Of a DNA stretch of 64,000 nucleotides, positions 1-64,000 are shown one piece after another; position 1 is the first letter of the stretch; every line of letters begins with the position of its first letter. Both the position numbers and the translations under genes were made by a program. The notes beneath the pieces are model-generated. The model worked only from the letters and a program-made list of their open reading frames with translations. It made no database searches and was not told where the DNA came from. The DNA is taken from contig NC_021921.1 of NCBI RefSeq assembly GCF_000470655.1, positions 1,984,001 through 2,048,000 on the forward strand, written 5' to 3'. The stretch comes from Halorhabdus tiamatea SARL4B (GTDB lineage Archaea; Halobacteriota; Halobacteria; Halobacteriales; Haloarculaceae).

Positions 1-544
1 CGTCGTAGCCCAGGTCCGCGACGACGCGCTCGGCCTCGTCGGCGCAGGCCTGCGGGTCGGCCTCGTCTTCAGTGTGGAGGTCACAGTAGACCCGGACGTC
101 GTCGCGGTACTTCCCCCCGAGGAGCTGGTAGGCTGGAACGTCCAGGAGCTTGCCGGCGAGGTCGTGCAGCGCGATCTCGATGCCGGAGACGGCGTGGATC
201 GTCACGCCGGCGATCGACCCTTCGCCCGACATCTTCTGAACCATGTGTTCGTAGAGACGATCGATGTCCAGCGGGTTCTCACCGACAATGAACGGTTTCA
301 GGCGCTCGACGAGTTCCGGGACGCCCGCGCCCCAGTAGGCTTCTCCCGTGCCGACGACGCCCGCGTCGGTGTAGACCCGCACGAGCGTCCAGGGGTAGTT
401 GCCGTCGACCATCGTCGTCTGGACGTCGGTGATCTCGACATCGCGCGGGCCGCGGTCTGCGGTGACGCCCATCGTCTCCGAAGAGAGGTCTCGCATCGTG
501 TACTCGGCGTTCGGGTCGCTGAGCTGGGAGTAATCGATCGGCAT
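1..544 (-). CDS. D-gluconate/D-xylonate dehydratase (enolase superfamily), N-terminal part
   Basis: The reading frame starts at the ATG complementary to 542-544 and runs off the left edge, giving about 181 residues. The N-terminus (MPIDYSQLSDPNAEYTMRD) and the following mandelate racemase/muconate-lactonizing N-terminal domain, with GEAYWGAG and HDLAGKLLDVPAYQLLGG, match haloarchaeal sugar-acid dehydratases. These remove water from gluconate to give 2-keto-3-deoxygluconate (KDG) or from xylonate to give its 2-keto-3-deoxy acid. The catalytic acid/base residues lie outside the window. KDG kinase and KD(P)G aldolase nearby favour gluconate dehydratase of the semiphosphorylative Entner-Doudoroff pathway. 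D-xylose dehydrogenase at 13508 keeps xylonate dehydratase possible. Confidence 0.85.
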   Translation of the reverse strand, partial: MPIDYSQLSDPNAEYTMRDLSSETMGVTADRGPRDVEITDVQTTMVDGNYPWTLVRVYTDAGVVGTGEAYWGAGVPELVERLKPFIVGENPLDIDRLYEHMVQKMSGEGSIAGVTIHAVSGIEIALHDLAGKLLDVPAYQLLGGKYRDDVRVYCDLHTEDEADPQACADEAERVVADLGYD

Positions 545-678
545 ACCTGATGATCTCCGGTGGGCGGTTTATGCCTTGCGCGACGAGTGTGACGACCAGA
601 GACGAACAACGCGATCACACTCTGTCTGTGAATCCGTCTCGCCAACGTTTTAGGACGAGGCAGCCAGAAGGTTCGCGT

Positions 679-1182
679 ATGGTGAGGCGTCACTGGCTGT
701 ATTTCGTGGGATTCGTTCTCTCGGGCGTGGGCCTCGTTGGTGTGACACTGCTGGGACTCGTCGACGCGGTGTCGGTCCTGTCCGGCGGCGTCTACTACGG
801 CGAGGAGTTCGTCGTGTTGGCGATGCTCGGTGAAGCTGTCGAATGGGTGGTGGCCGCGGTCGTTTTCGGCGTGTTCGCCGTAGCCTTCCTCGCAGCGACG
901 GTCGTCTCAGTCCTTCGGAACACGTCGATCCACCGCAACGACTGGCTGGCGTCGATCGTCGAGCGACTCGAGCACGAGTACCCGATACTCCGGCAGTTCG
1001 ACGTCGCCGAGAAGGTCGAGCCGACGACAGCGGACCGCAAACAGACACTCAAACAGCAGTACGTCGACGGCGACATATCGGACGCGGAGTTCGAACGCGA
1101 GATGGAGCGGTTGCTCGACGACGGTGACGGGAACGAGAAGTCGACGGCCAACACTGCCACGTCGATCGAGATCGAGGACTGA
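679..1182 (+). CDS. SHOCT-domain membrane protein
   Basis: A 167-residue protein when started at the ATG at 679 (MVRRHWLYF). The frame is open further upstream, but that part is basic and unlike haloarchaeal protein. Two hydrophobic segments at about residues 7-32 and 45-75 predict two membrane helices. The C-terminus contains a SHOCT motif (LKQQYVDGDISDAEFEREME), a short helical module found at the ends of many membrane proteins, and then an acidic tail. Function is unknown. It is divergent from the dehydratase gene, with 134 bp between the two starts. A second SHOCT membrane protein lies at 26721. Confidence 0.8.
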   Translation: MVRRHWLYFVGFVLSGVGLVGVTLLGLVDAVSVLSGGVYYGEEFVVLAMLGEAVEWVVAAVVFGVFAVAFLAATVVSVLRNTSIHRNDWLASIVERLEHEYPILRQFDVAEKVEPTTADRKQTLKQQYVDGDISDAEFEREMERLLDDGDGNEKSTANTATSIEIED

Positions 1183-1296
1183 CCGGCGGCCACAGGCCCC
1201 CACCGAGCGAGTGGGGGCTGTTCACGGCCCGACTCCCGCCCTTGCGTTCCGGGGGCAGAAGATTCACAAAGCACTCGAGCGAATATTCCGGTAGCG

Positions 1297-2400
1297 ATGT
1301 CCAAAGAGACATCTACACGACGGCGATTCCTCGAGCTCGGTGGGGTAGCGCTCGCGACTGGGATCGCTGGCTGTGCGACATCAAAGTCGGCACCCGACGC
1401 GTCGGAGACAGCGTCGCCGACGGTGACCACGACTGAGGGGCCCACTGAAGCGGACACCGCCGACAGTCCCTACACCCAGGTATACCAGGATGCCATCTCC
1501 TCGGTCACGACGGTCCAGACGACGACCGGCCAGGGGACTGGCTTCCAGTACGACGCGAATCACGTCGTCACGAACGCCCACGTGGTCGGGACGGCGAGCG
1601 AAGCGCAAGTCCGCTTTCACGACGGCACGTGGGCGAGCGGGTCGGTGAAGGGAACGGATCCCCACAGCGACCTCGCCGTGATCGAACCCGAGACGGTGCC
1701 CGATTCCTCGCGGCCACTCCCGTTCAGCGACGAGCCGCCGACGATCGGCCAGGAGGTCGTCGTCATCGGCAACCCGTACAACCTCGACGGCTCAGTCACG
1801 TCGGGGATCGTCAGCGGGACCGACCGGCTGATCCCCTCGCCAGCGGGCTATCAGATTCCGGACGCGATCCAGACCGACGCGGCGGTGAACCCGGGCAACA
1901 GCGGCGGTCCTCTGATGAATCTCGACGGCTCCGTGGTGGGCGTCGTGAACTCGAAGCAGGGCGACAGCATCGCCTTCGGAATCTCGGCCGCGCTGACTCG
2001 ACGCGTCGTTCCCGAACTCATCGACACCGGGAGCTACGAACACGCCTACATGGGCGTCTCCCTGGAGACGATGGCCCCGACGGTCGCGGCGGCGAACGAT
2101 CTCGACCGGCCGCGTGGCCTGCTGGTCGTCGAGACCGTCCAGGGCGGCCCGGCCGACGGCGTCCTCCGGGCAAGCAGCCTGGAGTACGTCGACGGCGCGC
2201 GGGTTCCCGTGGGTGGTGACGTCATCCGCGCCATCGAGGGGACGTCGATGAATACCTTCGAGGACCTCGCAAGTTATCTGGCGCTCCAGACGAGACCTGG
2301 CGAGACGATCGACGTCACCGTCCTGCGGGACGGCGACGAGCGAACCGTGGAGCTGACGCTCGCCGCCCGTCCGGATCGCTCGACGTCGCCCCTCGGGTGA
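1297..2400 (+). CDS. HtrA/Deg-type serine protease, Tat-exported lipoprotein
   Basis: A 367-residue trypsin-fold protease followed by a PDZ domain. The N-terminus has a twin-arginine signal (RRR at 8-10) and a lipobox ending in Cys26, so it is probably exported folded and anchored by lipid outside the membrane. The catalytic triad is visible as His95 (TNAHVV), Asp125 (HSDLAVIE) and Ser202 (NPGNSGGPL). A PDZ domain occupies about residues 250-360. HtrA enzymes degrade or chaperone misfolded exported proteins. It is transcribed convergently with the KDG kinase gene, with 29 bp between the stops. Confidence 0.93.
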   Translation: MSKETSTRRRFLELGGVALATGIAGCATSKSAPDASETASPTVTTTEGPTEADTADSPYTQVYQDAISSVTTVQTTTGQGTGFQYDANHVVTNAHVVGTASEAQVRFHDGTWASGSVKGTDPHSDLAVIEPETVPDSSRPLPFSDEPPTIGQEVVVIGNPYNLDGSVTSGIVSGTDRLIPSPAGYQIPDAIQTDAAVNPGNSGGPLMNLDGSVVGVVNSKQGDSIAFGISAALTRRVVPELIDTGSYEHAYMGVSLETMAPTVAAANDLDRPRGLLVVETVQGGPADGVLRASSLEYVDGARVPVGGDVIRAIEGTSMNTFEDLASYLALQTRPGETIDVTVLRDGDERTVELTLAARPDRSTSPLG

Positions 2401-2429
2401 GACGGTCCTGTCGACGGGAGCGCTCTTGC

Positions 2430-3395
2430 TTACCGTGAAATTTCGTCGACGTCGCCCGCCAGGATCGACTCGACCATCCCGGGGCGGATCGTCGCGGCGT
2501 CGCCACCGATCGTCCGCTTGAGTGCGGCGGTCGCAGCCGACTGTTCGAGCGCGGCTGGGATCGACTCGTCAGTCAGCCACGCGGCGAGGAACCCGCCGAC
2601 GAAGGCGTCGCCCGTCCCGATCGCGTCGACCGTCTCGGTCTCGAACACTGGCTGGTGAGCACTCCTTTCGCCGTCGAAGGCGAGCGCCCCTTCCTCGCCC
2701 GTCGTCACGACGACGAGGCCGAGATCGAAGTCGGCGTGCAGGTCGGCGGCGACAGTCTCGGCGTCGCCGTCGTATTCGAGTACTGCCTCCGCATCGCGGT
2801 GAGCGACGAACAGCACGTCGACATCGGAGAGGATGGCGGTGAGTGTCTCCCGAGCCGACTCGGGATCCCAGAGGTTCGAGCGGTAGTTGACGTCGAAAAT
2901 TGTCGTCGCCCCGGATTCCTGGGCCGTCGACAGGATCTCCTTTGTGGTCTCGACCAGCGTCGCCGAGAGCGCCGGCGTGATCCCGGAGACGTGGACGGCG
3001 TCGGCGTCGGTGAAGGGATCCGTGGGAAGTTCCGCGAACGTCGCCGTTGTGATCGAGGAGTCGGCCCGGTCGTAGATGACCTGCGAGCCGCGCGGGGCCG
3101 CGCCCGCTTCGAGGTAGTAGGTCCCGAGTCGGGCGTCGTCACGCTCGTCCCAGACCACGGCCGGGTCGACGCCGTGCGTTCGGTAGGCGGTGGTGACTTT
3201 CTCGCCGACGGGCGTCGCCGGGAGTTTCGAGACCCACGTCGCCTCGAGGCCGAGACGCTGGGCCGCGACGGCGACGTTGCCCTCCGCGCCGCCGACGTGG
3301 ACGTCGAGCGTGTCGGTGGTCTCGATCGGCTCCGCGGTCGGCGTCGCCAGTCGCAAGAGCGATTCCCCGAAAGTGGTGAGTCGCGGCGGAGTCAT
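2430..3395 (-). CDS. kdgK: 2-keto-3-deoxygluconate kinase (PfkB family)
   Basis: A 321-residue ribokinase/PfkB-family sugar kinase. The N-terminal substrate region has the pattern GGAEGNVAVAAQRLG. The C-terminal PfkB signature DAIGTGDAFVGGF carries the catalytic Asp and the GTGD anion hole. It phosphorylates KDG at C6 to KDPG, the committed step of the semiphosphorylative Entner-Doudoroff route used by haloarchaea for glucose. The dehydratase at 1 and the aldolase at 5894 supply the steps before and after. Fructokinase activity cannot be excluded from family membership alone, but the context favours KDG. Confidence 0.88.
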   Translation of the reverse strand: MTPPRLTTFGESLLRLATPTAEPIETTDTLDVHVGGAEGNVAVAAQRLGLEATWVSKLPATPVGEKVTTAYRTHGVDPAVVWDERDDARLGTYYLEAGAAPRGSQVIYDRADSSITTATFAELPTDPFTDADAVHVSGITPALSATLVETTKEILSTAQESGATTIFDVNYRSNLWDPESARETLTAILSDVDVLFVAHRDAEAVLEYDGDAETVAADLHADFDLGLVVVTTGEEGALAFDGERSAHQPVFETETVDAIGTGDAFVGGFLAAWLTDESIPAALEQSAATAALKRTIGGDAATIRPGMVESILAGDVDEISR

Positions 3396-3516
3396 GGTGA
3401 GAGATGGGCGTGACGCGTGCTTAAAACGGATGGATTCGATCGGTCGACGCCTGTGAACAGGGGCAGTCGTGGCATATATACTCCCCGGGAAGGTCAGTCA
3501 CTGTAGGGAGATCACG

Positions 3517-3900
3517 ATGGAACGCTACGACACGAAACTCGAAGACGAGACGCTGTTCATCGAGTGGGACGACGAGTGGGTCGAGATCGGGAGCCTCGAT
3601 GCGCTGCTGGATCTCTTCGGCGGGGAGACCTACGAGATCGAGTACGACGACGCCCAGTCGAAGGTCCCGTGGCTCGAAAACAGCCTCGATGACAACACGC
3701 TGTCCTTCGACGTCGTCGAGACCGTGACCGACATGGATTTCGACGAGGAATTCACCGAGGAGATCGTCGAAGCGTCACTCGATTCGGAGGGCAATCAGGG
3801 CCACTCGCTGCGGACCGAGACCTTCGTCGCGAAGATGATCGAAATCTGGGAGGCCCAAGGGGCGGCCGCCGAGGAACAGGCACTGGACTCCGGGGAGTGA
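3517..3900 (+). CDS. Acidic hypothetical protein
   Basis: A 127-residue soluble protein started at the ATG at 3517 (MERYDTKLEDETLFIEW), which follows a gggag ribosome-binding stretch at about 3506. An upstream start at 3469 would add 16 residues without acidic character. It is rich in Asp and Glu, has no membrane segment and no motif that I recognise. It looks like a conserved haloarchaeal protein of unknown function. It is divergent from kdgK with about 120 bp between starts. Confidence 0.7.
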   Translation: MERYDTKLEDETLFIEWDDEWVEIGSLDALLDLFGGETYEIEYDDAQSKVPWLENSLDDNTLSFDVVETVTDMDFDEEFTEEIVEASLDSEGNQGHSLRTETFVAKMIEIWEAQGAAAEEQALDSGE

Positions 3901-3953
3901 TCGAGCGAACGACATCGGAAGCAGTGGTTTTCTCGAGCAGTGTGACGCCGTCA

Positions 3954-3993
3954 GATCACATCGCGTCGGGTTCGATCGACGCCGTCGCGTCGA
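3954..3993. repeat. 40-bp direct repeat, left copy (relic of a gene 3' end)
   Basis: This segment matches 4912-4951 with two mismatches. The 33 bp from 3961 to 3993 differ from 4919-4951 at one base (A at 3979, C at 4937). The right copy is the true 3' end of the gene at 4914-5792. Read on the minus strand, the left copy still encodes a matching tail (DATASIEPDAM, then TGA), with no gene in front of it. The two copies bracket the toxin-antitoxin cassette. Confidence 0.8.
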
Positions 3994-4058
3994 GGTCCTG
4001 GATACATGGCAAGTCAGTCAGTTCACCCGCGAGTCAATGGTGACGGCTGCCCCACATC

Positions 4059-4091
4059 TTTAATACGTGCGATGACGTATATTTACATACG
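4059..4091 (+). promoter_or_regulatory. Toxin-antitoxin promoter with palindromic operator
   Basis: A TATA-like tttaata (4059-4065) lies 33-39 bp before the antitoxin ATG. Immediately behind it, cgtat-N6-atacg (4076-4091) forms a perfect inverted repeat that would overlap the start of transcription. This is the usual place for an operator bound by an antitoxin that represses its own operon. The autoregulation is inferred. Confidence 0.45.
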
Positions 4092-4097
4092 ATTACA

Positions 4098-4463
4098 ATG
4101 CCCGTCGACTTCGAGAGCTACCACCCGACAGATCTCCCGGAAGCGGATACCAACGGGCGTCGGATACTGGAATTCCTCGCGAGCAATCCCGATCTCGGCT
4201 TTCGCCCGAGCGAGCTCGCCGAAGAACTCGATATCCCGCACGGGAGCGTCGGGACGACGCTCCGCCGACTCGAGGACCGCGGGTTCGTCCGGCACAAGGG
4301 TGAATACTGGGCCATCAATATTGAGGCGTACGACGCCCGGACCGCCAGCGAGATCGGCCTCCAGGCCGTCGCAGAACAGTTCGAGGGCGACTACTACGAC
4401 CGGAACGATGATTGGGACGCGGACCTGCCCGATCTCGACGCCGAAGGGACGGCCGATAAGTGA
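4098..4463 (+). CDS. Winged-helix DNA-binding protein, probable antitoxin
   Basis: A 121-residue protein with a winged helix-turn-helix domain at about residues 19-75: ILEFLASNPDLGF, then SELAEELDIPHGSVGTTLRR and a wing ending at GEYWAIN. The C-terminal 45 residues are acidic and probably bind the toxin. Its stop codon overlaps the start of the PemK-like gene (TGATG), so the two are translationally coupled. Winged-helix proteins paired with PemK/MazF-type toxins are common in haloarchaea. It probably represses the operon through the palindrome at 4076-4091. Confidence 0.8.
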   Translation: MPVDFESYHPTDLPEADTNGRRILEFLASNPDLGFRPSELAEELDIPHGSVGTTLRRLEDRGFVRHKGEYWAINIEAYDARTASEIGLQAVAEQFEGDYYDRNDDWDADLPDLDAEGTADK

Positions 4464-4792
4464 TGTATCGACGGGGAACCATTGTCGTCGCGTCAGACCC
4501 ATTTGGAGATACGCCTCGCCGACCGTATCTGATCGTGAGCGACGAGACTCATCCCTTCGCCGAGGAACAATACATCGCGATCGGAATCTCGACGAAGCAA
4601 TACGACGAGTCGATTCCCATCGCAGACGAAATCGTAGAAGGCGCTCTGGATCGCGAGTCGTTCGTCTCTCCGTGGGCAGTCGTATCCCTGCGTGAGACGA
4701 ACGTCGAACGAGCAGTCGCTCGGGTTGGAGTCACAGTCACTGAAACAGCAGTACGGCAAATGGTTGGCTTTGCTGGCTACCGGACGGAATGA
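4463..4792 (+). CDS. PemK/MazF-family toxin (probable endoribonuclease)
   Basis: A 109-residue protein starting at the ATG at 4463, which shares a base with the antitoxin stop; a GTG at 4460 is an alternative. The N-terminus (MYRRGTIVVASDPFGDTPRRPYLIVS, key motif GTIV...RPYLIVSDE) has the SH3-like barrel pattern of PemK/MazF ribonucleases. The later VSPWAVVSLRE corresponds to the second conserved strand region. Such toxins cleave RNA when the antitoxin is lost. No cytotoxicity can be claimed from sequence alone, and some homologues are inactive. Confidence 0.78.
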   Translation: MYRRGTIVVASDPFGDTPRRPYLIVSDETHPFAEEQYIAIGISTKQYDESIPIADEIVEGALDRESFVSPWAVVSLRETNVERAVARVGVTVTETAVRQMVGFAGYRTE

Positions 4793-4911
4793 GACTCGTC
4801 ACAAAATCCGCATTCCAGCACTGTCCGAGCCACTGAAAGCATTTTGAACCGACGCAAAGGTCACGGATTTTCCCAGAAAAGTCCGTCTGTCGTGTCGAAT
4901 CACTCCCTGCC

Positions 4912-4951
4912 GATCAGATCGCGTCGGGTTCGATCGCCGCCGTCGCGTCGA
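4912..4951. repeat. 40-bp direct repeat, right copy
   Basis: This is the partner of 3954-3993. It overlaps the last 13 codons (including the stop) of the mutarotase-fold gene that begins at 5792. The cassette between the copies is about 920 bp and holds only the two-gene toxin-antitoxin operon. Confidence 0.8.
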
Positions 4952-5792
4952 TCTCTTCGACGCCGTCTTCGAGCGTCCAGGTCTCGACGTGCGTGACGGT
5001 CTCGCCGGGCTCGACAGCCTGAATCGGGGCGAGGGATTCGAGTTCTGTGATGTAGTCGTCAGTGTAGACCTCGGTGTCGCTGCCGAGGTCGGGGTACGTC
5101 GCGTCGGCATCATGGGCGAAGTCCTTCCGGAAGGCGTGGCCGTCGTTGAGGTAGGCGAGCCAGCCGTCGCCGGCCGCCGTGCCGATCTTGGTCTCGCCAG
5201 CGCCGTCGGGGTCCTGCTCGAGGTAGAGATACTCCTCGCCGAAGGAGAGGCGATCGTCGGCCAGGGTCGCGTATGGCCACAGCTGGATCGAGCGATCCGG
5301 CAGCAGCGATTCGGGGTCGGCCTGGGGCGTGAAGGGGACGACTGCGGTGCCGTGAGCTTTCATCACCGTCAGCGCCCAGGGGGCGAATTCGACCGGCCAC
5401 TGGCCGACGTTGGTGAGTTCGTGGGTCACCTCGACGGACGCGCCCGTCCCGGCCATCCGGACGGTGATGGCCTTCTCGACGTTGTCCTCGCCCGGCGACT
5501 TTGTGAGTCGGACGCCGTCCTCTCGCATGGTAAACTCGACTGGCTCCAGGTCCGGGGTGTAGGTCCGCTCGCGGTCCTCCGGCGCGTGCCAGAGGCGATG
5601 ACCGCCGAGCAGCGGCCACTCGTCGCGAACGGACTCGAAGAGGTGGAACTCGTTTCGCCCGCCCTCGAACCCGAACTCCGTAATTCGCGGGCCGATGGTC
5701 GTCGGCGCGAGCAACTCGATCGTGCCGTTGTCGACGGCGACGGCGTCGTCCCAGCGGTCGTGCGTGACGCGTTCGACGGTTACCTGGCTCAT
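4914..5792 (-). CDS. Galactose-mutarotase-fold protein (DUF4380-like)
   Basis: A 292-residue protein started at the ATG complementary to 5790-5792 (MSQVTVERVTHDRW). It has the beta-sandwich pattern of aldose epimerase relatives: IELLAPTTIGPRITEFGFEG near the N-terminus, GGHRLWHAPED at about 63-74, VEVTHELTNVG mid-protein and GETVTHVETW near the end. Relatives act on sugars or are of unknown function; I do not see the full catalytic His/Glu set of a true aldose 1-epimerase. Its place between kdgK and kdgA suggests a role in sugar use. The 3' end is duplicated at 3954-3993. Confidence 0.65.
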   Translation of the reverse strand: MSQVTVERVTHDRWDDAVAVDNGTIELLAPTTIGPRITEFGFEGGRNEFHLFESVRDEWPLLGGHRLWHAPEDRERTYTPDLEPVEFTMREDGVRLTKSPGEDNVEKAITVRMAGTGASVEVTHELTNVGQWPVEFAPWALTVMKAHGTAVVPFTPQADPESLLPDRSIQLWPYATLADDRLSFGEEYLYLEQDPDGAGETKIGTAAGDGWLAYLNDGHAFRKDFAHDADATYPDLGSDTEVYTDDYITELESLAPIQAVEPGETVTHVETWTLEDGVEEIDATAAIEPDAI

Positions 5793-5893
5793 GTGATCTC
5801 GACGTGTATGGTCCCACGACGGATCCATAATAGTTCTGATAGAGACCGGGGACTGAGGCCCCAGGACGCCAGCCGACCGCCGCGCCGCTCGCC

Positions 5894-6814
5894 CTACAGC
5901 AACCCGATCGACGCCAGATCCTCGACGAGCGCCGCGGTCTCGGCGTCGTCCATCGTCCGGAGCGGATCCCGGAGCGGGCCGGGATCGAAGTCGACATCGC
6001 GTTCGGCCAGTGCCGTCTTGACGCCGGCCATGTACGGCCCGCGATCGAAGGCGTTCACGACGTCGCGGACGGTCTCCTGAAGTTCCTGGGCGCGATCTTC
6101 GTCGCCGTCGTCGAAGGCCTCGTAGAGATCGACGACCAGTTCCGGGAACGCGTTCGAGACCGAACTCACGACGCCGGCACACCCGAGTTCGAGCCCGGCG
6201 TACAGGAGTGCGTTGTGACCAGCGAGCACCGTCAGATCGGGATTGTCCGAACGAACCTGCCCGAGCCACGGGACGTCGCCACTGGTGTCTTTCAGACCCG
6301 CTACGCCGTCGATATCGGCGATCTCGGCCATCGCCGCTGTCGAGAGATAGGTGCCAGTCAGCGGCGGGATGTGATAGACGTACACCGGGCGATCGACCGC
6401 GTCGGCGACCCGCCGATAGTGGTCGATGGCCGCCTCGTCGTCCATCGGGTAGTAATAGGGCGTGACGACGACGAGACCGTCCGCGCCGGCCGCGGCCGCG
6501 CGTTCGGCGTGTCTGATCGTCTCCCGGGTGCCCGGCGCGCCGACGCCGGCGATGACGGGGACGTCGTCGCCGACGGCCGTCGAGACGACCTCGACGACCC
6601 GCTCACGTTCGGCTGCAGAGAGCAGCGGAAACTCGCCGTTGGTCCCCAGCGGGAACACGGCGTGGGCACCGTGCTCGACGACGAACTCGGCGTGGGCCGC
6701 CGTCGCCGCCTCGTCGAGGCTCTCGTCGTCGTGAAAGGCCGTGATCGTGGGCGGGATGACACCGTGGAGGTCGAGCGGGTCCGCCGATCCGGAGGCTGGT
6801 GCGTGTCTGGGCAT
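5894..6814 (-). CDS. kdgA: KDG/KDPG aldolase (DHDPS family)
   Basis: A 306-residue TIM-barrel lyase/aldolase of the dihydrodipicolinate synthase family, started at MPRHAPASGS (6814). The conserved GTNGE loop is at residues 57-61, the catalytic Tyr147 is in YVYHIP, and the Schiff-base Lys175 is in GLKDTSGD. In haloarchaea this family cleaves KDPG (or KDG) to pyruvate and glyceraldehyde-3-phosphate. The neighbouring KDG kinase and dehydratase support that assignment over lysine biosynthesis. A TATA box lies 23-30 bp before the start codon. Confidence 0.87.
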   Translation of the reverse strand: MPRHAPASGSADPLDLHGVIPPTITAFHDDESLDEAATAAHAEFVVEHGAHAVFPLGTNGEFPLLSAAERERVVEVVSTAVGDDVPVIAGVGAPGTRETIRHAERAAAAGADGLVVVTPYYYPMDDEAAIDHYRRVADAVDRPVYVYHIPPLTGTYLSTAAMAEIADIDGVAGLKDTSGDVPWLGQVRSDNPDLTVLAGHNALLYAGLELGCAGVVSSVSNAFPELVVDLYEAFDDGDEDRAQELQETVRDVVNAFDRGPYMAGVKTALAERDVDFDPGPLRDPLRTMDDAETAALVEDLASIGLL

Positions 6815-6836
6815 GTACTCGGATTTCAGAGGTCCG

Positions 6837-6844
6837 CTAATAAG
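6837..6844 (-). promoter_or_regulatory. TATA box of the aldolase gene
   Basis: On the minus strand the sequence reads cttattag, centred about 26 bp before the ATG at 6814. That spacing fits a leaderless haloarchaeal transcript. I saw no clear GfcR- or TrmB-type operator in the 240-bp region up to 7056, which otherwise holds no gene. Confidence 0.5.
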
Positions 6845-7056
6845 GACTGGGGTGCAGGCCGGGTACTCGACAGCCACAGTCACGACTGGGCGGTCGAACT
6901 GTCGCCAAAGGGAACGGGGGGAATCCCCGTGTGTGACACTACGGAGCCGCGTGGCTCCAGTCGTGCGTACGGTTTACATCACTATAAGCACACAGGACGT
7001 TATCAGGGATAGAAACAACCTGACAGAGACGGCACGAGACGACGCCGACCGCGGCC

Positions 7057-8124
7057 TCAGTCTTCAGCGCCGATCAACGCGTCGACGTCGGCGTGGTCGT
7101 CGAGGAGTTGTTGCATCCGGTCGACGGTGCCCGCGCTCCGGGTCGGGCCGGTCTGGAGGAGGTCCTCGGTCCGGTCGATCACCATGCGCGTGTCCGACTG
7201 CAGGAGGAGGATCGGGACGCCCTCCTCCTCGGCCCGACCGATGATCGCACTCGACGGCCGGAAGCCACCGCCGAGGATGATCGCCTTGATGCCGGAGGCG
7301 TCGAGTGCGGCGGTCACGATCTCCGGGCGGTCGCCGCTGGTGATCATCACCGCGTTCTGCATGCGGCGGAACTGCGTGAGCGCGCTCTCGGCGGACATCG
7401 CGCCGACGGTGAAGCGCTCGACGAACAGGTCCGTCCCGGCGTCGCTGGTCAGGACCTCCGCGCCGAGGCGTTCGGCCAGGTCGTCGACGGTCAGTCCGGC
7501 GAGTTCCTGGACGCGCGGGACGACGCCCAGCACGGGGATGTCGTGGTTCTCGAGGAACGGGACGACGTCGGTCGTCAGCTGGTCGAAGACGGCGTCCGGG
7601 ACAGCGTTGAACAGGACGCCGGCAAGGGAGTCCCCGAGCGTCTCGGCAGCCGCGAGGATGTCGTCGACGTCTTCGGGTTCGTCGTACCGCGAGAGCAACA
7701 CGACCTGGGCGTCGAGCATCTCGGCGATGTCGGCGTCCGTGAGGTCGACGATCCCGCCGGTCGTGAGGCGGTCGGTCCCCTCGATGACCATGAGGTCGCG
7801 TTCGCTCGCCATCTTTTCGTAATTCTCCAGAACCCGATCCCGGAGTTCGTCGGTCTGTTCGCGGCCCTGGATGGCCTCCTGGACGAACGTGGGCGTGTAG
7901 ACGATCGGCTCGAGTTCGTGCATCTCCGAGTCGAGCCCGAGGAGTTCGCGAGCGAGCATCGGATCTTCGTCGCGGGTCTTGCCCGTCGCGCTCTGGAGAC
8001 GGGTCCCCTTGGGTTTCATGTAGCCGACGCTGTGGCCGGCCGCGTCTGCGAGTTTCGCGAGTGCGAGCGTGACTGCGGTCTTGCCAGTTGCTTCCTCGGT
8101 CGACGTGACCAGGATTGGGGGCAT
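7057..8124 (-). CDS. BioD-like P-loop/DRTGG-domain protein (phosphotransacetylase N-terminal type)
   Basis: A 355-residue protein. Residues 1-200 form a dethiobiotin-synthetase-like P-loop domain, with STEEATGKTAVTLALAKLAD at 8-27 serving as a Walker A region. A DRTGG domain follows (about 210-320, GAMSAESAL and ITSGDRPEIV). The combination is found in the N-terminal part of long phosphate acetyltransferases, but no acetyltransferase domain is present here. It lies 120 bp behind the ADP-forming acetyl-CoA synthetase gene on the same strand. A regulatory or accessory role in acetate/acetyl-CoA metabolism is likely but unproven. Confidence 0.75.
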   Translation of the reverse strand: MPPILVTSTEEATGKTAVTLALAKLADAAGHSVGYMKPKGTRLQSATGKTRDEDPMLARELLGLDSEMHELEPIVYTPTFVQEAIQGREQTDELRDRVLENYEKMASERDLMVIEGTDRLTTGGIVDLTDADIAEMLDAQVVLLSRYDEPEDVDDILAAAETLGDSLAGVLFNAVPDAVFDQLTTDVVPFLENHDIPVLGVVPRVQELAGLTVDDLAERLGAEVLTSDAGTDLFVERFTVGAMSAESALTQFRRMQNAVMITSGDRPEIVTAALDASGIKAIILGGGFRPSSAIIGRAEEEGVPILLLQSDTRMVIDRTEDLLQTGPTRSAGTVDRMQQLLDDHADVDALIGAED

Positions 8125-8244
8125 GTCATCACACTACGCAGACATGGGTTTTAAAGTTCCTCCTGTTCGAGGGTCTTGCCCCCAACGCGGGCGACGAAAA
8201 CACGGAGACGACAACAGGATCGGGGAGAGACGACAACGCGCCGC

Positions 8245-10338
8245 TTAGAGCTGTTCCTGGTCGACGGTCGCCCGGATGTCGACGGCTGCGACGCCGTCTG
8301 GCGTCGCCACGAGCGGGTTGATGTCGAGTTCGAGGATCGCAGGAAAGTCAGTCACGAGTTGGGAGATGCGCTGGATCGTCTCGACGACGCCGGCTTCGTC
8401 TACCGGTTCGCGGCCACGCGCGCCCCGAAGCAGCGGCGCGGAGTCGATCTCGTCGATCATCTCCGTAGCCTCGGGTTCGGAAACAGGCGCGACCCGGAAG
8501 GTGGCGTCCTCGAGGACTTCCACGAAGATGCCGCCGAGTCCGAACATCACCAGGGGCCCGAACTGCGGGTCGCGGTTGATGCCGACGATGGTTTCGGTCC
8601 CGGCGTCGAGGTCGGCCATCTCCTGGACCTGGACGCCGAGGATCGTCGCGTCGGGCTGGTAGTTTCGCGCGCGAGCGATGAGGTCGTCGAAGGTGTCGGC
8701 GACCTCCTCGTCAGGGACACCGACTTCGACGCCGCCGATGTCGGACTTGTGGAGGATGTCGGGACTGACGATCTTCATAACGACGTCGCCGTCGATGTCC
8801 TTTGCGGCTTCGACGGCTGCGTTCTTCTCGGAGACGATCGCCCCCTGCGGGGTCGGGATGCCGTAGGCCTCGAGCAGTTCCATCGCCTCGACGCCGAGCT
8901 TGTTGGTGTCGCGTTCCTTCGTGCGTTCGAGAATCTCGCGGGCGCGTTCGCGATCGACGTCGAAGTCGGTCGCGTCGACGTACTCGTGGCTCCTGATCTC
9001 GGCGTACTCCCGGAGGGCGTCGAGGCTGTCGACGCCGCGAGCGGGGTCGAAGTACGACGGGATCCCGGCCTCGCCGAGCATCTCGGCGGGTTTCTCGGCC
9101 GTCTCGCCGCCCATGAGGCTGGCGGCCATCGGGACGCCGTACTCCTCGTGTTTCTCGATCATGACCTCGGCGAGGTTCTCGAAGTCGATGGACTGCGGCG
9201 AGGAGACGACGATGACCGAGCCGACGTTCGGATCGTCGAGGACGATGTCGAGTGCGTCCGCGTAGGTCTCGGCGGAAGCGTCACCGAGCACGTCGACGGG
9301 GTTGAAGATGTTGGCCTCCGACGGCATCGCCTCCTCGAGTTGTTCGAGAGACTCGTCGGTGAAGGAAGCCATCTCAAGACCGGAGTCGCCGATCGCGTCG
9401 GTCGCCATCACGCCCGGACCGCCGGCGTTGGTGACGATGGCGATGTCGTTGCTCTCGGGCATCGGCTGGTCGCCCAAGATCGTCGCGTAGTCGAACAGTT
9501 CCTGGACGCTGTTGGCCCGGATGACGCCGGCCTGTTCGAGTCCGGCCTCGTAGGCACGCTCGCTGCCGGCGATGGCTCCCGTGTGGGAGGCAGCGGCCGA
9601 CGCCCCGGCTTCCGTCCGTCCGGACTTGACGGCGACGATCGGCGTGTCCTTGGTGACCTCGCGGGCGGTGTCGATGAACTCTCTGCCGTTCTCGATGTCC
9701 TCGAGATATCCGAGGATGACGTCGGTGTCGGGATCGTCACCCCAGTAGTCGATAAACGAGCCCTCGTCGAGGACGGCCTTGTTTCCGAGCGAGACGATGT
9801 CGTTGAACCCGACGTTGTGATCGCCGGCCCAATCGAGGACGGCCGAGATGAAGGCCCCGGACTGACTCATAAAGGAGATGTTGCCCTCCATGGCCGACTT
9901 CTCGGTGAACGTCGCGTTCATGCCGACCGACGTCGAGATGACACCCAGACAGTTCGGGCCGACGAGGTTGATGTCGTACTCCTCGGCGATCTCAGTCATC
10001 TCTCGTTCGAGTTCGACACCTTCACTGCCGGATTCACCGAACCCGGCAGTGATCACGGCAACGTCCCGGATGCCGGCCTCGCCGGCCTGCCGGAGGACGC
10101 CGTTGACGATCTGTGGCGGGACGACGACGATCGCGAGTTCGACGCCCTCTGTCTGTGTGAGATCGTCGTAACACTCGAGTCCGAACACCTCCTCGGAACT
10201 CGGGTTGACAGGGACGACGTCACCCTCGTATCCATCGAGGAGGTTCTCCATAACATCCCGCCCGACGGAACCGTCGCTCTCGGTCGCTCCGACGACAGCT
10301 ACCCGTTCCGGCGCGAATAACGTATCTAATTGGCCCAT
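8245..10338 (-). CDS. acd: Acetate--CoA ligase (ADP-forming), fused alpha-beta subunits
   Basis: A 697-residue protein containing a CoA-binding Rossmann domain (about 8-130), succinyl-CoA-ligase-like domains (about 145-460) and a C-terminal ATP-grasp domain (about 475-697). The phosphorylated histidine of the alpha part is His252 in SAAASHTGAIAG. The ATP-grasp half contains VVMKIVSPDILHKSDIGGV. The enzyme converts acetyl-CoA, ADP and phosphate to acetate, CoA and ATP. It is the usual archaeal route of acetate excretion with substrate-level ATP formation. Fused ACDs are normal in haloarchaea. Its position beside KDG-pathway genes fits overflow or fermentative sugar use. Confidence 0.92.
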   Translation of the reverse strand: MGQLDTLFAPERVAVVGATESDGSVGRDVMENLLDGYEGDVVPVNPSSEEVFGLECYDDLTQTEGVELAIVVVPPQIVNGVLRQAGEAGIRDVAVITAGFGESGSEGVELEREMTEIAEEYDINLVGPNCLGVISTSVGMNATFTEKSAMEGNISFMSQSGAFISAVLDWAGDHNVGFNDIVSLGNKAVLDEGSFIDYWGDDPDTDVILGYLEDIENGREFIDTAREVTKDTPIVAVKSGRTEAGASAAASHTGAIAGSERAYEAGLEQAGVIRANSVQELFDYATILGDQPMPESNDIAIVTNAGGPGVMATDAIGDSGLEMASFTDESLEQLEEAMPSEANIFNPVDVLGDASAETYADALDIVLDDPNVGSVIVVSSPQSIDFENLAEVMIEKHEEYGVPMAASLMGGETAEKPAEMLGEAGIPSYFDPARGVDSLDALREYAEIRSHEYVDATDFDVDRERAREILERTKERDTNKLGVEAMELLEAYGIPTPQGAIVSEKNAAVEAAKDIDGDVVMKIVSPDILHKSDIGGVEVGVPDEEVADTFDDLIARARNYQPDATILGVQVQEMADLDAGTETIVGINRDPQFGPLVMFGLGGIFVEVLEDATFRVAPVSEPEATEMIDEIDSAPLLRGARGREPVDEAGVVETIQRISQLVTDFPAILELDINPLVATPDGVAAVDIRATVDQEQL

Positions 10339-10551
10339 CGTATCTTCTCAGAGTTGGGTATCACGGGGGAAATATTTACCTGAATCGTCTCCGTCTGTGA
10401 GTGAGTGACGTGGGAGTACATCGCCTATGTGAGGGCGTACTCCCCGGAATTGGGTTCGATCAACTCTACCGAGAAATCCATATCTTTCGTGATAGATCGC
10501 GAGCGAGAGAGGGTTCGCACATTTATGAGGATCACGGCCCAACCGTGTGGC

Positions 10552-11238
10552 ATGTCCAGCCAGCCCGACCGGTCGGACCTCCCTGAGGTCCTCCGTGAGT
10601 TGACGTCGTCACTCGTGAGGCTCCGGCGGGACCTCAGGAGCGACCAGCGGAGCGGGGGCCGGGGTCTCGACCGACTCCTCCGACTCACGACCGACGTGAC
10701 CATCCCCGCGACGATCCTGGTCCTCGAGACGAACATCAGAGCACTGCGACTCTTACAGCGGACGCTCCGGATCGTCGACGGTTCCGAGACGGCCGAGGAG
10801 TCGAGGACCACCGCCGGCGAAGACGTCGCGTCGGTCGGCCGGTCGGTCGTCGATCGCCTCGACGACGCCCTCGCAGACGTCCAGACGGCCGTCGAAGGGG
10901 ACGTCGACTCGCGGACGCGCGATCATCTCGAAGACGCCCGCGACCTCAACCGAAAGCTCGAGGCGCGCCTCGACGAACTATCGGAAGGTGCGGCCGCCCC
11001 GGGCGGCGAAGAGGAGTCGACGAGCGACGACCGCGGAGCGGCCGTCGACGTCGAGGCGGAACTCCGCTCGATCAAGGACCAACATGGCGATTCAGGCGGC
11101 GGAGGTGATAGCGACGAGGGTGACGCTGCCGGCGGGAACGATAGCGACGAGGGTGGCGCTGACGGCAGGAACGATAGCGACGAGGGTGGCGCTGCCGACG
11201 GGACCGATCAAGGCGAGGGTGACGGCAGCGACGAGTGA
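10552..11238 (+). CDS. Hypothetical protein with glycine/aspartate-rich repeat tail
   Basis: A 228-residue protein started at MSSQPDRSDLPEVL (10552). The frame is open upstream to 10405 but lacks coding character there. Residues 1-140 are predicted helical (LRELTSSLVRLRRDLRS, then LETNIRALRLLQRTLRI), followed by a charged coiled-coil-like stretch. The last 44 residues are a low-complexity acidic tail built from an 11-residue repeat (DSDEGGADGRN type) encoded by a 33-bp tandem repeat. I do not recognise a function. It ends 49 bp before gfcR. Confidence 0.65.
   Translation: MSSQPDRSDLPEVLRELTSSLVRLRRDLRSDQRSGGRGLDRLLRLTTDVTIPATILVLETNIRALRLLQRTLRIVDGSETAEESRTTAGEDVASVGRSVVDRLDDALADVQTAVEGDVDSRTRDHLEDARDLNRKLEARLDELSEGAAAPGGEEESTSDDRGAAVDVEAELRSIKDQHGDSGGGGDSDEGDAAGGNDSDEGGADGRNDSDEGGAADGTDQGEGDGSDE
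11107..11238 (+). repeat. 33-bp coding tandem repeat, four units
   Basis: Units begin at 11107, 11140, 11173 and 11206. The first three share gatagcgacgagggtg; the fourth has diverged (gatcaaggcgagggtg). The repeats encode the acidic Gly/Asp tail of the preceding protein. Such repeats change copy number by slippage. Confidence 0.85.
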
Positions 11239-11255
11239 GACACCCCTCCCGGACC

Positions 11256-11262
11256 GTTTAAG
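11256..11262 (+). promoter_or_regulatory. gfcR: TATA box of gfcR
   Basis: The sequence gtttaag lies 26-32 bp before the GfcR ATG at 11288, the spacing expected for a leaderless haloarchaeal transcript. It supports starting GfcR at MKSLDDLVDS and not at in-frame codons further upstream. Confidence 0.55.
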
Positions 11263-11287
11263 TGCTGGCGTCCGAACCCCCCACCCG

Positions 11288-11905
11288 ATGAAGTCCCTGG
11301 ACGACCTCGTCGACAGCGCAGAGAAGCTCACCGATCTCGGCCTCTCGAAGGGCGAGATCGCGGACGAACTCAACGTCTCCCGGGAGACGGCGAGCTGGCT
11401 CGTCGATCAGACCGACGCCGGGAGCGATCAGTCAGATCGCGAGAAGCCCCACGACATCCACATCGACTGGAGCGCAATCGGGCGAGACAGCAAGCGACTC
11501 GACTACGTCGGGCGAGCGATGGCCGATCTGCTCAAGAAAGAAGGCGAAGACGTGGACCTGACGATCGGCATCGGCAAGTCCGGCGCGCCCCTGGCGACGA
11601 CCGTCTCGCGCGAACTCGAGACCGACCTCAGCGTCTACACGCCGAGCAAGGAGCGCTGGGACGACACCGGAGCCGAGGCGAGCGGATCGTTCTCCCGGAA
11701 CTTCGCGGAGATCCGCGGCCGAGATTGCTACATCGTCGACGACAACATCGACACCGGCAAGACGATGACCGAGACCATCGAGACGGTGCGCGAACAGGGC
11801 GGCAACCCGGTCGGCGGCGTCGTTCTCACGGACAAACACGGCGAGGACTCCGTACTCGGCGTCCCCGTCTACTCGCTGATCGACGTCGTCCAGATGAATC
11901 GCTGA
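11288..11905 (+). CDS. gfcR: Transcriptional regulator GfcR (PRTase-like activator of sugar catabolism)
   Basis: A 205-residue protein. Residues 1-50 form a helix-turn-helix (LGLSKGEIADELNVSRETAS). Residues 60-205 form an orotate-phosphoribosyltransferase-like domain with the PRPP-loop motif YIVDDNIDTGKT. Homologues in Haloferax volcanii (GfcR) activate glucose and fructose catabolic genes, including semiphosphorylative Entner-Doudoroff genes. It should sense a KDPG-pathway metabolite rather than make nucleotides. Its location a few kilobases from kdgK, kdgA and acd is consistent with local and genome-wide targets. Confidence 0.9.
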   Translation: MKSLDDLVDSAEKLTDLGLSKGEIADELNVSRETASWLVDQTDAGSDQSDREKPHDIHIDWSAIGRDSKRLDYVGRAMADLLKKEGEDVDLTIGIGKSGAPLATTVSRELETDLSVYTPSKERWDDTGAEASGSFSRNFAEIRGRDCYIVDDNIDTGKTMTETIETVREQGGNPVGGVVLTDKHGEDSVLGVPVYSLIDVVQMNR

Positions 11906-11975
11906 GGGGCGATCGTGACGGCCCGGACCAGCCGGGACCGAAAGTGGGAAAGTCACGACCGGGGTAGCCAGTGAC

Positions 11976-13157
11976 ATGCTTTCGCTCGCGCTTGCCGGCA
12001 AGCCAAACGCCGGGAAGTCGACGTTCTACACCGCGGCGACGATGGCCGACGTGGACGTCGCCAACTACCCGTTCACGACGATCGACGCCAACCGCGGTGT
12101 GAGTCACGTCCGGACGCGATGTCCGTGTCTCGATCTCGAGGCGCGATGTGGCAACGACCGCTGTCACGACGGCAAGCGGTACGTCCCCGTCGAACTGCTC
12201 GATGTCGCCGGACTGGTCCCGGGGGCCCACGAGGGGCGCGGGCTCGGTAACCAGTTCCTCGACGAACTGACCGACGCCGACGCGATCCTCCACGTCGTCG
12301 ACGCCTCCGGGGCGACCGACGAGGAGGGCGAACCCGTCGGGGTCGGTGAACACGATCCCGTCGAGGACCTGGACTTCATCGAGGAGGAGATGGATCTGTG
12401 GCTCGCGAGCATCGTCGAGCGCAACTGGGAGACCGTCGAGCGGCGTTCTCGATCACCGGATTTCGACATCGACGAGGCGCTCACGGAGTTTCTGACGGGC
12501 GTCGGCGCGACGGAACTCGACGTCGCGCGGACGCTCCGGGAACTGGAGTACCCCGAGGATCCACTCGCCTGGACCGACGACCATCGCGAATCGCTGGCGA
12601 GCGAGATCCGGGCGCGGACCAAACCCATCATCGTCATCGCAAACAAGGCCGACGTCGCCCCGCCCGAGAACATCCAGGCGCTCAAGGAGCGCAACGAGGC
12701 GACGATCCCGGTCACCGCCGACGGCGAACTCGCGCTCCGGCGGGCGGTTGAAGCCGAAATCGTCGAATACGATCCCGGTGATCCGGACTTCGAGATTCTC
12801 GGAGACATCAGCGACGACCAGCAGGCCGGCCTCGAACGGATCCGCGACGTGATGGAGTCTCACGGCGGCACGGGCGTCCAGGAAGCCCTCGACACGGCCG
12901 TCTACGAGGTGCTGGATCAAATCACCGCTTATCCCGTCCAGGACGAGACCCACTGGACCGACGGTCAGGGTAACGTCCTGCCCGACGCTCATCTTCTCCC
13001 GGACGGGTCGACGCCGCGGGACCTGGCCTACGCGGTCCATTCGGACATCGGCGAGGGCTATCTCCACGCCGTCGACGCCCGCGAAAAGCGCCGGATCAGC
13101 GACGATACCGAACTCGAAGAGGGCGACGTGATCAAGATCGTCTCGACGGCGAAGTGA
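11976..13157 (+). CDS. Obg/YchF-type GTPase/ATPase with TGS domain
   Basis: A 393-residue P-loop NTPase of the Obg family. The G1 loop is GKPNAGKST at 8-16, a G2-region TTID follows, G3 is DVAGL and G4 is NKAD. An inserted cysteine-rich stretch (RCPCLDLEARCGNDRCHDG) sits in the switch region, typical of the archaeal subgroup. The C-terminal TGS domain ends with LEEGDVIKIV. Members associate with ribosomes or stress responses; the exact role in archaea is unsettled. It is 70 bp downstream of gfcR. Confidence 0.9.
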   Translation: MLSLALAGKPNAGKSTFYTAATMADVDVANYPFTTIDANRGVSHVRTRCPCLDLEARCGNDRCHDGKRYVPVELLDVAGLVPGAHEGRGLGNQFLDELTDADAILHVVDASGATDEEGEPVGVGEHDPVEDLDFIEEEMDLWLASIVERNWETVERRSRSPDFDIDEALTEFLTGVGATELDVARTLRELEYPEDPLAWTDDHRESLASEIRARTKPIIVIANKADVAPPENIQALKERNEATIPVTADGELALRRAVEAEIVEYDPGDPDFEILGDISDDQQAGLERIRDVMESHGGTGVQEALDTAVYEVLDQITAYPVQDETHWTDGQGNVLPDAHLLPDGSTPRDLAYAVHSDIGEGYLHAVDAREKRRISDDTELEEGDVIKIVSTAK

Positions 13158-13507
13158 ACATCCCACTTCTGAAGACAGCGTATTGAAATGTCGGACTCGA
13201 CTGCTGACTCTGAGACTGTCAATTATATTTATGTAGGTACTGTACCATGTCGGAACCGGGTCGGCGACGTGACCCCGTCATCGACCCGGACGACGCGTCT
13301 CGATCGTCGGTGTGTTGCTCACCGATCCACCGTGGGCCCCCGCTACGGTGACTGCAGACGCGCCCGACCGGCCGCTGTCATCGATTGCCACGCGCCGGGC
13401 TCCCCCAACCCGGCGATGTTTTTCGGCGTGAGTCAGAACAGTGCTGAATCACCGGCAGGGAGGGAACCATCGACAGAGTATTTCCTCCGCCGATCCGAGT
13501 TGGAGAC
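13158..13507. other. 350-bp intergenic region before xylose dehydrogenase
   Basis: No convincing gene is present. A strongly AT-rich patch (aattatatttatgtag, 13219-13234) could be a promoter for an unknown small transcript. The TATA-like gtattt at about 13479 lies 25-29 bp before the xylose dehydrogenase ATG. A plus-strand open frame from 13188 is basic and overlaps the real gene, so I do not call it. Confidence 0.4.
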
Positions 13508-14593
13508 ATGGATCTCGACGAGCATTTCGGTGACTTCGCACGACGCGACTGGGAGCGCTACGACGGTGCGGCGACGGTCCGGTTCGCACTGATCGGGGCC
13601 GGCTGGTTCACCCGCGAGTGGGCGCTGCCGGGCATCGATCGAGCCGATCACACCGAGGCGACGGTCGTCGTCGACGTCGATGCCGAGCGCGCCGAGGCGC
13701 TCGCCGACGACCACGGTATGACCGCACTCACGCCCGCGGAGTTCCACGACGGCGTCGCCGAGACGGAATACGACGCCGTCTACGTCTGTACGCCGAACGC
13801 GACCCACCTCGAGTACGTCGAAACCGCCGCCGCGGCCGGCAAGGACATCCTCTGTGAGAAGCCGATGGAGGCCGACGCGACGCGGGCGGCCGAACTCGTC
13901 GAGACAGCCCAGGACGCCGGCGTCTCGCTGATGGTCGGCTACCGGATGCACCTCGATCCGGTCGTCCGCCGCTCGAAGGAACTCATCGAAGCGGGCGCGA
14001 TAGGCGACGTTGTGCAAGTCCACTCCAATATGTCCCAGCGCATGGTCGCGGAGTTGGAGGGTGACGCGAGCGACCAGTGGCGGCTCGATCCCGACCTTGC
14101 GGGCGGCGGCGCGATGATGGACATCGGGATCTACCCGCTGAACACGACGCGATTCCTGCTCGACGCCGATCCGGTGGAAGTCTCAGCGGAAACGGGATCG
14201 ACCCACGAGGAGTTCGCCGACGTCGAGGAGCAGGTCGCCGTCCGGTCGACCTTCGAAGGTGGCGTGCCCGTGCTCTTCACCGCCAACCACAACGCCTCCC
14301 ACGACAGTTTCCTCCGGGTGACCGGCACGGAGGGCCAGATCATCATCGATCCCGCGTTCTTCGAGCGGGAGGACCGCGGGCTGGAGGTCCGCCTCGACGG
14401 CGAGCGCCACGCAATCGACGTGACGAACGTTCATCAACTCGAGGAGGAGTTCGCGTACTTCGCCGACTGCGTGCTCGCCGGTCGCAAGCCCGAACCCGAC
14501 GGCGAGCACGCGTTGCTCGACATGCAGGCGATCGAAGCGATCTACGAGTCCGCCGAGACCGGCGGACCCGTGACATCGATCGGACCCAATTGA
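13508..14593 (+). CDS. xacA: D-xylose 1-dehydrogenase (NADP+), Gfo/Idh/MocA family
   Basis: A 361-residue oxidoreductase with an N-terminal Rossmann fold (FALIGAGWFTREWALPGI, residues 26-43) and the family catalytic motif EKP at 117-119. The C-terminal GFO_IDH domain contains GGGAMMDIGIYPLNTTRFLL. The GWFTREWALP signature is characteristic of haloarchaeal pentose-oxidising members, first described in Haloarcula. It oxidises D-xylose to xylonolactone/xylonate, entering the oxidative xylose pathway to 2-oxoglutarate. No lactonase, dehydratase or dioxygenase of that pathway is adjacent, apart from the enolase-family dehydratase at the left edge. Confidence 0.87.
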   Translation: MDLDEHFGDFARRDWERYDGAATVRFALIGAGWFTREWALPGIDRADHTEATVVVDVDAERAEALADDHGMTALTPAEFHDGVAETEYDAVYVCTPNATHLEYVETAAAAGKDILCEKPMEADATRAAELVETAQDAGVSLMVGYRMHLDPVVRRSKELIEAGAIGDVVQVHSNMSQRMVAELEGDASDQWRLDPDLAGGGAMMDIGIYPLNTTRFLLDADPVEVSAETGSTHEEFADVEEQVAVRSTFEGGVPVLFTANHNASHDSFLRVTGTEGQIIIDPAFFEREDRGLEVRLDGERHAIDVTNVHQLEEEFAYFADCVLAGRKPEPDGEHALLDMQAIEAIYESAETGGPVTSIGPN

Positions 14594-14623
14594 AACGTCC
14601 TCTTGTAGGACCAGCCACTCCTC

Positions 14624-14703
14624 ATACTGCCGGCTGTAACAGACTGAAGGAATTCGCCACCCCGGTGTGGCGTATATCTTTACGAACTTACAGCCGGCAG
14701 TAT
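14624..14703. repeat. 80-bp nested palindromic element
   Basis: Perfect 16-bp terminal inverted repeats, atactgccggctgtaa (14624-14639) and its reverse complement (14688-14703), enclose a 48-bp core. The core itself holds the hairpin cgccac-cccggt-gtggcg (14655-14672). The element fills most of the gap between two convergent genes. It could be a miniature transposable element, a bidirectional terminator or a structured RNA. Confidence 0.75.
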
Positions 14704-14720
14704 CAGAAGCCTTCTGTCCC

Positions 14721-15488
14721 TCACCTGGAGTTGCTACCGATATACGTGATCTCAACACGTTGTCGAATTCGGACCAGGAAATAGATGCCGAACAGCGGGG
14801 CAATGTATACCAGCAGGAAGTGAACGAGCTGTGAAATCGGTGGGATGTCGTCGGTCGTCTCTGCGAGATAAACCCGGTAATACGATCCGTTCTCGAGTTG
14901 GATGGGCGTGTGTGGGACCTCGACCGATCGGTGGGCTGTCACAGTTCCGGTGCGCGCAGTCTGAGCGACGAGCGAAGGGACCGCATCCTCAGCCGTCGCC
15001 GGGGTCGAAACGCGTCGGAGCACCGTTTCGGGGGAGACTGGTTCGAGGTCCATCTCGATACGGTACATCCCATCCGCATTTCGGCTGGACTCGTTCACGA
15101 CGGAGGTCGGTTCGTAGAGTGACTGGTTGCGGAGCGCGTACTGGTAAGGGTTCGCCGGCCCCACACTCCCGTCGTAGTCCGCGCGACTCGTGTACGTCTC
15201 AGTCGGTATGGGCCGGTTTTCGAGAACAAACCGCTCTAAGCCACAGACTCGCGTCCACCTGCCGGAACAGGCGATTGCATCGCTGATGGGGACGCGAAGC
15301 TGCGTTACCGGTTGGTCGGCGTACTCGATGCTCGATCCGTTCGTGACGACCTCCAGCCGTTCATACCGATACGTCGGCTCGTTCAAGTTCAGGGTTGACC
15401 CCCAGACTGGTGCAGTCAGGAGCCCCACTGCGAGTAGCCCGAGCAACAGATCCCGACGAAACGAGGTGCGCGAACCGCCTGATGACAT
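14721..15488 (-). CDS. Membrane protein with large extracellular domain (DUF3592-like topology)
   Basis: A 255-residue protein started at MSSGGSRTSFRR (15488); a GTG five codons earlier is less likely. One hydrophobic helix lies near the N-terminus (about 12-31, LLLGLLAVGLLTAPVW) and one near the C-terminus (about 220-243, LVHFLLVYIAPLFGIYFLV), leaving about 185 residues outside the cell between them. The extracellular part contains GSYYRVYL just before the second helix. This topology resembles DUF3592 proteins. Function is unknown. It is convergent with xacA across the palindromic element. Confidence 0.6.
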   Translation of the reverse strand: MSSGGSRTSFRRDLLLGLLAVGLLTAPVWGSTLNLNEPTYRYERLEVVTNGSSIEYADQPVTQLRVPISDAIACSGRWTRVCGLERFVLENRPIPTETYTSRADYDGSVGPANPYQYALRNQSLYEPTSVVNESSRNADGMYRIEMDLEPVSPETVLRRVSTPATAEDAVPSLVAQTARTGTVTAHRSVEVPHTPIQLENGSYYRVYLAETTDDIPPISQLVHFLLVYIAPLFGIYFLVRIRQRVEITYIGSNSR

Positions 15489-15707
15489 GTTGAATAACTG
15501 CACAATACAGAATGAAAAATCTACTGAAAAATCATCGCTTCTCGGTCAATCAGTCGTGGCGTCCATCCCGTGAGTCAGTATCGCATGGCTGGTTCAGCAC
15601 GGATCACGACAAACTCGTGAGTATGCTGATGCACTCTCGTGTCGTCACGTGATTCGATCCCTGGAACGCAGCACAACCGTTAGGACGATCGAACCACAAG
15701 CGAGCGC

Positions 15708-18023
15708 GTGGACGACGTCCTCCCCTGGCTCCGTGATCGCCCCTACTACGAGGGACAGATCGTCGACGAGCGACGCCTTCCCGGCCGCGAAGCGACCGAC
15801 GCCGATCTGGACGTTTCCGATCGCCTCGCCGCAGCACTTTCGAGCGATGGCGTCGACCGCTTCTACCGCCATCAGGCCGAGGCGATCGAGGCGGTCCGGG
15901 ACGGCGAGAACGTCGTCCTGGCGACGCCGACCGCCAGCGGGAAGAGCCTCGCCTACACCGTCCCCGCCTTCGAGCGGGCGATGGACCACGTGGGGACGAC
16001 GCTGTACATCGCGCCGCAGGTCGCACTCATCAACGACCAGGCCGAGACGCTCTCCGATCTCGCTCACAGCCTCGGCTTTGGCTCGCGGGTGACCGTCGAT
16101 CGCTACACCGGCCGGCTCTCCCAGTCCGAGAAAGAGACCGTCCGGGAGCGCCAGCCGACGGTCCTGCTCACGACGCCGGACATGCTCCACTACGGGATCA
16201 TGCCCCACGCCCACCGGCTCTGGGACTGGTTCTTCGAACGCTTAGAGACGATCGTCGTCGACGAGGTCCACGCCTATCGTGGCGTCTTCGGCAGCCACGT
16301 CTCGCTGGTGTTGCGACGGCTCAACAGGCTCGCCGAGCGATTTGACGCCGATCCACAGTACGTCTGCTGTTCGGCGACGATCGGCAACCCGGTCGAGCAC
16401 GCCGCGACCGTCACCAACCAGCCCGAGGCGTCGTTTCGGCTGCTCACCGAAGACGACAGCGCGACCGGCCCCCGGCAGTGGGTGGTCTGGAACCCGCCGG
16501 AGAAACGCGGCGGGGGCGGCCAGGGCCGCCGGCGCTCCCATCACGTCGAAACCGAGCGGCTGTTCGCCGATCTGGTTCAGCGCGGGTTGCAGACGGTCGT
16601 GTTCACCGGTTCCCGGCAGGTGGCCGAGCGCTACGCGACTGAAAGTGGCCGGAAACTCCGCGAGCGCGGCGAGGGTGAACTGGCGACGAAGATCGGCGCG
16701 TATCAGGCCGCGCTGACGAGCGATCGCCGCCGGGAACTGGAGGCGGGGCTCCACGACGGCTCGATCCGGGGCGTCTGGAGCACCAGCGCGCTCGAACTCG
16801 GGGTGGACGTCGGCGGGCTGGACGCGGTCATTCTGGATGGCTACCCGGGCACGCGCATGGAGACCTTCCAGCGGGCGGGGCGGGCAGGCCGGGGCGAGGA
16901 CCCTGCCCTGGTCGCGCTCGTGACCGGCGAGGACCAGCTCGACCAGTACGTCGCCCGCCACCCCGAATCGCTGTTCGACCGCGCGCCCGAGCAGGCCCTG
17001 ACCAACCCCGCAAACGACCAGATCCTGCCGGCCCACGTCCGGTCGGCCGCCCGCGAGAACTGGCTGTCGCCGGACGACGACCGCCACTTCGGGCCGACCT
17101 TCCCGGACGTGGTGGCCGATCTGGAGGCGGCCGGAGATCTCGAACGGCGGGCAACCGACGCCGGAATCCGGTGGCTCGACGACGGCGGCGGCAGTCCAGC
17201 CCACGAGACGAGTCTCCGGAGCGCCGACGACCGGGAGATCAAACTGCGGGAGCGTGGTTCGAACGACGTGATCGCGTCGCTGCCGTTCGGCGACGCACTG
17301 CGTGACGCCCATCCGGGGGCGATCTACCACCACCAGGGGACGAAATACGAGGTCGTGGAGCTGGATCTGAGCCACGACGTGGCGACGCTCGATCGGACGT
17401 ACGCCGATCAATATACGCGTGTCCTTCACGAGAAGACGATCACCGTCGAGGAGGATCTCCGGGAGAAACCATTCCCCGGTCGGGCGGACGTACCGGTCCG
17501 GTTCGCCGAAGTGACCATGCGCAAGCAGATCACTGGCTTCGAGCGCCACGACGCCCGCTCGGGGGAGGCGATCAGCCGGGAGTCCCTTGACGTTCCCGAG
17601 ACCAGCCTGCGGACGCGGGCACTGTACTACGCGCTGGACCCGGACCTGGAGGAGGAACTACGGGCAAACGGCGACTTCCCGGGCGGGATCCATGCCGCCG
17701 AGCACGCCATGATCGCGACGATGCCACTGTCCTTTCTGTGTGATCGCCGCGACATCGGGGGGGTGTCGACGCCCCATCACCCACACACCGACCGGAGTAC
17801 GATCTTCATCTACGACGGGTATCCCGGCGGCGTCGGCATCGCGCGAGCGGGTTACGAGGCGATCGGCGAGCTGGCGGCGACGACGTACGAGCTCGTCGCC
17901 GATTGTGACTGCGAAGACGGCTGTCCGGCCTGTGTCCAGTCACCGCACTGTGGCAACGCCAACGACCCGCTGGATAAGGCCCTCTCGATCGAATTGCTCG
18001 ACGCGCTGGTCGCGGAAAGCTGA
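15708..18023 (+). CDS. DEAD/DEAH-box helicase with DUF1998 (Hrq1/MrfA-like)
   Basis: A 771-residue superfamily 2 helicase starting at GTG 15708. Visible motifs are Walker A ATPTASGKS at about 80-88, motif II DEVH, motif III SATIGN and motif VI QRAGRAGRG. The C-terminal DUF1998 domain has a four-cysteine zinc site in CDCEDGCPACVQSPHCGN. This architecture matches Hrq1/MrfA proteins, 3'-5' DNA helicases linked to DNA crosslink or mitomycin repair in bacteria and yeast. The exact role in haloarchaea is not established. Confidence 0.9.
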   Translation: MDDVLPWLRDRPYYEGQIVDERRLPGREATDADLDVSDRLAAALSSDGVDRFYRHQAEAIEAVRDGENVVLATPTASGKSLAYTVPAFERAMDHVGTTLYIAPQVALINDQAETLSDLAHSLGFGSRVTVDRYTGRLSQSEKETVRERQPTVLLTTPDMLHYGIMPHAHRLWDWFFERLETIVVDEVHAYRGVFGSHVSLVLRRLNRLAERFDADPQYVCCSATIGNPVEHAATVTNQPEASFRLLTEDDSATGPRQWVVWNPPEKRGGGGQGRRRSHHVETERLFADLVQRGLQTVVFTGSRQVAERYATESGRKLRERGEGELATKIGAYQAALTSDRRRELEAGLHDGSIRGVWSTSALELGVDVGGLDAVILDGYPGTRMETFQRAGRAGRGEDPALVALVTGEDQLDQYVARHPESLFDRAPEQALTNPANDQILPAHVRSAARENWLSPDDDRHFGPTFPDVVADLEAAGDLERRATDAGIRWLDDGGGSPAHETSLRSADDREIKLRERGSNDVIASLPFGDALRDAHPGAIYHHQGTKYEVVELDLSHDVATLDRTYADQYTRVLHEKTITVEEDLREKPFPGRADVPVRFAEVTMRKQITGFERHDARSGEAISRESLDVPETSLRTRALYYALDPDLEEELRANGDFPGGIHAAEHAMIATMPLSFLCDRRDIGGVSTPHHPHTDRSTIFIYDGYPGGVGIARAGYEAIGELAATTYELVADCDCEDGCPACVQSPHCGNANDPLDKALSIELLDALVAES

Positions 18024-18069
18024 CCCGGGCTGGCGTAGTTCCAAGTGGCTGGATCACGTAGCTCAGCGT

Positions 18070-18234
18070 ATGTCGATCGGCAACTCCTCGAAGAACCTCG
18101 AGTGTCGGTGTACCCGGTGTCAGTACAACAACAACGGCAGTTGCGGCTACCAGGGCCGGGTCCTGATCGACCAGAACGGCGAGTGTACGGTCATGGAGGA
18201 GGGCTTTGGCGGCGACCGCGGTCCCTTCGGGTGA
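18070..18234 (+). CDS. Small cysteine-rich protein (DUF1540-like)
   Basis: A 54-residue protein, 46 bp behind the helicase gene. Cysteines at 12, 14, 17, 25 and 39 are arranged as CRCTRCQYNNNGSC followed by VLIDQNGEC, which matches the metal-binding DUF1540 pattern. It probably binds zinc. Function is unknown. Co-transcription with the helicase is possible. Confidence 0.7.
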   Translation: MSIGNSSKNLECRCTRCQYNNNGSCGYQGRVLIDQNGECTVMEEGFGGDRGPFG

Positions 18235-18542
18235 GTACGTACCAGGAGCGGCTGTCACCCCCAACACGGATCGAGCAGGCGTCGGGAGCAGTCCATCATC
18301 GACCCGCGTCTCGCAGTAAAAAGCAGCCTCGATGGCCAAGCACAAGTTACGTTATTGATACGAACGAACACATTCAGGCTGGAGCAGAGCCAGTGGGTGC
18401 CCGGTGTACCCCTCAACCAAAGCGTGTCCACTGGCTCTCCATCCCGGACGACGGACCCACCATTCCGCGGCGCTCCCAACCGGGTCTACCGCTGTCATCC
18501 GTCGTCGGGATCCCCGTCTCCAGCGTTTTCCCGTCGAGACGG
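18235..18542. other. 308-bp intergenic region with a hairpin
   Basis: No credible gene. A 10-bp perfect inverted repeat, gagccagtgg (18387-18396) and ccactggctc (18428-18437), lies between two convergent genes and could act as a terminator-like structure. The rest shows nothing recognisable. Confidence 0.4.
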
Positions 18543-19196
18543 TCAGTCGCTTTCGGCGGCCAACAGCGTGTTCTCGACGAGCGTCGAGATGCCCCGACGG
18601 AGCCGTTCGGTGGCCGCCTGATCCGAGATGTCGAACTCCGCGGCGAGTTCCTTCGTCGAGATCGTTCGCGGCAACGAGTAGTAGCCGGACTCGACGGCGT
18701 GGGTGAGCGTCTCCCGTTGGACTGCCGTGAGGCCGTACCACGGCCCGGCGTCGGGTTTCGTTGGATTGTATATCTTCTCGACGGACACCGGGACGTCTGC
18801 GTCGATGTAGTACTCCTGGAACGCCGAGAGTGCGTCGTGGGTGGGAAAGCGGAGTTCGATCTGCCACCGATCGGCGCTCCCGGTCGCGCCGAGCAATGCC
18901 GCCCCCCGATCTGTGAACTCCCTGAACAGCGAGTCGTCGGGCGGTTCCCACTCCAGAGCGTACAGCGTCTCCTCGTCGTGGGTGTCGACCGGCCGGATGG
19001 CACTGACCGAATCGTGCTCGCGGACCGACCGCTCGAAGGAGCGCCGCGCGCCGTCAGTGATGCGAACGAACGGGGTCGGCGTGCTCCCCAGCGGCACCAT
19101 CGTTTCGAGTGTGACCTGTGTGGCCCCTTCGACCCGGAGGATCTGCCCCAACTCGAATGCCTCCGAAGGGATCGTTAGCTCGACGATGACACTCAT
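18543..19196 (-). CDS. Bat-type transcriptional regulator (HTH_10)
   Basis: A 217-residue protein of the bacterioopsin-activator family. The N-terminal 150 residues form the GAF/Bat-like beta-rich region (MSVIVELTIPSEAFELGQIL). The C-terminal HTH_10 starts at LTAVQRETLTHAVESGYYSL and contains STKELAAEFDISDQAATERL as the helix-turn-helix. Haloarchaea have many such regulators, most with unknown signals and targets. No target is evident from the neighbours. Confidence 0.88.
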   Translation of the reverse strand: MSVIVELTIPSEAFELGQILRVEGATQVTLETMVPLGSTPTPFVRITDGARRSFERSVREHDSVSAIRPVDTHDEETLYALEWEPPDDSLFREFTDRGAALLGATGSADRWQIELRFPTHDALSAFQEYYIDADVPVSVEKIYNPTKPDAGPWYGLTAVQRETLTHAVESGYYSLPRTISTKELAAEFDISDQAATERLRRGISTLVENTLLAAESD

Positions 19197-19432
19197 GAGA
19201 TATGCAGGGCTTCACCGGCAATACCGTTAAAGCCTCCCCGGTAACGACGTGCTCGCGGCCGTTCAGGCATGATCTACCATGCTTTTCGGTAGCCCTATCC
19301 CACCAGGGAGTCTACCCGAAAGGACAGTGGCGCTGGGAGAACCCACCAGCCAGGCGACGATCCATCGTATCGACCGGTCGCGGCGTCGTCGACCCGAAGC
19401 GGTCGGCGGCTTGCTGTGTTCTGTCCCCGATC

Positions 19433-19624
19433 ATGACACTCGATCTTCCCGACGACGAACTGGCGAGTAGCGAGGAATTCGAGCGGACGCTCGGACGGGT
19501 ACTGCTCTCGGCACTCGCCGGCGACACCGACCCACGTGGGTCCTGGGTGTATCGGACTGACGGGGGTGGGCCGGACCTGGAGGTCATGGTGGTCGAACTC
19601 GAAGACCAAAGCGGCGACGATTAG
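19433..19624 (+). CDS. Small acidic hypothetical protein
   Basis: A 63-residue protein started at MTLDLPDDELASSEEF; the frame is open upstream but non-acidic there. The C-terminus contains the short core GSWVYRTDGGGPDLEVMVVEL. It resembles small conserved haloarchaeal proteins of unknown function. No motif is recognised. Confidence 0.6.
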   Translation: MTLDLPDDELASSEEFERTLGRVLLSALAGDTDPRGSWVYRTDGGGPDLEVMVVELEDQSGDD

Positions 19625-19779
19625 GCGTTTGGATTGTCGGGCGTCCACGCGGCCACGCCACAGTTCCACCACCGCCTGGACGTCAAAAGCTGCCCGAATT
19701 CGACGTTCTGGATGGAGGCGAGCGCGACGGGCGTCGACCGTGATCGTTTAAGTTCCGTGCGCCCCGACCGGGAGACAGA

Positions 19780-20601
19780 ATGCCTGTCCAGAGCGACTTC
19801 GACGTGGCGGACGAGGTGTGCGTGATCACCGGCGGTGCGGGCGTGCTGTGTTCGGCGATGGCACGCGCGCTCGGCGAGCAGGGCGCGACGGTCGTCGTGA
19901 TCGACATCGACGAGGACGGACTCGCCGAGGTCGCCGCGAATCTCGACGACGTCGACGCCGAGTACATGACCCTGGAAGCGTCGGTGCTCGACCGGGCGGA
20001 ACTCGAGGCGGCCGCGGAGACTGTCGTCGACAAATACGGCCGGATCGACGTGTTGATCAACGGCGCTGGCGGCAACAGCCCGGAGGCGACCACCGACGAG
20101 TCGACGGACTTCTTCGGCCTCGACGCCGCGGGTGTCGAGAACGTGTTCAACCTCAACTTCCAGGGGACGTTCCTGGCTGCCCAGGCCTTCGGCGAGTACA
20201 TGGCCGAGCAGGGCGAAGGCCACATCCTCAACGTCTCCTCGATGAACGCCTTCACACCGTTGACGAAGATCCCCGCCTATTCGGGGGCGAAGGCCGCCGT
20301 CTCGAACTTCACGGAGTGGCTCGCGGTCGACATGGCCCAGAACCACTCACCAGATATTCGGGTGAACGCGATCGCCCCCGGCTTCCTCCTGACCGAGCAG
20401 AACCGGTATCTCCTGCTCGACGACGAGGGGAACCTGACCGACCGCGGCCAGCAGATCATCGACCACACCCCCCAGGATCGCTTTGGCGATCCCGAGGACT
20501 TGCTCTCGACCGTGCTCTGGCTGATCGCGCCCGGCTCGGCGTTCGTCACCGGGGCCGTCATCCCCATCGACGGCGGCTTTGCGGCGTTCAGTGGGGTTTG
20601 A
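19780..20601 (+). CDS. SDR-family D-mannonate oxidoreductase (fructuronate reductase) homologue
   Basis: A 273-residue short-chain dehydrogenase. The NAD(P)-binding TGGAGVLCSAMA is at about 17-28. Catalytic Ser lies in NVSSMNAF, and Tyr and Lys in PAYSGAKAAVSNF. The stretch INGAGGNSPEATT and the C-terminal AIAPGFLLTEQNRYLL closely follow the SDR-type mannonate oxidoreductases, which interconvert fructuronate and mannonate. Mannonate dehydration gives KDG, so this enzyme could feed the KDG kinase/aldolase encoded at the left of the window. No mannonate dehydratase is seen here. A TATA-like gtttaag lies at 19745, 29-35 bp upstream. Confidence 0.72.
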   Translation: MPVQSDFDVADEVCVITGGAGVLCSAMARALGEQGATVVVIDIDEDGLAEVAANLDDVDAEYMTLEASVLDRAELEAAAETVVDKYGRIDVLINGAGGNSPEATTDESTDFFGLDAAGVENVFNLNFQGTFLAAQAFGEYMAEQGEGHILNVSSMNAFTPLTKIPAYSGAKAAVSNFTEWLAVDMAQNHSPDIRVNAIAPGFLLTEQNRYLLLDDEGNLTDRGQQIIDHTPQDRFGDPEDLLSTVLWLIAPGSAFVTGAVIPIDGGFAAFSGV

Positions 20602-20649
20602 AGAGAAAGATTCAGAGACGGATTCGTCGGAGTGACTTTTACGATGAAA

Positions 20650-20757
20650 GCCCTCACCGGTTCCGGTCCCACGACTTGTTGCGCGCTTCGGGCGCTTTGC
20701 GCCCTGCAGTGCTTACGTCGTCGGGGTTCCCGGAACCGGCTCGCCCTTTCATTCCGC
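20650..20757 (-). repeat. Palindromic repeat element, copy A
   Basis: Read on the minus strand, this contains the blocks tgaaagggcg, cgacgtaagcactg and gaagcgcgcaac, ending in gggctttc. A long stem is formed by ccggttccgg (20657-20666) and ccggaaccgg (20730-20739), with an inner hairpin gggcgctttgcgccc. The same block order occurs on the plus strand at 26435-26549. It occupies most of the gap upstream of the type IIG enzyme gene. Confidence 0.65.
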
Positions 20758-20869
20758 CAGGATTCGGCTGATTAGCAGGGAGAAGTAGGCTTCTTACTCG
20801 GTGCTTATCTGAACACTGCCACTCATCGGTTGCATACTTTTTTGATCGGTCGTCGTGTCGGCATAGTCA

Positions 20870-23800
20870 ATGGCAGACGCCGCGGCTCTTCACGAAACTC
20901 TGCAGGCGATCACAGAACGAACCGATGGCGAGATGAGCGAGCGTGACGTGGAAAACCTCTTTCTCGAACAGGGATTCTACGACGCGCTCGATTACAGGGG
21001 CACGGGAACGGACCTCCGAAGCGAGTTTACCCTGCCCGACGATCGCCGTCCGGACTACCTGACGCTTGATAATAACGAAGCGGTGACGGCCGTCTACGAA
21101 TTCAAAACTACCGGGCGAGAGTTGGCACCACACGAAGACCAACTCTTTCATTACATGGAGTATCTGCGGTCGGAGTACGGCGTATTGACCAACGGAGAGG
21201 AACTGCGTCTCTATCAGTTGGGAGACGATCGGCCCATGCTCACCGTCTCATTAGCGGGTGTGACCGAGAGCCAGGCCCGGGATCTCGTGAGCGCGCTTCA
21301 GAAGCGCGAGTTCGACCTGCGCGATCCCGAGGACGTGAGCGAATTCCTCGAAACGCTCGATCCCATTCCGCTAGATGCAGAGGCGGAACTCGGCCAGGAA
21401 CACTTCTTCGATACGTTCCGACTCGAAGAGGGGAGCCCCTTCGCTAACCTCGTCACGGGCCTGATGGACCTCCTGCACGAACTGCGTGACGAGCAGGAGG
21501 CGAAGTTCGTCAAGGGAGCCTACGACTTCTGGGAGGCGACATATGCCGACGAACCCGACGAGGTCCCGAACTCCTGGGAGCCGTTCATCGACGGGAAGCA
21601 GTCGCTCCGGGATTTCATGTTCTGTCTGGAGAGCGGGCACGCCCTGCTCGCTCGACTGTTGCTGGCGAAGGCCACCGAGGATCACGACTTCTTCGCCGGG
21701 ACAGGCTACGAGGGGATGGACGACTACTTCCGTGGTCTGCAGGGATTCAGTCAGACGATCAATCTAGACGCATTTCCGGTTGCTGCGGACAACCTCATCG
21801 ACGACATGCAGGAACAGCTGGTCGAGGGGCTGTTCCAGGATGACATCTTCGTCTGGTGGACCGACGGCTACGCCGAGCAACTGGCTCGGGGCCACGAGAC
21901 GGGGGCCAACCAGTTCCAAAAAGTGGCGGAAGGTACCGGCAGCATCGAGCGGATCAGCGAGGCGACGCGGGATCGCTTCAGCCGTGCTGTCGCGGAAGTG
22001 TTCTTCAACGTCCTCCGGTTCGACTTCGAGGAGGTAGAGGGCGACCTGCTGGGCGACCTCTATCAGCGCTATTTCGACCCGGAGACCCGCAAAGCTCTCG
22101 GGGAGTTCTACACGCCACAGCCGGTCATCGAATATATTATGGACGGTGTGGGGTACGAGCGCGGCGTCTCAAACGAACGACTCATAGACCCGGCGTGTGG
22201 GTCCGGGACGTTCCTTGTGGAGGCTGTAGAGCGGTATATCGAAGACATAGAGCGATACGAGGACGATCCGGACTGGGAGGAGCACCTGCGGGACCTCTGT
22301 ACCCGTCCGCGGATCGTCGGGCTGGACATCCACCCGTTCGCGGTGTTAATGGCGCAGATCCGCTTCGTGGTTGCTATCCTCCCGGCCTATCGGGAGGCCA
22401 AACAGAAGGCAGAGCGTGAAAACCGCGATTTCACGCTCCGTAGGTTGCCAATCTATCGTACTGACACGCTCCGCAACGAGCGGGAGCTGACGGGCGCAGA
22501 TTTAGGAGAGGATGGAGCGCGGCAGATGACCTTCGACGCGATGACCGAGGACGAACAGGACGTGCGGATTCCCGTTCCGTTGCCGGTCGAAGTGGACGAA
22601 GACGAGGCTGTCGAGACGGAAGACGGCTTTTTGGTCCGCCGGGTGCGGATGCCGCTGTTCGACACGATTCAGTTGGAGACAGGCGTGAACAACTTCGGGG
22701 AGTATTTCGCGGCTCTGCAAGGTGTCTTAGACACCGTCAAGGACCACATGGCGCTGGCCGAGGAGTTCGGCGGCGACTTCGACTGGGAATACAAGAGTGG
22801 GCTGGAGGAGCGCATCAACCAGCACACGTCGCGAGAGTACTCCGGCGTGGAGGAGTTCTTCGCGCCGTACGTGGACGACATGCTGGAGAACGTGGAATAC
22901 CTCAAAAAGGAGCACAACGACGGACGGCTGTTCAAGATGTTCGAGGACACCGTGCTCGCCTTGGTCGTGAAGAATTACATGACCTATGACTACGTCGTGG
23001 GGAATCCGCCCTACGTCCGCGTACAGAATCTCCCCGACAGTCAGAAGGAGATGATGGAGTCGCTGTACGACGCGACAACGGGCAACTACGACATTTACTG
23101 TCCGTTCTACGAGCGGGGCCTCGACTGGCTCCGCGAGGACTCCGGGAAACTCGGATTCATCACGCCGAATCAGTTCATGGTCACAGACTATGGCGAGGGT
23201 CTGCGCGAGGTGCTACTAGATGAGGCGCGCATCGAGGAAGTCTACGACTTCCGCGACTCTGGGGTGTTCGAGGACGCCACCAATTACCCGGCTATAGTGA
23301 TACTTGACGACGAGCCCGATCAAGCCAGCCGTGAGGACAACGAGATTCGCTGCGTGCGGGTGAAGGCCGACACCGATGAGGATCGCGACCGGGAACTCGA
23401 CACGGCCATCATCGAGTCGGTGCGCGAGCATCGCGGCGAGCCGGGCTACTCGGACGAGTTCATCGACGTGTTCGACTTCCCGCAAGGGAAACTCGCGGCG
23501 GACGACTACTGGGCGATGATGCCGCCGGAGGAGTTGCAGGTCTTCGAGAAACTGGAGGACGAACAGGACGCCGTCATCGGAGACGTGACCGATGCCGTCT
23601 TCCAAGGTATTCGAACCAGCGCGAACAAGGTTTACATCGTGGACGTACTTGACGCCGACCGGGTTGAGTCAGATGACTCTGGAGAGACGGTCACAGTAGT
23701 TCCCACCGGAGAGTCCCAAGAGTACGAGATTGAAACGGACCTACTTCGTCCGTTCCTCGAAGGCGATGAGGTCAAACGGTGGCGAGGTGATTGGGGCGGG

Positions 23801-24793
23801 CTTCACGTCGTACATCCCTACTATGCTGAGGAAACTGAAGACGGGGAACTCGAAGCCGGCCTCTACTCACAGGACTACCTCGAAGAAAATCTCCCGCTGA
23901 CGTGGGACTTCTTCCTCGCCCACAAGGAGGAACTCGAGGGTCGTGAAGGAGGTCGAAAGGAAGGCAAAGACGACTGGTACGGGTACATCTATCCGAAGAA
24001 TCTGGGGAAGTTCGAGAATCCGAAGATTGTGCAGGCACACATCGCAACTGACGCGACCTTCATGATTGACGAGCCGGGGACGTGGTACTTTACAACGGCC
24101 TACGGCGTTCTCCTAACTCCCCAATACCGGAACCTCACCGAGGAGATGGCCTGTCAGTTGAACTCGAAGGCGTTGGACTTCTACTTCAAGCACATCACGA
24201 CGGTCAAGATGGGCGGATTTTACGAATACCGCTCGCAGTACGTCGAGAAACTGCCCTGCAAGACCGAAGACAGTGCCGGCGTCTTCGGGACGATGCGCGA
24301 GAAGGCCGGTGGGATTGTGGACACCATCGACCTCGACAGCAAGACCGACCGCTTCCCCGAGGCGTACCTCGGCGACTACGACGGTGAACTCGACAACGTT
24401 ACCTACGAGTGGCAGACGCGCCGATATCCGGTGAGCGCCGACGTGCAGGGCGACGTGGACGGAAACTTCACCGTGCAGGCCGGGCGGTCGGACACGATCA
24501 ACGACCCGGCGATGTATTCCGACGACCGCGAGGCGCGCAAGCAACGCGCCGAGTACGTCCACGCCGCCGTGGACGGGCGCAACGTCAAGAGCGGCGAGGA
24601 GACGACCATTCCGATTCCCCGCAGCGACGAGGGTGTGGTCGAACTGCTCGACCGGCTCGACGCCGACCGCGAAGAAGTCCGCGAGACCGATATCGAGGCA
24701 CTGGAAGCCGAGATCGACGAGGCCGTGTATGATCTGTTCGATCTGACCGAGGAGGAGCGCGAAGTCGTCGAGGAATATCTCGAAGTATTCTGA
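20870..24793 (+). CDS. Type IIG restriction-modification enzyme (fused nuclease, N6-adenine methyltransferase and specificity region)
   Basis: A 1307-residue single-chain enzyme. Residues 1-150 hold a PD-(D/E)XK nuclease site with Asp62 (RRPDYL) and Glu77-x-Lys79 (VYEFK). The methyltransferase has motif I DPACGSGTF near 440 and motif IV NPPY near 712, which signifies adenine-N6 methylation. A target-recognition-like region follows at about 890-1160, and the C-terminus is a helical acidic tail. The fused layout resembles Eco57I/type IIG and also PglX-like enzymes. No BREX partner genes are nearby, so a stand-alone restriction-modification enzyme is more likely. Start at ATG 20870, about 24 bp after a TATA-like tacttttttg. 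Confidence 0.9.
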   Translation: MADAAALHETLQAITERTDGEMSERDVENLFLEQGFYDALDYRGTGTDLRSEFTLPDDRRPDYLTLDNNEAVTAVYEFKTTGRELAPHEDQLFHYMEYLRSEYGVLTNGEELRLYQLGDDRPMLTVSLAGVTESQARDLVSALQKREFDLRDPEDVSEFLETLDPIPLDAEAELGQEHFFDTFRLEEGSPFANLVTGLMDLLHELRDEQEAKFVKGAYDFWEATYADEPDEVPNSWEPFIDGKQSLRDFMFCLESGHALLARLLLAKATEDHDFFAGTGYEGMDDYFRGLQGFSQTINLDAFPVAADNLIDDMQEQLVEGLFQDDIFVWWTDGYAEQLARGHETGANQFQKVAEGTGSIERISEATRDRFSRAVAEVFFNVLRFDFEEVEGDLLGDLYQRYFDPETRKALGEFYTPQPVIEYIMDGVGYERGVSNERLIDPACGSGTFLVEAVERYIEDIERYEDDPDWEEHLRDLCTRPRIVGLDIHPFAVLMAQIRFVVAILPAYREAKQKAERENRDFTLRRLPIYRTDTLRNERELTGADLGEDGARQMTFDAMTEDEQDVRIPVPLPVEVDEDEAVETEDGFLVRRVRMPLFDTIQLETGVNNFGEYFAALQGVLDTVKDHMALAEEFGGDFDWEYKSGLEERINQHTSREYSGVEEFFAPYVDDMLENVEYLKKEHNDGRLFKMFEDTVLALVVKNYMTYDYVVGNPPYVRVQNLPDSQKEMMESLYDATTGNYDIYCPFYERGLDWLREDSGKLGFITPNQFMVTDYGEGLREVLLDEARIEEVYDFRDSGVFEDATNYPAIVILDDEPDQASREDNEIRCVRVKADTDEDRDRELDTAIIESVREHRGEPGYSDEFIDVFDFPQGKLAADDYWAMMPPEELQVFEKLEDEQDAVIGDVTDAVFQGIRTSANKVYIVDVLDADRVESDDSGETVTVVPTGESQEYEIETDLLRPFLEGDEVKRWRGDWGGLHVVHPYYAEETEDGELEAGLYSQDYLEENLPLTWDFFLAHKEELEGREGGRKEGKDDWYGYIYPKNLGKFENPKIVQAHIATDATFMIDEPGTWYFTTAYGVLLTPQYRNLTEEMACQLNSKALDFYFKHITTVKMGGFYEYRSQYVEKLPCKTEDSAGVFGTMREKAGGIVDTIDLDSKTDRFPEAYLGDYDGELDNVTYEWQTRRYPVSADVQGDVDGNFTVQAGRSDTINDPAMYSDDREARKQRAEYVHAAVDGRNVKSGEETTIPIPRSDEGVVELLDRLDADREEVRETDIEALEAEIDEAVYDLFDLTEEEREVVEEYLEVF

Positions 24794-24803
24794 CCAGGCA
24801 CAC

Positions 24804-26012
24804 TCACAACATATCGTCGGTGGTTTCCGCGTTGCGTAACTCCCCGAGCGTCGTGTATCGCAGTCCCTGCGGATACTTTGATTCGTATGGAATCGGATCT
24901 TCGAGTTCGTACAACGACCCCGTTTCGAACGTTACGACCCTCTTGTCCTCGGCGATCTTGGCTCGGTCTTTGTAGTTCAGCGGTTCGCGCATGAGATCGG
25001 CTTCGTCGGGAGCAACTACCTCGTCAGCCCTTGCGATGTACCGCACTTCGCGCACGTCGCCAGTGACGTACATCGCCACGTAGTCGAACTCCGACCCGAC
25101 CCGGACGAATCCCCAGGCTTCGTTTTCCTTGAGAAACGGGAGGCCGGATTCACGCGTCGGAAAAACGGCCACTTTCGCGTCTGGATCGCCGTCAATGTCG
25201 GCCCGGGCAATCGTCCCCGCCACCCGATTTTCTATCGGTTCAATATCGTCCGGGTTGTCGGGTCCGTCCGTTGAACCGATCTCCGACTGCTCCGATCGCT
25301 CAGACTGTGAAGACTGTGAGGAGTGCTCCTCACTCACGAAATGACGCTGTTCTTCCAGCACAGATGCGAGGTTTTGCACGAACTCGCGGGACTGTTCGTC
25401 GAGGCTGATCGTCAACTCACCCACCTCATTCTCCACTGCGTCAGCTACAGCTTCGGTGACGCTGTCCTCGTTCTCCCTGAGATAGCGAATCGCCCGATTC
25501 GTCTCCGCGACCTGTGCGGCGATCTCGTCGGACTTCCCCGAGCGGATCGACTCCTTGGTGAGCAATTCCAGCACGTCGGGGTTCTCGGCCAGATCGTCCA
25601 GATCGAACCGGACGACAGAGACCTCTTCGCCACCGTTGCCAGCACGGTTCTTGGTCAGGACTTCGAAGGACTTCCCGTTGGTCAGAACTCCCCAGTCCAC
25701 GTCGAGTTCCTGACGCATGTAGCTACGCAACTGCTGAATCTCGTCGTCGGTGAGCGCCGATCGGACGGGCTTGGCTTCGACGAACACCACCGGAGAGTCG
25801 CCGACGAGAAGCGCATAGTCGACGTGCGTGCTCCCCGACGCCATCGGAATCGTGTATTCGAGGGCGACTTCCGTCGAGTAGAGATCCCACCCGAGCAGTT
25901 CGAGAAATGGCTGGACCAGTTTGACCTTCGTGTTCTCCTCGTCCATCTGCGGTGAGGATTCGATGAGTTGCTGACACCGCCGCACGTACTCGGCGATCTC
26001 GTCTCGATCCAT
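24804..26012 (-). CDS. HsdR N-terminal-type nuclease-domain protein
   Basis: A 402-residue protein. The N-terminal 200 residues match the type I restriction enzyme R-protein N-terminal domain: ENTKVKLVQPFLELLGWDL, then Asp65 (HVDYALLV) and Glu79-x-Lys81 (FVEAKP), a complete PD-(D/E)XK core. There is no helicase motor. A linker rich in Ser and Glu (about 235-265) leads to a C-terminal beta-rich domain of unknown function (VAVFPTRESGLPFLKENEAW). It converges on the type IIG gene with 10 bp between stops. It may be an independent defence nuclease or a partner of that enzyme. Confidence 0.8.
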   Translation of the reverse strand: MDRDEIAEYVRRCQQLIESSPQMDEENTKVKLVQPFLELLGWDLYSTEVALEYTIPMASGSTHVDYALLVGDSPVVFVEAKPVRSALTDDEIQQLRSYMRQELDVDWGVLTNGKSFEVLTKNRAGNGGEEVSVVRFDLDDLAENPDVLELLTKESIRSGKSDEIAAQVAETNRAIRYLRENEDSVTEAVADAVENEVGELTISLDEQSREFVQNLASVLEEQRHFVSEEHSSQSSQSERSEQSEIGSTDGPDNPDDIEPIENRVAGTIARADIDGDPDAKVAVFPTRESGLPFLKENEAWGFVRVGSEFDYVAMYVTGDVREVRYIARADEVVAPDEADLMREPLNYKDRAKIAEDKRVVTFETGSLYELEDPIPYESKYPQGLRYTTLGELRNAETTDDML

Positions 26013-26156
26013 TACTGGCGTCTCCGTACCGACCCCTATTTAAGATGGTGCCACGGAACTCCATTCAGCCGGATTAGCGATCTGGACGCGAATTCGTTAT
26101 AAATTATATATGTCCTGGCGAACTATCACTCCGCATACGGAGTCATAATTCGAACG

Positions 26157-26285
26157 ATGCGACAACCGCACAAAGAAGACCGACCTGTGACCGACGAAGA
26201 ATTCGCGGAGATGCCCGACCGGATCCACGAGCATTTCGAGACGGTCCGGGACGCGCTCGAAGCCGCTCTCGAGGACGACGAATGA
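26157..26285 (+). CDS. Possible 42-residue acidic protein
   Basis: A short open frame starting MRQPHKEDRPVTDEEFAEMP and ending in EALEAALEDDE-like acidic helix, with typical haloarchaeal acidity. A strong TATA-like stretch (ttataaattatata, 26097-26110) lies about 50 bp upstream. The frame is open back to 26103 without a start codon, so this may be the remnant of a longer gene. It is convergent with nothing and divergent from the HsdR-N-type gene. Confidence 0.4.
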   Translation: MRQPHKEDRPVTDEEFAEMPDRIHEHFETVRDALEAALEDDE

Positions 26286-26720
26286 CCGTCAATCCTGCTT
26301 AGAGGGGTATGGGCGTCGCTATTCAGATGAGTAGCGATCAGTGAGTTCATTTCTGCTGACCGAAGAGTCGGCTTCCTGGCGAGCAAGTGACCCCTTCCAT
26401 TTCAATTCGTATCGGCTGCCCAAACAGGAAGCGCGGGTGGGACTGAAAGGGGCGGCTCGCTGGAGGAAGGCGGCCGACGCAAGCACTGGACCGAGCGAAG
26501 CGAGGGAAGCGCACAGCGAGGCCCCCGACTCCAGCGAGCCGGGGCTTCCAATTTCGTACTTCAATTCGATCGTTCTCTGTTTTACTATGGTCCCTCGCTG
26601 CCCCATGTCGAACGACTCGGGGCTTTCACGCTGTTCATGGCTAGAATAGTACCGTCTCTGAAAACGCTGCAAAACCCCAATGAATTAAGCAATCCCCCGC
26701 ACAACACGGAACCAGTCCAG
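26286..26720. other. 435-bp region without a gene, holding repeat copy B
   Basis: Apart from the palindromic element at 26435-26549, this stretch has no acidic reading frame and looks non-coding. A TATA-like ttttacta lies at about 26580. The 80 bp before the SHOCT protein start at 26721 may contain its promoter. Confidence 0.4.
26435..26549 (+). repeat. Palindromic repeat element, copy B
   Basis: The plus strand shows tgaaaggggcg, cgacgcaagcactg, gcgaagcg, gaagcgcacagc and a gggcttcc end, in the order seen in copy A. The stem is a perfect 12-bp repeat: ggctcgctggag (26454-26465) and ctccagcgagcc (26529-26540). The stem sequences of A and B differ while their pairing is kept, which is what one expects of a conserved structure. 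Orientation is opposite to copy A. Confidence 0.65.
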
Positions 26721-27152
26721 ATGTCGGAACGCCTTCGAGACTTCGTCGCGGACGAACTCTGGCTGGCGATCGGTGCGGTCACGCTCCCGGCCATGATGCT
26801 GTTCGACACGATCGGAGTCGAAGTTCTCTCCGAAGTGTCGGTGATCCTCGGCTGGTTCCTCCTCACGCCCCTGTTTCTCTTCTGGGGAGAGGAGATCGCT
26901 GGCGTACTCTTCTCGACGGACGACGCCGAGGAGACGGCGGACGCCCAGGAAGAAGCGATCGAGAAGCTCAAGCGCCGGTATGCGGAGGGCGAAATCAACG
27001 AGCGGGAGTTCGAACAGCGCCTCGAGAAGCTGGTCGCGACCGAGGAAGGGGATCCGGCTGACTACGATGACTTGACGGCGAGCAATCGCTCCAGTGCGTC
27101 GACCGGGGCGGATACACGCGACGGTGCCAAGCGAGAGCGCGAGCTGGAGTGA
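26721..27152 (+). CDS. SHOCT-domain membrane protein
   Basis: A 143-residue protein started at MSERLRDFVADELW. Two hydrophobic helices occupy about residues 15-60, and a SHOCT module (IEKLKRRYAEGEINEREFEQ) lies at about 81-108. The tail is charged and low-complexity. Function is unknown. It resembles the protein at 679 in architecture. It directly precedes the left end of the IS1341-type element. Confidence 0.75.
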   Translation: MSERLRDFVADELWLAIGAVTLPAMMLFDTIGVEVLSEVSVILGWFLLTPLFLFWGEEIAGVLFSTDDAEETADAQEEAIEKLKRRYAEGEINEREFEQRLEKLVATEEGDPADYDDLTASNRSSASTGADTRDGAKRERELE

Positions 27153-27269
27153 GACGGACGAATCTCCAGGTGTCCCACGACGGCAGTCGCTACCTGACTC
27201 AAGGAGAGAGTCCCGCCCTTTAGGGCGGGCGTGAATCCGACACACCACTTCACAATCCACGCTTGACGA

Positions 27270-27407
27270 TTACTCCGGGGTATCCTCTCGGACTTTCTTT
27301 TCGCCCTCAAGGAGCAATCCCTTCCACGTTAACCCACGGTGCGTCTTCAGTTCTTTCAACCGCTCGTACTGCTCATCGTCATCGAACTCGATGCGAACTT
27401 CGACCAT
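27270..27407 (-). CDS. Small protein divergent from tnpB
   Basis: A 45-residue acidic protein that begins MVEVRIEFDDDEQYERL and ends EDTPE. Its length and its beta-strand-then-helices pattern suggest a ribbon-helix-helix or antitoxin-like DNA-binding protein. It starts 53 bp from the tnpB start, facing away, so both promoters lie in the AT-rich interval 27408-27460. It may regulate tnpB; this is inferred from position. Confidence 0.6.
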   Translation of the reverse strand: MVEVRIEFDDDEQYERLKELKTHRGLTWKGLLLEGEKKVREDTPE

Positions 27408-27460
27408 ACAGTAACACACAAACCACATCTTTATGTGTGTTCCGATACAAACAGTAGTCG

Positions 27461-28738
27461 ATGAAGCGAGCCAACACGTTCGAAGTGATTCCGCAGTCCG
27501 ACGAGGACGAGGAGTTGCTTCGACGCCTGTTGGACGCTTCTGCCGCTCTCTGGAACGAAATCAACTACGAGCGCCGCGAGAACTATGCTGACCCAGACGG
27601 AGACGTGTGGGACATCAGCGAGTATCGCGGTCGCTATGGTGGAACACTTGGCGCATCCACGGTTCAGCAAATCGAACGCAAGAACCGCGAAGCGTGGAAG
27701 TCGTTCTTCAGCCTCAAGAAGAAGGGCGAAGCCAACGGCAAACCCGGATTCTGGGGTAACGCAGACGAAGGTCGAGAACTCCGCACGTACATCCGTAACA
27801 CGTCGTACTCCGTCGAGTGGGGCGAATACTCTCGCCTCGAAATTCTCGTCGGTCAAGACCTGAAAGACGAATACGGGTTGGGACACCGCGAACGTCTCCG
27901 CCTCGAAGTTCGAGGTGAGCCCAATTGGAAGAAGTACGAGAAGCAGGGCCGGTTGGAGTTGTTCTACGACGAGCAAGCACAGACATTCAGGGCCTTTCAG
28001 CCAGTCACCGTCGATGATTCTCGACTGGCACAACCACTGGCTTCGGAAGAAGCCGCTCTGGACATCGGTGCGAACAACCTCGTCGCCTGCACCACCACAA
28101 CCGGCCAGCAATACCTGTACGAAGGACGCGACCTGTTCAAACGATTCCGCGAAACCACGCGAGAAATTGCCCGCCTCCAATCACTCTTGGAGGACGGTCG
28201 ATACAGCAGTCACCGAATCCGACGCCTGTACGAGCGGCGCACCAAGCGACGTGACCACGCTCAAGACGCACTCGCGCGTGACCTCATCGAACGTCTGTAC
28301 GACGAGGGTGTTTCGACAGTGTACGTCGGGGCGCTGACGGACGTGCTTGAGACGCACTGGTCGGTAGAGACGAACGCCAAGACGCACAATTTCTGGGCGT
28401 TTAGAGCGTTCGTGAATCGACTGGCGTGTACCGCTGAGGAATACGGTATGTCGGTGGAAGTACAGTCTGAGGCGTGGACGAGTCAGGAGTGTCCGAACTG
28501 CGGTTCGATAGAGGACACGACACGTCACAGAGACACTCTGACGTGTCCGTGTGGCTTCGAGGGGCACGCCGACCTCGTGGCGTCAGAGACGTTCCTTCGG
28601 CGGCAGACAACGGTAACACGGTCGATGGCACGGCCTGTATGCCTCAAGTGGGACAACCATGAATGGTTGGAGTCATCACGCTCTCCCCGTCCCAACGAGG
28701 AGCATACGAACCCGCAAGTTGCCTCCGTGGGCCGGTAG
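27461..28738 (+). CDS. tnpB: TnpB, RNA-guided nuclease family (possibly catalytically impaired)
   Basis: A 425-residue protein with the TnpB layout: N-terminal nucleic-acid-binding domain, RuvC-like domain from about 195, and a zinc finger. The first RuvC acid is Asp201 ([11 protein letters not shown]) and the third is Asp371 ([11 protein letters not shown]). The zinc ligands are C344, C347, C362 and C364 (CPNCG, CPCG). At the second position, relatives have an acidic residue in VGD/EDL; here it is Ala291 (VYVGALTD). Full length and intact otherwise. Family members use an RNA from the element's right end to cut DNA at the donor site. Confidence 0.88.
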
Positions 28739-28790
28739 TCGATACCCCCAGCGCGAGGAAACCCCGCCGTTCACGGCGGGGAGGATGTCA
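28660..28790 (+). ncRNA. Putative omega/reRNA at the right end of the tnpB element
   Basis: In IS200/IS605 elements the guide RNA is transcribed from the 3' end of tnpB through the right-end hairpin, with the guide lying just outside. Here the stem at 28762-28781 is followed by gaggatgtca and then flanking DNA. The boundaries and the guide are inferred, not seen. Confidence 0.45.
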
Positions 28791-28972
28791 TTGAAGGCTG
28801 TTCGCGACGGGAATGGGACAACGCGGATATCAACTCCCTTGTCCTACGTCGCTCGAGAGAGCACATCGCGAAACACGCACTCCTTGGAGATCGAACGTCC
28901 GCCGAGCGAAGCGAGGCGGTTCACTGCGAGGGAGCGAAGCGACCGAGCAGGTGTTTTTGGTCCAGATTTTTG

Positions 28973-29020
28973 CGAGGAGGGTTCCCGCAACGAGCCATCG
29001 GCTCGTGAGGAAACCCTCCG
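28973..29020. repeat. Hairpin element downstream of tRNA-Ile
   Basis: Nested inverted repeats lie here: an inner acgagcc-atc-ggctcgt stem and an outer pair of ggaggg/ccctcc arms. On the minus strand, a ctttttac run separates it from the tRNA 3' end, and gcaaaaatctggaccaaaaa follows. It is on the 3' side of tRNA-Ile and could be a terminator/processing structure or a dispersed repeat. The segment 28791-28972 otherwise holds no gene, only short palindromes such as gcgaagc-type repeats. Confidence 0.5.
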
Positions 29021-29039
29021 AAGTAAAAAGGTGGTATAG

Positions 29040-29113
29040 TGGGCCAAACCGGATTTGAACCGGTAGCCTCCCGGTTATCAGCCGAGCGCTCAACCTGATT
29101 GAGCTATTGGCCC
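29040..29113 (-). tRNA. tRNA-Ile (GAU)
   Basis: The minus strand folds as a complete cloverleaf: acceptor GGGCCAA/TTGGCCC with discriminator A, D arm GCTC/GAGC, anticodon arm CTCGG-CTGATAA-CCGGG with anticodon GAT, and T arm ACCGG-TTCAAAT-CCGGT. No intron is present and CCA is not encoded. Confidence 0.95.
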
Positions 29114-29193
29114 AGGTGAGCGCATCAAGGCGTACCGGAGGCCTACCATTAAGCGTTTCTTTTCGCTCCCGTCGTCACCCTCGTGGCTGGCGA

Positions 29194-29766
29194 TCACTCG
29201 GGCCGATCGTCCCCGTCCTCGACGTCGTCAATGTCCGTGGCGTCCCCGATGTCGCGGACCCCATCGTCCGTCGAGCCCCCGAACCCGCCAGGCCCGCCGA
29301 ATCCGCCGGGACCACCGGAATCACCGCCGACAGGGCCGTTCCCGTCGTCGTTCGGAAAACCACCGACGTAGACCGAGCCCGTGGCGAACCCGCCGGTCTT
29401 CTGCTCAAGATACGGCGTGACGACCCACTTCTTGACGGCAATGCGGATCGGGTACCGCGTCGGCGGGACCACGAGGAGGAAGCCAATCACGTCGGTCACC
29501 AACCCGGGCGTCAACAGGAGCGCGCCGGCGATCAACAGGAGCGCGCCGTCGAGCAACTCGTCGGTCGGCGGATCGCCCTGGAGGACCTTGCGCTGGATCT
29601 TCGCAAGCGTGTGACGGCCCTCCGCACGGACGAGCAGCATACCGATCAGACCCGTCAAAACCACCAGCAACACCGTCGGAACGGCACCCAGCGCGCCGGC
29701 AACCGCCACCAGCAACACCATGTCGACGAGAGGTATCAACAGCAAGAGTGCGATGATCCGGAGCAT
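29194..29766 (-). CDS. FxsA family membrane protein
   Basis: A 190-residue protein started at MLRIIALLLLIPLVD. The FxsA/UPF0716 region covers residues 1-125: three to four hydrophobic segments, the conserved RAEGRHTLAKIQRKVLQG loop and the LLLTPGLVTDVIGFLLVVPP helix. The C-terminal 70 residues are a hydrophilic low-complexity tail rich in Gly and Asp (GGPGGFGG). FxsA in E. coli affects phage exclusion when overexpressed; its normal function is unknown. The tail may vary in length through its Gly repeats. Confidence 0.85.
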   Translation of the reverse strand: MLRIIALLLLIPLVDMVLLVAVAGALGAVPTVLLVVLTGLIGMLLVRAEGRHTLAKIQRKVLQGDPPTDELLDGALLLIAGALLLTPGLVTDVIGFLLVVPPTRYPIRIAVKKWVVTPYLEQKTGGFATGSVYVGGFPNDDGNGPVGGDSGGPGGFGGPGGFGGSTDDGVRDIGDATDIDDVEDGDDRPE

Positions 29767-29823
29767 GCCGACCTCTACCGGGCGGGGCCTCAAAACCCTT
29801 TTCGAGCGAGTGCGACTGCCGGT

Positions 29824-30819
29824 TTACCGGTCGCCGGAGCCGTTGGTCCGCCGGTCGACGCCGTCGGCGGGCTCGGGGTTGCCGCCTTCGGCGTCGCCGG
29901 TGACCTCGGCCTGGAGATCCCCGAAGCGAGCGACGCGCTCGGCGTGGGCGTTGTGCTGGTGGATCGACTCGTCGTTGGACTGTTCCATCCGAACCACGGC
30001 GTCCGCTGGCAGGTCGGGGAACGTCTCGACGACGCCCTCGGCGAGCGACCGGACGCAGTCCTCGACGAACTTGGCGTCGCTGTGGGCCTCGTAGGTCATG
30101 TGATCCTCGTCGGGCCGCTTCGCGAGATTGTAGATGTGGGCACTCATGGCGTCGCGGGCGACCGCGATGACCTCCCGGAGGTCGACGTCCGGCGAGCCGT
30201 CGCTCTCGAGAGTGAGCGTGGCGTGGCCGCGCTGGGAGTGGCCGGCCTGGGGGACCTCGTCCAGGAACGCGTTTATCGTCTCCCGATCGACATCCAGGTC
30301 GTTCAGCGTCTGGCGGGCCCGGGACTCGCTCATCCCCTGTGAACAGGGACAGACCGTCATGCCGGTGACCCGGGCCCCGATCTCCTCGCGCGTTCCGTCC
30401 TCGGTCGCGGTCGCCGAGGCGATGATGTCGGCGGTGCTCTGGGTCGGGCGATCCGTGGCGGGTGTGCGCTCGCGGGTGACGTACTCGGCTTCCATGCGCA
30501 CCTCGGCGCGGTCGGTGTAGTCGTGCTTGCCGAGGAGTCGCTCGGCAGCGTCGCCACAGACGTCCTCGACGCGGTAGCCGGTGTTGTCGACGGCGGCTTC
30601 GAGGGTCTCGTCGATGACCTCCATGTTGCGACTCATGTCGGCCCCTTTCCGCCAGGTCGGCAGGTCGACGAAGACGTCGAAGGTAGCCATCAATACGATC
30701 GGACGACGGTCCGCGCGGTCGATCTCGACGAGTTTCTCGACGCCGGTGACGCCGACGCGGTTGAGTCCGACGGCGACCTCCGGACTGTTCGCCTGGACGT
30801 CCGGGAGTTGCTTGCTCAT
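29824..30819 (-). CDS. mptA: GTP cyclohydrolase MptA (type IV, FolE2 family)
   Basis: A 331-residue enzyme started at [13 protein letters not shown]. It has the FolE2-type tunnel fold with the metal-binding motif CPCSQ at about 182-186 and HSQRGHAT at about 213-220. MptA opens GTP to a dihydroneopterin cyclic phosphate, the first step of pterin (tetrahydrofolate or methanopterin) biosynthesis in archaea. A hydrophilic extension of about 30 residues follows the conserved core. The gene is 58 bp from fxsA on the same strand. Confidence 0.92.
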
Positions 30820-30917
30820 TCGCGTCGTCGTAGGGTCGATTCGTGAATAGTGTTTACGAAAGGGGTGGCGTCTGCGACCCGCAACGGCGGGGCCGGCCCG
30901 TAGCGAGTCCGCCCCAC

Positions 30918-31598
30918 TCACGGCACGACGCCGACAGTCAGCAGCGTGCCGTGCTCCCGATAGTGTTCGACCATCGCCTCACGGGTCTCGAAGTCCTCGG
31001 TCGGGAACGCCTCGGCGGGCGGGATCTCGACTTCCTCGTCGGGAATGGCCTCCTGCTCGGCGACGTGGAAGCCGGCCTCCCGGAATGCCTCGCGGTACGC
31101 CGCCCGCGACCAGCGAGTCATCTCGACGTCGACGTAGTCGTCCCACTCGGCGGTGTGGGGATTGTCCGCGACGTAATCGACCGCACAGTAAAAGGTCCCC
31201 CCCGAGCGAAGCACGCGACAGAGTTCCCGAAGCGCCTCCACGGGGTCGGGGGCGTAGTAGATCGCCTCCATCGAGAAGGCGTGATCGACGCTGTCTGTCT
31301 CGAAGGGCAGGTGCTGGAAGTCACCGACCAGGAACCCGACGGCCGCGTCGTCGGTGTACTCGCGGGCATTGGCCGCCATCTGTGGCGAGCGGTCGAGCCC
31401 ATAGGCGCGCCCGGCTCCACCGGCCGCCCGGAGCGCGCGGGCGGCGTAGCCGCTACCACACCCCAGATCGAGGACCACGTCGCCGTCCTCGACCGGCATC
31501 CGACCGAGTGCGTGCTTGGCTGTATGCCAGTGACGCTGTTCCATGCCGCGATCCTTCCCTGCCTCGGCCCACTCATCGAAGGCGTCGCCGACGCTCAT
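30918..31598 (-). CDS. SAM-dependent class I methyltransferase
   Basis: A 226-residue protein started at [20 protein letters not shown]. The SAM-binding motif I is [15 protein letters not shown] at about 43-57, an acidic motif II (GLDRSP) follows, and motif III lies near [20 protein letters not shown]. It belongs to the UbiE/Methyltransf_11 group; the substrate is unknown. It ends 98 bp before mptA starts and is divergent from the ABC transporter operon. Confidence 0.85.
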
Positions 31599-31717
31599 AC
31601 ACCCACTCGACGGCCGATCGGCAAAACCTGTTCGTCTCGCGTCTCGATGGGGCGTCCGTGCCCGTCCCGCCGCGGAAACCGGTCGTCGGGGTGTCGATGG
31701 GTATTTGGTGACTGAAC

Positions 31718-31724
31718 GTTTATT
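31718..31724 (+). promoter_or_regulatory. TATA box of the ABC transporter operon
   Basis: gtttatt lies 23-29 bp before the ATG at 31747. It sits inside tgaa-cgttta-ttca, a short palindrome that could also bind a regulator. Confidence 0.5.
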
Positions 31725-31746
31725 CAACAACGGACATACGACGCAC

Positions 31747-32808
31747 ATGGACACGATCCAGGTCGAGAACCTACGCAAGGAGTTCGAGTCAGTCACGGCC
31801 GTCGACGGCGTATCCTTCGCCGTCGAGGAGGGCGAGGTGTTCGGGCTACTCGGCCCGAACGGGGCGGGCAAGACCACGCTCATCAACATGCTCGTGACGT
31901 TGTTGAACCCGACCGACGGGTCGGCGACGGTCGCGGGACACGACATTGTCGACGAGCGCGGGGCGGTCCGGGACAGCCTCGGGATCGTCTTCCAGGAACC
32001 GGCCCTCGACGAGGAACTGACCGGCGCGGAGAACCTGGCGTTTCACGGCCGGCTCTACGGGATGGACGCCGCGACGCGTCGGGCCCGGATCGACGACGTC
32101 CTCGACCTGGTCGGCCTCGACGCGGAGCGTGACGATCCCGTCAGCACCTACTCGGGCGGGATGAAACGCCGCCTCGAGATCGGGCGCGGACTGCTGCATC
32201 GGCCCGAAGTGCTCTTCCTCGACGAGCCGACGGTCGGACTCGACGCCCGGACCCGCCGAGACACCTGGGAGTACATCCAGGGACTCAACGACGACTCCGG
32301 CGTCTCGATCGTGCTGACGACCCACTACATCGAGGAGGCCGAGCGCCTCTGTGACCGCGTCGCGATCGTCGACGAGGGCGAGATCGTCGCGGTGGACACC
32401 CCGACGACACTCAAAGACGACCTCGGCGGCGACGTCGTGACGATGGGGGTGTCGGGCCCGGTCGATGGGCTTCTGGCCGAACTGGGCGATCGCCCGTGGG
32501 TCGAAGAAGCGACCCGATCCGACGACAGCGTCCGGGTCGTCCTCGAACGTGGCGAGACCCGGATCGCCGATCTGGTCCGGACCGCCGACGACGTCGGAGT
32601 CACCATCGACGCGGTCGAACACCACGAGACGAGCCTGGAAGCCGTCTTCCTCGCGCTCACCGGGAGCACGATCGCGGACGCCGAAGGAACGGCGGACGCG
32701 GACACCCCGGACCAGCCAACCGCCGCCGCGAGCGCGACTGACGGCGAGGCGAGCGATCCCGGCGACACCACCCGATCCGAGCCGGCTCAGCCGGAGGGCC
32801 AATCGTGA
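31747..32808 (+). CDS. ABC transporter ATP-binding protein (DrrA-like)
   Basis: A 353-residue ATPase. Walker A is GPNGAGKTT at about 38-46, the Q loop follows in VFQEPALDEELT, the signature is YSGGMKRRLEIGR, and Walker B is VLFLDEPTVGLD; the switch histidine is in TTHYIEEAE. The C-terminal DUF4162-like region is followed by an acidic low-complexity tail (about 310-353). With the overlapping permease it forms an ABC-2 exporter of the drug/lipid or polysaccharide type. The substrate cannot be deduced. Confidence 0.9.
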   Translation: MDTIQVENLRKEFESVTAVDGVSFAVEEGEVFGLLGPNGAGKTTLINMLVTLLNPTDGSATVAGHDIVDERGAVRDSLGIVFQEPALDEELTGAENLAFHGRLYGMDAATRRARIDDVLDLVGLDAERDDPVSTYSGGMKRRLEIGRGLLHRPEVLFLDEPTVGLDARTRRDTWEYIQGLNDDSGVSIVLTTHYIEEAERLCDRVAIVDEGEIVAVDTPTTLKDDLGGDVVTMGVSGPVDGLLAELGDRPWVEEATRSDDSVRVVLERGETRIADLVRTADDVGVTIDAVEHHETSLEAVFLALTGSTIADAEGTADADTPDQPTAAASATDGEASDPGDTTRSEPAQPEGQS

Positions 32809-33575
32809 ACCGCATCGACCCGCTGAGCATCTACGCGCTGTGGTTGCGGGACGTCAAGCGATTCCTCCGGACGCCTTCGCGGATCATCGGCTCGATCGCG
32901 CTCCCGCTTTTGTTCCTGCTCTTCCTGGGAACGGGCTTCAGCGGCGCGGCGATCCCCGGCCTCCCCGAAGACGTCGACTATCTCCAGTTCCTCGTCCCGG
33001 GGATGGTCGGCTTTACGATGCTGTTCGGTGCCTCCTTCGCGGGAATGTCGATCCTCTCGGATCAGGAGGTCGGGTTTTTGAAGGAGATCCTCGTCGCGCC
33101 GGTGAGCCGGACGTCGATCGTCCTCGGGCGGATCGCCGGCGGGTCGACCACCGCGCTCGTCCAGGCGGTCCTCATCCTCGTGCTCGCGATCCCGCTGGGC
33201 TTCCGGCCGGTCAGCCTGCTTTCGTTGCCACTGGCTGCGGTCTTCCTCGTCGGGATCGCGATTACCTTCGTCGGCTTCGGTATCGCGCTGGCTTCCCAGT
33301 TCAACGACACCGAAGGCTTTGGCCTCATCGTCAACTTCGTCATCTTCCCGCTGTTCTTCCTCTCGGGTGCGATGTTCCCGATCGCGAGTCTTCCCGAGGT
33401 GATCCAGCCACTGGCGTACCTCAACCCGCTGACCTACGGCGTCGACGGCCTCCGGGCGGTGCTGGTGGGCTCCGCCGCCAGATCCGTCGCGATAGACGCC
33501 GGTGCCCTCCTCGTCTCCTCGATCGTGATGGTCCAACTCGGCGCGGCGCTGTTCGAACGCGTCGAGTCAGTCTGA
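32805..33575 (+). CDS. ABC-2 type transporter permease
   Basis: A 256-residue membrane protein starting at GTG 32805, overlapping the ATPase stop by 4 bp. Six hydrophobic segments are visible, and the conserved ABC-2 region PLFFLSGAMFPIASLPEVIQPLAYLNPL (key residues SGAMFP and YLNPLTY) lies at about 182-210. It pairs with the preceding ATPase. Its 3' end overlaps the convergent GIY-YIG gene by 9 bp. Confidence 0.9.
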   Translation: MNRIDPLSIYALWLRDVKRFLRTPSRIIGSIALPLLFLLFLGTGFSGAAIPGLPEDVDYLQFLVPGMVGFTMLFGASFAGMSILSDQEVGFLKEILVAPVSRTSIVLGRIAGGSTTALVQAVLILVLAIPLGFRPVSLLSLPLAAVFLVGIAITFVGFGIALASQFNDTEGFGLIVNFVIFPLFFLSGAMFPIASLPEVIQPLAYLNPLTYGVDGLRAVLVGSAARSVAIDAGALLVSSIVMVQLGAALFERVESV

Positions 33576-33839
33576 GTCGTGCGCGGTGTCGACGAGTGTC
33601 TCCTTGTCAGCACGCGACAGTTGCTTGATCGCGTACTCGCGGGACATCGCGGCCGATTTCGTCTCGAAACCCTCCAGATGGACGAGTTCGACCGGCGTTC
33701 GGCCACGGGTGTACTTCGCCCCCTCGCCGTCGTTGTGTTCGTCGACGCGGCGCTCAGGGTCAGTCGTGTACCCGGTGTAGAAGGATCCGTCCGCACATGC
33801 GAGGACGTAGACGTAGTGGTCAGCCTCGACTCCCGTCAT
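33567..33839 (-). CDS. GIY-YIG domain protein (UPF0213 family)
   Basis: A 90-residue single-domain protein. The GIY-YIG motif appears as YVYVLACADGSFYTGYTTDP, with the catalytic Arg in PERRVDEHN. The C-terminal SAAMSREYAIKQLSRADKE is typical of the UPF0213/YhbQ group. Proposed to be a structure-specific nuclease of unknown role. It shares a strand with the zinc-ribbon gene just upstream. Confidence 0.88.
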   Translation of the reverse strand: MTGVEADHYVYVLACADGSFYTGYTTDPERRVDEHNDGEGAKYTRGRTPVELVHLEGFETKSAAMSREYAIKQLSRADKETLVDTAHDSD

Positions 33840-33851
33840 CCGTCGACGACC

Positions 33852-34001
33852 TCACATTTCGGGCGCACGCTCTCTGGCAGTTTCGGCGATACCGGCCCTC
33901 GACGAGCACGCGGGACAGGCGCGCAAGCGACCGTCCGGGTCCGCGAAGACGCGTTCGAACTGATCGGAGACGTGTGCGCCACAGTGATCGCACTCGGGCA
34001 T
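33852..34001 (-). CDS. Zinc-ribbon micro-protein (DUF7563-like)
   Basis: A 49-residue protein: MPECDHCGAHVSDQFERVFA and then a CPAC second knuckle (residues 29-32). The CxxC...CxxC spacing and the FERVF core match small haloarchaeal zinc ribbons. It ends 12 bp before the GIY-YIG start, suggesting co-transcription. A related protein lies at 37422. Function is unknown. Confidence 0.75.
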   Translation of the reverse strand: MPECDHCGAHVSDQFERVFADPDGRLRACPACSSRAGIAETARERAPEM

Positions 34002-34067
34002 GGGTGACTGTCGGGGGTGGTGACCGACGTGGTATGTAAGTGACCCACAAGCATGAACGGTGGGGTC

Positions 34068-34841
34068 TCAGGCGTGCTTGCCGCGAGCGTCGTCGAGTTG
34101 GCGGGCGATCAGTCCGGCCTGGGCACCGGCGGTGAACCCGGCGTCGACGTTGACGGTCGTGAGTGCGGTACAGGACTGGAGCATCCCGAGGGCGGCCGCC
34201 TCGCCGTCGCCACCCTGGCCGTAGCCCGTCGAGACCGGCAGTCCGATCACCGGGACGTCGACCAGGCCGGCGACCACGGTCGGCAACGCGCCTTCCCGAC
34301 CGGCGGCGACGATGATCACGTCGTGGGCCCGGATCGCGTCGAGGCGATCGAGCAGGCGGGCGATGCCGGCGACACCGACGTCGTCGATGCGCCCGACGCG
34401 AGCACCCATCTCGCCGACGATGGCGGCCGCCTCGCCGGCCGGGATCGCGTCGGAGGTCCCGGCGGTAACGATCCCGACATCGGCGTCGAGTCGCGGCGGT
34501 TCGAAGTCGGGGCTATGGCCGACCACCACGTTCGAGCGCTCGCGCCAGCGGATCGTCGCGTCGGGGTGGTCTTCAGCGAGTCGGCGACGAACTGCGCCGG
34601 CCTGTTCGGGAGTGACGCGAGTGGCGATCGCCCGCCCGGTCGTCTCGACGGCCGTCGACGCGAGTGCGGCGACCTCGGCGGGCGTCTTGCCGTCGCCGAG
34701 GATCGCCTCCGGGACGCCGCGGCGGACTTCCCGCGCCGCGTCAAATCGCCCCCCGTCGTTGCTCGCGTACCCACGGAGTTCGGCCTCCGCCGCCTCGACG
34801 CTGATATTGCCGTCTTCGAGGGCTTCGAGGATCTCTCGCAT
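34068..34841 (-). CDS. larB: LarB-like carboxylase (nickel-pincer cofactor biosynthesis)
   Basis: A 257-residue protein with an N-terminal helical part and a C-terminal AIR-carboxylase (PurE-like) domain. Visible features include VGIVTAGTSDAIPAGEAAAI at about 123-142, ARVGRIDDVGVAGIAR, and the nucleotide-binding VIGLPVSTGYGQGGDGEAAALG. LarB carboxylates nicotinate adenine dinucleotide to start the nickel-pincer cofactor of lactate racemase-type enzymes. LarC, LarE and LarA are not in the window. Confidence 0.85.
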   Translation of the reverse strand: MREILEALEDGNISVEAAEAELRGYASNDGGRFDAAREVRRGVPEAILGDGKTPAEVAALASTAVETTGRAIATRVTPEQAGAVRRRLAEDHPDATIRWRERSNVVVGHSPDFEPPRLDADVGIVTAGTSDAIPAGEAAAIVGEMGARVGRIDDVGVAGIARLLDRLDAIRAHDVIIVAAGREGALPTVVAGLVDVPVIGLPVSTGYGQGGDGEAAALGMLQSCTALTTVNVDAGFTAGAQAGLIARQLDDARGKHA

Positions 34842-35001
34842 GGGACCGACTCCGGGCCCGAGCCACTCTTAGGCATCGATTCAACCTGCGTGCGAACGTG
34901 GCGAAGAAATGATAATAGTGCGCTGACAGATCCGGATATCTGACCCTCGAACGCGGTCAAACCCCCTCTAACCGTCCGGAGAGCGGGTAGAATTGGGAAC
35001 G

Positions 35002-35010
35002 CTTATAAAT
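35002..35010 (+). promoter_or_regulatory. Strong TATA box of the DUF1931 gene
   Basis: cttataaat lies 24-32 bp before the ATG at 35034. It is among the closest matches to a consensus haloarchaeal TATA box in the window and fits a highly expressed small gene. Confidence 0.65.
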
Positions 35011-35033
35011 GATCCTGTGAAACAAAGCCCTGT

Positions 35034-35201
35034 ATGGCAGACCTAATCGTCAAAGCCGCCGTCAAGGAAGAGCTCGATGACATGAACGTTGCCTCGGACT
35101 TCTACGCTGCCCTCGACGACGAGGTCGAGGAGCTGCTCGCCGACGCAGCGCGACGTGCCGAGGAGAACGACCGCAAGACCGTCCAGCCGCGCGACCTCTA
35201 A
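35034..35201 (+). CDS. DUF1931-family single histone-fold protein
   Basis: A 55-residue protein starting MADLIVKAAVKEELDDMNVA. The sequence follows the pattern of the second half of an archaeal histone fold, with DDEVEELLADAARRAEEN as the long helix and the final RKTVQPRDL like the loop before the last histone helix. This family is conserved in haloarchaea, and its function is not settled. It may bind DNA or dimerise with other histone-fold proteins. The canonical two-fold histone is encoded at 41538. Confidence 0.82.
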   Translation: MADLIVKAAVKEELDDMNVASDFYAALDDEVEELLADAARRAEENDRKTVQPRDL

Positions 35202-35301
35202 GGTCGCCGTCGCTGCGACCTTTTCCGTTCGACCAGTGTCCGCTAGTCACGGGTCCGTCTCGACGGGTGGACTTACCCGTCTCTCGGTGTAATCGAGAGA
35301 C

Positions 35302-36009
35302 ATGTCTGGGCCCCCAGAAGATTTCGATCCCGAATCACCCGAAGAACGGGAAGTGGCGGGAAAGGCTGCCACCGACCGGTCCGACTTCCTCTCGTTGATG
35401 AGCCACACCTATCGGGGCGAACTCGGCCGGACGACGTCCTGGCGGACGCGTATCGACCGGACGACCAACTGGGCGGTCGTCCTGACTGCATCCCTGCTCA
35501 CGTGGGCGTTCTCCGCAGATACCCGTCCCCATTACATCCTGCTGGTCGGTATGGGCATGCTGGTCGTCTTCCTGAGTATCGAGGCACGGCGGTACCGCAT
35601 CTACGACGTCTGGCGATCACGGGTCCGGTTGCTCGAGGAGAACGTCTTCGCGAACGCACTCGACCCGAACGGGACCGAACAGCCGAACTGGCGAGAACTC
35701 CTGAGTGTGGACCTCCGGGAGCCGGCGATCAAAACGCCGCTAGCTGAAGCCGTTTCGCGCCGACTCAGACGGGTCTACACGCCACTTTTGTCCGTGTTAC
35801 TCGCCGCCTGGCTGATTCGACTCACGGTGTTCGCCGGGCCCATGCAGGGACCCATCGGGGCCGCGTCGGTCGGCAGTATTCCGGGCGAGGCCGTCCTCGT
35901 CGTCGTCAGCGGGTTCTACGCCGTCGTGATCGGACTCACCGTCTGGCCGGCAACACGACAGGCCAAGGGCGAGCTCCACGAGGAGGACAACGCCGAGGAG
36001 TGGCGATGA
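35302..36009 (+). CDS. DUF2270 membrane protein
   Basis: A 235-residue protein. A hydrophilic N-terminus leads to the DUF2270 signature LMSHTYRGELGRTTSWRTRI (about 33-52). Paired helices lie at about 58-90 (NWAVVLTASLLTWAFS, ILLVGMGMLVVFLSIEARRY), and further helices at about 160-215. The conserved segment WRSRVRLLEENVFANAL is also typical. Function is unknown. Confidence 0.85.
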   Translation: MSGPPEDFDPESPEEREVAGKAATDRSDFLSLMSHTYRGELGRTTSWRTRIDRTTNWAVVLTASLLTWAFSADTRPHYILLVGMGMLVVFLSIEARRYRIYDVWRSRVRLLEENVFANALDPNGTEQPNWRELLSVDLREPAIKTPLAEAVSRRLRRVYTPLLSVLLAAWLIRLTVFAGPMQGPIGAASVGSIPGEAVLVVVSGFYAVVIGLTVWPATRQAKGELHEEDNAEEWR

Positions 36010-36071
36010 GCCGAGATCCGGACGAGCGGTAGTGACCGACTCTTTTAATGCCTGGTCGCCGAGGTGTGGAC

Positions 36072-37376
36072 ATGTTCGGAACGAGCGGCATCCGCGGCCC
36101 GGTCGGCGAGACTGTCACCGCAGATCTGGCACTGTCGGTGGGACGCGCCCTCGGGATCGACGCCGGCCGCGTCGTCGTGGGTCGAGACCCGCGTGAGAGC
36201 GGCCAGTTCCTGCTGGACGCACTAACCGCGGGGCTTCGGGAAACCGGAACCGACGTGATCGACCTCGGCGTGGCAGCGACGCCGACGGTGGCACGTGCGG
36301 TTCGAGGCAAAGACGGCGACGCCGGCGTCGTGATCACCGCGAGTCACAATCCGCCAGCGGACAACGGTATCAAGCTCTGGCAGCCGACGACCCAGGCGTT
36401 CGACACGGCCCGCCAGGAAACCATCGCCGACCGGATCGAGGCAGGCGAGTTCGACCCTGCCGCGTGGGACGAACTCGGCACACGGCGTCGGCAGGGCCAC
36501 ACCGAAGCCCACATCGAGGCCATCCTCGACGCTGTCGAGGTCGCCTCGCCCCCAGAGGTCGTGGTCGATCTCGGTAACGGCGCGGGGCAAGTGAGCGTCG
36601 ATGCGCTCACCCGGCTTGGGAGTGACGTCGAGACACTCAACGCCCAGCCCGACGGGGCCTTCCCGGGCCGCCCCAGCGAACCGACCGCGGAGAACTGTGC
36701 GTCCCTGACGGGCCTCGCTCGCGAGACTGGCCGACTCGGCATCGCCCACGACGGCGACGCCGATCGACTGCGCGCCGTCACCGAAGACGGCGAGTTCGTG
36801 GGCGGCGACACGCTCCTGGCGATCTTCGCTCGCGAAGCGGCCGATCCCGGCGAGACGGTCGCCGCCCCGGTCAACACCAGCCTCGCCGTCGATGACTATC
36901 TCGCGGCCGAGGACGTCGACGTGGTCCGGACGCGCGTCGGCGACGTCTCGGTCGCAGAACGGGCCAGTGAGCCGGGCGTCGCCTTCGGCGGCGAGCCCAG
37001 CGGCGCGTGGATCTGGCCTGCCGAGGCGCTGTGTCCCGACGGCCCGCTTGCGGCCGCGAAGCTGGTCGAACTCGCGGCCGAGCGCCCGCTCGCCGATCGC
37101 GTCGCCGACGTCGAGACGTACCCGATTCATCGGGACAGCGTCTCGGTGACTGAGAAGGCGGTCGTGATGGAATGGGTTCACGAAGCGGTCGAAGACCGAT
37201 ACGACGACGTCACGACCCTCGATGGCGTGCGCGTGGATCTGGGTGACGCCTGGTTCCTGATTCGGGCCAGCGGGACCCAACCACTCGTCCGGATCACGGC
37301 CGAAGCGCGTGACCCGGATCGCGCCACGAGCGTCTTCGAAGAGGCCAGAGAGATCGTCTCCCAGGCCCACGAGTGA
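36072..37376 (+). CDS. glmM: Phosphoglucosamine/phosphohexose mutase (GlmM family)
   Basis: A 434-residue alpha-D-phosphohexomutase, started at MFGTSGIRGPVGE; an upstream ATG at 36048 adds only eight residues. The phosphoserine loop is TASHNPP at about 92-98, the Mg site is DGDADR, the sugar loop is GEPSG, and the phosphate-binding loop is RASGTQPLVR. It interconverts hexosamine or hexose 6- and 1-phosphates for nucleotide-sugar synthesis. GlmM versus phosphomannomutase specificity is uncertain. Confidence 0.88.
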   Translation: MFGTSGIRGPVGETVTADLALSVGRALGIDAGRVVVGRDPRESGQFLLDALTAGLRETGTDVIDLGVAATPTVARAVRGKDGDAGVVITASHNPPADNGIKLWQPTTQAFDTARQETIADRIEAGEFDPAAWDELGTRRRQGHTEAHIEAILDAVEVASPPEVVVDLGNGAGQVSVDALTRLGSDVETLNAQPDGAFPGRPSEPTAENCASLTGLARETGRLGIAHDGDADRLRAVTEDGEFVGGDTLLAIFAREAADPGETVAAPVNTSLAVDDYLAAEDVDVVRTRVGDVSVAERASEPGVAFGGEPSGAWIWPAEALCPDGPLAAAKLVELAAERPLADRVADVETYPIHRDSVSVTEKAVVMEWVHEAVEDRYDDVTTLDGVRVDLGDAWFLIRASGTQPLVRITAEARDPDRATSVFEEAREIVSQAHE

Positions 37377-37421
37377 GAACCGTAGAGGGTAATTGAACGG
37401 GGACGCGACCGGTAGGAGTGA

Positions 37422-37580
37422 TTATCCGCGCCGAGTCGACCTCGCCTCCCGCACGTCGGCACCGTCTCGGATCTTGTCCTCGCACTGCGGACAGACCCGC
37501 GGCTGATCTACTCCGTTCGGCGTAAAAACGCGTGCGTATGCGGCGGTAACGAACGCACCGCAGTTCTGACAATGCGGCAT
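37422..37580 (-). CDS. Zinc-ribbon micro-protein (DUF7563-like), second copy
   Basis: A 52-residue protein beginning MPHCQNCGAFVTAAYARVFT with a CPQC second knuckle (residues 30-33). It shares the layout of the protein at 33852, including the RVF core before a short turn and the second CxxC pair. The C-terminus is charged (REARSTRRG). It is convergent with glmM. Probably zinc-binding; the role is unknown. Confidence 0.75.
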   Translation of the reverse strand: MPHCQNCGAFVTAAYARVFTPNGVDQPRVCPQCEDKIRDGADVREARSTRRG

Positions 37581-37680
37581 ACGTACACTCCTTTCTCACT
37601 CGTGCCCTTAACTGTTGGTGGTGTGATAGAAGGTAACATCCATCACGATCTATCGTGCCAGACGGTCGTTTTAACGGTGC

Positions 37681-38259
37681 TCAAAACGAAGCAGTTAGCG
37701 ATCCGTCAGATTCGAGTTCGATGACGCCCTCGAACAGCGACCGAAACGTCTCGATGCGTTCCTCGTCGTGGACGCCGCGCGCGAGATGGAACAGGCCCAC
37801 GGCGTCGTATTCGACGAGCAGGTCGAGGAGGTCCTCGACGGCGGCCTCGGTCCGGTCCTCGTCGGCGTAATACAGCATCTCGGTCAGGGAGTCGACGCTG
37901 ATCCGGCGCTTGCCCTCGGTCGTCGAGAGGAACGCCTGGACTTCGTCGACGATGCCGTCGAAGTCGTCGGGCGCGGAGACGTACCGGACGTCGTCGCTCC
38001 GGCGGCGGGTGTACCCCCGTTCGACCGAGAGTGCGTCGAGGATCGTCGCCTTCTGTTCGTCGACCTCGTAGTGTTCGATCTTCTGGGTGACTTCGCGGGC
38101 GGTCGTCCGCGTCGAGACGACCAGGAAGTGATCGGTATCGGTCGAGAGGAAGTCGGTATCGACGCGGTCGGTCTCTCCAGTACTCGGGTGGATCAACAGA
38201 ATGCCCGTCCCCCCCGGGACGGTCTCCGGCGCGCCGTCGATCGCCAGGGTGTAGTCCAT
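37681..38259 (-). CDS. KaiC/RecA-like fold protein without Walker A (DUF7090-like)
   Basis: A 192-residue protein started at MDYTLAIDGAPETVPGGTG. The GGTGILLIHPSTGETDRV stretch sits where KaiC-like ATPases have Walker A, but the GK(T/S) is missing. The next parts (HFLVVSTRTTAREVTQKI, KRRISVDSLTEMLYYAD) resemble KaiC-type strands, with SVDSL at the Walker B position. It is probably a non-hydrolysing relative. Haloarchaeal homologues are of unknown function. Confidence 0.65.
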   Translation of the reverse strand: MDYTLAIDGAPETVPGGTGILLIHPSTGETDRVDTDFLSTDTDHFLVVSTRTTAREVTQKIEHYEVDEQKATILDALSVERGYTRRRSDDVRYVSAPDDFDGIVDEVQAFLSTTEGKRRISVDSLTEMLYYADEDRTEAAVEDLLDLLVEYDAVGLFHLARGVHDEERIETFRSLFEGVIELESDGSLTASF

Positions 38260-38310
38260 CTCTGGCCGTTCTGGGGGCTGGGATCGCCTTAAGCGTGCTG
38301 CATATCGCAA

Positions 38311-38733
38311 TCAGAAGACGCTGTCGGCGGTCGCCGCCCCGACGACGCTGAAGATCGCACCGACGTTGATCGCCCGCAGCGTGACTTCCAGGCGTTCGAC
38401 ACCGGTTAGCTCCGGGAGAAACGTCGCCGGTGCGCCAAAGAGGATCGCCAGGATGGCCACCGAGCCGAAGGCCACCAACACGAGCGAGAGAAATCGAAGT
38501 GGCAACCCGACGACTTCGGCCTCGGTGTCGGGGTCGCGGTCGTCGTCGGCCTGATAGAGCGCGCCGTAGCCGATGACGGCGACCAGCACTGCCGTCGCCA
38601 GAGCGTGAACGCGCGTCATCCCCTGTGCCAGCGTCCAGACCTCCTCGGTCACGACGAACGGTCCCGCAAGCAGGAACCCACCGACGATCTGCTGGGCAGT
38701 GTCTGCCAGTTTGTACCGCGGCGGTCCGACCAT
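38311..38733 (-). CDS. DUF2391-family membrane protein
   Basis: A 140-residue protein started at MVGPPRYKLADTAQQIVGGF. Four hydrophobic segments are visible: GGFLLAGPFVVTEEVW, ALATAVLVAVIGYGALY, LSLVLVAFGSVAILAILFG and a C-terminal AINVGAIFSVVGAATAD. The pattern agrees with DUF2391 integral membrane proteins. Function is unknown. It is 51 bp downstream of the start of the KaiC-like gene, on the same strand. Confidence 0.75.
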   Translation of the reverse strand: MVGPPRYKLADTAQQIVGGFLLAGPFVVTEEVWTLAQGMTRVHALATAVLVAVIGYGALYQADDDRDPDTEAEVVGLPLRFLSLVLVAFGSVAILAILFGAPATFLPELTGVERLEVTLRAINVGAIFSVVGAATADSVF

Positions 38734-38876
38734 ATCTACCGTGCACACGGCGGCCCGGGTTGAATCCGTCGCTCTCTTCGGCTGGGAGCCGGGCTCGACT
38801 CTGGCGGTGGCACTTCGATACGATCAAGAACACTCGCAGATGAAACTGCTCGCTGTGATTTTGACCGAAAGAGAAG

Positions 38877-38969
38877 CGCCGCCGCCAGGACTCGAACCGA
38901 TGCAAGACGTTCCGGGTCACTCGCTGACGCTCGCTTCCCGGGCTGCGACTTCCGTGTTCGAGTCCTGGC
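38877..38969. repeat. Partial tRNA-Asn 3'-end copies, direct and inverted
   Basis: 38877-38898 is identical to 39013-39034, the discriminator, 3' acceptor strand and part of the T arm of tRNA-Asn. A second partial copy, gttcgagtcctggc at 38956-38969, is the exact reverse complement of 38884-38897. So the two form a 14-bp inverted repeat made from the tRNA T arm. The rest of 38734-39012 has no gene. Confidence 0.85.
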
Positions 38970-39012
38970 TGATCGCGTCCACATCGCTCACGGACGGTTC
39001 GCGATAGAAGGA

Positions 39013-39085
39013 CGCCGCCGCCAGGACTCGAACCTGGGACAACCACGTTAACAGCGTGGTGCTCTACCATCTGAGCTACGGCGGC
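39013..39085 (-). tRNA. tRNA-Asn (GUU)
   Basis: The minus strand folds with acceptor GCCGCCG/CGGCGGC and discriminator G, D arm GCTC/GAGC, anticodon arm CCACG-CTGTTAA-CGTGG with anticodon GTT, and T arm CCAGG-TTCGAGT-CCTGG. It has no intron and no encoded CCA. The CCA-adding enzyme gene starts 115 bp away, divergently. Confidence 0.95.
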
Positions 39086-39199
39086 AGACACTCCAGGGTA
39101 ATCGGAGTTATTTGATAGGGCTTTCGCTTTCGACCGGTCGCCGGCCGGCGGTCGCGACGCATCGATACGCTTTCCCGTTGCTGCCGGTACGGTTTCTGT

Positions 39200-40552
39200 A
39201 TGGCTGAGGAGCTTTCGAGCGTTCTCCAGGCGGTTCGACAGCGCGTCGAGCCGACCGACGCCGAACACGAACGTCTCGAGCAGGCGGCCCGCGAGGTGAT
39301 CGACCGGGCTGAAGCGGCCCTCGAGGAACGCGGGATCGACGGCGACGTCATGCTCGTCGGCTCCACCGCCCGCAACACCTGGATCGCCGGTGACCGCGAC
39401 GTCGACGTCTTCGTCCGGTTCCCGCCCGATACCGACCGTGAGACGCTCGAATCCGTCGGCCTCGAGATCGGCCACGCCGTGCTGCCCGACGGCCACGAGG
39501 AGTACGCCGAACACCCCTACGTCGTCGGCGAAGTCGACGGCTACGATGTCGATCTCGTCCCCTGCTACGACGTCAAAGAGGCGACCGCGATCCAGTCGGC
39601 CGTCGATCGAACGCCGTTCCACACCGAATATCTCCAGGCCCGCCTCGACGACGACCTCGCCGACGACGTCCGCCTCGCGAAAGCCTTCCTCAAGGGGATT
39701 GGCGTCTACGGCAGCGACCTCCGGACCCAGGGGTTCTCCGGCTATCTCACCGAACTGCTCGTCCTCGAACACGGCGGCTTCCGGCCGTTGATCGAGGCCG
39801 CGGCCGAGTGGCACCCGCCCGTCCGCTTCGATCCGGAAGATCACGGCGCGGCGACGTTCGACGACGACCTCGTCGTCATCGACCCGACCGACCCCGAACG
39901 CAACGTCGCCGCGGCACTCTCGACGGCCAACCTCGCGCGCTTCCAGCACTACGCACGCGAGCTACTCGCTGACCCTCGCGAGTCGCTGTTCGAACCCGCA
40001 GACTCCGACCCACTCGATCCGCCAGCGGTCCGGGCCGCCTTCGACGAGCGCGGGACCACACCCGTCGCGATGACGTTCGAGACGCCCGATCTCGTCGACG
40101 ACGATCTCTACCCGCAACTGGAGAAGTCACTCGACGGCATTCGCGGGTTACTCGACCAGCACGGCTTCGACGTGTTGCGCGCGGCCGCCTTCGCCGACGA
40201 GCGGGCAGTCCTGCTCTTCGAACTCGAAGTCGCCGAGCGACCGGCGATCGAACGCCACGTCGGGCCCCCGGTCCACGTCCGCGAACACGCCGAGGGATTT
40301 TACGAGAAATACGCCGACAGCGACGTCTACGGGCCGTTCGTGCGCGACGACCGATACGTCGTCGAGCGCACCCGGGAGTTCCGGACTGCCGAGGAGTTAC
40401 TCGAAAGCGACGCGATCTACGAGGTTGCGCTCGGAACGGACGTCGAGAGTGCCCTCCGATCGGCATACTCGACGCTGGTCGGCCCAGCAGTGAGTGAACT
40501 TACAGCGAACTTCGGGACCGAACTGGCGCGTTATCTCGACCCGAAGCCCTGA
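39200..40552 (+). CDS. cca: CCA tRNA nucleotidyltransferase (archaeal class I)
   Basis: A 450-residue enzyme. The nucleotidyltransferase motif is GSTARNTWIAGDRDVDVFVRF-like (key GS at 54-55, DVDVF with the metal-binding Asp pair), and a third carboxylate follows in DVDLVPCYDV. The middle domain contains FLKGIGVYGSDLRTQGFSGYLTELL (key GFSGYL), typical of archaeal CCA enzymes. It adds CCA to tRNA 3' ends, needed here because none of the three tRNA genes encodes CCA. Its end overlaps the convergent HDAC-family gene by 22 bp. Confidence 0.95.
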   Translation: MAEELSSVLQAVRQRVEPTDAEHERLEQAAREVIDRAEAALEERGIDGDVMLVGSTARNTWIAGDRDVDVFVRFPPDTDRETLESVGLEIGHAVLPDGHEEYAEHPYVVGEVDGYDVDLVPCYDVKEATAIQSAVDRTPFHTEYLQARLDDDLADDVRLAKAFLKGIGVYGSDLRTQGFSGYLTELLVLEHGGFRPLIEAAAEWHPPVRFDPEDHGAATFDDDLVVIDPTDPERNVAAALSTANLARFQHYARELLADPRESLFEPADSDPLDPPAVRAAFDERGTTPVAMTFETPDLVDDDLYPQLEKSLDGIRGLLDQHGFDVLRAAAFADERAVLLFELEVAERPAIERHVGPPVHVREHAEGFYEKYADSDVYGPFVRDDRYVVERTREFRTAEELLESDAIYEVALGTDVESALRSAYSTLVGPAVSELTANFGTELARYLDPKP

Positions 40553-41541
40553 TAGATCAGCGACTCGAGGACGTTCCGTCCGCCGTCGGTCGGCTCGGCG
40601 TCGATCGTCGCCGGTTCCGTCCCGTTGAGGACTTCCTGAATCTCACGAACACCAGAGGAGAGCGTCTCGAGGCCGTACCCGCCTTCGAGGACGAAGGCGA
40701 GTCCGGCGTCGATGCGGTCCGTGAGCGTCCGGAGGCGCTCCGCGAGCACGCCATACCCGCCCGTCGAGACGAGCATCCGGGAGATCGGGTCGTTCTCGTG
40801 GGCGTCGAAGCCCGCACTGACGATGAGGAGATCCGGGTCGTACGCCTCGAACTCGGGGGCGATGACCTCCTCGTAGACCGCGAGGTAATCGGCGTCACCG
40901 CTCCCCGAGGGGAACGGAACGTTCAGCGTGCGGCCGCGCCCCGCGTCGACACCAGTCTCTCCAACGTCGCCCGTCCCGGGGTACAGACCCTCCTCGTGGA
41001 AGGACGCGTAGTAGACATCGCTACGATCGTAGAAGATGTCCTGGGTCCCGTTGCCGTGGTGAACGTCGAAATCGAGGATGGCAACGTTCTCGACGTCCTC
41101 GCGGTCCAGCGCGTGTTCGGCCGCGACGGCAGCGTTGTTGAGGAAACAAAAGCCCATGGCGTCGTCCTCGACGGCGTGATGGCCCGGTGGCCGACCCAGC
41201 GCGAACGGCGTGTCCGCGCCGTCGGCCCCGTCGAGCGCCTCGCGTGCGGCCCACGTGGCGAGCGCCGCACTCGCCATCGCCGCGTCCCAGGTCGCTTCGA
41301 CGGCGACGGTGTCGGCGTCCCAGTTGCCGCCCCCATTGGCACAGAACTGCCGGACGTCCCGGAGATACTCGTCGTCGTGGATCCCGTGGACGGCGTCACG
41401 AGGGAGATCGTTCGCCGGCACGTACTCGACGTGGTCGGTCTCGGCGAGCGTGCGCTTGATCGCCCGCAGTCGGTCGGGACTCTCCGGATGCCGACTGCCG
41501 GTGTCGTGTTCGAGACAGAGCTCGCGATACCCAAACTTCAT
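40531..41541 (-). CDS. Histone deacetylase family protein
   Basis: A 336-residue arginase/deacetylase-fold enzyme. The catalytic His pair is in RPPGHHAVEDD. Zinc ligands are in DFDVHHGNG and SAGFDAHENDP, and the final Gly-rich EGGYGLETL is conserved. The whole set is intact, so it should be an active amide hydrolase: a protein-lysine deacetylase or an acetylpolyamine amidohydrolase-like enzyme. Its start overlaps the histone gene stop by 4 bp, so the two are co-translated. Confidence 0.92.
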   Translation of the reverse strand: MKFGYRELCLEHDTGSRHPESPDRLRAIKRTLAETDHVEYVPANDLPRDAVHGIHDDEYLRDVRQFCANGGGNWDADTVAVEATWDAAMASAALATWAAREALDGADGADTPFALGRPPGHHAVEDDAMGFCFLNNAAVAAEHALDREDVENVAILDFDVHHGNGTQDIFYDRSDVYYASFHEEGLYPGTGDVGETGVDAGRGRTLNVPFPSGSGDADYLAVYEEVIAPEFEAYDPDLLIVSAGFDAHENDPISRMLVSTGGYGVLAERLRTLTDRIDAGLAFVLEGGYGLETLSSGVREIQEVLNGTEPATIDAEPTDGGRNVLESLIYQGFGSR

Positions 41542-41978
41542 TCAACGTAGTTGGTCAGTTCGGCGTAGCGTTCAACGTCCGCTGCCTTGATCGTTCGGCG
41601 GCCGGCGTGCTCGGCCAGCAGTGCCGCCGCGGCCGCGACGTTGTCAGCCTCACGCTCCAGGATCGACGCCAGCGCGATGCGTGCGTCCATCGCGACGCGA
41701 TACCGGTCGTCGATGTCGAGGCGTGCGATACGATCGACCGGGGCGATCGGGAGTTCGAGTTCGTCTTTCTCGGGTACCCCTTCCACCCCGAAATCCGTCG
41801 CCATCAGCGTCTTCCGTCCGTCGGCGCTGGCCGCCGCCGCGGCGTCGACGGCCAGCGCGGCCCCCCGCGACTGGATGCGGCGGGTGAGTGCCTCGGTCGC
41901 TTCGGCGCTCACCCGCAGTCCGTCGGCGTTGCGCCGGATGATCGAATCCACGGGGGCAAACGGTAGCTCGACGCTCAT
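41538..41978 (-). CDS. hstA: Archaeal histone with two tandem histone folds
   Basis: A 146-residue protein started at MSVELPFAPVDSIIRRNADG. Two histone folds are visible: residues 4-66 (PFAPVDSIIRRNADGLRVS, ending RKTLMATDF) and 78-140 (PIAPVDRIARLDIDDRYRVA, ending RRTIKAADVERY). A fused dimer is the usual haloarchaeal histone form, stabilised for high salt by acidic residues. It overlaps the downstream HDAC-family gene (ATGA), and RPA lies 53 bp upstream on the same strand. In Haloferax the corresponding genes are also close together. Confidence 0.93.
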   Translation of the reverse strand: MSVELPFAPVDSIIRRNADGLRVSAEATEALTRRIQSRGAALAVDAAAAASADGRKTLMATDFGVEGVPEKDELELPIAPVDRIARLDIDDRYRVAMDARIALASILEREADNVAAAAALLAEHAGRRTIKAADVERYAELTNYVE

Positions 41979-42031
41979 ACGCCACAAGCGGGCGGTTTCC
42001 GTCTTAAGCGTTTCCTCACGCCGCCGACGAT

Positions 42032-43510
42032 CTAGAACAGTTCTTCGGCGTCGATCTCGCCATCGCGTCGCTGGCCTCTGATCGTGACTTCCTCGCCAAG
42101 GCGGACCGACTCGGCGGTGTCGACGGTGACGGTCTGCTCGCCGTCGTCGACGATCACCGGATCACCAGTCTGGACGACGGTCCCGGTGAACTCGATTTGC
42201 TCGCCATCCGCGTCCGTGTCGTCTGTCTTCGCTCCGTCCGTTCGGCCACTCTCAGCGTCCGAATCATCGCTCGCTGTCTCCCCGCCGTCTCCGTCATCGG
42301 CGAACGCCGAGAGCCCGGTCGAACTGCCAGCGTCCCGACTGGCACTATCGCTCCCGTCACCGCCAGAATCGCCCGCGTCGGGCGTCCTCACCATCGACGC
42401 GCCGTCCTCGAGAACGACGACTGTCGATCCCCACCCGGCCGAGGCTTCGAGGTCGTCCTGCCAGCCGTCCTGGATCTCGACGTCCGCACAGACGACCTCG
42501 TCGCCCGGCGCGAGGTCGCGGTCGGCCTTCTCGCCCCACAGCGCCACCCGGATGTCGCCGGTGTCGTCCTGGATCCGGATGTTCTTGACCTGGCCCTCCG
42601 AGCCGTCGTCGCGGTCGAACGTCCGCGTCGGATCGGTCGAACGAACGACGCCCCCGATGTCGACTGTCTCGTCTAACTCCACGTCATCGATCGGCGTCGT
42701 CTCCGGCGCGTACGCGACATCCCCGTCCTCGAGCTCGTCGATCGCCCCTTCCTCGCCGACGTGAACCTCCAGGTCACCCTCGCGTTCCCGGACGTAGCCG
42801 TCGACGACCTCGACGGTCGCGCCAGCGTCGATCTCTTCGACCCGGTCGGCCCGCTCGTCCCACAGCGTCACCCGCACGCGCCCGGTCTCGTCGCCGATCG
42901 AGAGATTGGCGACCCGCCCTTCCGAGCCGTCGTCGCGGTCGAAGGTCCGGACCGGTTCGGTGTCGAGGACGACGCCCTCGACGTTGACGTTCGACTGCCC
43001 CATTGTGAGCGCGTCGATGGTCTCGCCGTCGCCGGGTTCGACGTCGATCGACGCGTCGAGGTCCTGTTCGGCCTGATCGACGCTGACCTCCAGGCCGTTG
43101 TAGCCCTCCTGCGGGCGACCCTTCACCCGGAGAACGTCGCCGACTTCGACCTCACCCTCGTCGACGGCGACGGCCTCGCCGTCCCAGAAGGTCAGCCGGA
43201 GGCTCCCGGTCTCGTCGGCCGCCTCGACGTTGATCACGCGGCCGTCTTCGTCCGCCCCGTCGCGTTCGAAGGTCCGCAACTCGCCGATCGAGAGCACCTT
43301 CGCCAGAAACCGGACCTCCTCCATGCCGGCCTGGACGTCGGCGACCGTCTGGGCCTCGTTCTCGGTGAGTTCGTGGGCGATCAACATCGCCGCGGTTTCC
43401 TCGTCGGCCAGTCCCCCCATCTGTTCGACCTTCTCCTCGACGGCTTCCCTGAAATTGTCCTCGGAGACGTCGGCGTCGAGATCCGCGTATACGTCCTCTA
43501 TCGCACCCAT
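42032..43510 (-). CDS. Replication factor A, multi-OB-fold ssDNA-binding protein
   Basis: A 492-residue RPA-type protein. An N-terminal helical part (1-60) is followed by three clear OB folds at about 65-150, 172-262 and 283-368. The second and third share the motif RTFDRDDGSEG...(V/I)xDxTGxxRVxLW (seen at about 188 and 300). An acidic Ser/Asp-rich linker (about 375-435) leads to a fourth small OB-like segment (about 438-490). It binds single-stranded DNA in replication and repair. The repeated RTFDRDDGSEG in two domains shows internal duplication. Confidence 0.9.
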   Translation of the reverse strand: MGAIEDVYADLDADVSEDNFREAVEEKVEQMGGLADEETAAMLIAHELTENEAQTVADVQAGMEEVRFLAKVLSIGELRTFERDGADEDGRVINVEAADETGSLRLTFWDGEAVAVDEGEVEVGDVLRVKGRPQEGYNGLEVSVDQAEQDLDASIDVEPGDGETIDALTMGQSNVNVEGVVLDTEPVRTFDRDDGSEGRVANLSIGDETGRVRVTLWDERADRVEEIDAGATVEVVDGYVREREGDLEVHVGEEGAIDELEDGDVAYAPETTPIDDVELDETVDIGGVVRSTDPTRTFDRDDGSEGQVKNIRIQDDTGDIRVALWGEKADRDLAPGDEVVCADVEIQDGWQDDLEASAGWGSTVVVLEDGASMVRTPDAGDSGGDGSDSASRDAGSSTGLSAFADDGDGGETASDDSDAESGRTDGAKTDDTDADGEQIEFTGTVVQTGDPVIVDDGEQTVTVDTAESVRLGEEVTIRGQRRDGEIDAEELF

Positions 43511-43704
43511 CTGTCTACCGAGGCCAGGGTTGCGCTCCGTTTAAGCGTTGTCGTCGACAGTTCGACCCACCGCTGTCGGGTGATTCACTCGCGAGATCGT
43601 GAACGGACATGAGCGACGGTGGTCGCCCTTTCGGTTAAAAAGATACGGTGAACCTACCGTTCGAGCGGGTGTGGAGCCTCACCCCTTCGGACGAGCGTGA
43701 AGCC

Positions 43705-44421
43705 TCACTCCTCGGGTGGCGTCGCACTCGAAGAGCCGTAGGCGGCACTCATCCCGAAGCGATCGCCGTGACTGATCGCAACCTCGGATGGAATGTCGTC
43801 CTCGAAGGAAAAAGTCGCCTCGTAGGGGATATCGACGAGGCACTGGCCGCCGACCCCGCCGTCCTCGCACTCCTCGCGGTCGACAGCGTCGACAGACACG
43901 GCGAGCCGGTCGGCGTCGGTGTCGTGGGAGACATCACCCAGCTGGGCGCGCTTACAGAGGTCGCTCCCACGGCGAATCCCCTTGACGACGATCTGCCCCT
44001 CCTCGGGCTGGAACTCGACGTTTGCATCATCGGTCCCCTGCCCGCACGTCGGTGCGCGGGAGGTGAACTCGAAGGCGACGCCGTTCATCTCGCCGCCGGC
44101 GGACCAGGCCTGTTCGCCCGAACCTGAGTCTCCGTCGTCGGGGGTTGCTGTTTGATGGTCCCCGTCCGATCCAGCCGTCTCCTCGTTCTCGTCGGGCGTT
44201 GTGATGGATTCGTCGCCGGATTCGCCACCCTGGTCGTCGGTAGCGTTCGCGGGCGAATCAGTGGGCGAGGGGGACGGCGTCTGGTCCGGTTGCTCGCTCG
44301 GGTCGTCGGTCGGGGAATCCGTGTCGGTGGGATCGTCGGTGCTCGCGCCGCCGAGACAGCCGGCAAGGAGGCCGATCGCACCGGTCGACGCGCCGATCTG
44401 GAGGAATCTGCGTCGGTTCAT
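43705..44421 (-). CDS. Tat-exported lipoprotein of unknown function
   Basis: A 238-residue protein. It has a twin-arginine signal (MNRRRFLQIGASTG) and a lipobox ending at Cys22 (GLLAGC), followed by a long low-complexity linker rich in Asp, Thr, Pro and Ser (about 25-105). The C-terminal domain (about 106-238) holds four to five cysteines (APTCGQG, DLCKRA, EECEDGGVGGQC), which may form disulfides outside the cell. No functional motif is recognised. Confidence 0.8.
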   Translation of the reverse strand: MNRRRFLQIGASTGAIGLLAGCLGGASTDDPTDTDSPTDDPSEQPDQTPSPSPTDSPANATDDQGGESGDESITTPDENEETAGSDGDHQTATPDDGDSGSGEQAWSAGGEMNGVAFEFTSRAPTCGQGTDDANVEFQPEEGQIVVKGIRRGSDLCKRAQLGDVSHDTDADRLAVSVDAVDREECEDGGVGGQCLVDIPYEATFSFEDDIPSEVAISHGDRFGMSAAYGSSSATPPEE

Positions 44422-44544
44422 GTTCGAAGAAAGGGACGATCGGGAAAAGGGCCTTCCGGAGGGTCAAACGAACGTTTGTCCCGTCCGGCGGATGGGTCGG
44501 TGAATCGTAACCCCTTTATTTGCAACCGCGGTAGAGGGAGTCGA

Positions 44545-44617
44545 GTCCGGGTAGGGTAGTGGACTATCCTCTTGGCTTGCGGAGCCAGGGACCGGAGTTC
44601 AAATCTCCGTCCGGACG
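44545..44617 (+). tRNA. tRNA-Arg (GCG)
   Basis: The fold has acceptor GTCCGGG/TCCGGAC with discriminator G, D arm GGGT/ATCC, anticodon arm TTGGC-TTGCGGA-GCCAG with anticodon GCG, and T arm CGGAG-TTCAAAT-CTCCG. The variable loop is four bases and the D-anticodon junction has two, which is slightly unusual. CCA is not encoded. Confidence 0.9.
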
Positions 44618-44988
44618 CTCACTCCTCGCGAGTGCTTCGCATTGCTCAGCACTCGCTTCGTGGCTCGGTCCGGACGTGCCCAACGCTCACTTCGTTCGCG
44701 TTGGACTCCGTCCGGACGTCATTCTCTCGAAGTAAACCAGCGAGCACCGCGTAGCGTGTGCCCGCAAACGCGAAGGGAGATGACGGCCAGAGGAGATTTG
44801 AGCAGACGAGGAACGCGCAGCGAAGCGAGCATTTTCTCGGCGAGTTCAAATCTCCGGTCGAACGGAGTTCGACCGTGCCCTACGTTCGCTTCGCTCGCGT
44901 GGGACTCCGTCCAGACGTTTTCATCGGCGTAGACCGTGAGCGGAGCGAGCGGCTACACCGATGCAACGGCTAAAAGAAGATTGACCAT
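44618..44988. repeat. 371-bp intergenic region of decayed tRNA-Arg 3'-end copies
   Basis: No gene. Pieces of the tRNA-Arg 3' end recur: tccggacg at 44669-44676, ctccgtccggacg at 44706-44718 (identical to 44605-44617), gagttcaaatctccg at 44842-44856 (identical to 44595-44609), and a variant ctccgtccagacg at 44905-44917. An inverted T-arm piece ggagatttga (44792-44801) pairs with tcaaatctcc (44846-44855). Short cgcttcg-type palindromes fill the spaces. Confidence 0.8.
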
Positions 44989-46539
44989 CTACTCCATGTA
45001 GCCGAGTTGCTGCAGCCGGTCGGCAACTGCCTCACCAGCCTCACTGCGTGCCTCCTCGTCGATCCGGATCGGATCACGCCGGCCCCAGTCGGGATCGCCG
45101 GCGACGATCGGGAGCACGTCGCCAGTCATGTCGTGGGGGACGTCACACCCGGCCGCGACCAGCAGCGTCGGGGCCATGTCGAGAATACTGATCCGGTCGA
45201 GTTCCCCGCCGGCCGTGAAGTCCGGGCCGTTCGCGAGGAAGATGCCCTGGCGGGTGTTCTCGGCCGCCCAGCGGTCCGGGCCGGCCGTGATCTCGCCGCC
45301 GCCGACGCCGTCGTTGACGTGGACGCCGGGGCGCATGTCCACGACGATCTCCGGCGCGTCCTCGACGTATGGTCCCGAATAGACGTCCTCACCCCGATAG
45401 ATGCCGTCGAACAGCGCCCCCTCGCTGTCCTCGACTGCCCGAAGGTCGGCCATCAACGACTCGCGGACCGATGCGTCGTCGAACGTGGGGTTAAGATAGA
45501 TCGGTCCCTGGCCGCTCGCGACGGCTTTCGTGCGGTCGAGGTCGATCGCTTCGAGCTTGCGATCGCGCTTGAGTCCCGCCTGCTGGGGCACGAGTGCCTG
45601 GAGTCGTTCAGGGACGACACGAGCGAGCACGTCGACGATCCCGAGGCGCTTGGCCACGCCGAGGGCAGTCTCCCGATCGAGGCCGATCCGCCGGAGGGCA
45701 TCGTCGACCGTCGCCGTCCGGGCCTGGTAGCCGTTCTCGGCGAGCCACTCGTTGACGTAGAACTCCGTCGTGGTGGGGGCGCTGCCGTGGTCGGACATGA
45801 GGACGACGTTGAGGTCGTCGATCTCCGCCAGGCGGCCGAGATACTCGTCGACGAGTTGCCACGCCCGGTGGGTCGGTTCCGCGTCCCAGAAGAAGTGATG
45901 GAGGACGTTGAGGTAGAACAGCGTGACGTGGACGAAATCCCGATCGCGCTCCTCGAGCAGCCACAGCGCGACTTCGAAGCGCTTCTCCAGGACGTCGAGG
46001 ATCGCCTCGACCTCTGCCCCCCGCTCGTCGTTGCTCGAGAGGAGCGGATCCGGGTGGACGCGGTAGTCGAAGCGCGATTCGATCTCGTCTTCGAGTTCCG
46101 GCGGGTGGGTGTACCCGCCCGAGATCGAGCGGTACTCGCCCTCGACGGCGTCGGGGCCGCCGGCGACGATCATCCCCGCGTCGTCCCGGGGCGGGTACAT
46201 CGTCGGCATGTTGACGACGCCCGTCGAGCGGCCGGCGTCCGCGAGGTAGTCCCAGAGTTCGGCAGTGTGAAAGTCGCTCCCGTCGGCGACCGTGATCTCA
46301 CCGCCCGCCAAATCGACGTGCTCGAACCAGAAGACGCCGAACCCGCCCGGATCCTTCCCCGACGAATAGCACTTCCAGTTCGGGAACGTCACGGGCGGGA
46401 GACAGCTCTCGGTCTCGGCCCACGACCCGGACTCGCGGAGGGCAGCGAGGTTCGGGAGGTCGCCGGCCGCGATCCAGGGGTCGAGCAGACGCCAGCTCGC
46501 GCCGTCGAGCCCCACGACGACGGTCCGATTGCCGGTCAT
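44989..46539 (-). CDS. Alkaline phosphatase superfamily protein (type I phosphodiesterase-like)
   Basis: A 516-residue protein. The N-terminal VVVGLDGASWRLLDPW has the first metal Asp. The nucleophile region is PPVTFPNW, and LMSDHGSAP carries a later metal-binding Asp-His pair. Two more conserved segments (GIFLANGPDF, DMAPTLLVAAG) complete the nucleotide pyrophosphatase/phosphodiesterase fold. No signal peptide is seen, so it is probably cytoplasmic. Such proteins are frequent in haloarchaeal glycosylation clusters. It is divergent from the glycosyltransferase gene with 77 bp between. Confidence 0.88.
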   Translation of the reverse strand: MTGNRTVVVGLDGASWRLLDPWIAAGDLPNLAALRESGSWAETESCLPPVTFPNWKCYSSGKDPGGFGVFWFEHVDLAGGEITVADGSDFHTAELWDYLADAGRSTGVVNMPTMYPPRDDAGMIVAGGPDAVEGEYRSISGGYTHPPELEDEIESRFDYRVHPDPLLSSNDERGAEVEAILDVLEKRFEVALWLLEERDRDFVHVTLFYLNVLHHFFWDAEPTHRAWQLVDEYLGRLAEIDDLNVVLMSDHGSAPTTTEFYVNEWLAENGYQARTATVDDALRRIGLDRETALGVAKRLGIVDVLARVVPERLQALVPQQAGLKRDRKLEAIDLDRTKAVASGQGPIYLNPTFDDASVRESLMADLRAVEDSEGALFDGIYRGEDVYSGPYVEDAPEIVVDMRPGVHVNDGVGGGEITAGPDRWAAENTRQGIFLANGPDFTAGGELDRISILDMAPTLLVAAGCDVPHDMTGDVLPIVAGDPDWGRRDPIRIDEEARSEAGEAVADRLQQLGYME

Positions 46540-46616
46540 TGTCTCGCGGGACGCGGGCGATCCACTAGTGGGTTTCGAACGATACGCCTAAGTGACCTCC
46601 CGAAGGCGATCCTACC

Positions 46617-47297
46617 GTGCGAACGGTCGCCGTCATCCCCGCGTACAACGAGCGCGAGACCGTCGGGTCGGTGATCGACGGGGCGAGCCAGCACGTCGAG
46701 GAGGTCGTCGTGGTCGACGACGGCTCGACGGACGGCACGCCCGACCTCGCCCGAGAAGCCGGCGCGACGGTGATCGAACACGTCTTCAACACGGGCGTCG
46801 GCGGCGCGGTCCGGACCGGCTATCGGTACGCGATCCGGGAGGACTTCGACTTCGTCGTCCAGGTCGACGCCGACGGCCAACACGACCCCGAGGAGATCCC
46901 CCAGCTGCTCGGGGTGGCCGAGGACGCGGACATGGTGATCGGCAGCCGGTATCTCAACGAGAGCTTTCAGGAGTACTCCTGGCTCCGGGATCTCGGGATC
47001 CGGTCGTTTACCGCGGTCGTCAACCTGCTGGGCGGCGTCGACGTCACGGACGTCACCAGCGGCTTTCGGGTCTATCGCGTCACCGCTCTCAGACGACTGT
47101 TGCATCGCTCGGACAAACACTGGGCGGTCGAACAGACTCTGGAGGCCGCCAGGCGCGATATGGACATCCGGGAGGTCTCGATCGCGATGCCGACCCGCGA
47201 GACGGGCTCCTCGCAGTTCACGGTCGAGACCTTCGCGCTCTATCCGCTGCGCATGACCGACGCCATCCTCCGGGTACTCCTCTTTCGAAATCCATGA
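46617..47297 (+). CDS. Glycosyltransferase family 2 (dolichyl-phosphate sugar synthase-like)
   Basis: A 226-residue GT-A enzyme starting at GTG 46617. It begins with VIPAYNERETVGSVI, has the nucleotide-binding VVVDDGSTDGT at about 34-44 and the DxD-type metal site QVDADGQHDPEEIP at about 83-96. No membrane helix is present. It is similar to dolichol-phosphate mannose/glucose synthases that charge the lipid carrier for N-glycosylation. It begins a tightly overlapped four-gene operon. Confidence 0.9.
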   Translation: MRTVAVIPAYNERETVGSVIDGASQHVEEVVVVDDGSTDGTPDLAREAGATVIEHVFNTGVGGAVRTGYRYAIREDFDFVVQVDADGQHDPEEIPQLLGVAEDADMVIGSRYLNESFQEYSWLRDLGIRSFTAVVNLLGGVDVTDVTSGFRVYRVTALRRLLHRSDKHWAVEQTLEAARRDMDIREVSIAMPTRETGSSQFTVETFALYPLRMTDAILRVLLFRNP

Positions 47298-47644
47298 CCT
47301 ACAGCCTCGTCAACGTCCTCGCCGTGCTCGTGGGAGTCGCCTTCCTCTGGAACGCCTATCGCCTCGTCGATCGCGGCCGGGAGGATCTGGCCATCCTCGC
47401 GCTGTCGCTCGTCCTGGGCGGCGGCCTTATCTTCGTCGCCATCTTTCCGAACACCTTCGAAGTCGTCGCGACGGTGCTGGGCCTCGAATGGAAGGCACGG
47501 GCGATGCTCGTCCTCTCGAACCTGACGCTGTTCGTGGTCGTCACCTATCTCTTCGATCGCCTCGGCCGACTGAGCGAGCGGGTCTCGACGCTCAACGAGG
47601 AGTTGAGTCTGCTCGAAGCCGAACGCGACAAGCGCGATGACTGA
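47294..47644 (+). CDS. DUF2304 membrane protein
   Basis: A 116-residue protein overlapping the preceding stop by 4 bp (ATGA). Three hydrophobic helices lie at about 5-22, 34-54 and 67-90 (MLVLSNLTLFVVVTYLFDRL), followed by a short coiled coil (LSERVSTLNEELSLLEAERD). DUF2304 genes regularly accompany family 2 glycosyltransferases, and the pair may act together at the membrane on lipid-linked sugars. Confidence 0.85.
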   Translation: MTYSLVNVLAVLVGVAFLWNAYRLVDRGREDLAILALSLVLGGGLIFVAIFPNTFEVVATVLGLEWKARAMLVLSNLTLFVVVTYLFDRLGRLSERVSTLNEELSLLEAERDKRDD

Positions 47645-48500
47645 CCACCGGGCGGTCCTCTCGATCGACGTCGAACTGTTCGACCAGACGCCCGCGTATC
47701 GGAATGCCTCGGGGAGTACCGGGGAGAGCGGTGTCGGTCTCGACGGCCTTTCCTTCCTTCGGGACGCGCTGGCCGAACACGACGCGCGGTCGACGGGCTT
47801 CGTCGTCGCCGAACTCGCCGAGACCTATCCAGACGCGATTCAAGCGTTCGCCGACGACGGCCACGAGATTGGCTCGCACACCCACTCTCACCGCCTACTA
47901 TCGGACCTCGATCCGGCGACACAGCGCGAGGAGATCGAGCGCTCGCGAGCCGTGCTGGCTGAAACGACCGGCGCGAAGGTTCGTGGCTTTCGCGCACCGG
48001 CGTTCGACCTGGCCGAGAATCACTTTCAGGTGCTCGCGACAGCGGGATACACCTACGATTCGAGCGTCGTGTCGAGTCGGGCGATTCCGGGGTGGTACGG
48101 CGGCGAGTACGACGTTCATCGGCCGACGCCGGCAGCGGAGATCGACACCGACGCGCCCGGAAGCATTCGCGAACTACCGGTCAGCGTCATGCCGAGACTG
48201 CGGCTGCCACTGACCGGAACGTGGCTCCGGTTTTTTGGCCCGCGATACACGATCCTGGGAATGCGATGGCTGGCTCGCCGCGGAATCACGCCGGTTCTGT
48301 ACGTCCATCCCTGGGAGTGTGTCGATCTTCCCGACGTCGAGGGTGTTCCATCGCGGGTGTACTACCACACCGGCGCGTGGATGCGCCGGGCGATCGAGCG
48401 GATCCTGTCGAGCGAATTCACGTTCGTTTCGGCCGGTGAGGTCGTGGCCGGGGGCGACAGCGGGAGTCCCGAAACCGGCACGATCGACGGAGGTGACTGA
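47637..48500 (+). CDS. Polysaccharide deacetylase family protein (NodB fold)
   Basis: A 287-residue protein overlapping DUF2304 by 8 bp. Motif 1 is SIDVELFDQ at about 9-17, motif 2 is IGSHTHSHRLL with the metal-binding His pair, and motif 3 is RGFRAPAF. The C-terminal part (about 190-270) resembles DUF3473, found in surface-polysaccharide deacetylases. It probably removes N-acetyl or similar groups from surface glycans. No signal peptide is seen. Confidence 0.88.
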   Translation: MTDHRAVLSIDVELFDQTPAYRNASGSTGESGVGLDGLSFLRDALAEHDARSTGFVVAELAETYPDAIQAFADDGHEIGSHTHSHRLLSDLDPATQREEIERSRAVLAETTGAKVRGFRAPAFDLAENHFQVLATAGYTYDSSVVSSRAIPGWYGGEYDVHRPTPAAEIDTDAPGSIRELPVSVMPRLRLPLTGTWLRFFGPRYTILGMRWLARRGITPVLYVHPWECVDLPDVEGVPSRVYYHTGAWMRRAIERILSSEFTFVSAGEVVAGGDSGSPETGTIDGGD

Positions 48501-48501
48501 C

Positions 48502-49536
48502 GTGGACGCGAATCGCCTCCGCGACGTCGCCGTCACGCTCGCCCAGTACGCGATCGCGCTCGTGACGCTTGCGTGGGCGCTCTCACAGACCGACCCGGCC
48601 GAGGCACTGTCGCTGCTCGCCGGACTCGACGCGCTCACAATCCTGGCGCTGCTCGGCGTGACCGTCCTTGGACTGCTCGCCCGCTTCGACACCTGGCAGG
48701 CTGCGATCGGTCCCGTCGAGTCGACCGACCTCCGGACCGCCGGGCGAATCGACCTGATCGTCAACTTCGTCAACCAGTTGCTGCCGTCCCGGTTGACCGG
48801 CCGCCTCGCCGCCCCGTTCGTCCTCCGGAGCGAACTCGGGGTGTCCTACGCCGACGCGACCGCCGTCTCGGGCGTCCACACCGCACTCTACGCGCTGCTG
48901 TACGGTGCCGTCGCGACCGTCGGCCTCGCGTTCGCCGTCGGTCGACTCTCGATCGGGCTCGCGGCCGTCCTCGCGCTCTCGATCGGGCTCTATCTCGCTG
49001 CGGGCGTAAGCGTCCTCGCCGCCGGGACGAACCTCGAACGGCTGGACTGGGTGTTCGGCGGGATGACGCGACTACTCGGTTATCTCCCGCGGGTCGGGGA
49101 TCGACTCGCCGCGCAGGCCGAAGACGCAGTCAGCTTCACGGCCGACGCGACGGACGCGTTCCGCTCGATCGCCTTCGATCCGGGTGTCTGGGCCCGGTAC
49201 GCCGCCGGCTGGACTGTGGCGATGGTACTCGCGCCCGGCGCGCGTGTGTTGTTGCTGTTCAGCGGCTTCGGCGTGGCCTTCGAGCCCGTCGCGCTCGTGC
49301 CGGTCTACCTCGTGATGGCCTACAGCGTGACGCTGCTGCCGCTGACGCCGGGTGGCTTCGGCGTGACCGAGGCGACCACGACGGCCGTCTTCGTCGCGCT
49401 GGGAGTGCCGAGCGCGGCGATCGTTCCCGTCGTGTTCGTCGATCGTTTCCTCGGCGTGTACCTCCCGGCACTCGCGGGCTGGTATCCCTCGCTCGGGATC
49501 GATCGGGCGTCACTCAGGACTGGCGACGGGGAGTGA
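48502..49536 (+). CDS. UPF0104 / AglD-like flippase-type membrane protein
   Basis: A 344-residue protein starting at GTG 48502, directly after the deacetylase stop. Eight or so hydrophobic helices are visible. The family signature FVNQLLPSRLTGRLAAPFVL (about 89-108) and the C-terminal VTLLPLTPGGFGVTEA mark the lysylphosphatidylglycerol-synthase TM region/UPF0104. In haloarchaea this domain is fused to glycosyltransferases such as AglD; here it stands alone next to a separate glycosyltransferase. A lipid-linked sugar transport role is inferred. Confidence 0.85.
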   Translation: MDANRLRDVAVTLAQYAIALVTLAWALSQTDPAEALSLLAGLDALTILALLGVTVLGLLARFDTWQAAIGPVESTDLRTAGRIDLIVNFVNQLLPSRLTGRLAAPFVLRSELGVSYADATAVSGVHTALYALLYGAVATVGLAFAVGRLSIGLAAVLALSIGLYLAAGVSVLAAGTNLERLDWVFGGMTRLLGYLPRVGDRLAAQAEDAVSFTADATDAFRSIAFDPGVWARYAAGWTVAMVLAPGARVLLLFSGFGVAFEPVALVPVYLVMAYSVTLLPLTPGGFGVTEATTTAVFVALGVPSAAIVPVVFVDRFLGVYLPALAGWYPSLGIDRASLRTGDGE

Positions 49537-49558
49537 ACGCGCGTCACGCCGTCGCCAC

Positions 49559-51322
49559 TCAAAACGGCGGGTCGCGGTCGGGACTGCACTCGCCGGTCGA
49601 CCGAAGCACGAGCGTGTACTGGTTGGGGCGCAGTTCCTGTTCGTCGGCGTACTGATCGACGTGCGGGACGATCCCGTGCGGAAGCAATTCGAGCAACGAG
49701 CCCGGCGTCGGCCGCTGTGGGACGAAATCGGGCGGGCGCGGGCCGAACTCGGCGACGGGTTCGTAGCTGTCGTTTCCGTCGAGCAGCCCCCGTACGTACG
49801 CTCCTCGAAGCGACGATGTCCGGTAGTACGTATCCTCGTCGAGGTAGAGCAGGTCGCGATAGGTCAGCATGATGTATTCCGGACAGGCGGTGAATTCGCC
49901 CTCCCGGTGGGTCACCGTCGCGCCGTGGGGGAGTGCCGTGTCCTGGAAGTGCCGCGTGTACACCTCGATCGTCTCGTTCTCGCCGATGGTGTCGTCCAGC
50001 CAGGCCGCGGCCCGATCGCGTGGCATGTCGGCGTACCCGGCGGCGCCGACGCCGGCGTAGGCGGCCGAACTCACCACCAGCGCGACCGTGAGAACGCGAG
50101 CGACTGTCGCCCGGCGCTCGCGCAGGTCGACCAGCCACGCCGCGACGAGAATCGCGAGCAGCGGGAACGTCGCCAGGAGGTGATGGACGCGGAAGTCGTG
50201 CCAGGGGACGAACAGCGCGACGAACGCGAGGAAGGCGATGAGAACGAACACTCTCCCGGCCGAAAGCCGGCGACGCACCGCGAGCGCGACCGTCGCAACG
50301 ACCGCGGTGAGGCTGGCGACGACCATCGGGAGCCCGAGACCACTGAAATACTGCCGGGCGAACCACCACCACGTCGGCGCGTCGGGACCGGTGGCGTGGG
50401 TCGCCCGCCCGACCGGTCCCCCGAAGATCCGTTCGAGGAACGGCTCGAACGCGCCGACCAGCGCCGTCGGGAAGCCGAGCAGGATCGTCAGAGCCCCGAG
50501 CGCGGCTCCCGTCGCAAGGAGTCGCGGCCGGTACAGCGATCGGGGCCACTCCGTACTCTCGCGGGCCCGCAGCAGGTGGGCGACGGCGATCAGCCCGATG
50601 ACGGGAGCCGTCGTGAGTTTGAACGCGATGGCGACGCCGCCGGCCGCGCTCGCGGCGAAGAACTGCCAGTCAGCGCCGGTATGGACGTAGCGAACCAGCA
50701 GATACACCGCCACCAGCAGGAAGAACAGCGCCGGCATGTCCTCGCCACCCTCGTGGGCGATGGTCAGGAATCCGAAGGTCAGCGTCAACAGAAGCGCCGC
50801 AAGCCGACCCGTCGATCGATCCGCGATCGTCCTGGCGATCCGGTACGTGAGATACACCGAACCGACCGCGAAGGTGACGTTGAAGAGCCGAACCAGCCCG
50901 ATGTAGCCGGTCCAGAACCAGGCCGGAATCTCGTTCCAGATCGGGAAGTGGCCGAAGTCCCAGCTGATATGCGGGGTTCCGGTGATCGCATCGAGGTTGC
51001 CGGTCAGCACGGCGACGGCGAGCATCGGAATGAGGGCGAGTCCGAACAGATAGAACGTCGCCCCGAACGGAACGCGGCCCCACGCGACGCCCTCTTTGAC
51101 CCCTTCGAAGCTGGGATCGGCGACGACCGACCGGACGGCCACGAGGGGATCCAGCGCCCGGCTCCACTCGTCTCTGGTAGCGAGGTTCGGGAGCCGGTGC
51201 CAGAACCAGAAGCCCGACAGCACCGCCGCGAGAATGAGCAGCGCGGGGAGATACGGGTCCGTCCGCAGGTCCTCGAGAACGCGGGTTTTCGCCCGGCCGA
51301 GAAGTGCGCGAACGGGGACCAT
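49559..51322 (-). CDS. GT39/ArnT-like membrane glycosyltransferase
   Basis: A 587-residue integral membrane protein with about eleven hydrophobic helices in its first 430 residues. The first loop has the acidic RDEWSRALDP motif (about 51-60), at the position of the catalytic Asp/Glu of GT-C enzymes. The stretch GGEDMPALFFLLVAVYLLVRY follows the ArnT/PMT pattern. A soluble C-terminal domain (about 430-587) is present. It probably transfers a sugar from a lipid carrier to a surface acceptor. It converges on the UPF0104 gene. Confidence 0.85.
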   Translation of the reverse strand: MVPVRALLGRAKTRVLEDLRTDPYLPALLILAAVLSGFWFWHRLPNLATRDEWSRALDPLVAVRSVVADPSFEGVKEGVAWGRVPFGATFYLFGLALIPMLAVAVLTGNLDAITGTPHISWDFGHFPIWNEIPAWFWTGYIGLVRLFNVTFAVGSVYLTYRIARTIADRSTGRLAALLLTLTFGFLTIAHEGGEDMPALFFLLVAVYLLVRYVHTGADWQFFAASAAGGVAIAFKLTTAPVIGLIAVAHLLRARESTEWPRSLYRPRLLATGAALGALTILLGFPTALVGAFEPFLERIFGGPVGRATHATGPDAPTWWWFARQYFSGLGLPMVVASLTAVVATVALAVRRRLSAGRVFVLIAFLAFVALFVPWHDFRVHHLLATFPLLAILVAAWLVDLRERRATVARVLTVALVVSSAAYAGVGAAGYADMPRDRAAAWLDDTIGENETIEVYTRHFQDTALPHGATVTHREGEFTACPEYIMLTYRDLLYLDEDTYYRTSSLRGAYVRGLLDGNDSYEPVAEFGPRPPDFVPQRPTPGSLLELLPHGIVPHVDQYADEQELRPNQYTLVLRSTGECSPDRDPPF

Positions 51323-51449
51323 CTACCGGCTCTTTTCCCCGAAGCGTGCAAAAATCTGTCTCACTGGCCCGACTGAACCGGTGAACCGAACTGACGAGTG
51401 CCGTGTCACAGACAGAGGCGTTTAGTCGGCCCGGGTCCGAAAGTGGTGC

Positions 51450-52064
51450 ATGGACGCCGCTTTGCGGGCCGGGATCGCGCTCTACAACGCCGGGTACTAC
51501 CGGATCACCCACGACGCCTGGGAAGCCCCGTGGATCGGGATGGGGTCCCGCCAGGAACCCAAGGACTTCCTCCAGGGACTCATCCAGTTCACCGTCGCGA
51601 TCCACCACGCTACCGTGGGCAACGAGTCCGGCGCGCGGAAACTGGCCGGGCGCGCACAGACGTATCTGGAGGGGTATCCGGAACAGTACCAGGGCGTCGA
51701 CCTCGCTCCCGTGCGGGAGTATCTGGCCGCACTCGAAGCAGACCCCGACCACGTCGAGGACACCGATCCGCCGACGGTGACCCATCACGGCGACGTCATC
51801 GAACTCGCGGATCTCGACTTCGCGGAGACGACGTTGGCCGCGGAGGCGATCGCAGAGGTCGAGGGCGACGAGGATATCCTCGACGATGCGATCGAGTACG
51901 CCGAGGACGACCTCGAGGCCGGCGACGAGGGCAGTCAGTTCATCACGTTCGTCTTCGATTACGTCCGGAGTCCGGACGACCGACCGATCATCCGACAGCG
52001 ATTGGACGAACACGTCGATCGGCGGCAGGGGCGGGAAGCGGACGTCGAGGGACTGTTCGAGTGA
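51450..52064 (+). CDS. DUF309 family protein
   Basis: A 204-residue helical protein. The DUF309 signature is ALYNAGYYRITHDAWEAPW (about 10-28), with DFLQGLIQFTVAIHHATVGN at about 41-60. The conserved His-Glu/Asp pairs resemble a metal site. The C-terminal half (100-204) is acidic and specific to haloarchaea. Function is unknown. Confidence 0.85.
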   Translation: MDAALRAGIALYNAGYYRITHDAWEAPWIGMGSRQEPKDFLQGLIQFTVAIHHATVGNESGARKLAGRAQTYLEGYPEQYQGVDLAPVREYLAALEADPDHVEDTDPPTVTHHGDVIELADLDFAETTLAAEAIAEVEGDEDILDDAIEYAEDDLEAGDEGSQFITFVFDYVRSPDDRPIIRQRLDEHVDRRQGREADVEGLFE

Positions 52065-52113
52065 CAGCGTACACTGTGCCGAGAAAGTGAAAACTCCGCC
52101 CAGCACCGGTGCG

Positions 52114-52533
52114 TCAGTACGCCGGCCGCTGGGCGCGGATGGTCGAGGCGAGTTGCTGTTCCTCGTCGGCGATGAGTTCCGTCAGGTCGTCGGCGGTGAC
52201 GATCCCGGCGAGTTCACCACCGTCAGTGACAGGGAGCCGACGAACGCTGCTCTCGCTCATCAGGTTCGTCGCCTCGTAGAACCCGGCGTCCGCCTCGATG
52301 GTCTTGAGGTCCTCGGTCATCACGTCCGCGGCGGTCGTCGCTGTCGGGTCCCGTTCCTCGCTGACGACCCGGATCGCGAGGTCGCGGTCCGTGACGATGC
52401 CGACGGGCGTCTCGCCGTCGGTGATGACGACGCTGCCGACGTCGCCCTCGTCCATCGTCTCGGCGAGATCGGGAACTGGTGTGTCTGGTTGTGCTGTGAC
52501 CACGTCGCTTCGGGCAAGGTCTGATACTGGCAT
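52114..52533 (-). CDS. CBS-domain pair protein
   Basis: A 139-residue protein started at MPVSDLARSDVVTAQPDTPV. Two CBS domains occupy residues 3-60 and 69-125; each shows the GxxVVxD...G(I/V)VTxxDL pattern (VGSVVITDGETPVGIVTDRD, and RRLPVTDGGELAGIVTADDL). Such proteins sense adenine nucleotides or bind a partner. A TATA-like ttatatt lies about 30 bp upstream of the start. Confidence 0.9.
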   Translation of the reverse strand: MPVSDLARSDVVTAQPDTPVPDLAETMDEGDVGSVVITDGETPVGIVTDRDLAIRVVSEERDPTATTAADVMTEDLKTIEADAGFYEATNLMSESSVRRLPVTDGGELAGIVTADDLTELIADEEQQLASTIRAQRPAY

Positions 52534-52657
52534 TTGGGCACCCCGTTGGGAGTTTACCCGGCACATACATAATAGTTGATTATATTTTTCAGGGGAGAAG
52601 AGTCCGGATGGAGGAGAACAGGCACGTCGCACCGTCCCGAGGGTGGATCGAACCCGG

Positions 52658-53332
52658 TCAGGCGAACCCCGAAAGCACGCCGCGTCCGTCAGTCTCGCCG
52701 ATGTCGTCGAGAGCCATCCGTTCCGGATGGGGCATCATGACGGCGATGTGGTCGCTCTCGCCCGTGACGCCCGCGACGGCGTGTTTCGAGCCGTTGGGAT
52801 TCGCCTCGGGCGTGACGTTGCCGTCGGCGTCACAGTATCGAAAGAGAATCCGATCCTCGGACTCCAGGGCGTCGAGGCGGTTGTCGCTGATCTCGAAGCG
52901 ACCCTCGCCGTGGGCGATCGGCAACTCGATTATCTCGCCTTCCTCGTAGTGGCTGGTCCAGGGCGTCTCGCTATTCTCGACGCGGAGGTGGACGTGTTCA
53001 CACTGGAAGCGAGCGCTCACGTTGGTGGTGAACGCGCCCGGGGTCAGCGAGGCCTCACACCCGATCTGGGCCCCGTTGCAGATCCCGAGCACGGGCGTCC
53101 CCTCGTCGGCGGCCGCCCGAACCTCGTCCATGATCGGCGAGTGGGCGGCCATCGCGCCCGCACGGAGGAAGTCACCGTAGGAGAACCCGCCGGGGAGGAC
53201 GATTCCGTCGACGGCTTCCGGCAGGGCGTCCTCGTGCCAGACGAGTTCGGCCTCGACGCCGAGCGATTCGAGTGCCTGGACGGTGTCCCGGTCGCAGTTG
53301 CTTCCGCCGAACTGGATGACGGCGACGCTCAT
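52658..53332 (-). CDS. purQ: Phosphoribosylformylglycinamidine synthase, glutaminase subunit PurQ
   Basis: A 224-residue class I glutamine amidotransferase. The nucleophile Cys is in GICNGAQIG and the catalytic His-x-Glu in MPHPERM. FGGSNCDRD near the N-terminus and GGFSYGDFLRAGAMAA are typical PurQ motifs. It supplies ammonia for purine synthesis. Its start overlaps the purS stop by 4 bp. The synthetase PurL is not in the window. Confidence 0.96.
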   Translation of the reverse strand: MSVAVIQFGGSNCDRDTVQALESLGVEAELVWHEDALPEAVDGIVLPGGFSYGDFLRAGAMAAHSPIMDEVRAAADEGTPVLGICNGAQIGCEASLTPGAFTTNVSARFQCEHVHLRVENSETPWTSHYEEGEIIELPIAHGEGRFEISDNRLDALESEDRILFRYCDADGNVTPEANPNGSKHAVAGVTGESDHIAVMMPHPERMALDDIGETDGRGVLSGFA

Positions 53333-53580
53333 TGGTCCTCGATGGAAACCTCGTAGTCGTGGATGGTCGGATTCGCGAGCAGGCGCTCGGCCATCTCCTC
53401 GGCGCGGTCGTAGGCGGCCTCGCTGTCGGCCGCCTCCAGGTCGATCTCGAAACGGTCGGCCGCGCGCAGCGCCTCGAGTTCGAAACCGAGGCGTTCGAGC
53501 GCCTCCCGGGTCGTCTCCGCCTCCGGATCGAGCACCCCCTCCTTGAGCTGGACTGTCACTGTCGCCGTGTACGTACGCAT
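53329..53580 (-). CDS. purS: Phosphoribosylformylglycinamidine synthase subunit PurS
   Basis: An 83-residue protein started at MRTYTATVTVQLKEGVLDPE, the PurS hallmark; an upstream GTG-free extension to 53601 is less likely. The C-terminus NPTIHDYEVSIED is also conserved. PurS bridges PurQ and PurL. A TATA-like tataaat on the minus strand lies about 70 bp upstream, at 53652-53658. Confidence 0.95.
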   Translation of the reverse strand: MRTYTATVTVQLKEGVLDPEAETTREALERLGFELEALRAADRFEIDLEAADSEAAYDRAEEMAERLLANPTIHDYEVSIEDQ

Positions 53581-53738
53581 CGCGTGAAATGCGGATGTCA
53601 TCCGCGAAAACTCTTGTGACTCGCGTCAGGTCTTCGCGCCCGCCCACTGATTTATACGATAACTGATATACTGGCATTCCCCGGCAATATCTTCCCGATA
53701 GTTCAGGAGGAAAACCAAACATCTACAATCGAGACAAG

Positions 53739-53746
53739 CTTTATCT
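53739..53746 (+). promoter_or_regulatory. TATA box of the hydrogenase operon
   Basis: ctttatct lies 28-35 bp before the first operon ATG (53774), fitting a leaderless transcript. The AT-rich stretch 53647-53675, containing gataactgatatac, lies between this and purS and could hold a regulator site. No known operator was recognised. Confidence 0.45.
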
Positions 53747-53773
53747 ACTGGAATTACCTACTTTTAACTCGAT

Positions 53774-54124
53774 ATGGTTACTGATATCCTTCTCGCGCCG
53801 CCGCTCGCGTTTGCTCTCTTTGTTCTGATAAGTTTCACTATTGATCGTGTAGGGAACACGATCGCGTCGGATCGGGCCGACGCCGGCGAGGCGTTCCGGA
53901 CGGCGTGGGCCAGCGGTGAGGAGCCGCCCGAGAGCCAGGGGCGGCCGCGGTATCGGCTCTATCACGTCGGGATCGGCTTTACGATCATTCACGTCGCCGT
54001 GTTGCTCGTCGCGACGATCCCGATCGACGCCAACGGGGCGATACTCGGCGTGCCGCTGCTCGCCGTCGTCGGACTGGCGCTGTTCGCCATCGTCGACGCC
54101 GGACGACCACAACCAGGGAGGTAA
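53774..54124 (+). CDS. NuoA-like membrane subunit of the hydrogenase complex
   Basis: A 116-residue protein with three hydrophobic helices (about 5-24, 64-82 and 88-108). A hydrophilic loop of about 40 residues lies after the first, the topology of NuoA. The second helix begins YRLYHVGIGFTIIHVAVLLV, comparable in position to the conserved NuoA helix, although the usual acidic residue in it is replaced by His. It occupies the place of nuoA at the start of the operon. NuoA homologues are not usual in [NiFe] hydrogenases, so this identification rests on topology and order. Confidence 0.55.
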   Translation: MVTDILLAPPLAFALFVLISFTIDRVGNTIASDRADAGEAFRTAWASGEEPPESQGRPRYRLYHVGIGFTIIHVAVLLVATIPIDANGAILGVPLLAVVGLALFAIVDAGRPQPGR

Positions 54125-54129
54125 CACAC

Positions 54130-54705
54130 ATGGGACGCATCATCGACTGGGCGCGGAACCGATCGCCGTGGATACTCCACCTGAACTGCGGGAGTTGCAA
54201 CGGCTGTGACATCGAGACGCTGGACGCGCTGATGCCCCGGTACGACGTCGAGCGCTTCGGCATCCAACAGAAGGACACGCCGCGACACGCCGACGTCCTC
54301 GTCGCGACCGGGCCGGTGACCAAACAGATGGCTCCTCGCCTGGAGCGGGTCTACGAGCAGATGCCCGAGCCAAAGCTGGTGATCGCGGCCGGGTCGTGTG
54401 CCTCGACCGGCGGCGTGTTCAAAGACTGTTACAACTGTCACGAGGGCATCGACGACGTGATTCCCGTCGACATGTACATTCCCGGCTGTCCGATCTCGCC
54501 CGAGGCGCTGATCGACGGTATCGTCGCGCTGCTGGAGGAGGCCGGCCAGGACGCCAAAGCCGAGCGACTCGCCGCGGCCAAACCCGAGATCGTCCAGGAT
54601 GGCAAACGCATCGACGAGGCTGTCCCGGACGGGGCCGCGGGCCAGCCAGCAACCGACCCAGAGACACAGGAGGGAACGGATGACACCGAGCCAGTTGAAG
54701 CGTAA
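54130..54705 (+). CDS. [NiFe] hydrogenase small subunit (NuoB/MbhJ-like)
   Basis: A 191-residue protein, 5 bp behind the NuoA-like gene. It has the [4Fe-4S] ligands of the proximal cluster: Cys23 and Cys26 in NCGSCNGCD, Cys90 in GSCAS and Cys120 in IPGCP. The core ends by about residue 145 and is followed by an acidic tail. It lacks the signal peptide and extra clusters of uptake hydrogenases, as in group 4 enzymes and complex I. It passes electrons between the NuoI-like ferredoxin subunit and the NiFe site. Confidence 0.92.
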   Translation: MGRIIDWARNRSPWILHLNCGSCNGCDIETLDALMPRYDVERFGIQQKDTPRHADVLVATGPVTKQMAPRLERVYEQMPEPKLVIAAGSCASTGGVFKDCYNCHEGIDDVIPVDMYIPGCPISPEALIDGIVALLEEAGQDAKAERLAAAKPEIVQDGKRIDEAVPDGAAGQPATDPETQEGTDDTEPVEA

Positions 54706-55150
54706 GCTCGACGACGAGCTGTCGGCGTTGCTCGCCGCCTCGGAGGAGCACGACTGCGGTCGCCTCGAGTTCGTCCTCGCGGACAGAGGCGACCTGGTCG
54801 AGGCCGTCACGACGCTGCAGGAGCTGGGCATCACCCACCTCATCACGATCACCGGCGTCGACGCCGGCGACGAGATTGAGGTGCTGTATCACTTCCTGCG
54901 GTACGGCGAGTACGACGACGGCGACCTGGGCGAGGGCGTCGAACTCACGATCCGGGCGATCGTTCCGAAAGCGGACCCGACGATCGAGACGCTCACCGAC
55001 GTCCTGCCCGGCGCGACGCTGTACGAACGGGAACTCATGGACATGCTCGGCGTCGAGGTCACGGGCCACCCCAACCCCGAGAAACTCCTGCTGGCCGACG
55101 ACTTCGACGGCGGGCCACCCCTGCGGGCAGAGAACCTGGAGGTGAACTGA
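54680..55150 (+). CDS. NuoC-like subunit (hydrogenase 30-kDa type)
   Basis: A 156-residue protein started at MTPSQLKRKLDDEL, overlapping the small subunit gene by 26 bp. The NuoC/complex I 30-kDa signature appears in LPGATLYERELMDMLGVEVTGHPNPEKLLLADDF (key YERELMDMLGV). It connects the small and large subunits structurally and carries no cofactor. In haloarchaeal complex I the corresponding domain is usually fused with NuoD; here it is a separate gene. Confidence 0.9.
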   Translation: MTPSQLKRKLDDELSALLAASEEHDCGRLEFVLADRGDLVEAVTTLQELGITHLITITGVDAGDEIEVLYHFLRYGEYDDGDLGEGVELTIRAIVPKADPTIETLTDVLPGATLYERELMDMLGVEVTGHPNPEKLLLADDFDGGPPLRAENLEVN

Positions 55151-55152
55151 TC

Positions 55153-56412
55153 ATGTCAGAGGAAGTCTCCGGCACGGAAATCCCGGTCGGCCCCCAGCAC
55201 CCGTCGCTGAAGGAACCCGCGAACTTCACGCTGACCGTCGACGGCGAGGTCATCACGGGCGCCGACCTCAAACTCTCGTACAACCACCGCGGGATCGAAC
55301 AGGCAGCTCTCTCGAAGTCCTACCTCGAGAACATCTACCTGCTCGAGCGCATCTGTGGCATCTGCTCGCACGCCCACACGAGCTCGTTCGTCACCGGCGT
55401 CGAGGACCTCCTTGATCTCGACGTTCCCCGGCGGGCGAACTACATCCGGACGCTGATCGGCGAACTCGAACGCATCCACAGTCACATGCTCTGGCTCGGG
55501 GTCGCCGGTCACGAGATCGGCTTCGACACGCTCTGGCAGTACGCCTGGCGCGATCGCGAGCTCGTGTTGGACCTCTTAGAGGAGATCACGGGCAACCGGA
55601 TCCACTACTCGATCAACACGATCGGCGGCGTCCGCCAGGACCTCACCGACGAGCAACGCGAGACCGTCCTCGAGAAGATGGACGAACTCGAGGAGCGCAT
55701 CGACTTCTACTTAGAGACGGTCCCCAACGAGGAGACGGTCCGGATGCGGTGTGAGGGCGTCGGCACCGTCTCGACCGAACTTGCCCGCGAGTACTGTGCG
55801 GCCGGGCCAGTCGGGCGCGCCTCGGGACTCCCTGTCGACGTTCGCAAGGACGCCCCTTACGCCGCCTACGACGAGATGGACTTCGACGTCATCACGGAGA
55901 CGACGGGCGACCTGCTGGCGCGCACGACGGTTCGGATCCGCGAGATCGCAGAGAGCATCTCGATCATCAGACAGGCTGCCGAAGGGATTCCAGAGGGGGA
56001 CCTGAAAGCCAGCCCGCAGCCGATGCAGGCGCTGTTGGCACAGATCCCCGAGGGCGACGTCGTCAGCCGTTACGAGGCTCCGCGTGGGGAACTCATCCAC
56101 TACCTCCGCTCGGACGGGACCGACACGCCCGAACGCATCCACATCCGGGTGCCGACCCTCGCCAACTGGCCGACCGTCGTCGAGGCCCTGCGGGGGAGTT
56201 ACATCGCCGACACGCCGATCGTCGTCGCCGGGATCGACCCCTGTATCTCCTGTACGTCCCGGATCGGCGTCGAGACCGATGGGAGCCACGCCGGCGAGAA
56301 CTCCTTCAACCTCGACGAACTCCGGGAGTACGGCATCGAGTGGTACGACGACCGTGCCGAGGGTGGCTCGGTGCGGACCGAACCACAATCCGGCCGAGGT
56401 GACCGACCGTGA
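55153..56412 (+). CDS. [NiFe] hydrogenase large subunit, group 4 type (NuoD-related)
   Basis: A 419-residue catalytic subunit. The N-terminal nickel site is RICGICSHAH (Cys68, Cys71, His75), and the C-terminal site is DPCISCTSR (Cys364, Cys367, Arg370). All four Ni ligands are present; true complex I NuoD lacks them. About 49 residues follow Arg370, the position where HycI-type proteases cut after Ni insertion, and such a protease is encoded at 57766. The middle part (HSHMLWLGVAGHEIGFDTL) matches group 4 enzymes. It catalyses reversible proton reduction to H2. Confidence 0.94.
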   Translation: MSEEVSGTEIPVGPQHPSLKEPANFTLTVDGEVITGADLKLSYNHRGIEQAALSKSYLENIYLLERICGICSHAHTSSFVTGVEDLLDLDVPRRANYIRTLIGELERIHSHMLWLGVAGHEIGFDTLWQYAWRDRELVLDLLEEITGNRIHYSINTIGGVRQDLTDEQRETVLEKMDELEERIDFYLETVPNEETVRMRCEGVGTVSTELAREYCAAGPVGRASGLPVDVRKDAPYAAYDEMDFDVITETTGDLLARTTVRIREIAESISIIRQAAEGIPEGDLKASPQPMQALLAQIPEGDVVSRYEAPRGELIHYLRSDGTDTPERIHIRVPTLANWPTVVEALRGSYIADTPIVVAGIDPCISCTSRIGVETDGSHAGENSFNLDELREYGIEWYDDRAEGGSVRTEPQSGRGDRP

Positions 56413-57395
56413 GTCTCGAAATCGACCTCGCGACCGGCCTGCTGTACCTGCTGGTGTTCCCCGGGTTCGCGTTCCTGTTCACCTACGCGTTGGCCGCCGA
56501 GTACGTCGACCGGAAACTCTACGCGCGCGTCCAGAATCGCGTCGGGCCGCCGCCGCTGCAGCCCCTGGCTGACTTCCTGAAGCTGCTGGCCAAGGAGTCG
56601 GCGGTCCCCGAGGACGCGACCGCACGGATCTACAAGGCGGCTCCACTGACTGGGTTGGCCGGCGTCTTGACCGCGATGTTGTACATCCCGGTCTGGAGCG
56701 AGACGGCGGCGATGTCCTTCGAGGGCGATCTGGTCGTCGTCCTCTTTTTGCTCTCGCTGCCGTCGTTCTCGCTGTTCTTCGGCGGGTGGTACTCCGGGAA
56801 CGTCTTCAGCCAGGTCGGGACCACCCGGACGATCACGCAACTGTTCGGCTACGAGATCCCGTTCTTCCTGGCGTGCTTTGCCCCGGCGGTCGCCGCGGGG
56901 ACGCTCGAACTCTCGGGCATCGTCGCGTTCGTCGGGTCGAACCCGCTGCACATGCTCGTCTTCCTCCCGGCGTTCGTCGTCGGACTGCTGTCGTTGCAGG
57001 CCAAACTCGAGCGGATCCCCTTCGACGCGCCGGAGGCCGAGTCCGAACTCGCGACCGGGGCGCTGGTGGAGTACTCGGGCCGGAAACTCGCACTGTTTCA
57101 CCTCACCAAAGACGTCGAACTCGTCGTCGGCGCGGCGCTGCTGTCGGCGCTGTTCCTCGGCGGGCCCTACCCCGTCGGATCGGTCGAAGGGGTCGCCGGG
57201 GCCGCGCTGGGGATCGCCGTCTTCCTCGTGAAGACCCTCGCCATCGTGGCCGTCCTCTCGATCCTCAGGGGCGTGCTCGCGCGACTCCGGATCGAGCAGG
57301 TCCTCAGCGTGTTCTACCGGTGGCTCGTGCCGATCGGGCTGGCCCAGATCGGGATCGTGCTGGCGGTCGGGCTGTACGCGGAGGGACTGTTATGA
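56409..57395 (+). CDS. NuoH/MbhM-like membrane subunit
   Basis: A 328-residue protein starting at GTG 56409, overlapping the large subunit stop. Eight hydrophobic helices are visible. NuoH signatures are ARVQNRVGPPPLQPLADFLKL (key RVGPP at about 41-45) and the cytoplasmic loop LERIPFDAPEAESELATG (key FDxPEAE at about 203-209). It anchors the hydrophilic arm to the antiporter-like subunits and carries the E-channel residues. Confidence 0.94.
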   Translation: MSLEIDLATGLLYLLVFPGFAFLFTYALAAEYVDRKLYARVQNRVGPPPLQPLADFLKLLAKESAVPEDATARIYKAAPLTGLAGVLTAMLYIPVWSETAAMSFEGDLVVVLFLLSLPSFSLFFGGWYSGNVFSQVGTTRTITQLFGYEIPFFLACFAPAVAAGTLELSGIVAFVGSNPLHMLVFLPAFVVGLLSLQAKLERIPFDAPEAESELATGALVEYSGRKLALFHLTKDVELVVGAALLSALFLGGPYPVGSVEGVAGAALGIAVFLVKTLAIVAVLSILRGVLARLRIEQVLSVFYRWLVPIGLAQIGIVLAVGLYAEGLL

Positions 57396-57751
57396 GCTTA
57401 CCAGGCAAACTCGTCCCCGAGGCGCTGAAGACCCTCGGGAAAGACCGGGCGACCGTATCGTACCCCAAGAACAAGCGGACGCTCCCGGAGCGCTTCCGTG
57501 GCGCTGTCGAGTTCGATCCCGACCCCTGTACGGGGTGTGGGATGTGTGAACGCCACTGCGCGGCCGACGCGATCGAAGTCGGGACCGACGACGACGGCAA
57601 CGTCACCTGGGCGTACGACGTCGCCAGGTGCATGTTCTGTGGGCAATGTGCGGAGTCCTGCCCGACCGACGCGATCGTGATGGGCCAGGAGTTCGAACTC
57701 GCAGACAGTGACCGGGAGTCCTTCGAGGAATCGTACACCTTCGAACGGTGA
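57392..57751 (+). CDS. NuoI/MbhN-like ferredoxin subunit, two [4Fe-4S] clusters
   Basis: A 119-residue protein overlapping NuoH by 4 bp (ATGA). Two complete CxxCxxCxxxC motifs are present: Cys46, 49, 52, 56 and Cys80, 83, 86, 90. It relays electrons from the donor, probably reduced ferredoxin, to the small subunit. No NADH-binding subunits (NuoEFG) are encoded nearby, matching the ferredoxin-dependent group 4 enzymes. It ends the first transcription unit. Confidence 0.93.
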   Translation: MSLPGKLVPEALKTLGKDRATVSYPKNKRTLPERFRGAVEFDPDPCTGCGMCERHCAADAIEVGTDDDGNVTWAYDVARCMFCGQCAESCPTDAIVMGQEFELADSDRESFEESYTFER

Positions 57752-57765
57752 CGGGCGGCACCCGC

Positions 57766-58239
57766 CTACTGGGTACCGCCGAGCACGTCGCTCAATTCCG
57801 CGGCCAGCTCGTCGAGGCGTCGCTCCACGGCGGGCGAAAGCTCGGTCCCGAACTCGATCCGGGCCGGCTCGACGCCAAACAAGGCGACGTTGGCGTCCAT
57901 CTCGCGAGTGAGGAACGTTTCCAGCATCGCCGGAGTCGACTTATGAGACGAAAAGGACTCGCCACCGAGGTCGGCAGAATCGATCCACTTGGAGTCACCG
58001 GGCTCGCCGTCGAAGGCGATCGCGTCGACCAGCACGATCCAGTCGGGCTCGAACCGACGGATCACGCCCGTCTGGTTCTCGGGGGCGACGCCGCCCTCGA
58101 TCACGCGGAGTCGATCGTCCTCGATCCCGGACAGTCGCCGGACGACTTCGAGGCCGACGGCGTCGTCGCCGCGCAGTTCCGAGCCCATACCGACGAGGGC
58201 GACGCGATCGGCGGTGTCGATTTGCGGTGGCGTCGTCAC
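57766..58239 (-). CDS. Hydrogenase maturation protease (HycI family)
   Basis: A 157-residue protein on the opposite strand to the rest of the cluster. The nickel-sensing residues of the family are visible as Glu in GMGSELRGDDAVG, Asp in VLVDAIAF and His in SSHKSTP. HycI proteases remove the C-terminal tail of the large subunit once nickel is bound. Its presence argues strongly that the neighbouring complex is a working hydrogenase. It separates the two halves of the operon. Confidence 0.92.
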   Translation of the reverse strand: MTTPPQIDTADRVALVGMGSELRGDDAVGLEVVRRLSGIEDDRLRVIEGGVAPENQTGVIRRFEPDWIVLVDAIAFDGEPGDSKWIDSADLGGESFSSHKSTPAMLETFLTREMDANVALFGVEPARIEFGTELSPAVERRLDELAAELSDVLGGTQ

Positions 58240-58540
58240 AGATCCAGACAGGACGCCAACCGTCTAAAGCGACTCGCTCGCGAGGGGCGTCCGTCGCCGC
58301 GAACCAGGTGGTCGCGGCGACCAGCCGTCCCGGACTGGACGACCACAGACAGACCACGTTCGCGATCGAAAATGAACGATTCCGCAGCTACCATCCGAAT
58401 TAAGTCGAATGATTCAAGAAGTATTCGCCGGAAAACCGAGGTATGGATATGTCCGTGAGTGAGCGAACGCGGCCCGTTCGGAAGGGTGGAGCGAGCGGGA
58501 CGAGCGGTGTGTGTCGAAGGCGCACGCCGGGAGGCCAGCC
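58240..58540. other. Divergent intergenic region with a short leader-like frame
   Basis: About 300 bp between the protease gene (minus) and the antiporter-like gene (plus), so it must hold both promoters. A 33-codon frame from ATG 58443 to TGA 58542-58544 overlaps the next gene's GTG start by 4 bp (GTGA), which could couple translation. Its product would be basic and Arg-rich, unlike haloarchaeal proteins, so I do not call it as a gene. gtattc at about 58414 is a possible TATA-like element. Confidence 0.4.
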
Positions 58541-60031
58541 GTGACCGAGACGCCGCTCGCGACGGTCCCGTTGCTCGCGCTGTTCGCGGGCATCTTCGCC
58601 ACGTATCTGGTCGGCCGAATCCGACACGAGCGATCGACCCAGGCGACCGGCGTCGTCGCGGTCGCATCGTTGCTCGTCGCACTCGGCGCGACCTGGTCAC
58701 TGTGGACGTCGTCACTTCCGATCGAGTACGCGATCGGCGGGGCCGGTGTCGGCATCCAGGTTACCGCCCTCGGCGTCTTCCTGTCGGTCGTCGCGTGTCT
58801 GGCCGGGCTCGCAGTCGCCGTCTACGCGATGGCTGGCACGGACGACGACGGGGCGACGGAACTCTATTATCCCCTGGTGCTCGCGGCAGTCGCCGGCGTC
58901 GTCGGCATCGGGGTTTCGGCGGACCTGTTCTCGCTGTACGTCTTCTTCGAGGTGATGGCCGTCGCGACGTACGCGCTTGTGCCGTTCGCGGTTTCCCGGG
59001 CGAGTGCCGTCGAGGCCGGATTCAAGTACGTCGTGCTGAACGCCGTCGGATCGGTGCTCGCGATCTTCGGGGTCTCGCTGGTGTACGCCGAAACGGGCGG
59101 AACGCTCGCGTTCGGCCCGGTTGCGGCGGCGCTCTCGGACACGACGGAGATCGCAACGGCCGCCGTGCTCTTCCTGGTCGTCGGCTTCGGCGTGAAGGCA
59201 GCGATCGTCCCGCTGCACACGTGGGTGCCGGACGCCTACGCCGAATCGCCGGCCGGCGCGAGCGCGTTGCTCGCAGGCCTGGCGACGCCCGCTGCCGCCG
59301 TGGCGATGGTCAAGGCGCTGTCTGTGTTCCCGGGCACGGTCCCGGTCGGACTCGTCCTGGTCGTCTTCGGCGCGATCACGATGACCGTCGGGAACTTCCT
59401 CGCGCTCGGGCAACGTGACCTCAAACGGTTGCTCGCCTACTCGTCGATCCCCCACGTCGGCTACGTGATTTTCGGGTTCGGGATCGGTTTCTACGGCGAC
59501 TTTGGCGTCGCGGTCGACGGGGCGCTCTTTCACGTCCTCGCGAACGCCTTTATGAAGGGCGGGGCCTTCCTCGCCGTCGGTGCGATCGCCTACCGCCTCG
59601 CGAGTACTGACGTGGCGAACCCGCGCCACCTCGACGACCTCGCGGGGATCGGCTACCGGATGCCGGTCGCCGCCGGCGCGATCGCGGTCGCGGTGCTGGC
59701 GCTGGCCGGCGTCCCGCCGCTCGCTGGCTTCTGGGGCAAACTCCTCATCGTCGTCGGGGGCGCGGAAGTGTCAGGATGGCTCGGCGTCGCCCTCGCGCTG
59801 CTGGTGATCGGCAACTCGTTCCTCTCGCTGGGGTACTACCTGCCGGTTCTGCGGAGCCTCTTTGCCAGCCCAGAGGACGCTGTGAGTTCGGCCGCTCGGA
59901 CGCCGACGCTGCTCGCGATTCCGATCCTCGGACTGACGGCGGGGACGATCCTGCTCGGGATCGTGCCCTCGGTCGGGTTCGATCTCGTCGGGCCGGCCAC
60001 CGACGTCCTGCTCTCCGGGGTGATGCCATGA
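58541..60031 (+). CDS. NuoN/MrpD-like antiporter subunit
   Basis: A 496-residue membrane protein started at GTG 58541, with ggag about 8 bp upstream; an earlier GTG at 58511 is possible. About fourteen helices are visible. The proton-conducting family signature includes FFEVMAVATYALVPFAV (with the TM5 Glu), GFGVKAAIVPLHTWVPDAYAESP (with the TM7 Lys) and DLKRLLAYSSIPHVGY. It pumps H+ or Na+ in complex with the hydrogenase. Confidence 0.92.
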   Translation: MTETPLATVPLLALFAGIFATYLVGRIRHERSTQATGVVAVASLLVALGATWSLWTSSLPIEYAIGGAGVGIQVTALGVFLSVVACLAGLAVAVYAMAGTDDDGATELYYPLVLAAVAGVVGIGVSADLFSLYVFFEVMAVATYALVPFAVSRASAVEAGFKYVVLNAVGSVLAIFGVSLVYAETGGTLAFGPVAAALSDTTEIATAAVLFLVVGFGVKAAIVPLHTWVPDAYAESPAGASALLAGLATPAAAVAMVKALSVFPGTVPVGLVLVVFGAITMTVGNFLALGQRDLKRLLAYSSIPHVGYVIFGFGIGFYGDFGVAVDGALFHVLANAFMKGGAFLAVGAIAYRLASTDVANPRHLDDLAGIGYRMPVAAGAIAVAVLALAGVPPLAGFWGKLLIVVGGAEVSGWLGVALALLVIGNSFLSLGYYLPVLRSLFASPEDAVSSAARTPTLLAIPILGLTAGTILLGIVPSVGFDLVGPATDVLLSGVMP

Positions 60032-60576
60032 CGACGCTGACGACGGCGGCACTCGTGGCGACGGTCGGCCTCGCAGTGATCGCCGTCGCCGCCCGGGACT
60101 TCCTCGTCTCGATTCTCTCGTTGTCGGGCGCGAGCGTGGGGCTCGCGGTGTACTTCTATCTCGCCGGCGCGCCGATCGCGGCCGTCTTCGAGGCGGTCGT
60201 GGCCGCCGGACTGGTGACGGTCCTGTTTCTCATGATGATCAGTCTGACCGACGCCGAGACCGCCACACGCATCGAGGGACGCAAGCTGCCAATTGTCGGA
60301 CTCGCGCTCGGTGCGCTCCTCGGCGTCACCCTGGTCGTCTGGGGCTGGCTCGGCGGGCTCTCGGCCGGCGGGGGAAGCGAGATCGAACTCGCCGAGGCGC
60401 TGTGGGCCGAGCGGTCGATCGACCTGCTCGCGGTGACCGTCCTGCTGTTCGTCGGCGTGCTCGGGATCGTCCGCCTGACCGCCGAGCGCTTCGACGCGAC
60501 TGACCGGGCCGTCACGAGTGAAGGCGCGCCGATCGGTGGGGACGAAACGCGTAAAAAATCGGAGGGAGACACATGA
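60028..60576 (+). CDS. NuoJ-like membrane subunit
   Basis: A 182-residue protein overlapping the preceding stop (ATGA). Four to five helices lie at about 7-22, 28-48, 50-72, 86-110 and 130-150. NuoJ-type features are GASVGLAVYFYLAGAPIAAVFEAVVAAGLV (key FYLAGAP and the kinked helix) and LLFVGVLGIV. The C-terminus is hydrophilic. It links the NuoH-like and antiporter modules. Confidence 0.88.
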   Translation: MTTLTTAALVATVGLAVIAVAARDFLVSILSLSGASVGLAVYFYLAGAPIAAVFEAVVAAGLVTVLFLMMISLTDAETATRIEGRKLPIVGLALGALLGVTLVVWGWLGGLSAGGGSEIELAEALWAERSIDLLAVTVLLFVGVLGIVRLTAERFDATDRAVTSEGAPIGGDETRKKSEGDT

Positions 60577-60857
60577 CTGCACTCGCCTACGGCGCGGCGA
60601 TCGCACTCCTGCTGGTCGGCCTCGCGGCGGTCCTGAGCGGGGCCAACGCGGTGAAGACGCTGATCGGCGTCGAACTCGCTTCGAAGGGCGTCCTCGTGAA
60701 CTTCGTCGCGACCGATCCGACCGGCAGCCAGGGGATCGTGATCCTGTTGATCCTGATCGACGCCATCGTCGTCGCCGTCCTGCTGGGGCTGGTCGTTGCG
60801 GTGTATCGCCAGTACGGAGCCCTCGATCTCGACGAACTCGGGAGGTTGACATGGTAA
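60573..60857 (+). CDS. NuoK/MnhC-like membrane subunit
   Basis: A 94-residue protein with three helices, overlapping NuoJ by 4 bp. Conserved glutamate Glu35 is in TLIGVELASKGVLVNFV, the NuoK channel residue in the second helix. The third helix (IVILLILIDAIVVAVLLGLV) keeps an Asp, as in MrpC/NuoK proteins. Confidence 0.92.
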   Translation: MTALAYGAAIALLLVGLAAVLSGANAVKTLIGVELASKGVLVNFVATDPTGSQGIVILLILIDAIVVAVLLGLVVAVYRQYGALDLDELGRLTW

Positions 60858-62731
60858 CGAACCGACAGACACTGCTCGCATCGACGCCCGGCGTGCTCGT
60901 CGCCGGCGCACTCGCCCTGGCGGTCGCGCTCATGGGACCGGGTCTCGAGACGCCCGCCATGCTGGCGCTCGGGGCGATCGCGTTGCCGTTCGTCGGCGCG
61001 GCGCTGTTGCCGTACGTCGCCGTCGCCGGCGACCGGACCCGGAACGCGGTCGCCGTCGGTGTCGGTGTCGTGACTGGCGTCCTGACGCTTGCGCTCATCC
61101 CAAGAGCACTCTCCGGGGATCCGTCGGTCGTCCACTACGACCTGTCGTGGGTCCCAGCCATCGACGTCTCCTTCGGGCTGTACCTGGACGTCCTCGGCGT
61201 CATGATGGCGACCATCGCGGGCGTCGTCGGCGCGCTCGCGCTGGTTTTCTCGACGCGCTTCATGGAACGCGAGGACGGCCTCACTCGCTACTACGCGCTG
61301 ACCCTGCTGTTCGTCGGCGGGATGATCGGCTTCGCGCTGACCGACAGCCTCGTCGCGCTGTACGTCTTCTGGGAGGTCCTGGGGCTGTGCTCGTTCGGGC
61401 TGATCGCCTTCTGGCTCAAGGACGACGCCTCCTTCGCGGCGGGCGTGAAGGCGTTCGTCACGACCCGTTTCGGCGACATCGGCCTGCTGGCCGGGATCGC
61501 CGTGCTGTACGTCGGCGGCGGGACGTTCTCGATCCGCGGGCTGACCGAGCAGGCAGCCGCGGGGACGCTGCCGGAGTGGACGCTCGCGGCCGCTGGCGGG
61601 CTGTTCATCGTCGCGGCCGTCGGGAAGTCCGCGCAGTTCCCCTTACACGTCTGGCTGCCGGACGCGATGGAGGCCCCGACCACGAGCACGGCACTGATCC
61701 ACGCCGCCTGCATGGTCAACGCCGGGCTCTATCTCCTGCTTCGGACCCGGCCCATCTTCGACGGGCTGGCGTGGTGGACGACCGCCGTGCTCGCCATCGG
61801 GACGATCACTGCGTTCCTGGCGGCCGTCTTGGCGACCGTCGAGAACGACTTCAAGCGCGCGCTGGCCTATTGTACGATCAGCCAGCTCGGGTACGTCACG
61901 GCGGCCATCGGGCTGGCCGGGGGCGTCCTGCCGGCGACCGCCCACGTCCTGAGTCACTCGATCTTCAAGGCGCTGCTGTTCCTGGCGGCCGGGTCGGTCA
62001 TCTTCGCGCTGGGTGGCACCGTCCACAAGCACGTCGACATGTACGAGTTCCGTGGCGTCGGTAACCGCCGGCAGATGCCGATAACCAACGTCGCCTTCCT
62101 CGTTGGCATCCTCGGGCTGATCGGCGTGCCCGGGTTCAACGGCTTCTGGAGCAAGGAGTACATCTTCAGCACGGCGATGGACGGCGGGCCGGTCGAGGTC
62201 GCGGCCTTCGTCGTATTGGCGATCACGGCCGTGCTCACGGTCGTCTACTCGCTGCGGATCTACTACCTGATGTTCCTGGGCGAACCCAGTGAGTCCGTCA
62301 TTGAGTCGCCGCCGGCGATGACCGGCCCGCTGGCGATCCTGGCTGGCCTCACGGCCACGTCGTGGCTGGCGATCGGGCCGCTATCGGGCGCTCTCGAGAC
62401 CTACTTCCCCAGCGCTGACGTTCACGGCTATACGATCGTCGGCTTCGTCGAGCACACGCTCACCGTCCAGACACTGGCGCTGACCGCCGCGATCCTCGGT
62501 GTGGGCTATCTCGGATTCCGCTTCCGGAAGCCGATCAACGACGCCGCGCCGAAGGGGCTGCTGTCGGCACTGGCGATGGGCTACGGCTTCGACGCCGTCT
62601 ACGAGCGCGTCGTGGCAGTCTACCGGTGGTGGTGTGCCCGGGCGCGAGTCATTCAGACCGGTGACGTCAACTACAACGTCGTCGGCATCGTGGTGGCGCT
62701 CGTGATCGGGGCAGTCGTGCTGGCCCTCTGA
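60851..62731 (+). CDS. NuoL/MrpA-like antiporter subunit
   Basis: A 626-residue protein starting at ATG 60851, overlapping NuoK by 7 bp. It has about sixteen helices. The family residues are seen as VFWEVLGLCSFGLIAFW (TM5 Glu), AAVGKSAQFPLHVWLPDAMEAPTTSTALIHA (key K-S-A-Q-F-P and H-W-L-P-D) and DFKRALAYCTISQLGYV. The C-terminus contains an extended region (about 520-626) with a helix (YERVVAVYRWWCA), probably the lateral helix/last TM of NuoL. It is the second ion-pumping subunit. Confidence 0.93.
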   Translation: MVTNRQTLLASTPGVLVAGALALAVALMGPGLETPAMLALGAIALPFVGAALLPYVAVAGDRTRNAVAVGVGVVTGVLTLALIPRALSGDPSVVHYDLSWVPAIDVSFGLYLDVLGVMMATIAGVVGALALVFSTRFMEREDGLTRYYALTLLFVGGMIGFALTDSLVALYVFWEVLGLCSFGLIAFWLKDDASFAAGVKAFVTTRFGDIGLLAGIAVLYVGGGTFSIRGLTEQAAAGTLPEWTLAAAGGLFIVAAVGKSAQFPLHVWLPDAMEAPTTSTALIHAACMVNAGLYLLLRTRPIFDGLAWWTTAVLAIGTITAFLAAVLATVENDFKRALAYCTISQLGYVTAAIGLAGGVLPATAHVLSHSIFKALLFLAAGSVIFALGGTVHKHVDMYEFRGVGNRRQMPITNVAFLVGILGLIGVPGFNGFWSKEYIFSTAMDGGPVEVAAFVVLAITAVLTVVYSLRIYYLMFLGEPSESVIESPPAMTGPLAILAGLTATSWLAIGPLSGALETYFPSADVHGYTIVGFVEHTLTVQTLALTAAILGVGYLGFRFRKPINDAAPKGLLSALAMGYGFDAVYERVVAVYRWWCARARVIQTGDVNYNVVGIVVALVIGAVVLAL

Positions 62732-62916
62732 GCCGTCTTCTGTCAGGGAAACCGCATCGGAGTATCAAGACTGGAAAGAACGTAGCGTTTGCCAGTATTG
62801 ACAGACACCTCGATTGTATCCCCGTACTGAACTACTAGAAAGTATATCCGGAACGTTGATTAGTTGGGCGAAAAATAGCCTTTGATGAGGGTTCTAGCCC
62901 TCCAGGAGAGAATCCC

Positions 62917-64000
62917 ATGAAGCACCGCAATGTACTGATTATTGCGCTGGTAGCCGCGTTGATAACGCCGGCTGCCGCCGCCCACGTCCCGCTGGAGAAC
63001 AGTGCACCCGTCCAGGGTGAACCAGTCGCCGCTGACGAGCCCGTCACGACCGTGAGTGCCGGATCGTCACAGGCAAGTGCCGGATCGTCACAGACGAACG
63101 CGACCAATTACACGCATCTCTACCTCGACGATCAATACCAGTACGGCGAAGTCAAACCAGGCAATTCGACGACGTTCAACATCACCGTCGCCAATGGCGA
63201 AGACCACGCCGTTGAACTGTCGCCACACGTCGTCCTGCCACAGCTAGAGGCACACCCGATCCAGGACGCCTGGATAACGATCGAAGACGCGAACACCACC
63301 CTCGGAGCCAATGCCGAACGGACGTTCACCGTGACCGTCTCGGTCCCCGAGGACACGGAACTCGGTGACTACCAGGCCGCGATCGCGTTAACCGAGGAGA
63401 CGATTTCCTATCCGGCACGGCCACCCCAACCGATTCACGCGGCCACCATCAGCGTGGAGGTCTATCAGGAGCCGACTGTGACCATCCAGAGCCCGTCGTA
63501 TTACTCGACAAGCATCCAGGCAGGGAGTGACTACACCTATGAGGTCGTCGTCGAGAACACTGGCGAGAACGCGGTGCCGCTGAACCCGTCGATCGAGACG
63601 GAAGAGTCGCGCTATCGCGACCAGGCAACGGCACAGCGCTCGTGGTTCGACATCGAAGCGCCGAGCGAGGTCGCCGCTGGGGAGAACGCGACGGTCGAGA
63701 TCACCGTCAACGCGCCCTCGGACGCCAGCGTCGGCGACTACGACGCGATGGTCGACCTCGGACTGAAAGATCCCGGCCGTCAGGACCAAAGCGACTACTG
63801 GCAACAGGTAGACCTGGGCTTCCAGATCTGGGAGCAGCCCGAAGACCCCTTCGTGACGGACTTCCAGGTCGGCGATGAGGTCGAAAACGTCACGCTCACG
63901 CTGTCGGCGAGCCAGTATCGTGAGATGGCCAACGATCGCCCGGCGAGTTTCGACGTGACCTTCGTCGCACCCAACGGCACGGTCGCCGACCACCAGCGTG
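62917..64000 (+). CDS. Secreted/cell-surface protein with beta-sandwich repeats, N-terminal part
   Basis: The frame starts at ATG 62917 after a ccaggagag ribosome-binding stretch and runs off the right edge (361 residues visible). A Sec signal peptide (MKHRNVLIIALVAALITPAAAA) is present. A short SAGSSQ duplication comes at about 48-59, then two NEW3/CARDB-like beta-sandwich domains (about 70-170 and 190-290), each with FNITVANGE- or VVVENTGEN-type strands. Many N-glycosylation sequons (NAT, NYT, NST, NIT) are present. It is probably cell-surface or secreted; function unknown. Confidence 0.8.
   Translation, partial: MKHRNVLIIALVAALITPAAAAHVPLENSAPVQGEPVAADEPVTTVSAGSSQASAGSSQTNATNYTHLYLDDQYQYGEVKPGNSTTFNITVANGEDHAVELSPHVVLPQLEAHPIQDAWITIEDANTTLGANAERTFTVTVSVPEDTELGDYQAAIALTEETISYPARPPQPIHAATISVEVYQEPTVTIQSPSYYSTSIQAGSDYTYEVVVENTGENAVPLNPSIETEESRYRDQATAQRSWFDIEAPSEVAAGENATVEITVNAPSDASVGDYDAMVDLGLKDPGRQDQSDYWQQVDLGFQIWEQPEDPFVTDFQVGDEVENVTLTLSASQYREMANDRPASFDVTFVAPNGTVADHQR

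Follow-up and report, generated by a model that had tools for sequence, protein, structure and literature searches.

Hairpin-bearing MITEs at the edges of a variable restriction gene locus in Halorhabdus tiamatea

The region from a short-chain dehydrogenase (SDR) gene to a tRNA-Ile gene in Halorhabdus tiamatea SARL4B is probably a variable cassette locus with MITE edges, in or at which the breakpoints lie, and not a composite transposon. The two hairpin elements framing its restriction genes (A and B) are not a private pair but members of a dispersed family, and the hairpin itself is a widespread, covarying and sometimes inverted twin-hairpin module, which is new here and absent from Rfam.

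Results

Content of the locus

The window, i.e. the whole stretch of DNA analysed, comprises 64,000 nucleotides of the H. tiamatea genome (G000), and was compared mainly with a sister species (G005) and with the closer sister of the latter (G006). The features of the locus are collected in Table 1.

Table 1. Features of the locus bounded by SDR and tRNA-Ile (window positions)
Feature	Position	Strand	Basis or remark
SDR, left anchor	19780-20601	plus	90-92% identical orthologues in G005 and G006
IS6-type MITE carrying A	20607-20820	minus	terminal-repeat pattern; alignment with MITEs of G005 and G006
Right terminal repeat of the A MITE, eroded	around 20607-20626
Element A, structured hairpin core; opens TGAAAGGG, closes GGGCTTTC	20646-20751	minus	R1 covariance model 114.2 bits, E 1.9e-24; fold
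Left terminal repeat of the A MITE, intact: GGCAGTGTTCAGATAAG	20804-20820
Type IIG restriction-methyltransferase, 1307 aa, variable cargo	20870-24793	plus	Pfam and PADLOC
HSDR_N-type protein, 402 aa, cargo	24804-26012	minus	Pfam HSDR_N_2, 1.2e-9
43-aa ORF in a G+C-poor stretch, cargo	26157-26288	plus	translation
Left-truncated twin-hairpin MITE carrying B	26390-26590	plus	compared with complete copies L148, L166, L172
Element B, structured hairpin core	26444-26549	plus	R1 covariance model 108.6 bits; fold
Right end of the B MITE, CCATAGTAAAACAGAGAACG	26571-26590	minus	end-pattern match at G000:C2:2010571-2010587
Remnant of the ancestral right-hand twin-hairpin MITE, beside the SHOCT gene	26607-26670	plus	compared with G005
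SHOCT-domain protein, right anchor	26637-27152	plus	81% orthologue at the same site in G005
tRNA-Ile, right anchor	29039-29113	minus	common to G000, G005 and G006

The type IIG protein contains the Pfam domains Eco57I, N6_Mtase, TaqI_C and HSDR_N and is assigned by PADLOC to REase_MTase_IIG; about 50 bp separate the start of its gene from the terminal repeat of A, with a similar spacing in G005, and an AT-rich stretch (20833-20845) lies outside the A MITE. Only this gene, the HSDR_N protein and the 43-aa ORF are situated between A and B, in line with a preliminary description. The G+C content of the cargo is 0.54-0.60 versus 0.65 in the window; the 43-aa ORF had no homologue in the loci searched, and neither an integrase among the cargo ORFs nor the integrase gene with att repeat characteristic of a tRNA-anchored integrative island was found. 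A distance of 2.5 kb, containing TnpB and the SHOCT gene (no close orthologue in G006), separates B from tRNA-Ile. The TnpB-encoding (OrfB_IS605) element (27194-28791, TnpB at 27461-28738) has no counterpart in G005, where positions 7893|7894 of L062 are cleanly contiguous; it is a recent insertion near tRNA-Ile.

Elements A and B belong to a dispersed family

Two related elements in inverted orientation had been reported at this locus, and the cores recovered by the covariance model, A on the minus and B on the plus strand, agree with this; the shared blocks (tgaaaggg, cgacgYaagcactg, gaagcgc, gggctt) likewise follow each other in the reported order, while the stems differ between A and B. 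After the opening TGAAAGGG, both continue with a 10-13 bp stem of variable sequence, the conserved core CGACGYAAGCACYG and a small inner hairpin, followed by GAAGCGC or GAGGAGCGCAGCGAG, the complementary stem arm and GGGCTT(T/C)C. Direct BLASTN finds 31 of 41 positions identical in the core, with E values of 8e-6 in the pairwise search and of 0.005 when the 64-kb window is searched; the likeness seen in the pairwise comparison alone is modest. The membership of A and B in one family is nevertheless certain, since each of them matches further copies in the genome with up to 87% (A) and 84% (B) identity. A third, truncated member is located directly to the right of B. With 16 loci on the chromosome, 0.54 neighbouring pairs are expected within 6.5 kb (probability of at least one, 0.43), therefore framing by two members is in itself no evidence.

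A covariance model (R1) was built from 20 copies, and the search of the genome and of other haloarchaea proposed in the preliminary description yielded many copies: 19 in G000, 31 in G005 and 20 in G006. Within the family, the model detects the hairpin in 49 of 57 genomes and in all 22 genera; in a sample of 117 genomes from the whole order, 83 have it, frequently with tens of copies per genome.

Structure of the hairpin

The conserved hairpin is approximately 90-110 nt long and occurs either singly (A type) or as a head-to-head twin (B type), in which the spacer is usually 44 nt in many genera. In an alignment of 71 distinct copies, which was fitted to the model and is hence biased towards structure, 95% of the cells pair versus at most 42% with shifted partners, changes on both sides occur at 31 of 35 pairs, the arms of the stem varying while pairing is kept, and double-change cells number 565 versus 176 in shuffles. 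The same pairing picture was obtained from alignments made by MAFFT only. G-U accounts for about 2.4% of the standard pairs (55 of ~2304), and apical loops of the C-GNA-G type were counted in 27 of 83 cases versus 7 of 844 in mononucleotide shuffles; GNA loops are known from unusually stable DNA mini-hairpins (PMC4686876). The Rfam search at gathering and permissive thresholds gave no match to the element at E up to 5, the sole exception being a 12.8-bit chance match beside B.

The carrier of A and its mobility

The ends of the A backbone are those of an IS6-family insertion sequence, its IS6-type terminal inverted repeats being recognizable, although the right one, intact in the relatives, is eroded in A. 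Complete A-type MITEs at other sites are 215-217 bp long with the hairpin, several of them with an 8-bp target duplication; there are also 130-bp MITEs without the hairpin (L063, L105), with TGAAAGGGCGAGGGCTTTCA or a close variant, and the two forms fit gain or precise loss of the hairpin alike. The 8-bp duplications in sister copies read TCTGGCGG, CGAGCGTG, ACTCATAG and CCCCGTAC; besides that of TCTGGCGG, such duplications occur in MITEs of G005 and G006. A 215-bp MITE of the own genome (2743613-2743827) is absent from G005 and G006, where the empty site contains one TCTGGCGG versus two in G000; another insertion is common to G000, G005 and G006 and absent from G003 and G004. Twin MITEs of about 305 bp are found at unrelated sites, with 8-bp duplications, and their ends are of the IS6 type. 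The clean empty sites and the 8-bp target duplications demonstrate that the MITE backbones are mobile. A itself shows no 8-bp duplication, which is due to the erosion on its right and to the replacement of the flanking sequence on its left.

An autonomous partner with A-type ends is present within the genus: a 697-bp IS in G004 has the same ends and encodes a 220-aa transposase matching DDE_Tnp_IS240. All IS6-type transposases of this subtype in the own genome are partial fragments or interrupted frames, which makes present-day IS6 activity in G000 doubtful. In a sample of hairpin loci across genera beyond Halorhabdus, an IS6-type end was found within 130 nt in 6 of 35, compared with 0 of 210 background windows; consequently the assumption that all hairpins reside in IS6-type MITEs was rejected as a rule, and the module has several carriers.

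A transposase-like sequence is present in 13 identical copies in the own genome (G000:C2:698760-698909 and 12 other places), one of them beside a hairpin element. Furthermore, inserts of about 50-58 nt, each with two mini-palindromes, were recognized in hairpin copies of G006 (L090, 1501-1877) and G005 (L157, 675-768), and closely similar twin palindromes (GCGTGGCGGCG..CGCCGCCACG and GGAGGTCGGCG..CGCCGACCTCC) are common to these two genomes; they possibly form a third level of nested small mobile repeats.

The carrier of B and the right-hand remnant

The MITE of B has kept the spacer and the right hairpin and has lost the left hairpin and the left end, the break being at about 26390. Its right end (CCATAGTAAAACAGAGAACG; CCATAGT) is common to the class of L148, L166 and L172 and is not of the IS6 type, hence A and B have different MITE end types and one transposase cannot explain both borders. 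Neither empty B-type sites (by pattern, in seven genomes) nor a transposon in the genus that could be the autonomous partner for these ends (by end pattern) were found. L148, L166 and L172 are apparently inserted at the centres of palindromes, and the empty site of L148 in G006 reads GGTTGTGGGCCCATGGGCCCGCAACC.

The remnant to the right of B consists of a 3' stem arm, GGGGCTTTCACGCTGTT and a degenerate terminal repeat; it is identical to the left hairpin arm of G005 in 28 of 28 positions and is colinear with G005 up to the SHOCT gene. The remnant is the ancestral right-hand element, and B represents a later, lineage-specific insertion beside it.

Inversion of twin elements

The twin element at 1600771 is common to the three species, and its middle part (both hairpins with the spacer) is inverted in G000: compared with G005, 187 nt match at 92% in the inverted and at 77% in the direct orientation, and compared with G006, 290 nt match at 82% inverted. 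In L171 the hairpins are exchanged relative to the ends when compared with L143, L169 and L173. As to the remnant in the window, its match is to the opposite arm of the corresponding element of G005. These rearrangements are most simply accounted for by recombination, or template switching, between the two inverted halves.

The locus in related genomes

In G005 the order is SDR, A element, a type IIG enzyme of 1455 aa, an intact twin-hairpin element, SHOCT and tRNA-Ile. A and SDR together are 83% identical over 1.1 kb between G000 and G005, and the two type IIG enzymes have only the methyltransferase region in common, at about 25-33% identity. The A element and the composite element beside SHOCT have identical sites in G005, and the type IIG gene enclosed by them is another one; A and the right-hand element are therefore older than the split of G000 and G005 and older than the present cargo. 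On the SDR side, G006 and G005 are 96.7% identical. In G006 a MITE without hairpin stands 560 bp from SDR; its locus also encodes a CARDB protein, and contains neither a restriction gene nor the right-hand element. The cargo is thus different in each of the three genomes. The comparison demonstrates that A and the right-hand composite were present before the divergence of G000 and G005, that the restriction genes between them differ, and that the locus of G006 has been turned over altogether.

Between G000 and G005 the homologous sequence stops precisely at the outermost base of the terminal repeat of A (window 20820, corresponding to L062 2484), a breakpoint at which there is no target duplication. 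The MITE L149 (G000:C2:2534576-2534705), which has neither hairpin nor target duplication, sits at a rearrangement junction, its flanks being 136 kb apart in G001. An 80%-identical type IIG gene of a distant relative (G038; L064, G038:C1:661000-671500) adjoins a tRNA-like gene, with no hairpin element and no HSDR_N homologue beside it; the idea that the elements are part of the restriction system was rejected on this basis.

Discussion

It had been suggested that the inverted elements either helped the island to arrive or mark preferred insertion sites. The first suggestion is contradicted by G005, where A and the right-hand composite stand at the same sites around a different type IIG gene, as well as by the later insertion of B, the different ends of A and B, and the enzyme of G038 without an element. 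The second one fits better; the variable segment has its limits at the elements. The preliminary description had named relatives with the elements at the same sites and no island as evidence against its interpretation; this was half the case, because the elements are at the same sites in G005 but other cargo is there instead of an empty site, and G006, which is without restriction genes, is also without the right-hand element.

We propose that A and B are copies of a dispersed, non-autonomous MITE family with the conserved hairpin as its hallmark. An IS6-type transposase acting in trans could delete or cointegrate DNA exactly up to the terminal repeat, and the long palindromes and inverted copies might promote breakage, template switching and recombination; MITEs could set the edges of the cassette site by these two routes, and the restriction genes would be passengers of the turnover of the locus rather than being carried by a transposon with A and B as its ends. 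IS6 transposition within one molecule loses the flanking duplications, and circular IS6 units can insert beside an existing copy (PMC7986276). The breakpoint at A without duplication is the pattern expected of an IS6-type adjacent deletion or cointegration, and intramolecular transposition of this type may have occurred there. Only one species pair shares both borders, thus the link between MITE ends and cargo breakpoints draws on very few cases, and a shared intergenic stretch that ends by chance with a MITE could look alike; a role of MITEs in making the exchange site is plausible, and they may have had it.

That A and B were the ends of a composite or pseudo-compound transposon which carried the restriction genes in is tempting, since two inverted members of one family frame a cargo of low G+C content and IS6 elements are known to move cargo (PMC7986276). 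However, this was largely refuted by the synteny with G005, where A and the ancestral right-hand element surround an unrelated gene, and by the differing ends of A and B, of which B is also later and truncated. Moreover, in IS6 compound units the copies are direct repeats rather than inverted ones (PMC7986276). Neither a target duplication spanning the island nor a circular intermediate nor a directly repeated IS6 copy framing the cargo was found, and the compared genomes gave no instance in which A, B and cargo had been gained together; we regard such a transposon as very improbable. A somewhat better, yet still small, chance is given to coincidence, namely to an ordinary variable intergenic region, a hotspot at the side of a tRNA gene, where MITEs are tolerated and take no part in the exchange. 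The random expectation of neighbouring pairs, the anchoring tRNA gene, the TnpB element inserted in the same region, and the G038 enzyme standing beside a tRNA gene without MITEs all speak for it, but the sequence shared by the two species ends exactly at the outer base of the terminal repeat of A, B is broken precisely at the base of the hairpin, and L149 is also at a rearrangement junction. A variable cassette locus with MITE edges is the preferred explanation.

The purpose of the hairpin is a separate question, and a structured RNA (a small RNA or processing signal) carried by MITEs, with covariation reflecting selection on RNA, would be compatible with either reading of the locus. The covariation and pairing in the 71 sequences, the conserved sequence of the internal loop and the broad distribution across the order are in line with it. 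Against this, G-U pairs are in our judgement few for a selected RNA, the enriched C-GNA-G loops are of a type known for stable DNA mini-hairpins, no Rfam family matches, and correction from arm to arm in a palindrome can maintain pairing without selection; we consider a structured RNA rather unlikely. The low G-U content and the GNA loops are a hint, not a proof, that the structure matters as DNA, and the pairing could also be due to repair in which one arm serves as template for the other. It is a speculative and in our opinion doubtful extension that the twin hairpins are kept as DNA structure, use several unrelated MITE carriers, flip in place and make sites of cargo exchange, including that of restriction genes.

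The framing of the island is mostly explained by ordinary MITEs, and the older border elements antedate the present cargo, which corrects the tempting reading as a composite transposon. What remains noteworthy is a covarying hairpin, with at least two MITE end types, whose orientation at a given site was found to differ from one species to another. For the genomics of haloarchaea it would be a marker by which cassette exchange can be mapped, and it would be a natural case for testing whether selection or self-templated repair maintains long DNA palindromes.

Bacterial REP/BIME sequences are dispersed extragenic palindromes, often in inverted pairs; compared with them, the present element is longer (~106 nt), has a conserved internal-loop core and lies inside MITEs with target duplications. 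Among haloarchaeal IS6-family MITEs, MITEHarch3 is recorded in ISfinder (PMC6807381), and two others of 227 and 336 bp have been noted (PMC7986276). The present MITEs resemble these in their terminal repeats (GGYRGTGTTCAGATAAG), 8-bp duplications, lack of an ORF and comparable length, and have here an autonomous 697-bp relative within the genus; they differ in the covarying hairpin module, single or twin, MITEHarch3 having been compared by description only, and in that the ends of B are not IS6-type.

Like SMR-A of Haloquadratum (PMC3119063), the hairpin is about 110 bp long with prominent inverted arms and occurs in many copies by unexplained mobilisation. SMR-A sits within palindromes close to the termini of other mobile elements, and the hairpin may do likewise. 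SMR-A copies are reported to be nearly identical within a type, commonly above 95% (PMC3119063), whereas here the stems differ completely and pairing is kept; direct repeats of 3-5 bp (GCGAG, GGGGC) flank the hairpin and none flank SMR-A, and, again compared by description only, the hosts of SMR-A are IS605/PATE elements, in contrast to IS6-type and other MITEs here.

At the level of the locus, the parts of the work on Halorubrum ezzemoulense homeocassettes (PMC11078007) considered here do not discuss MITE ends as borders, unlike the present case, and they map transposases, integrases and tRNAs near the islands. According to the same parts, homeocassettes resemble the locus described in this article in that differing islands, in some cases with restriction-modification genes, take each other's place between shared anchor genes.
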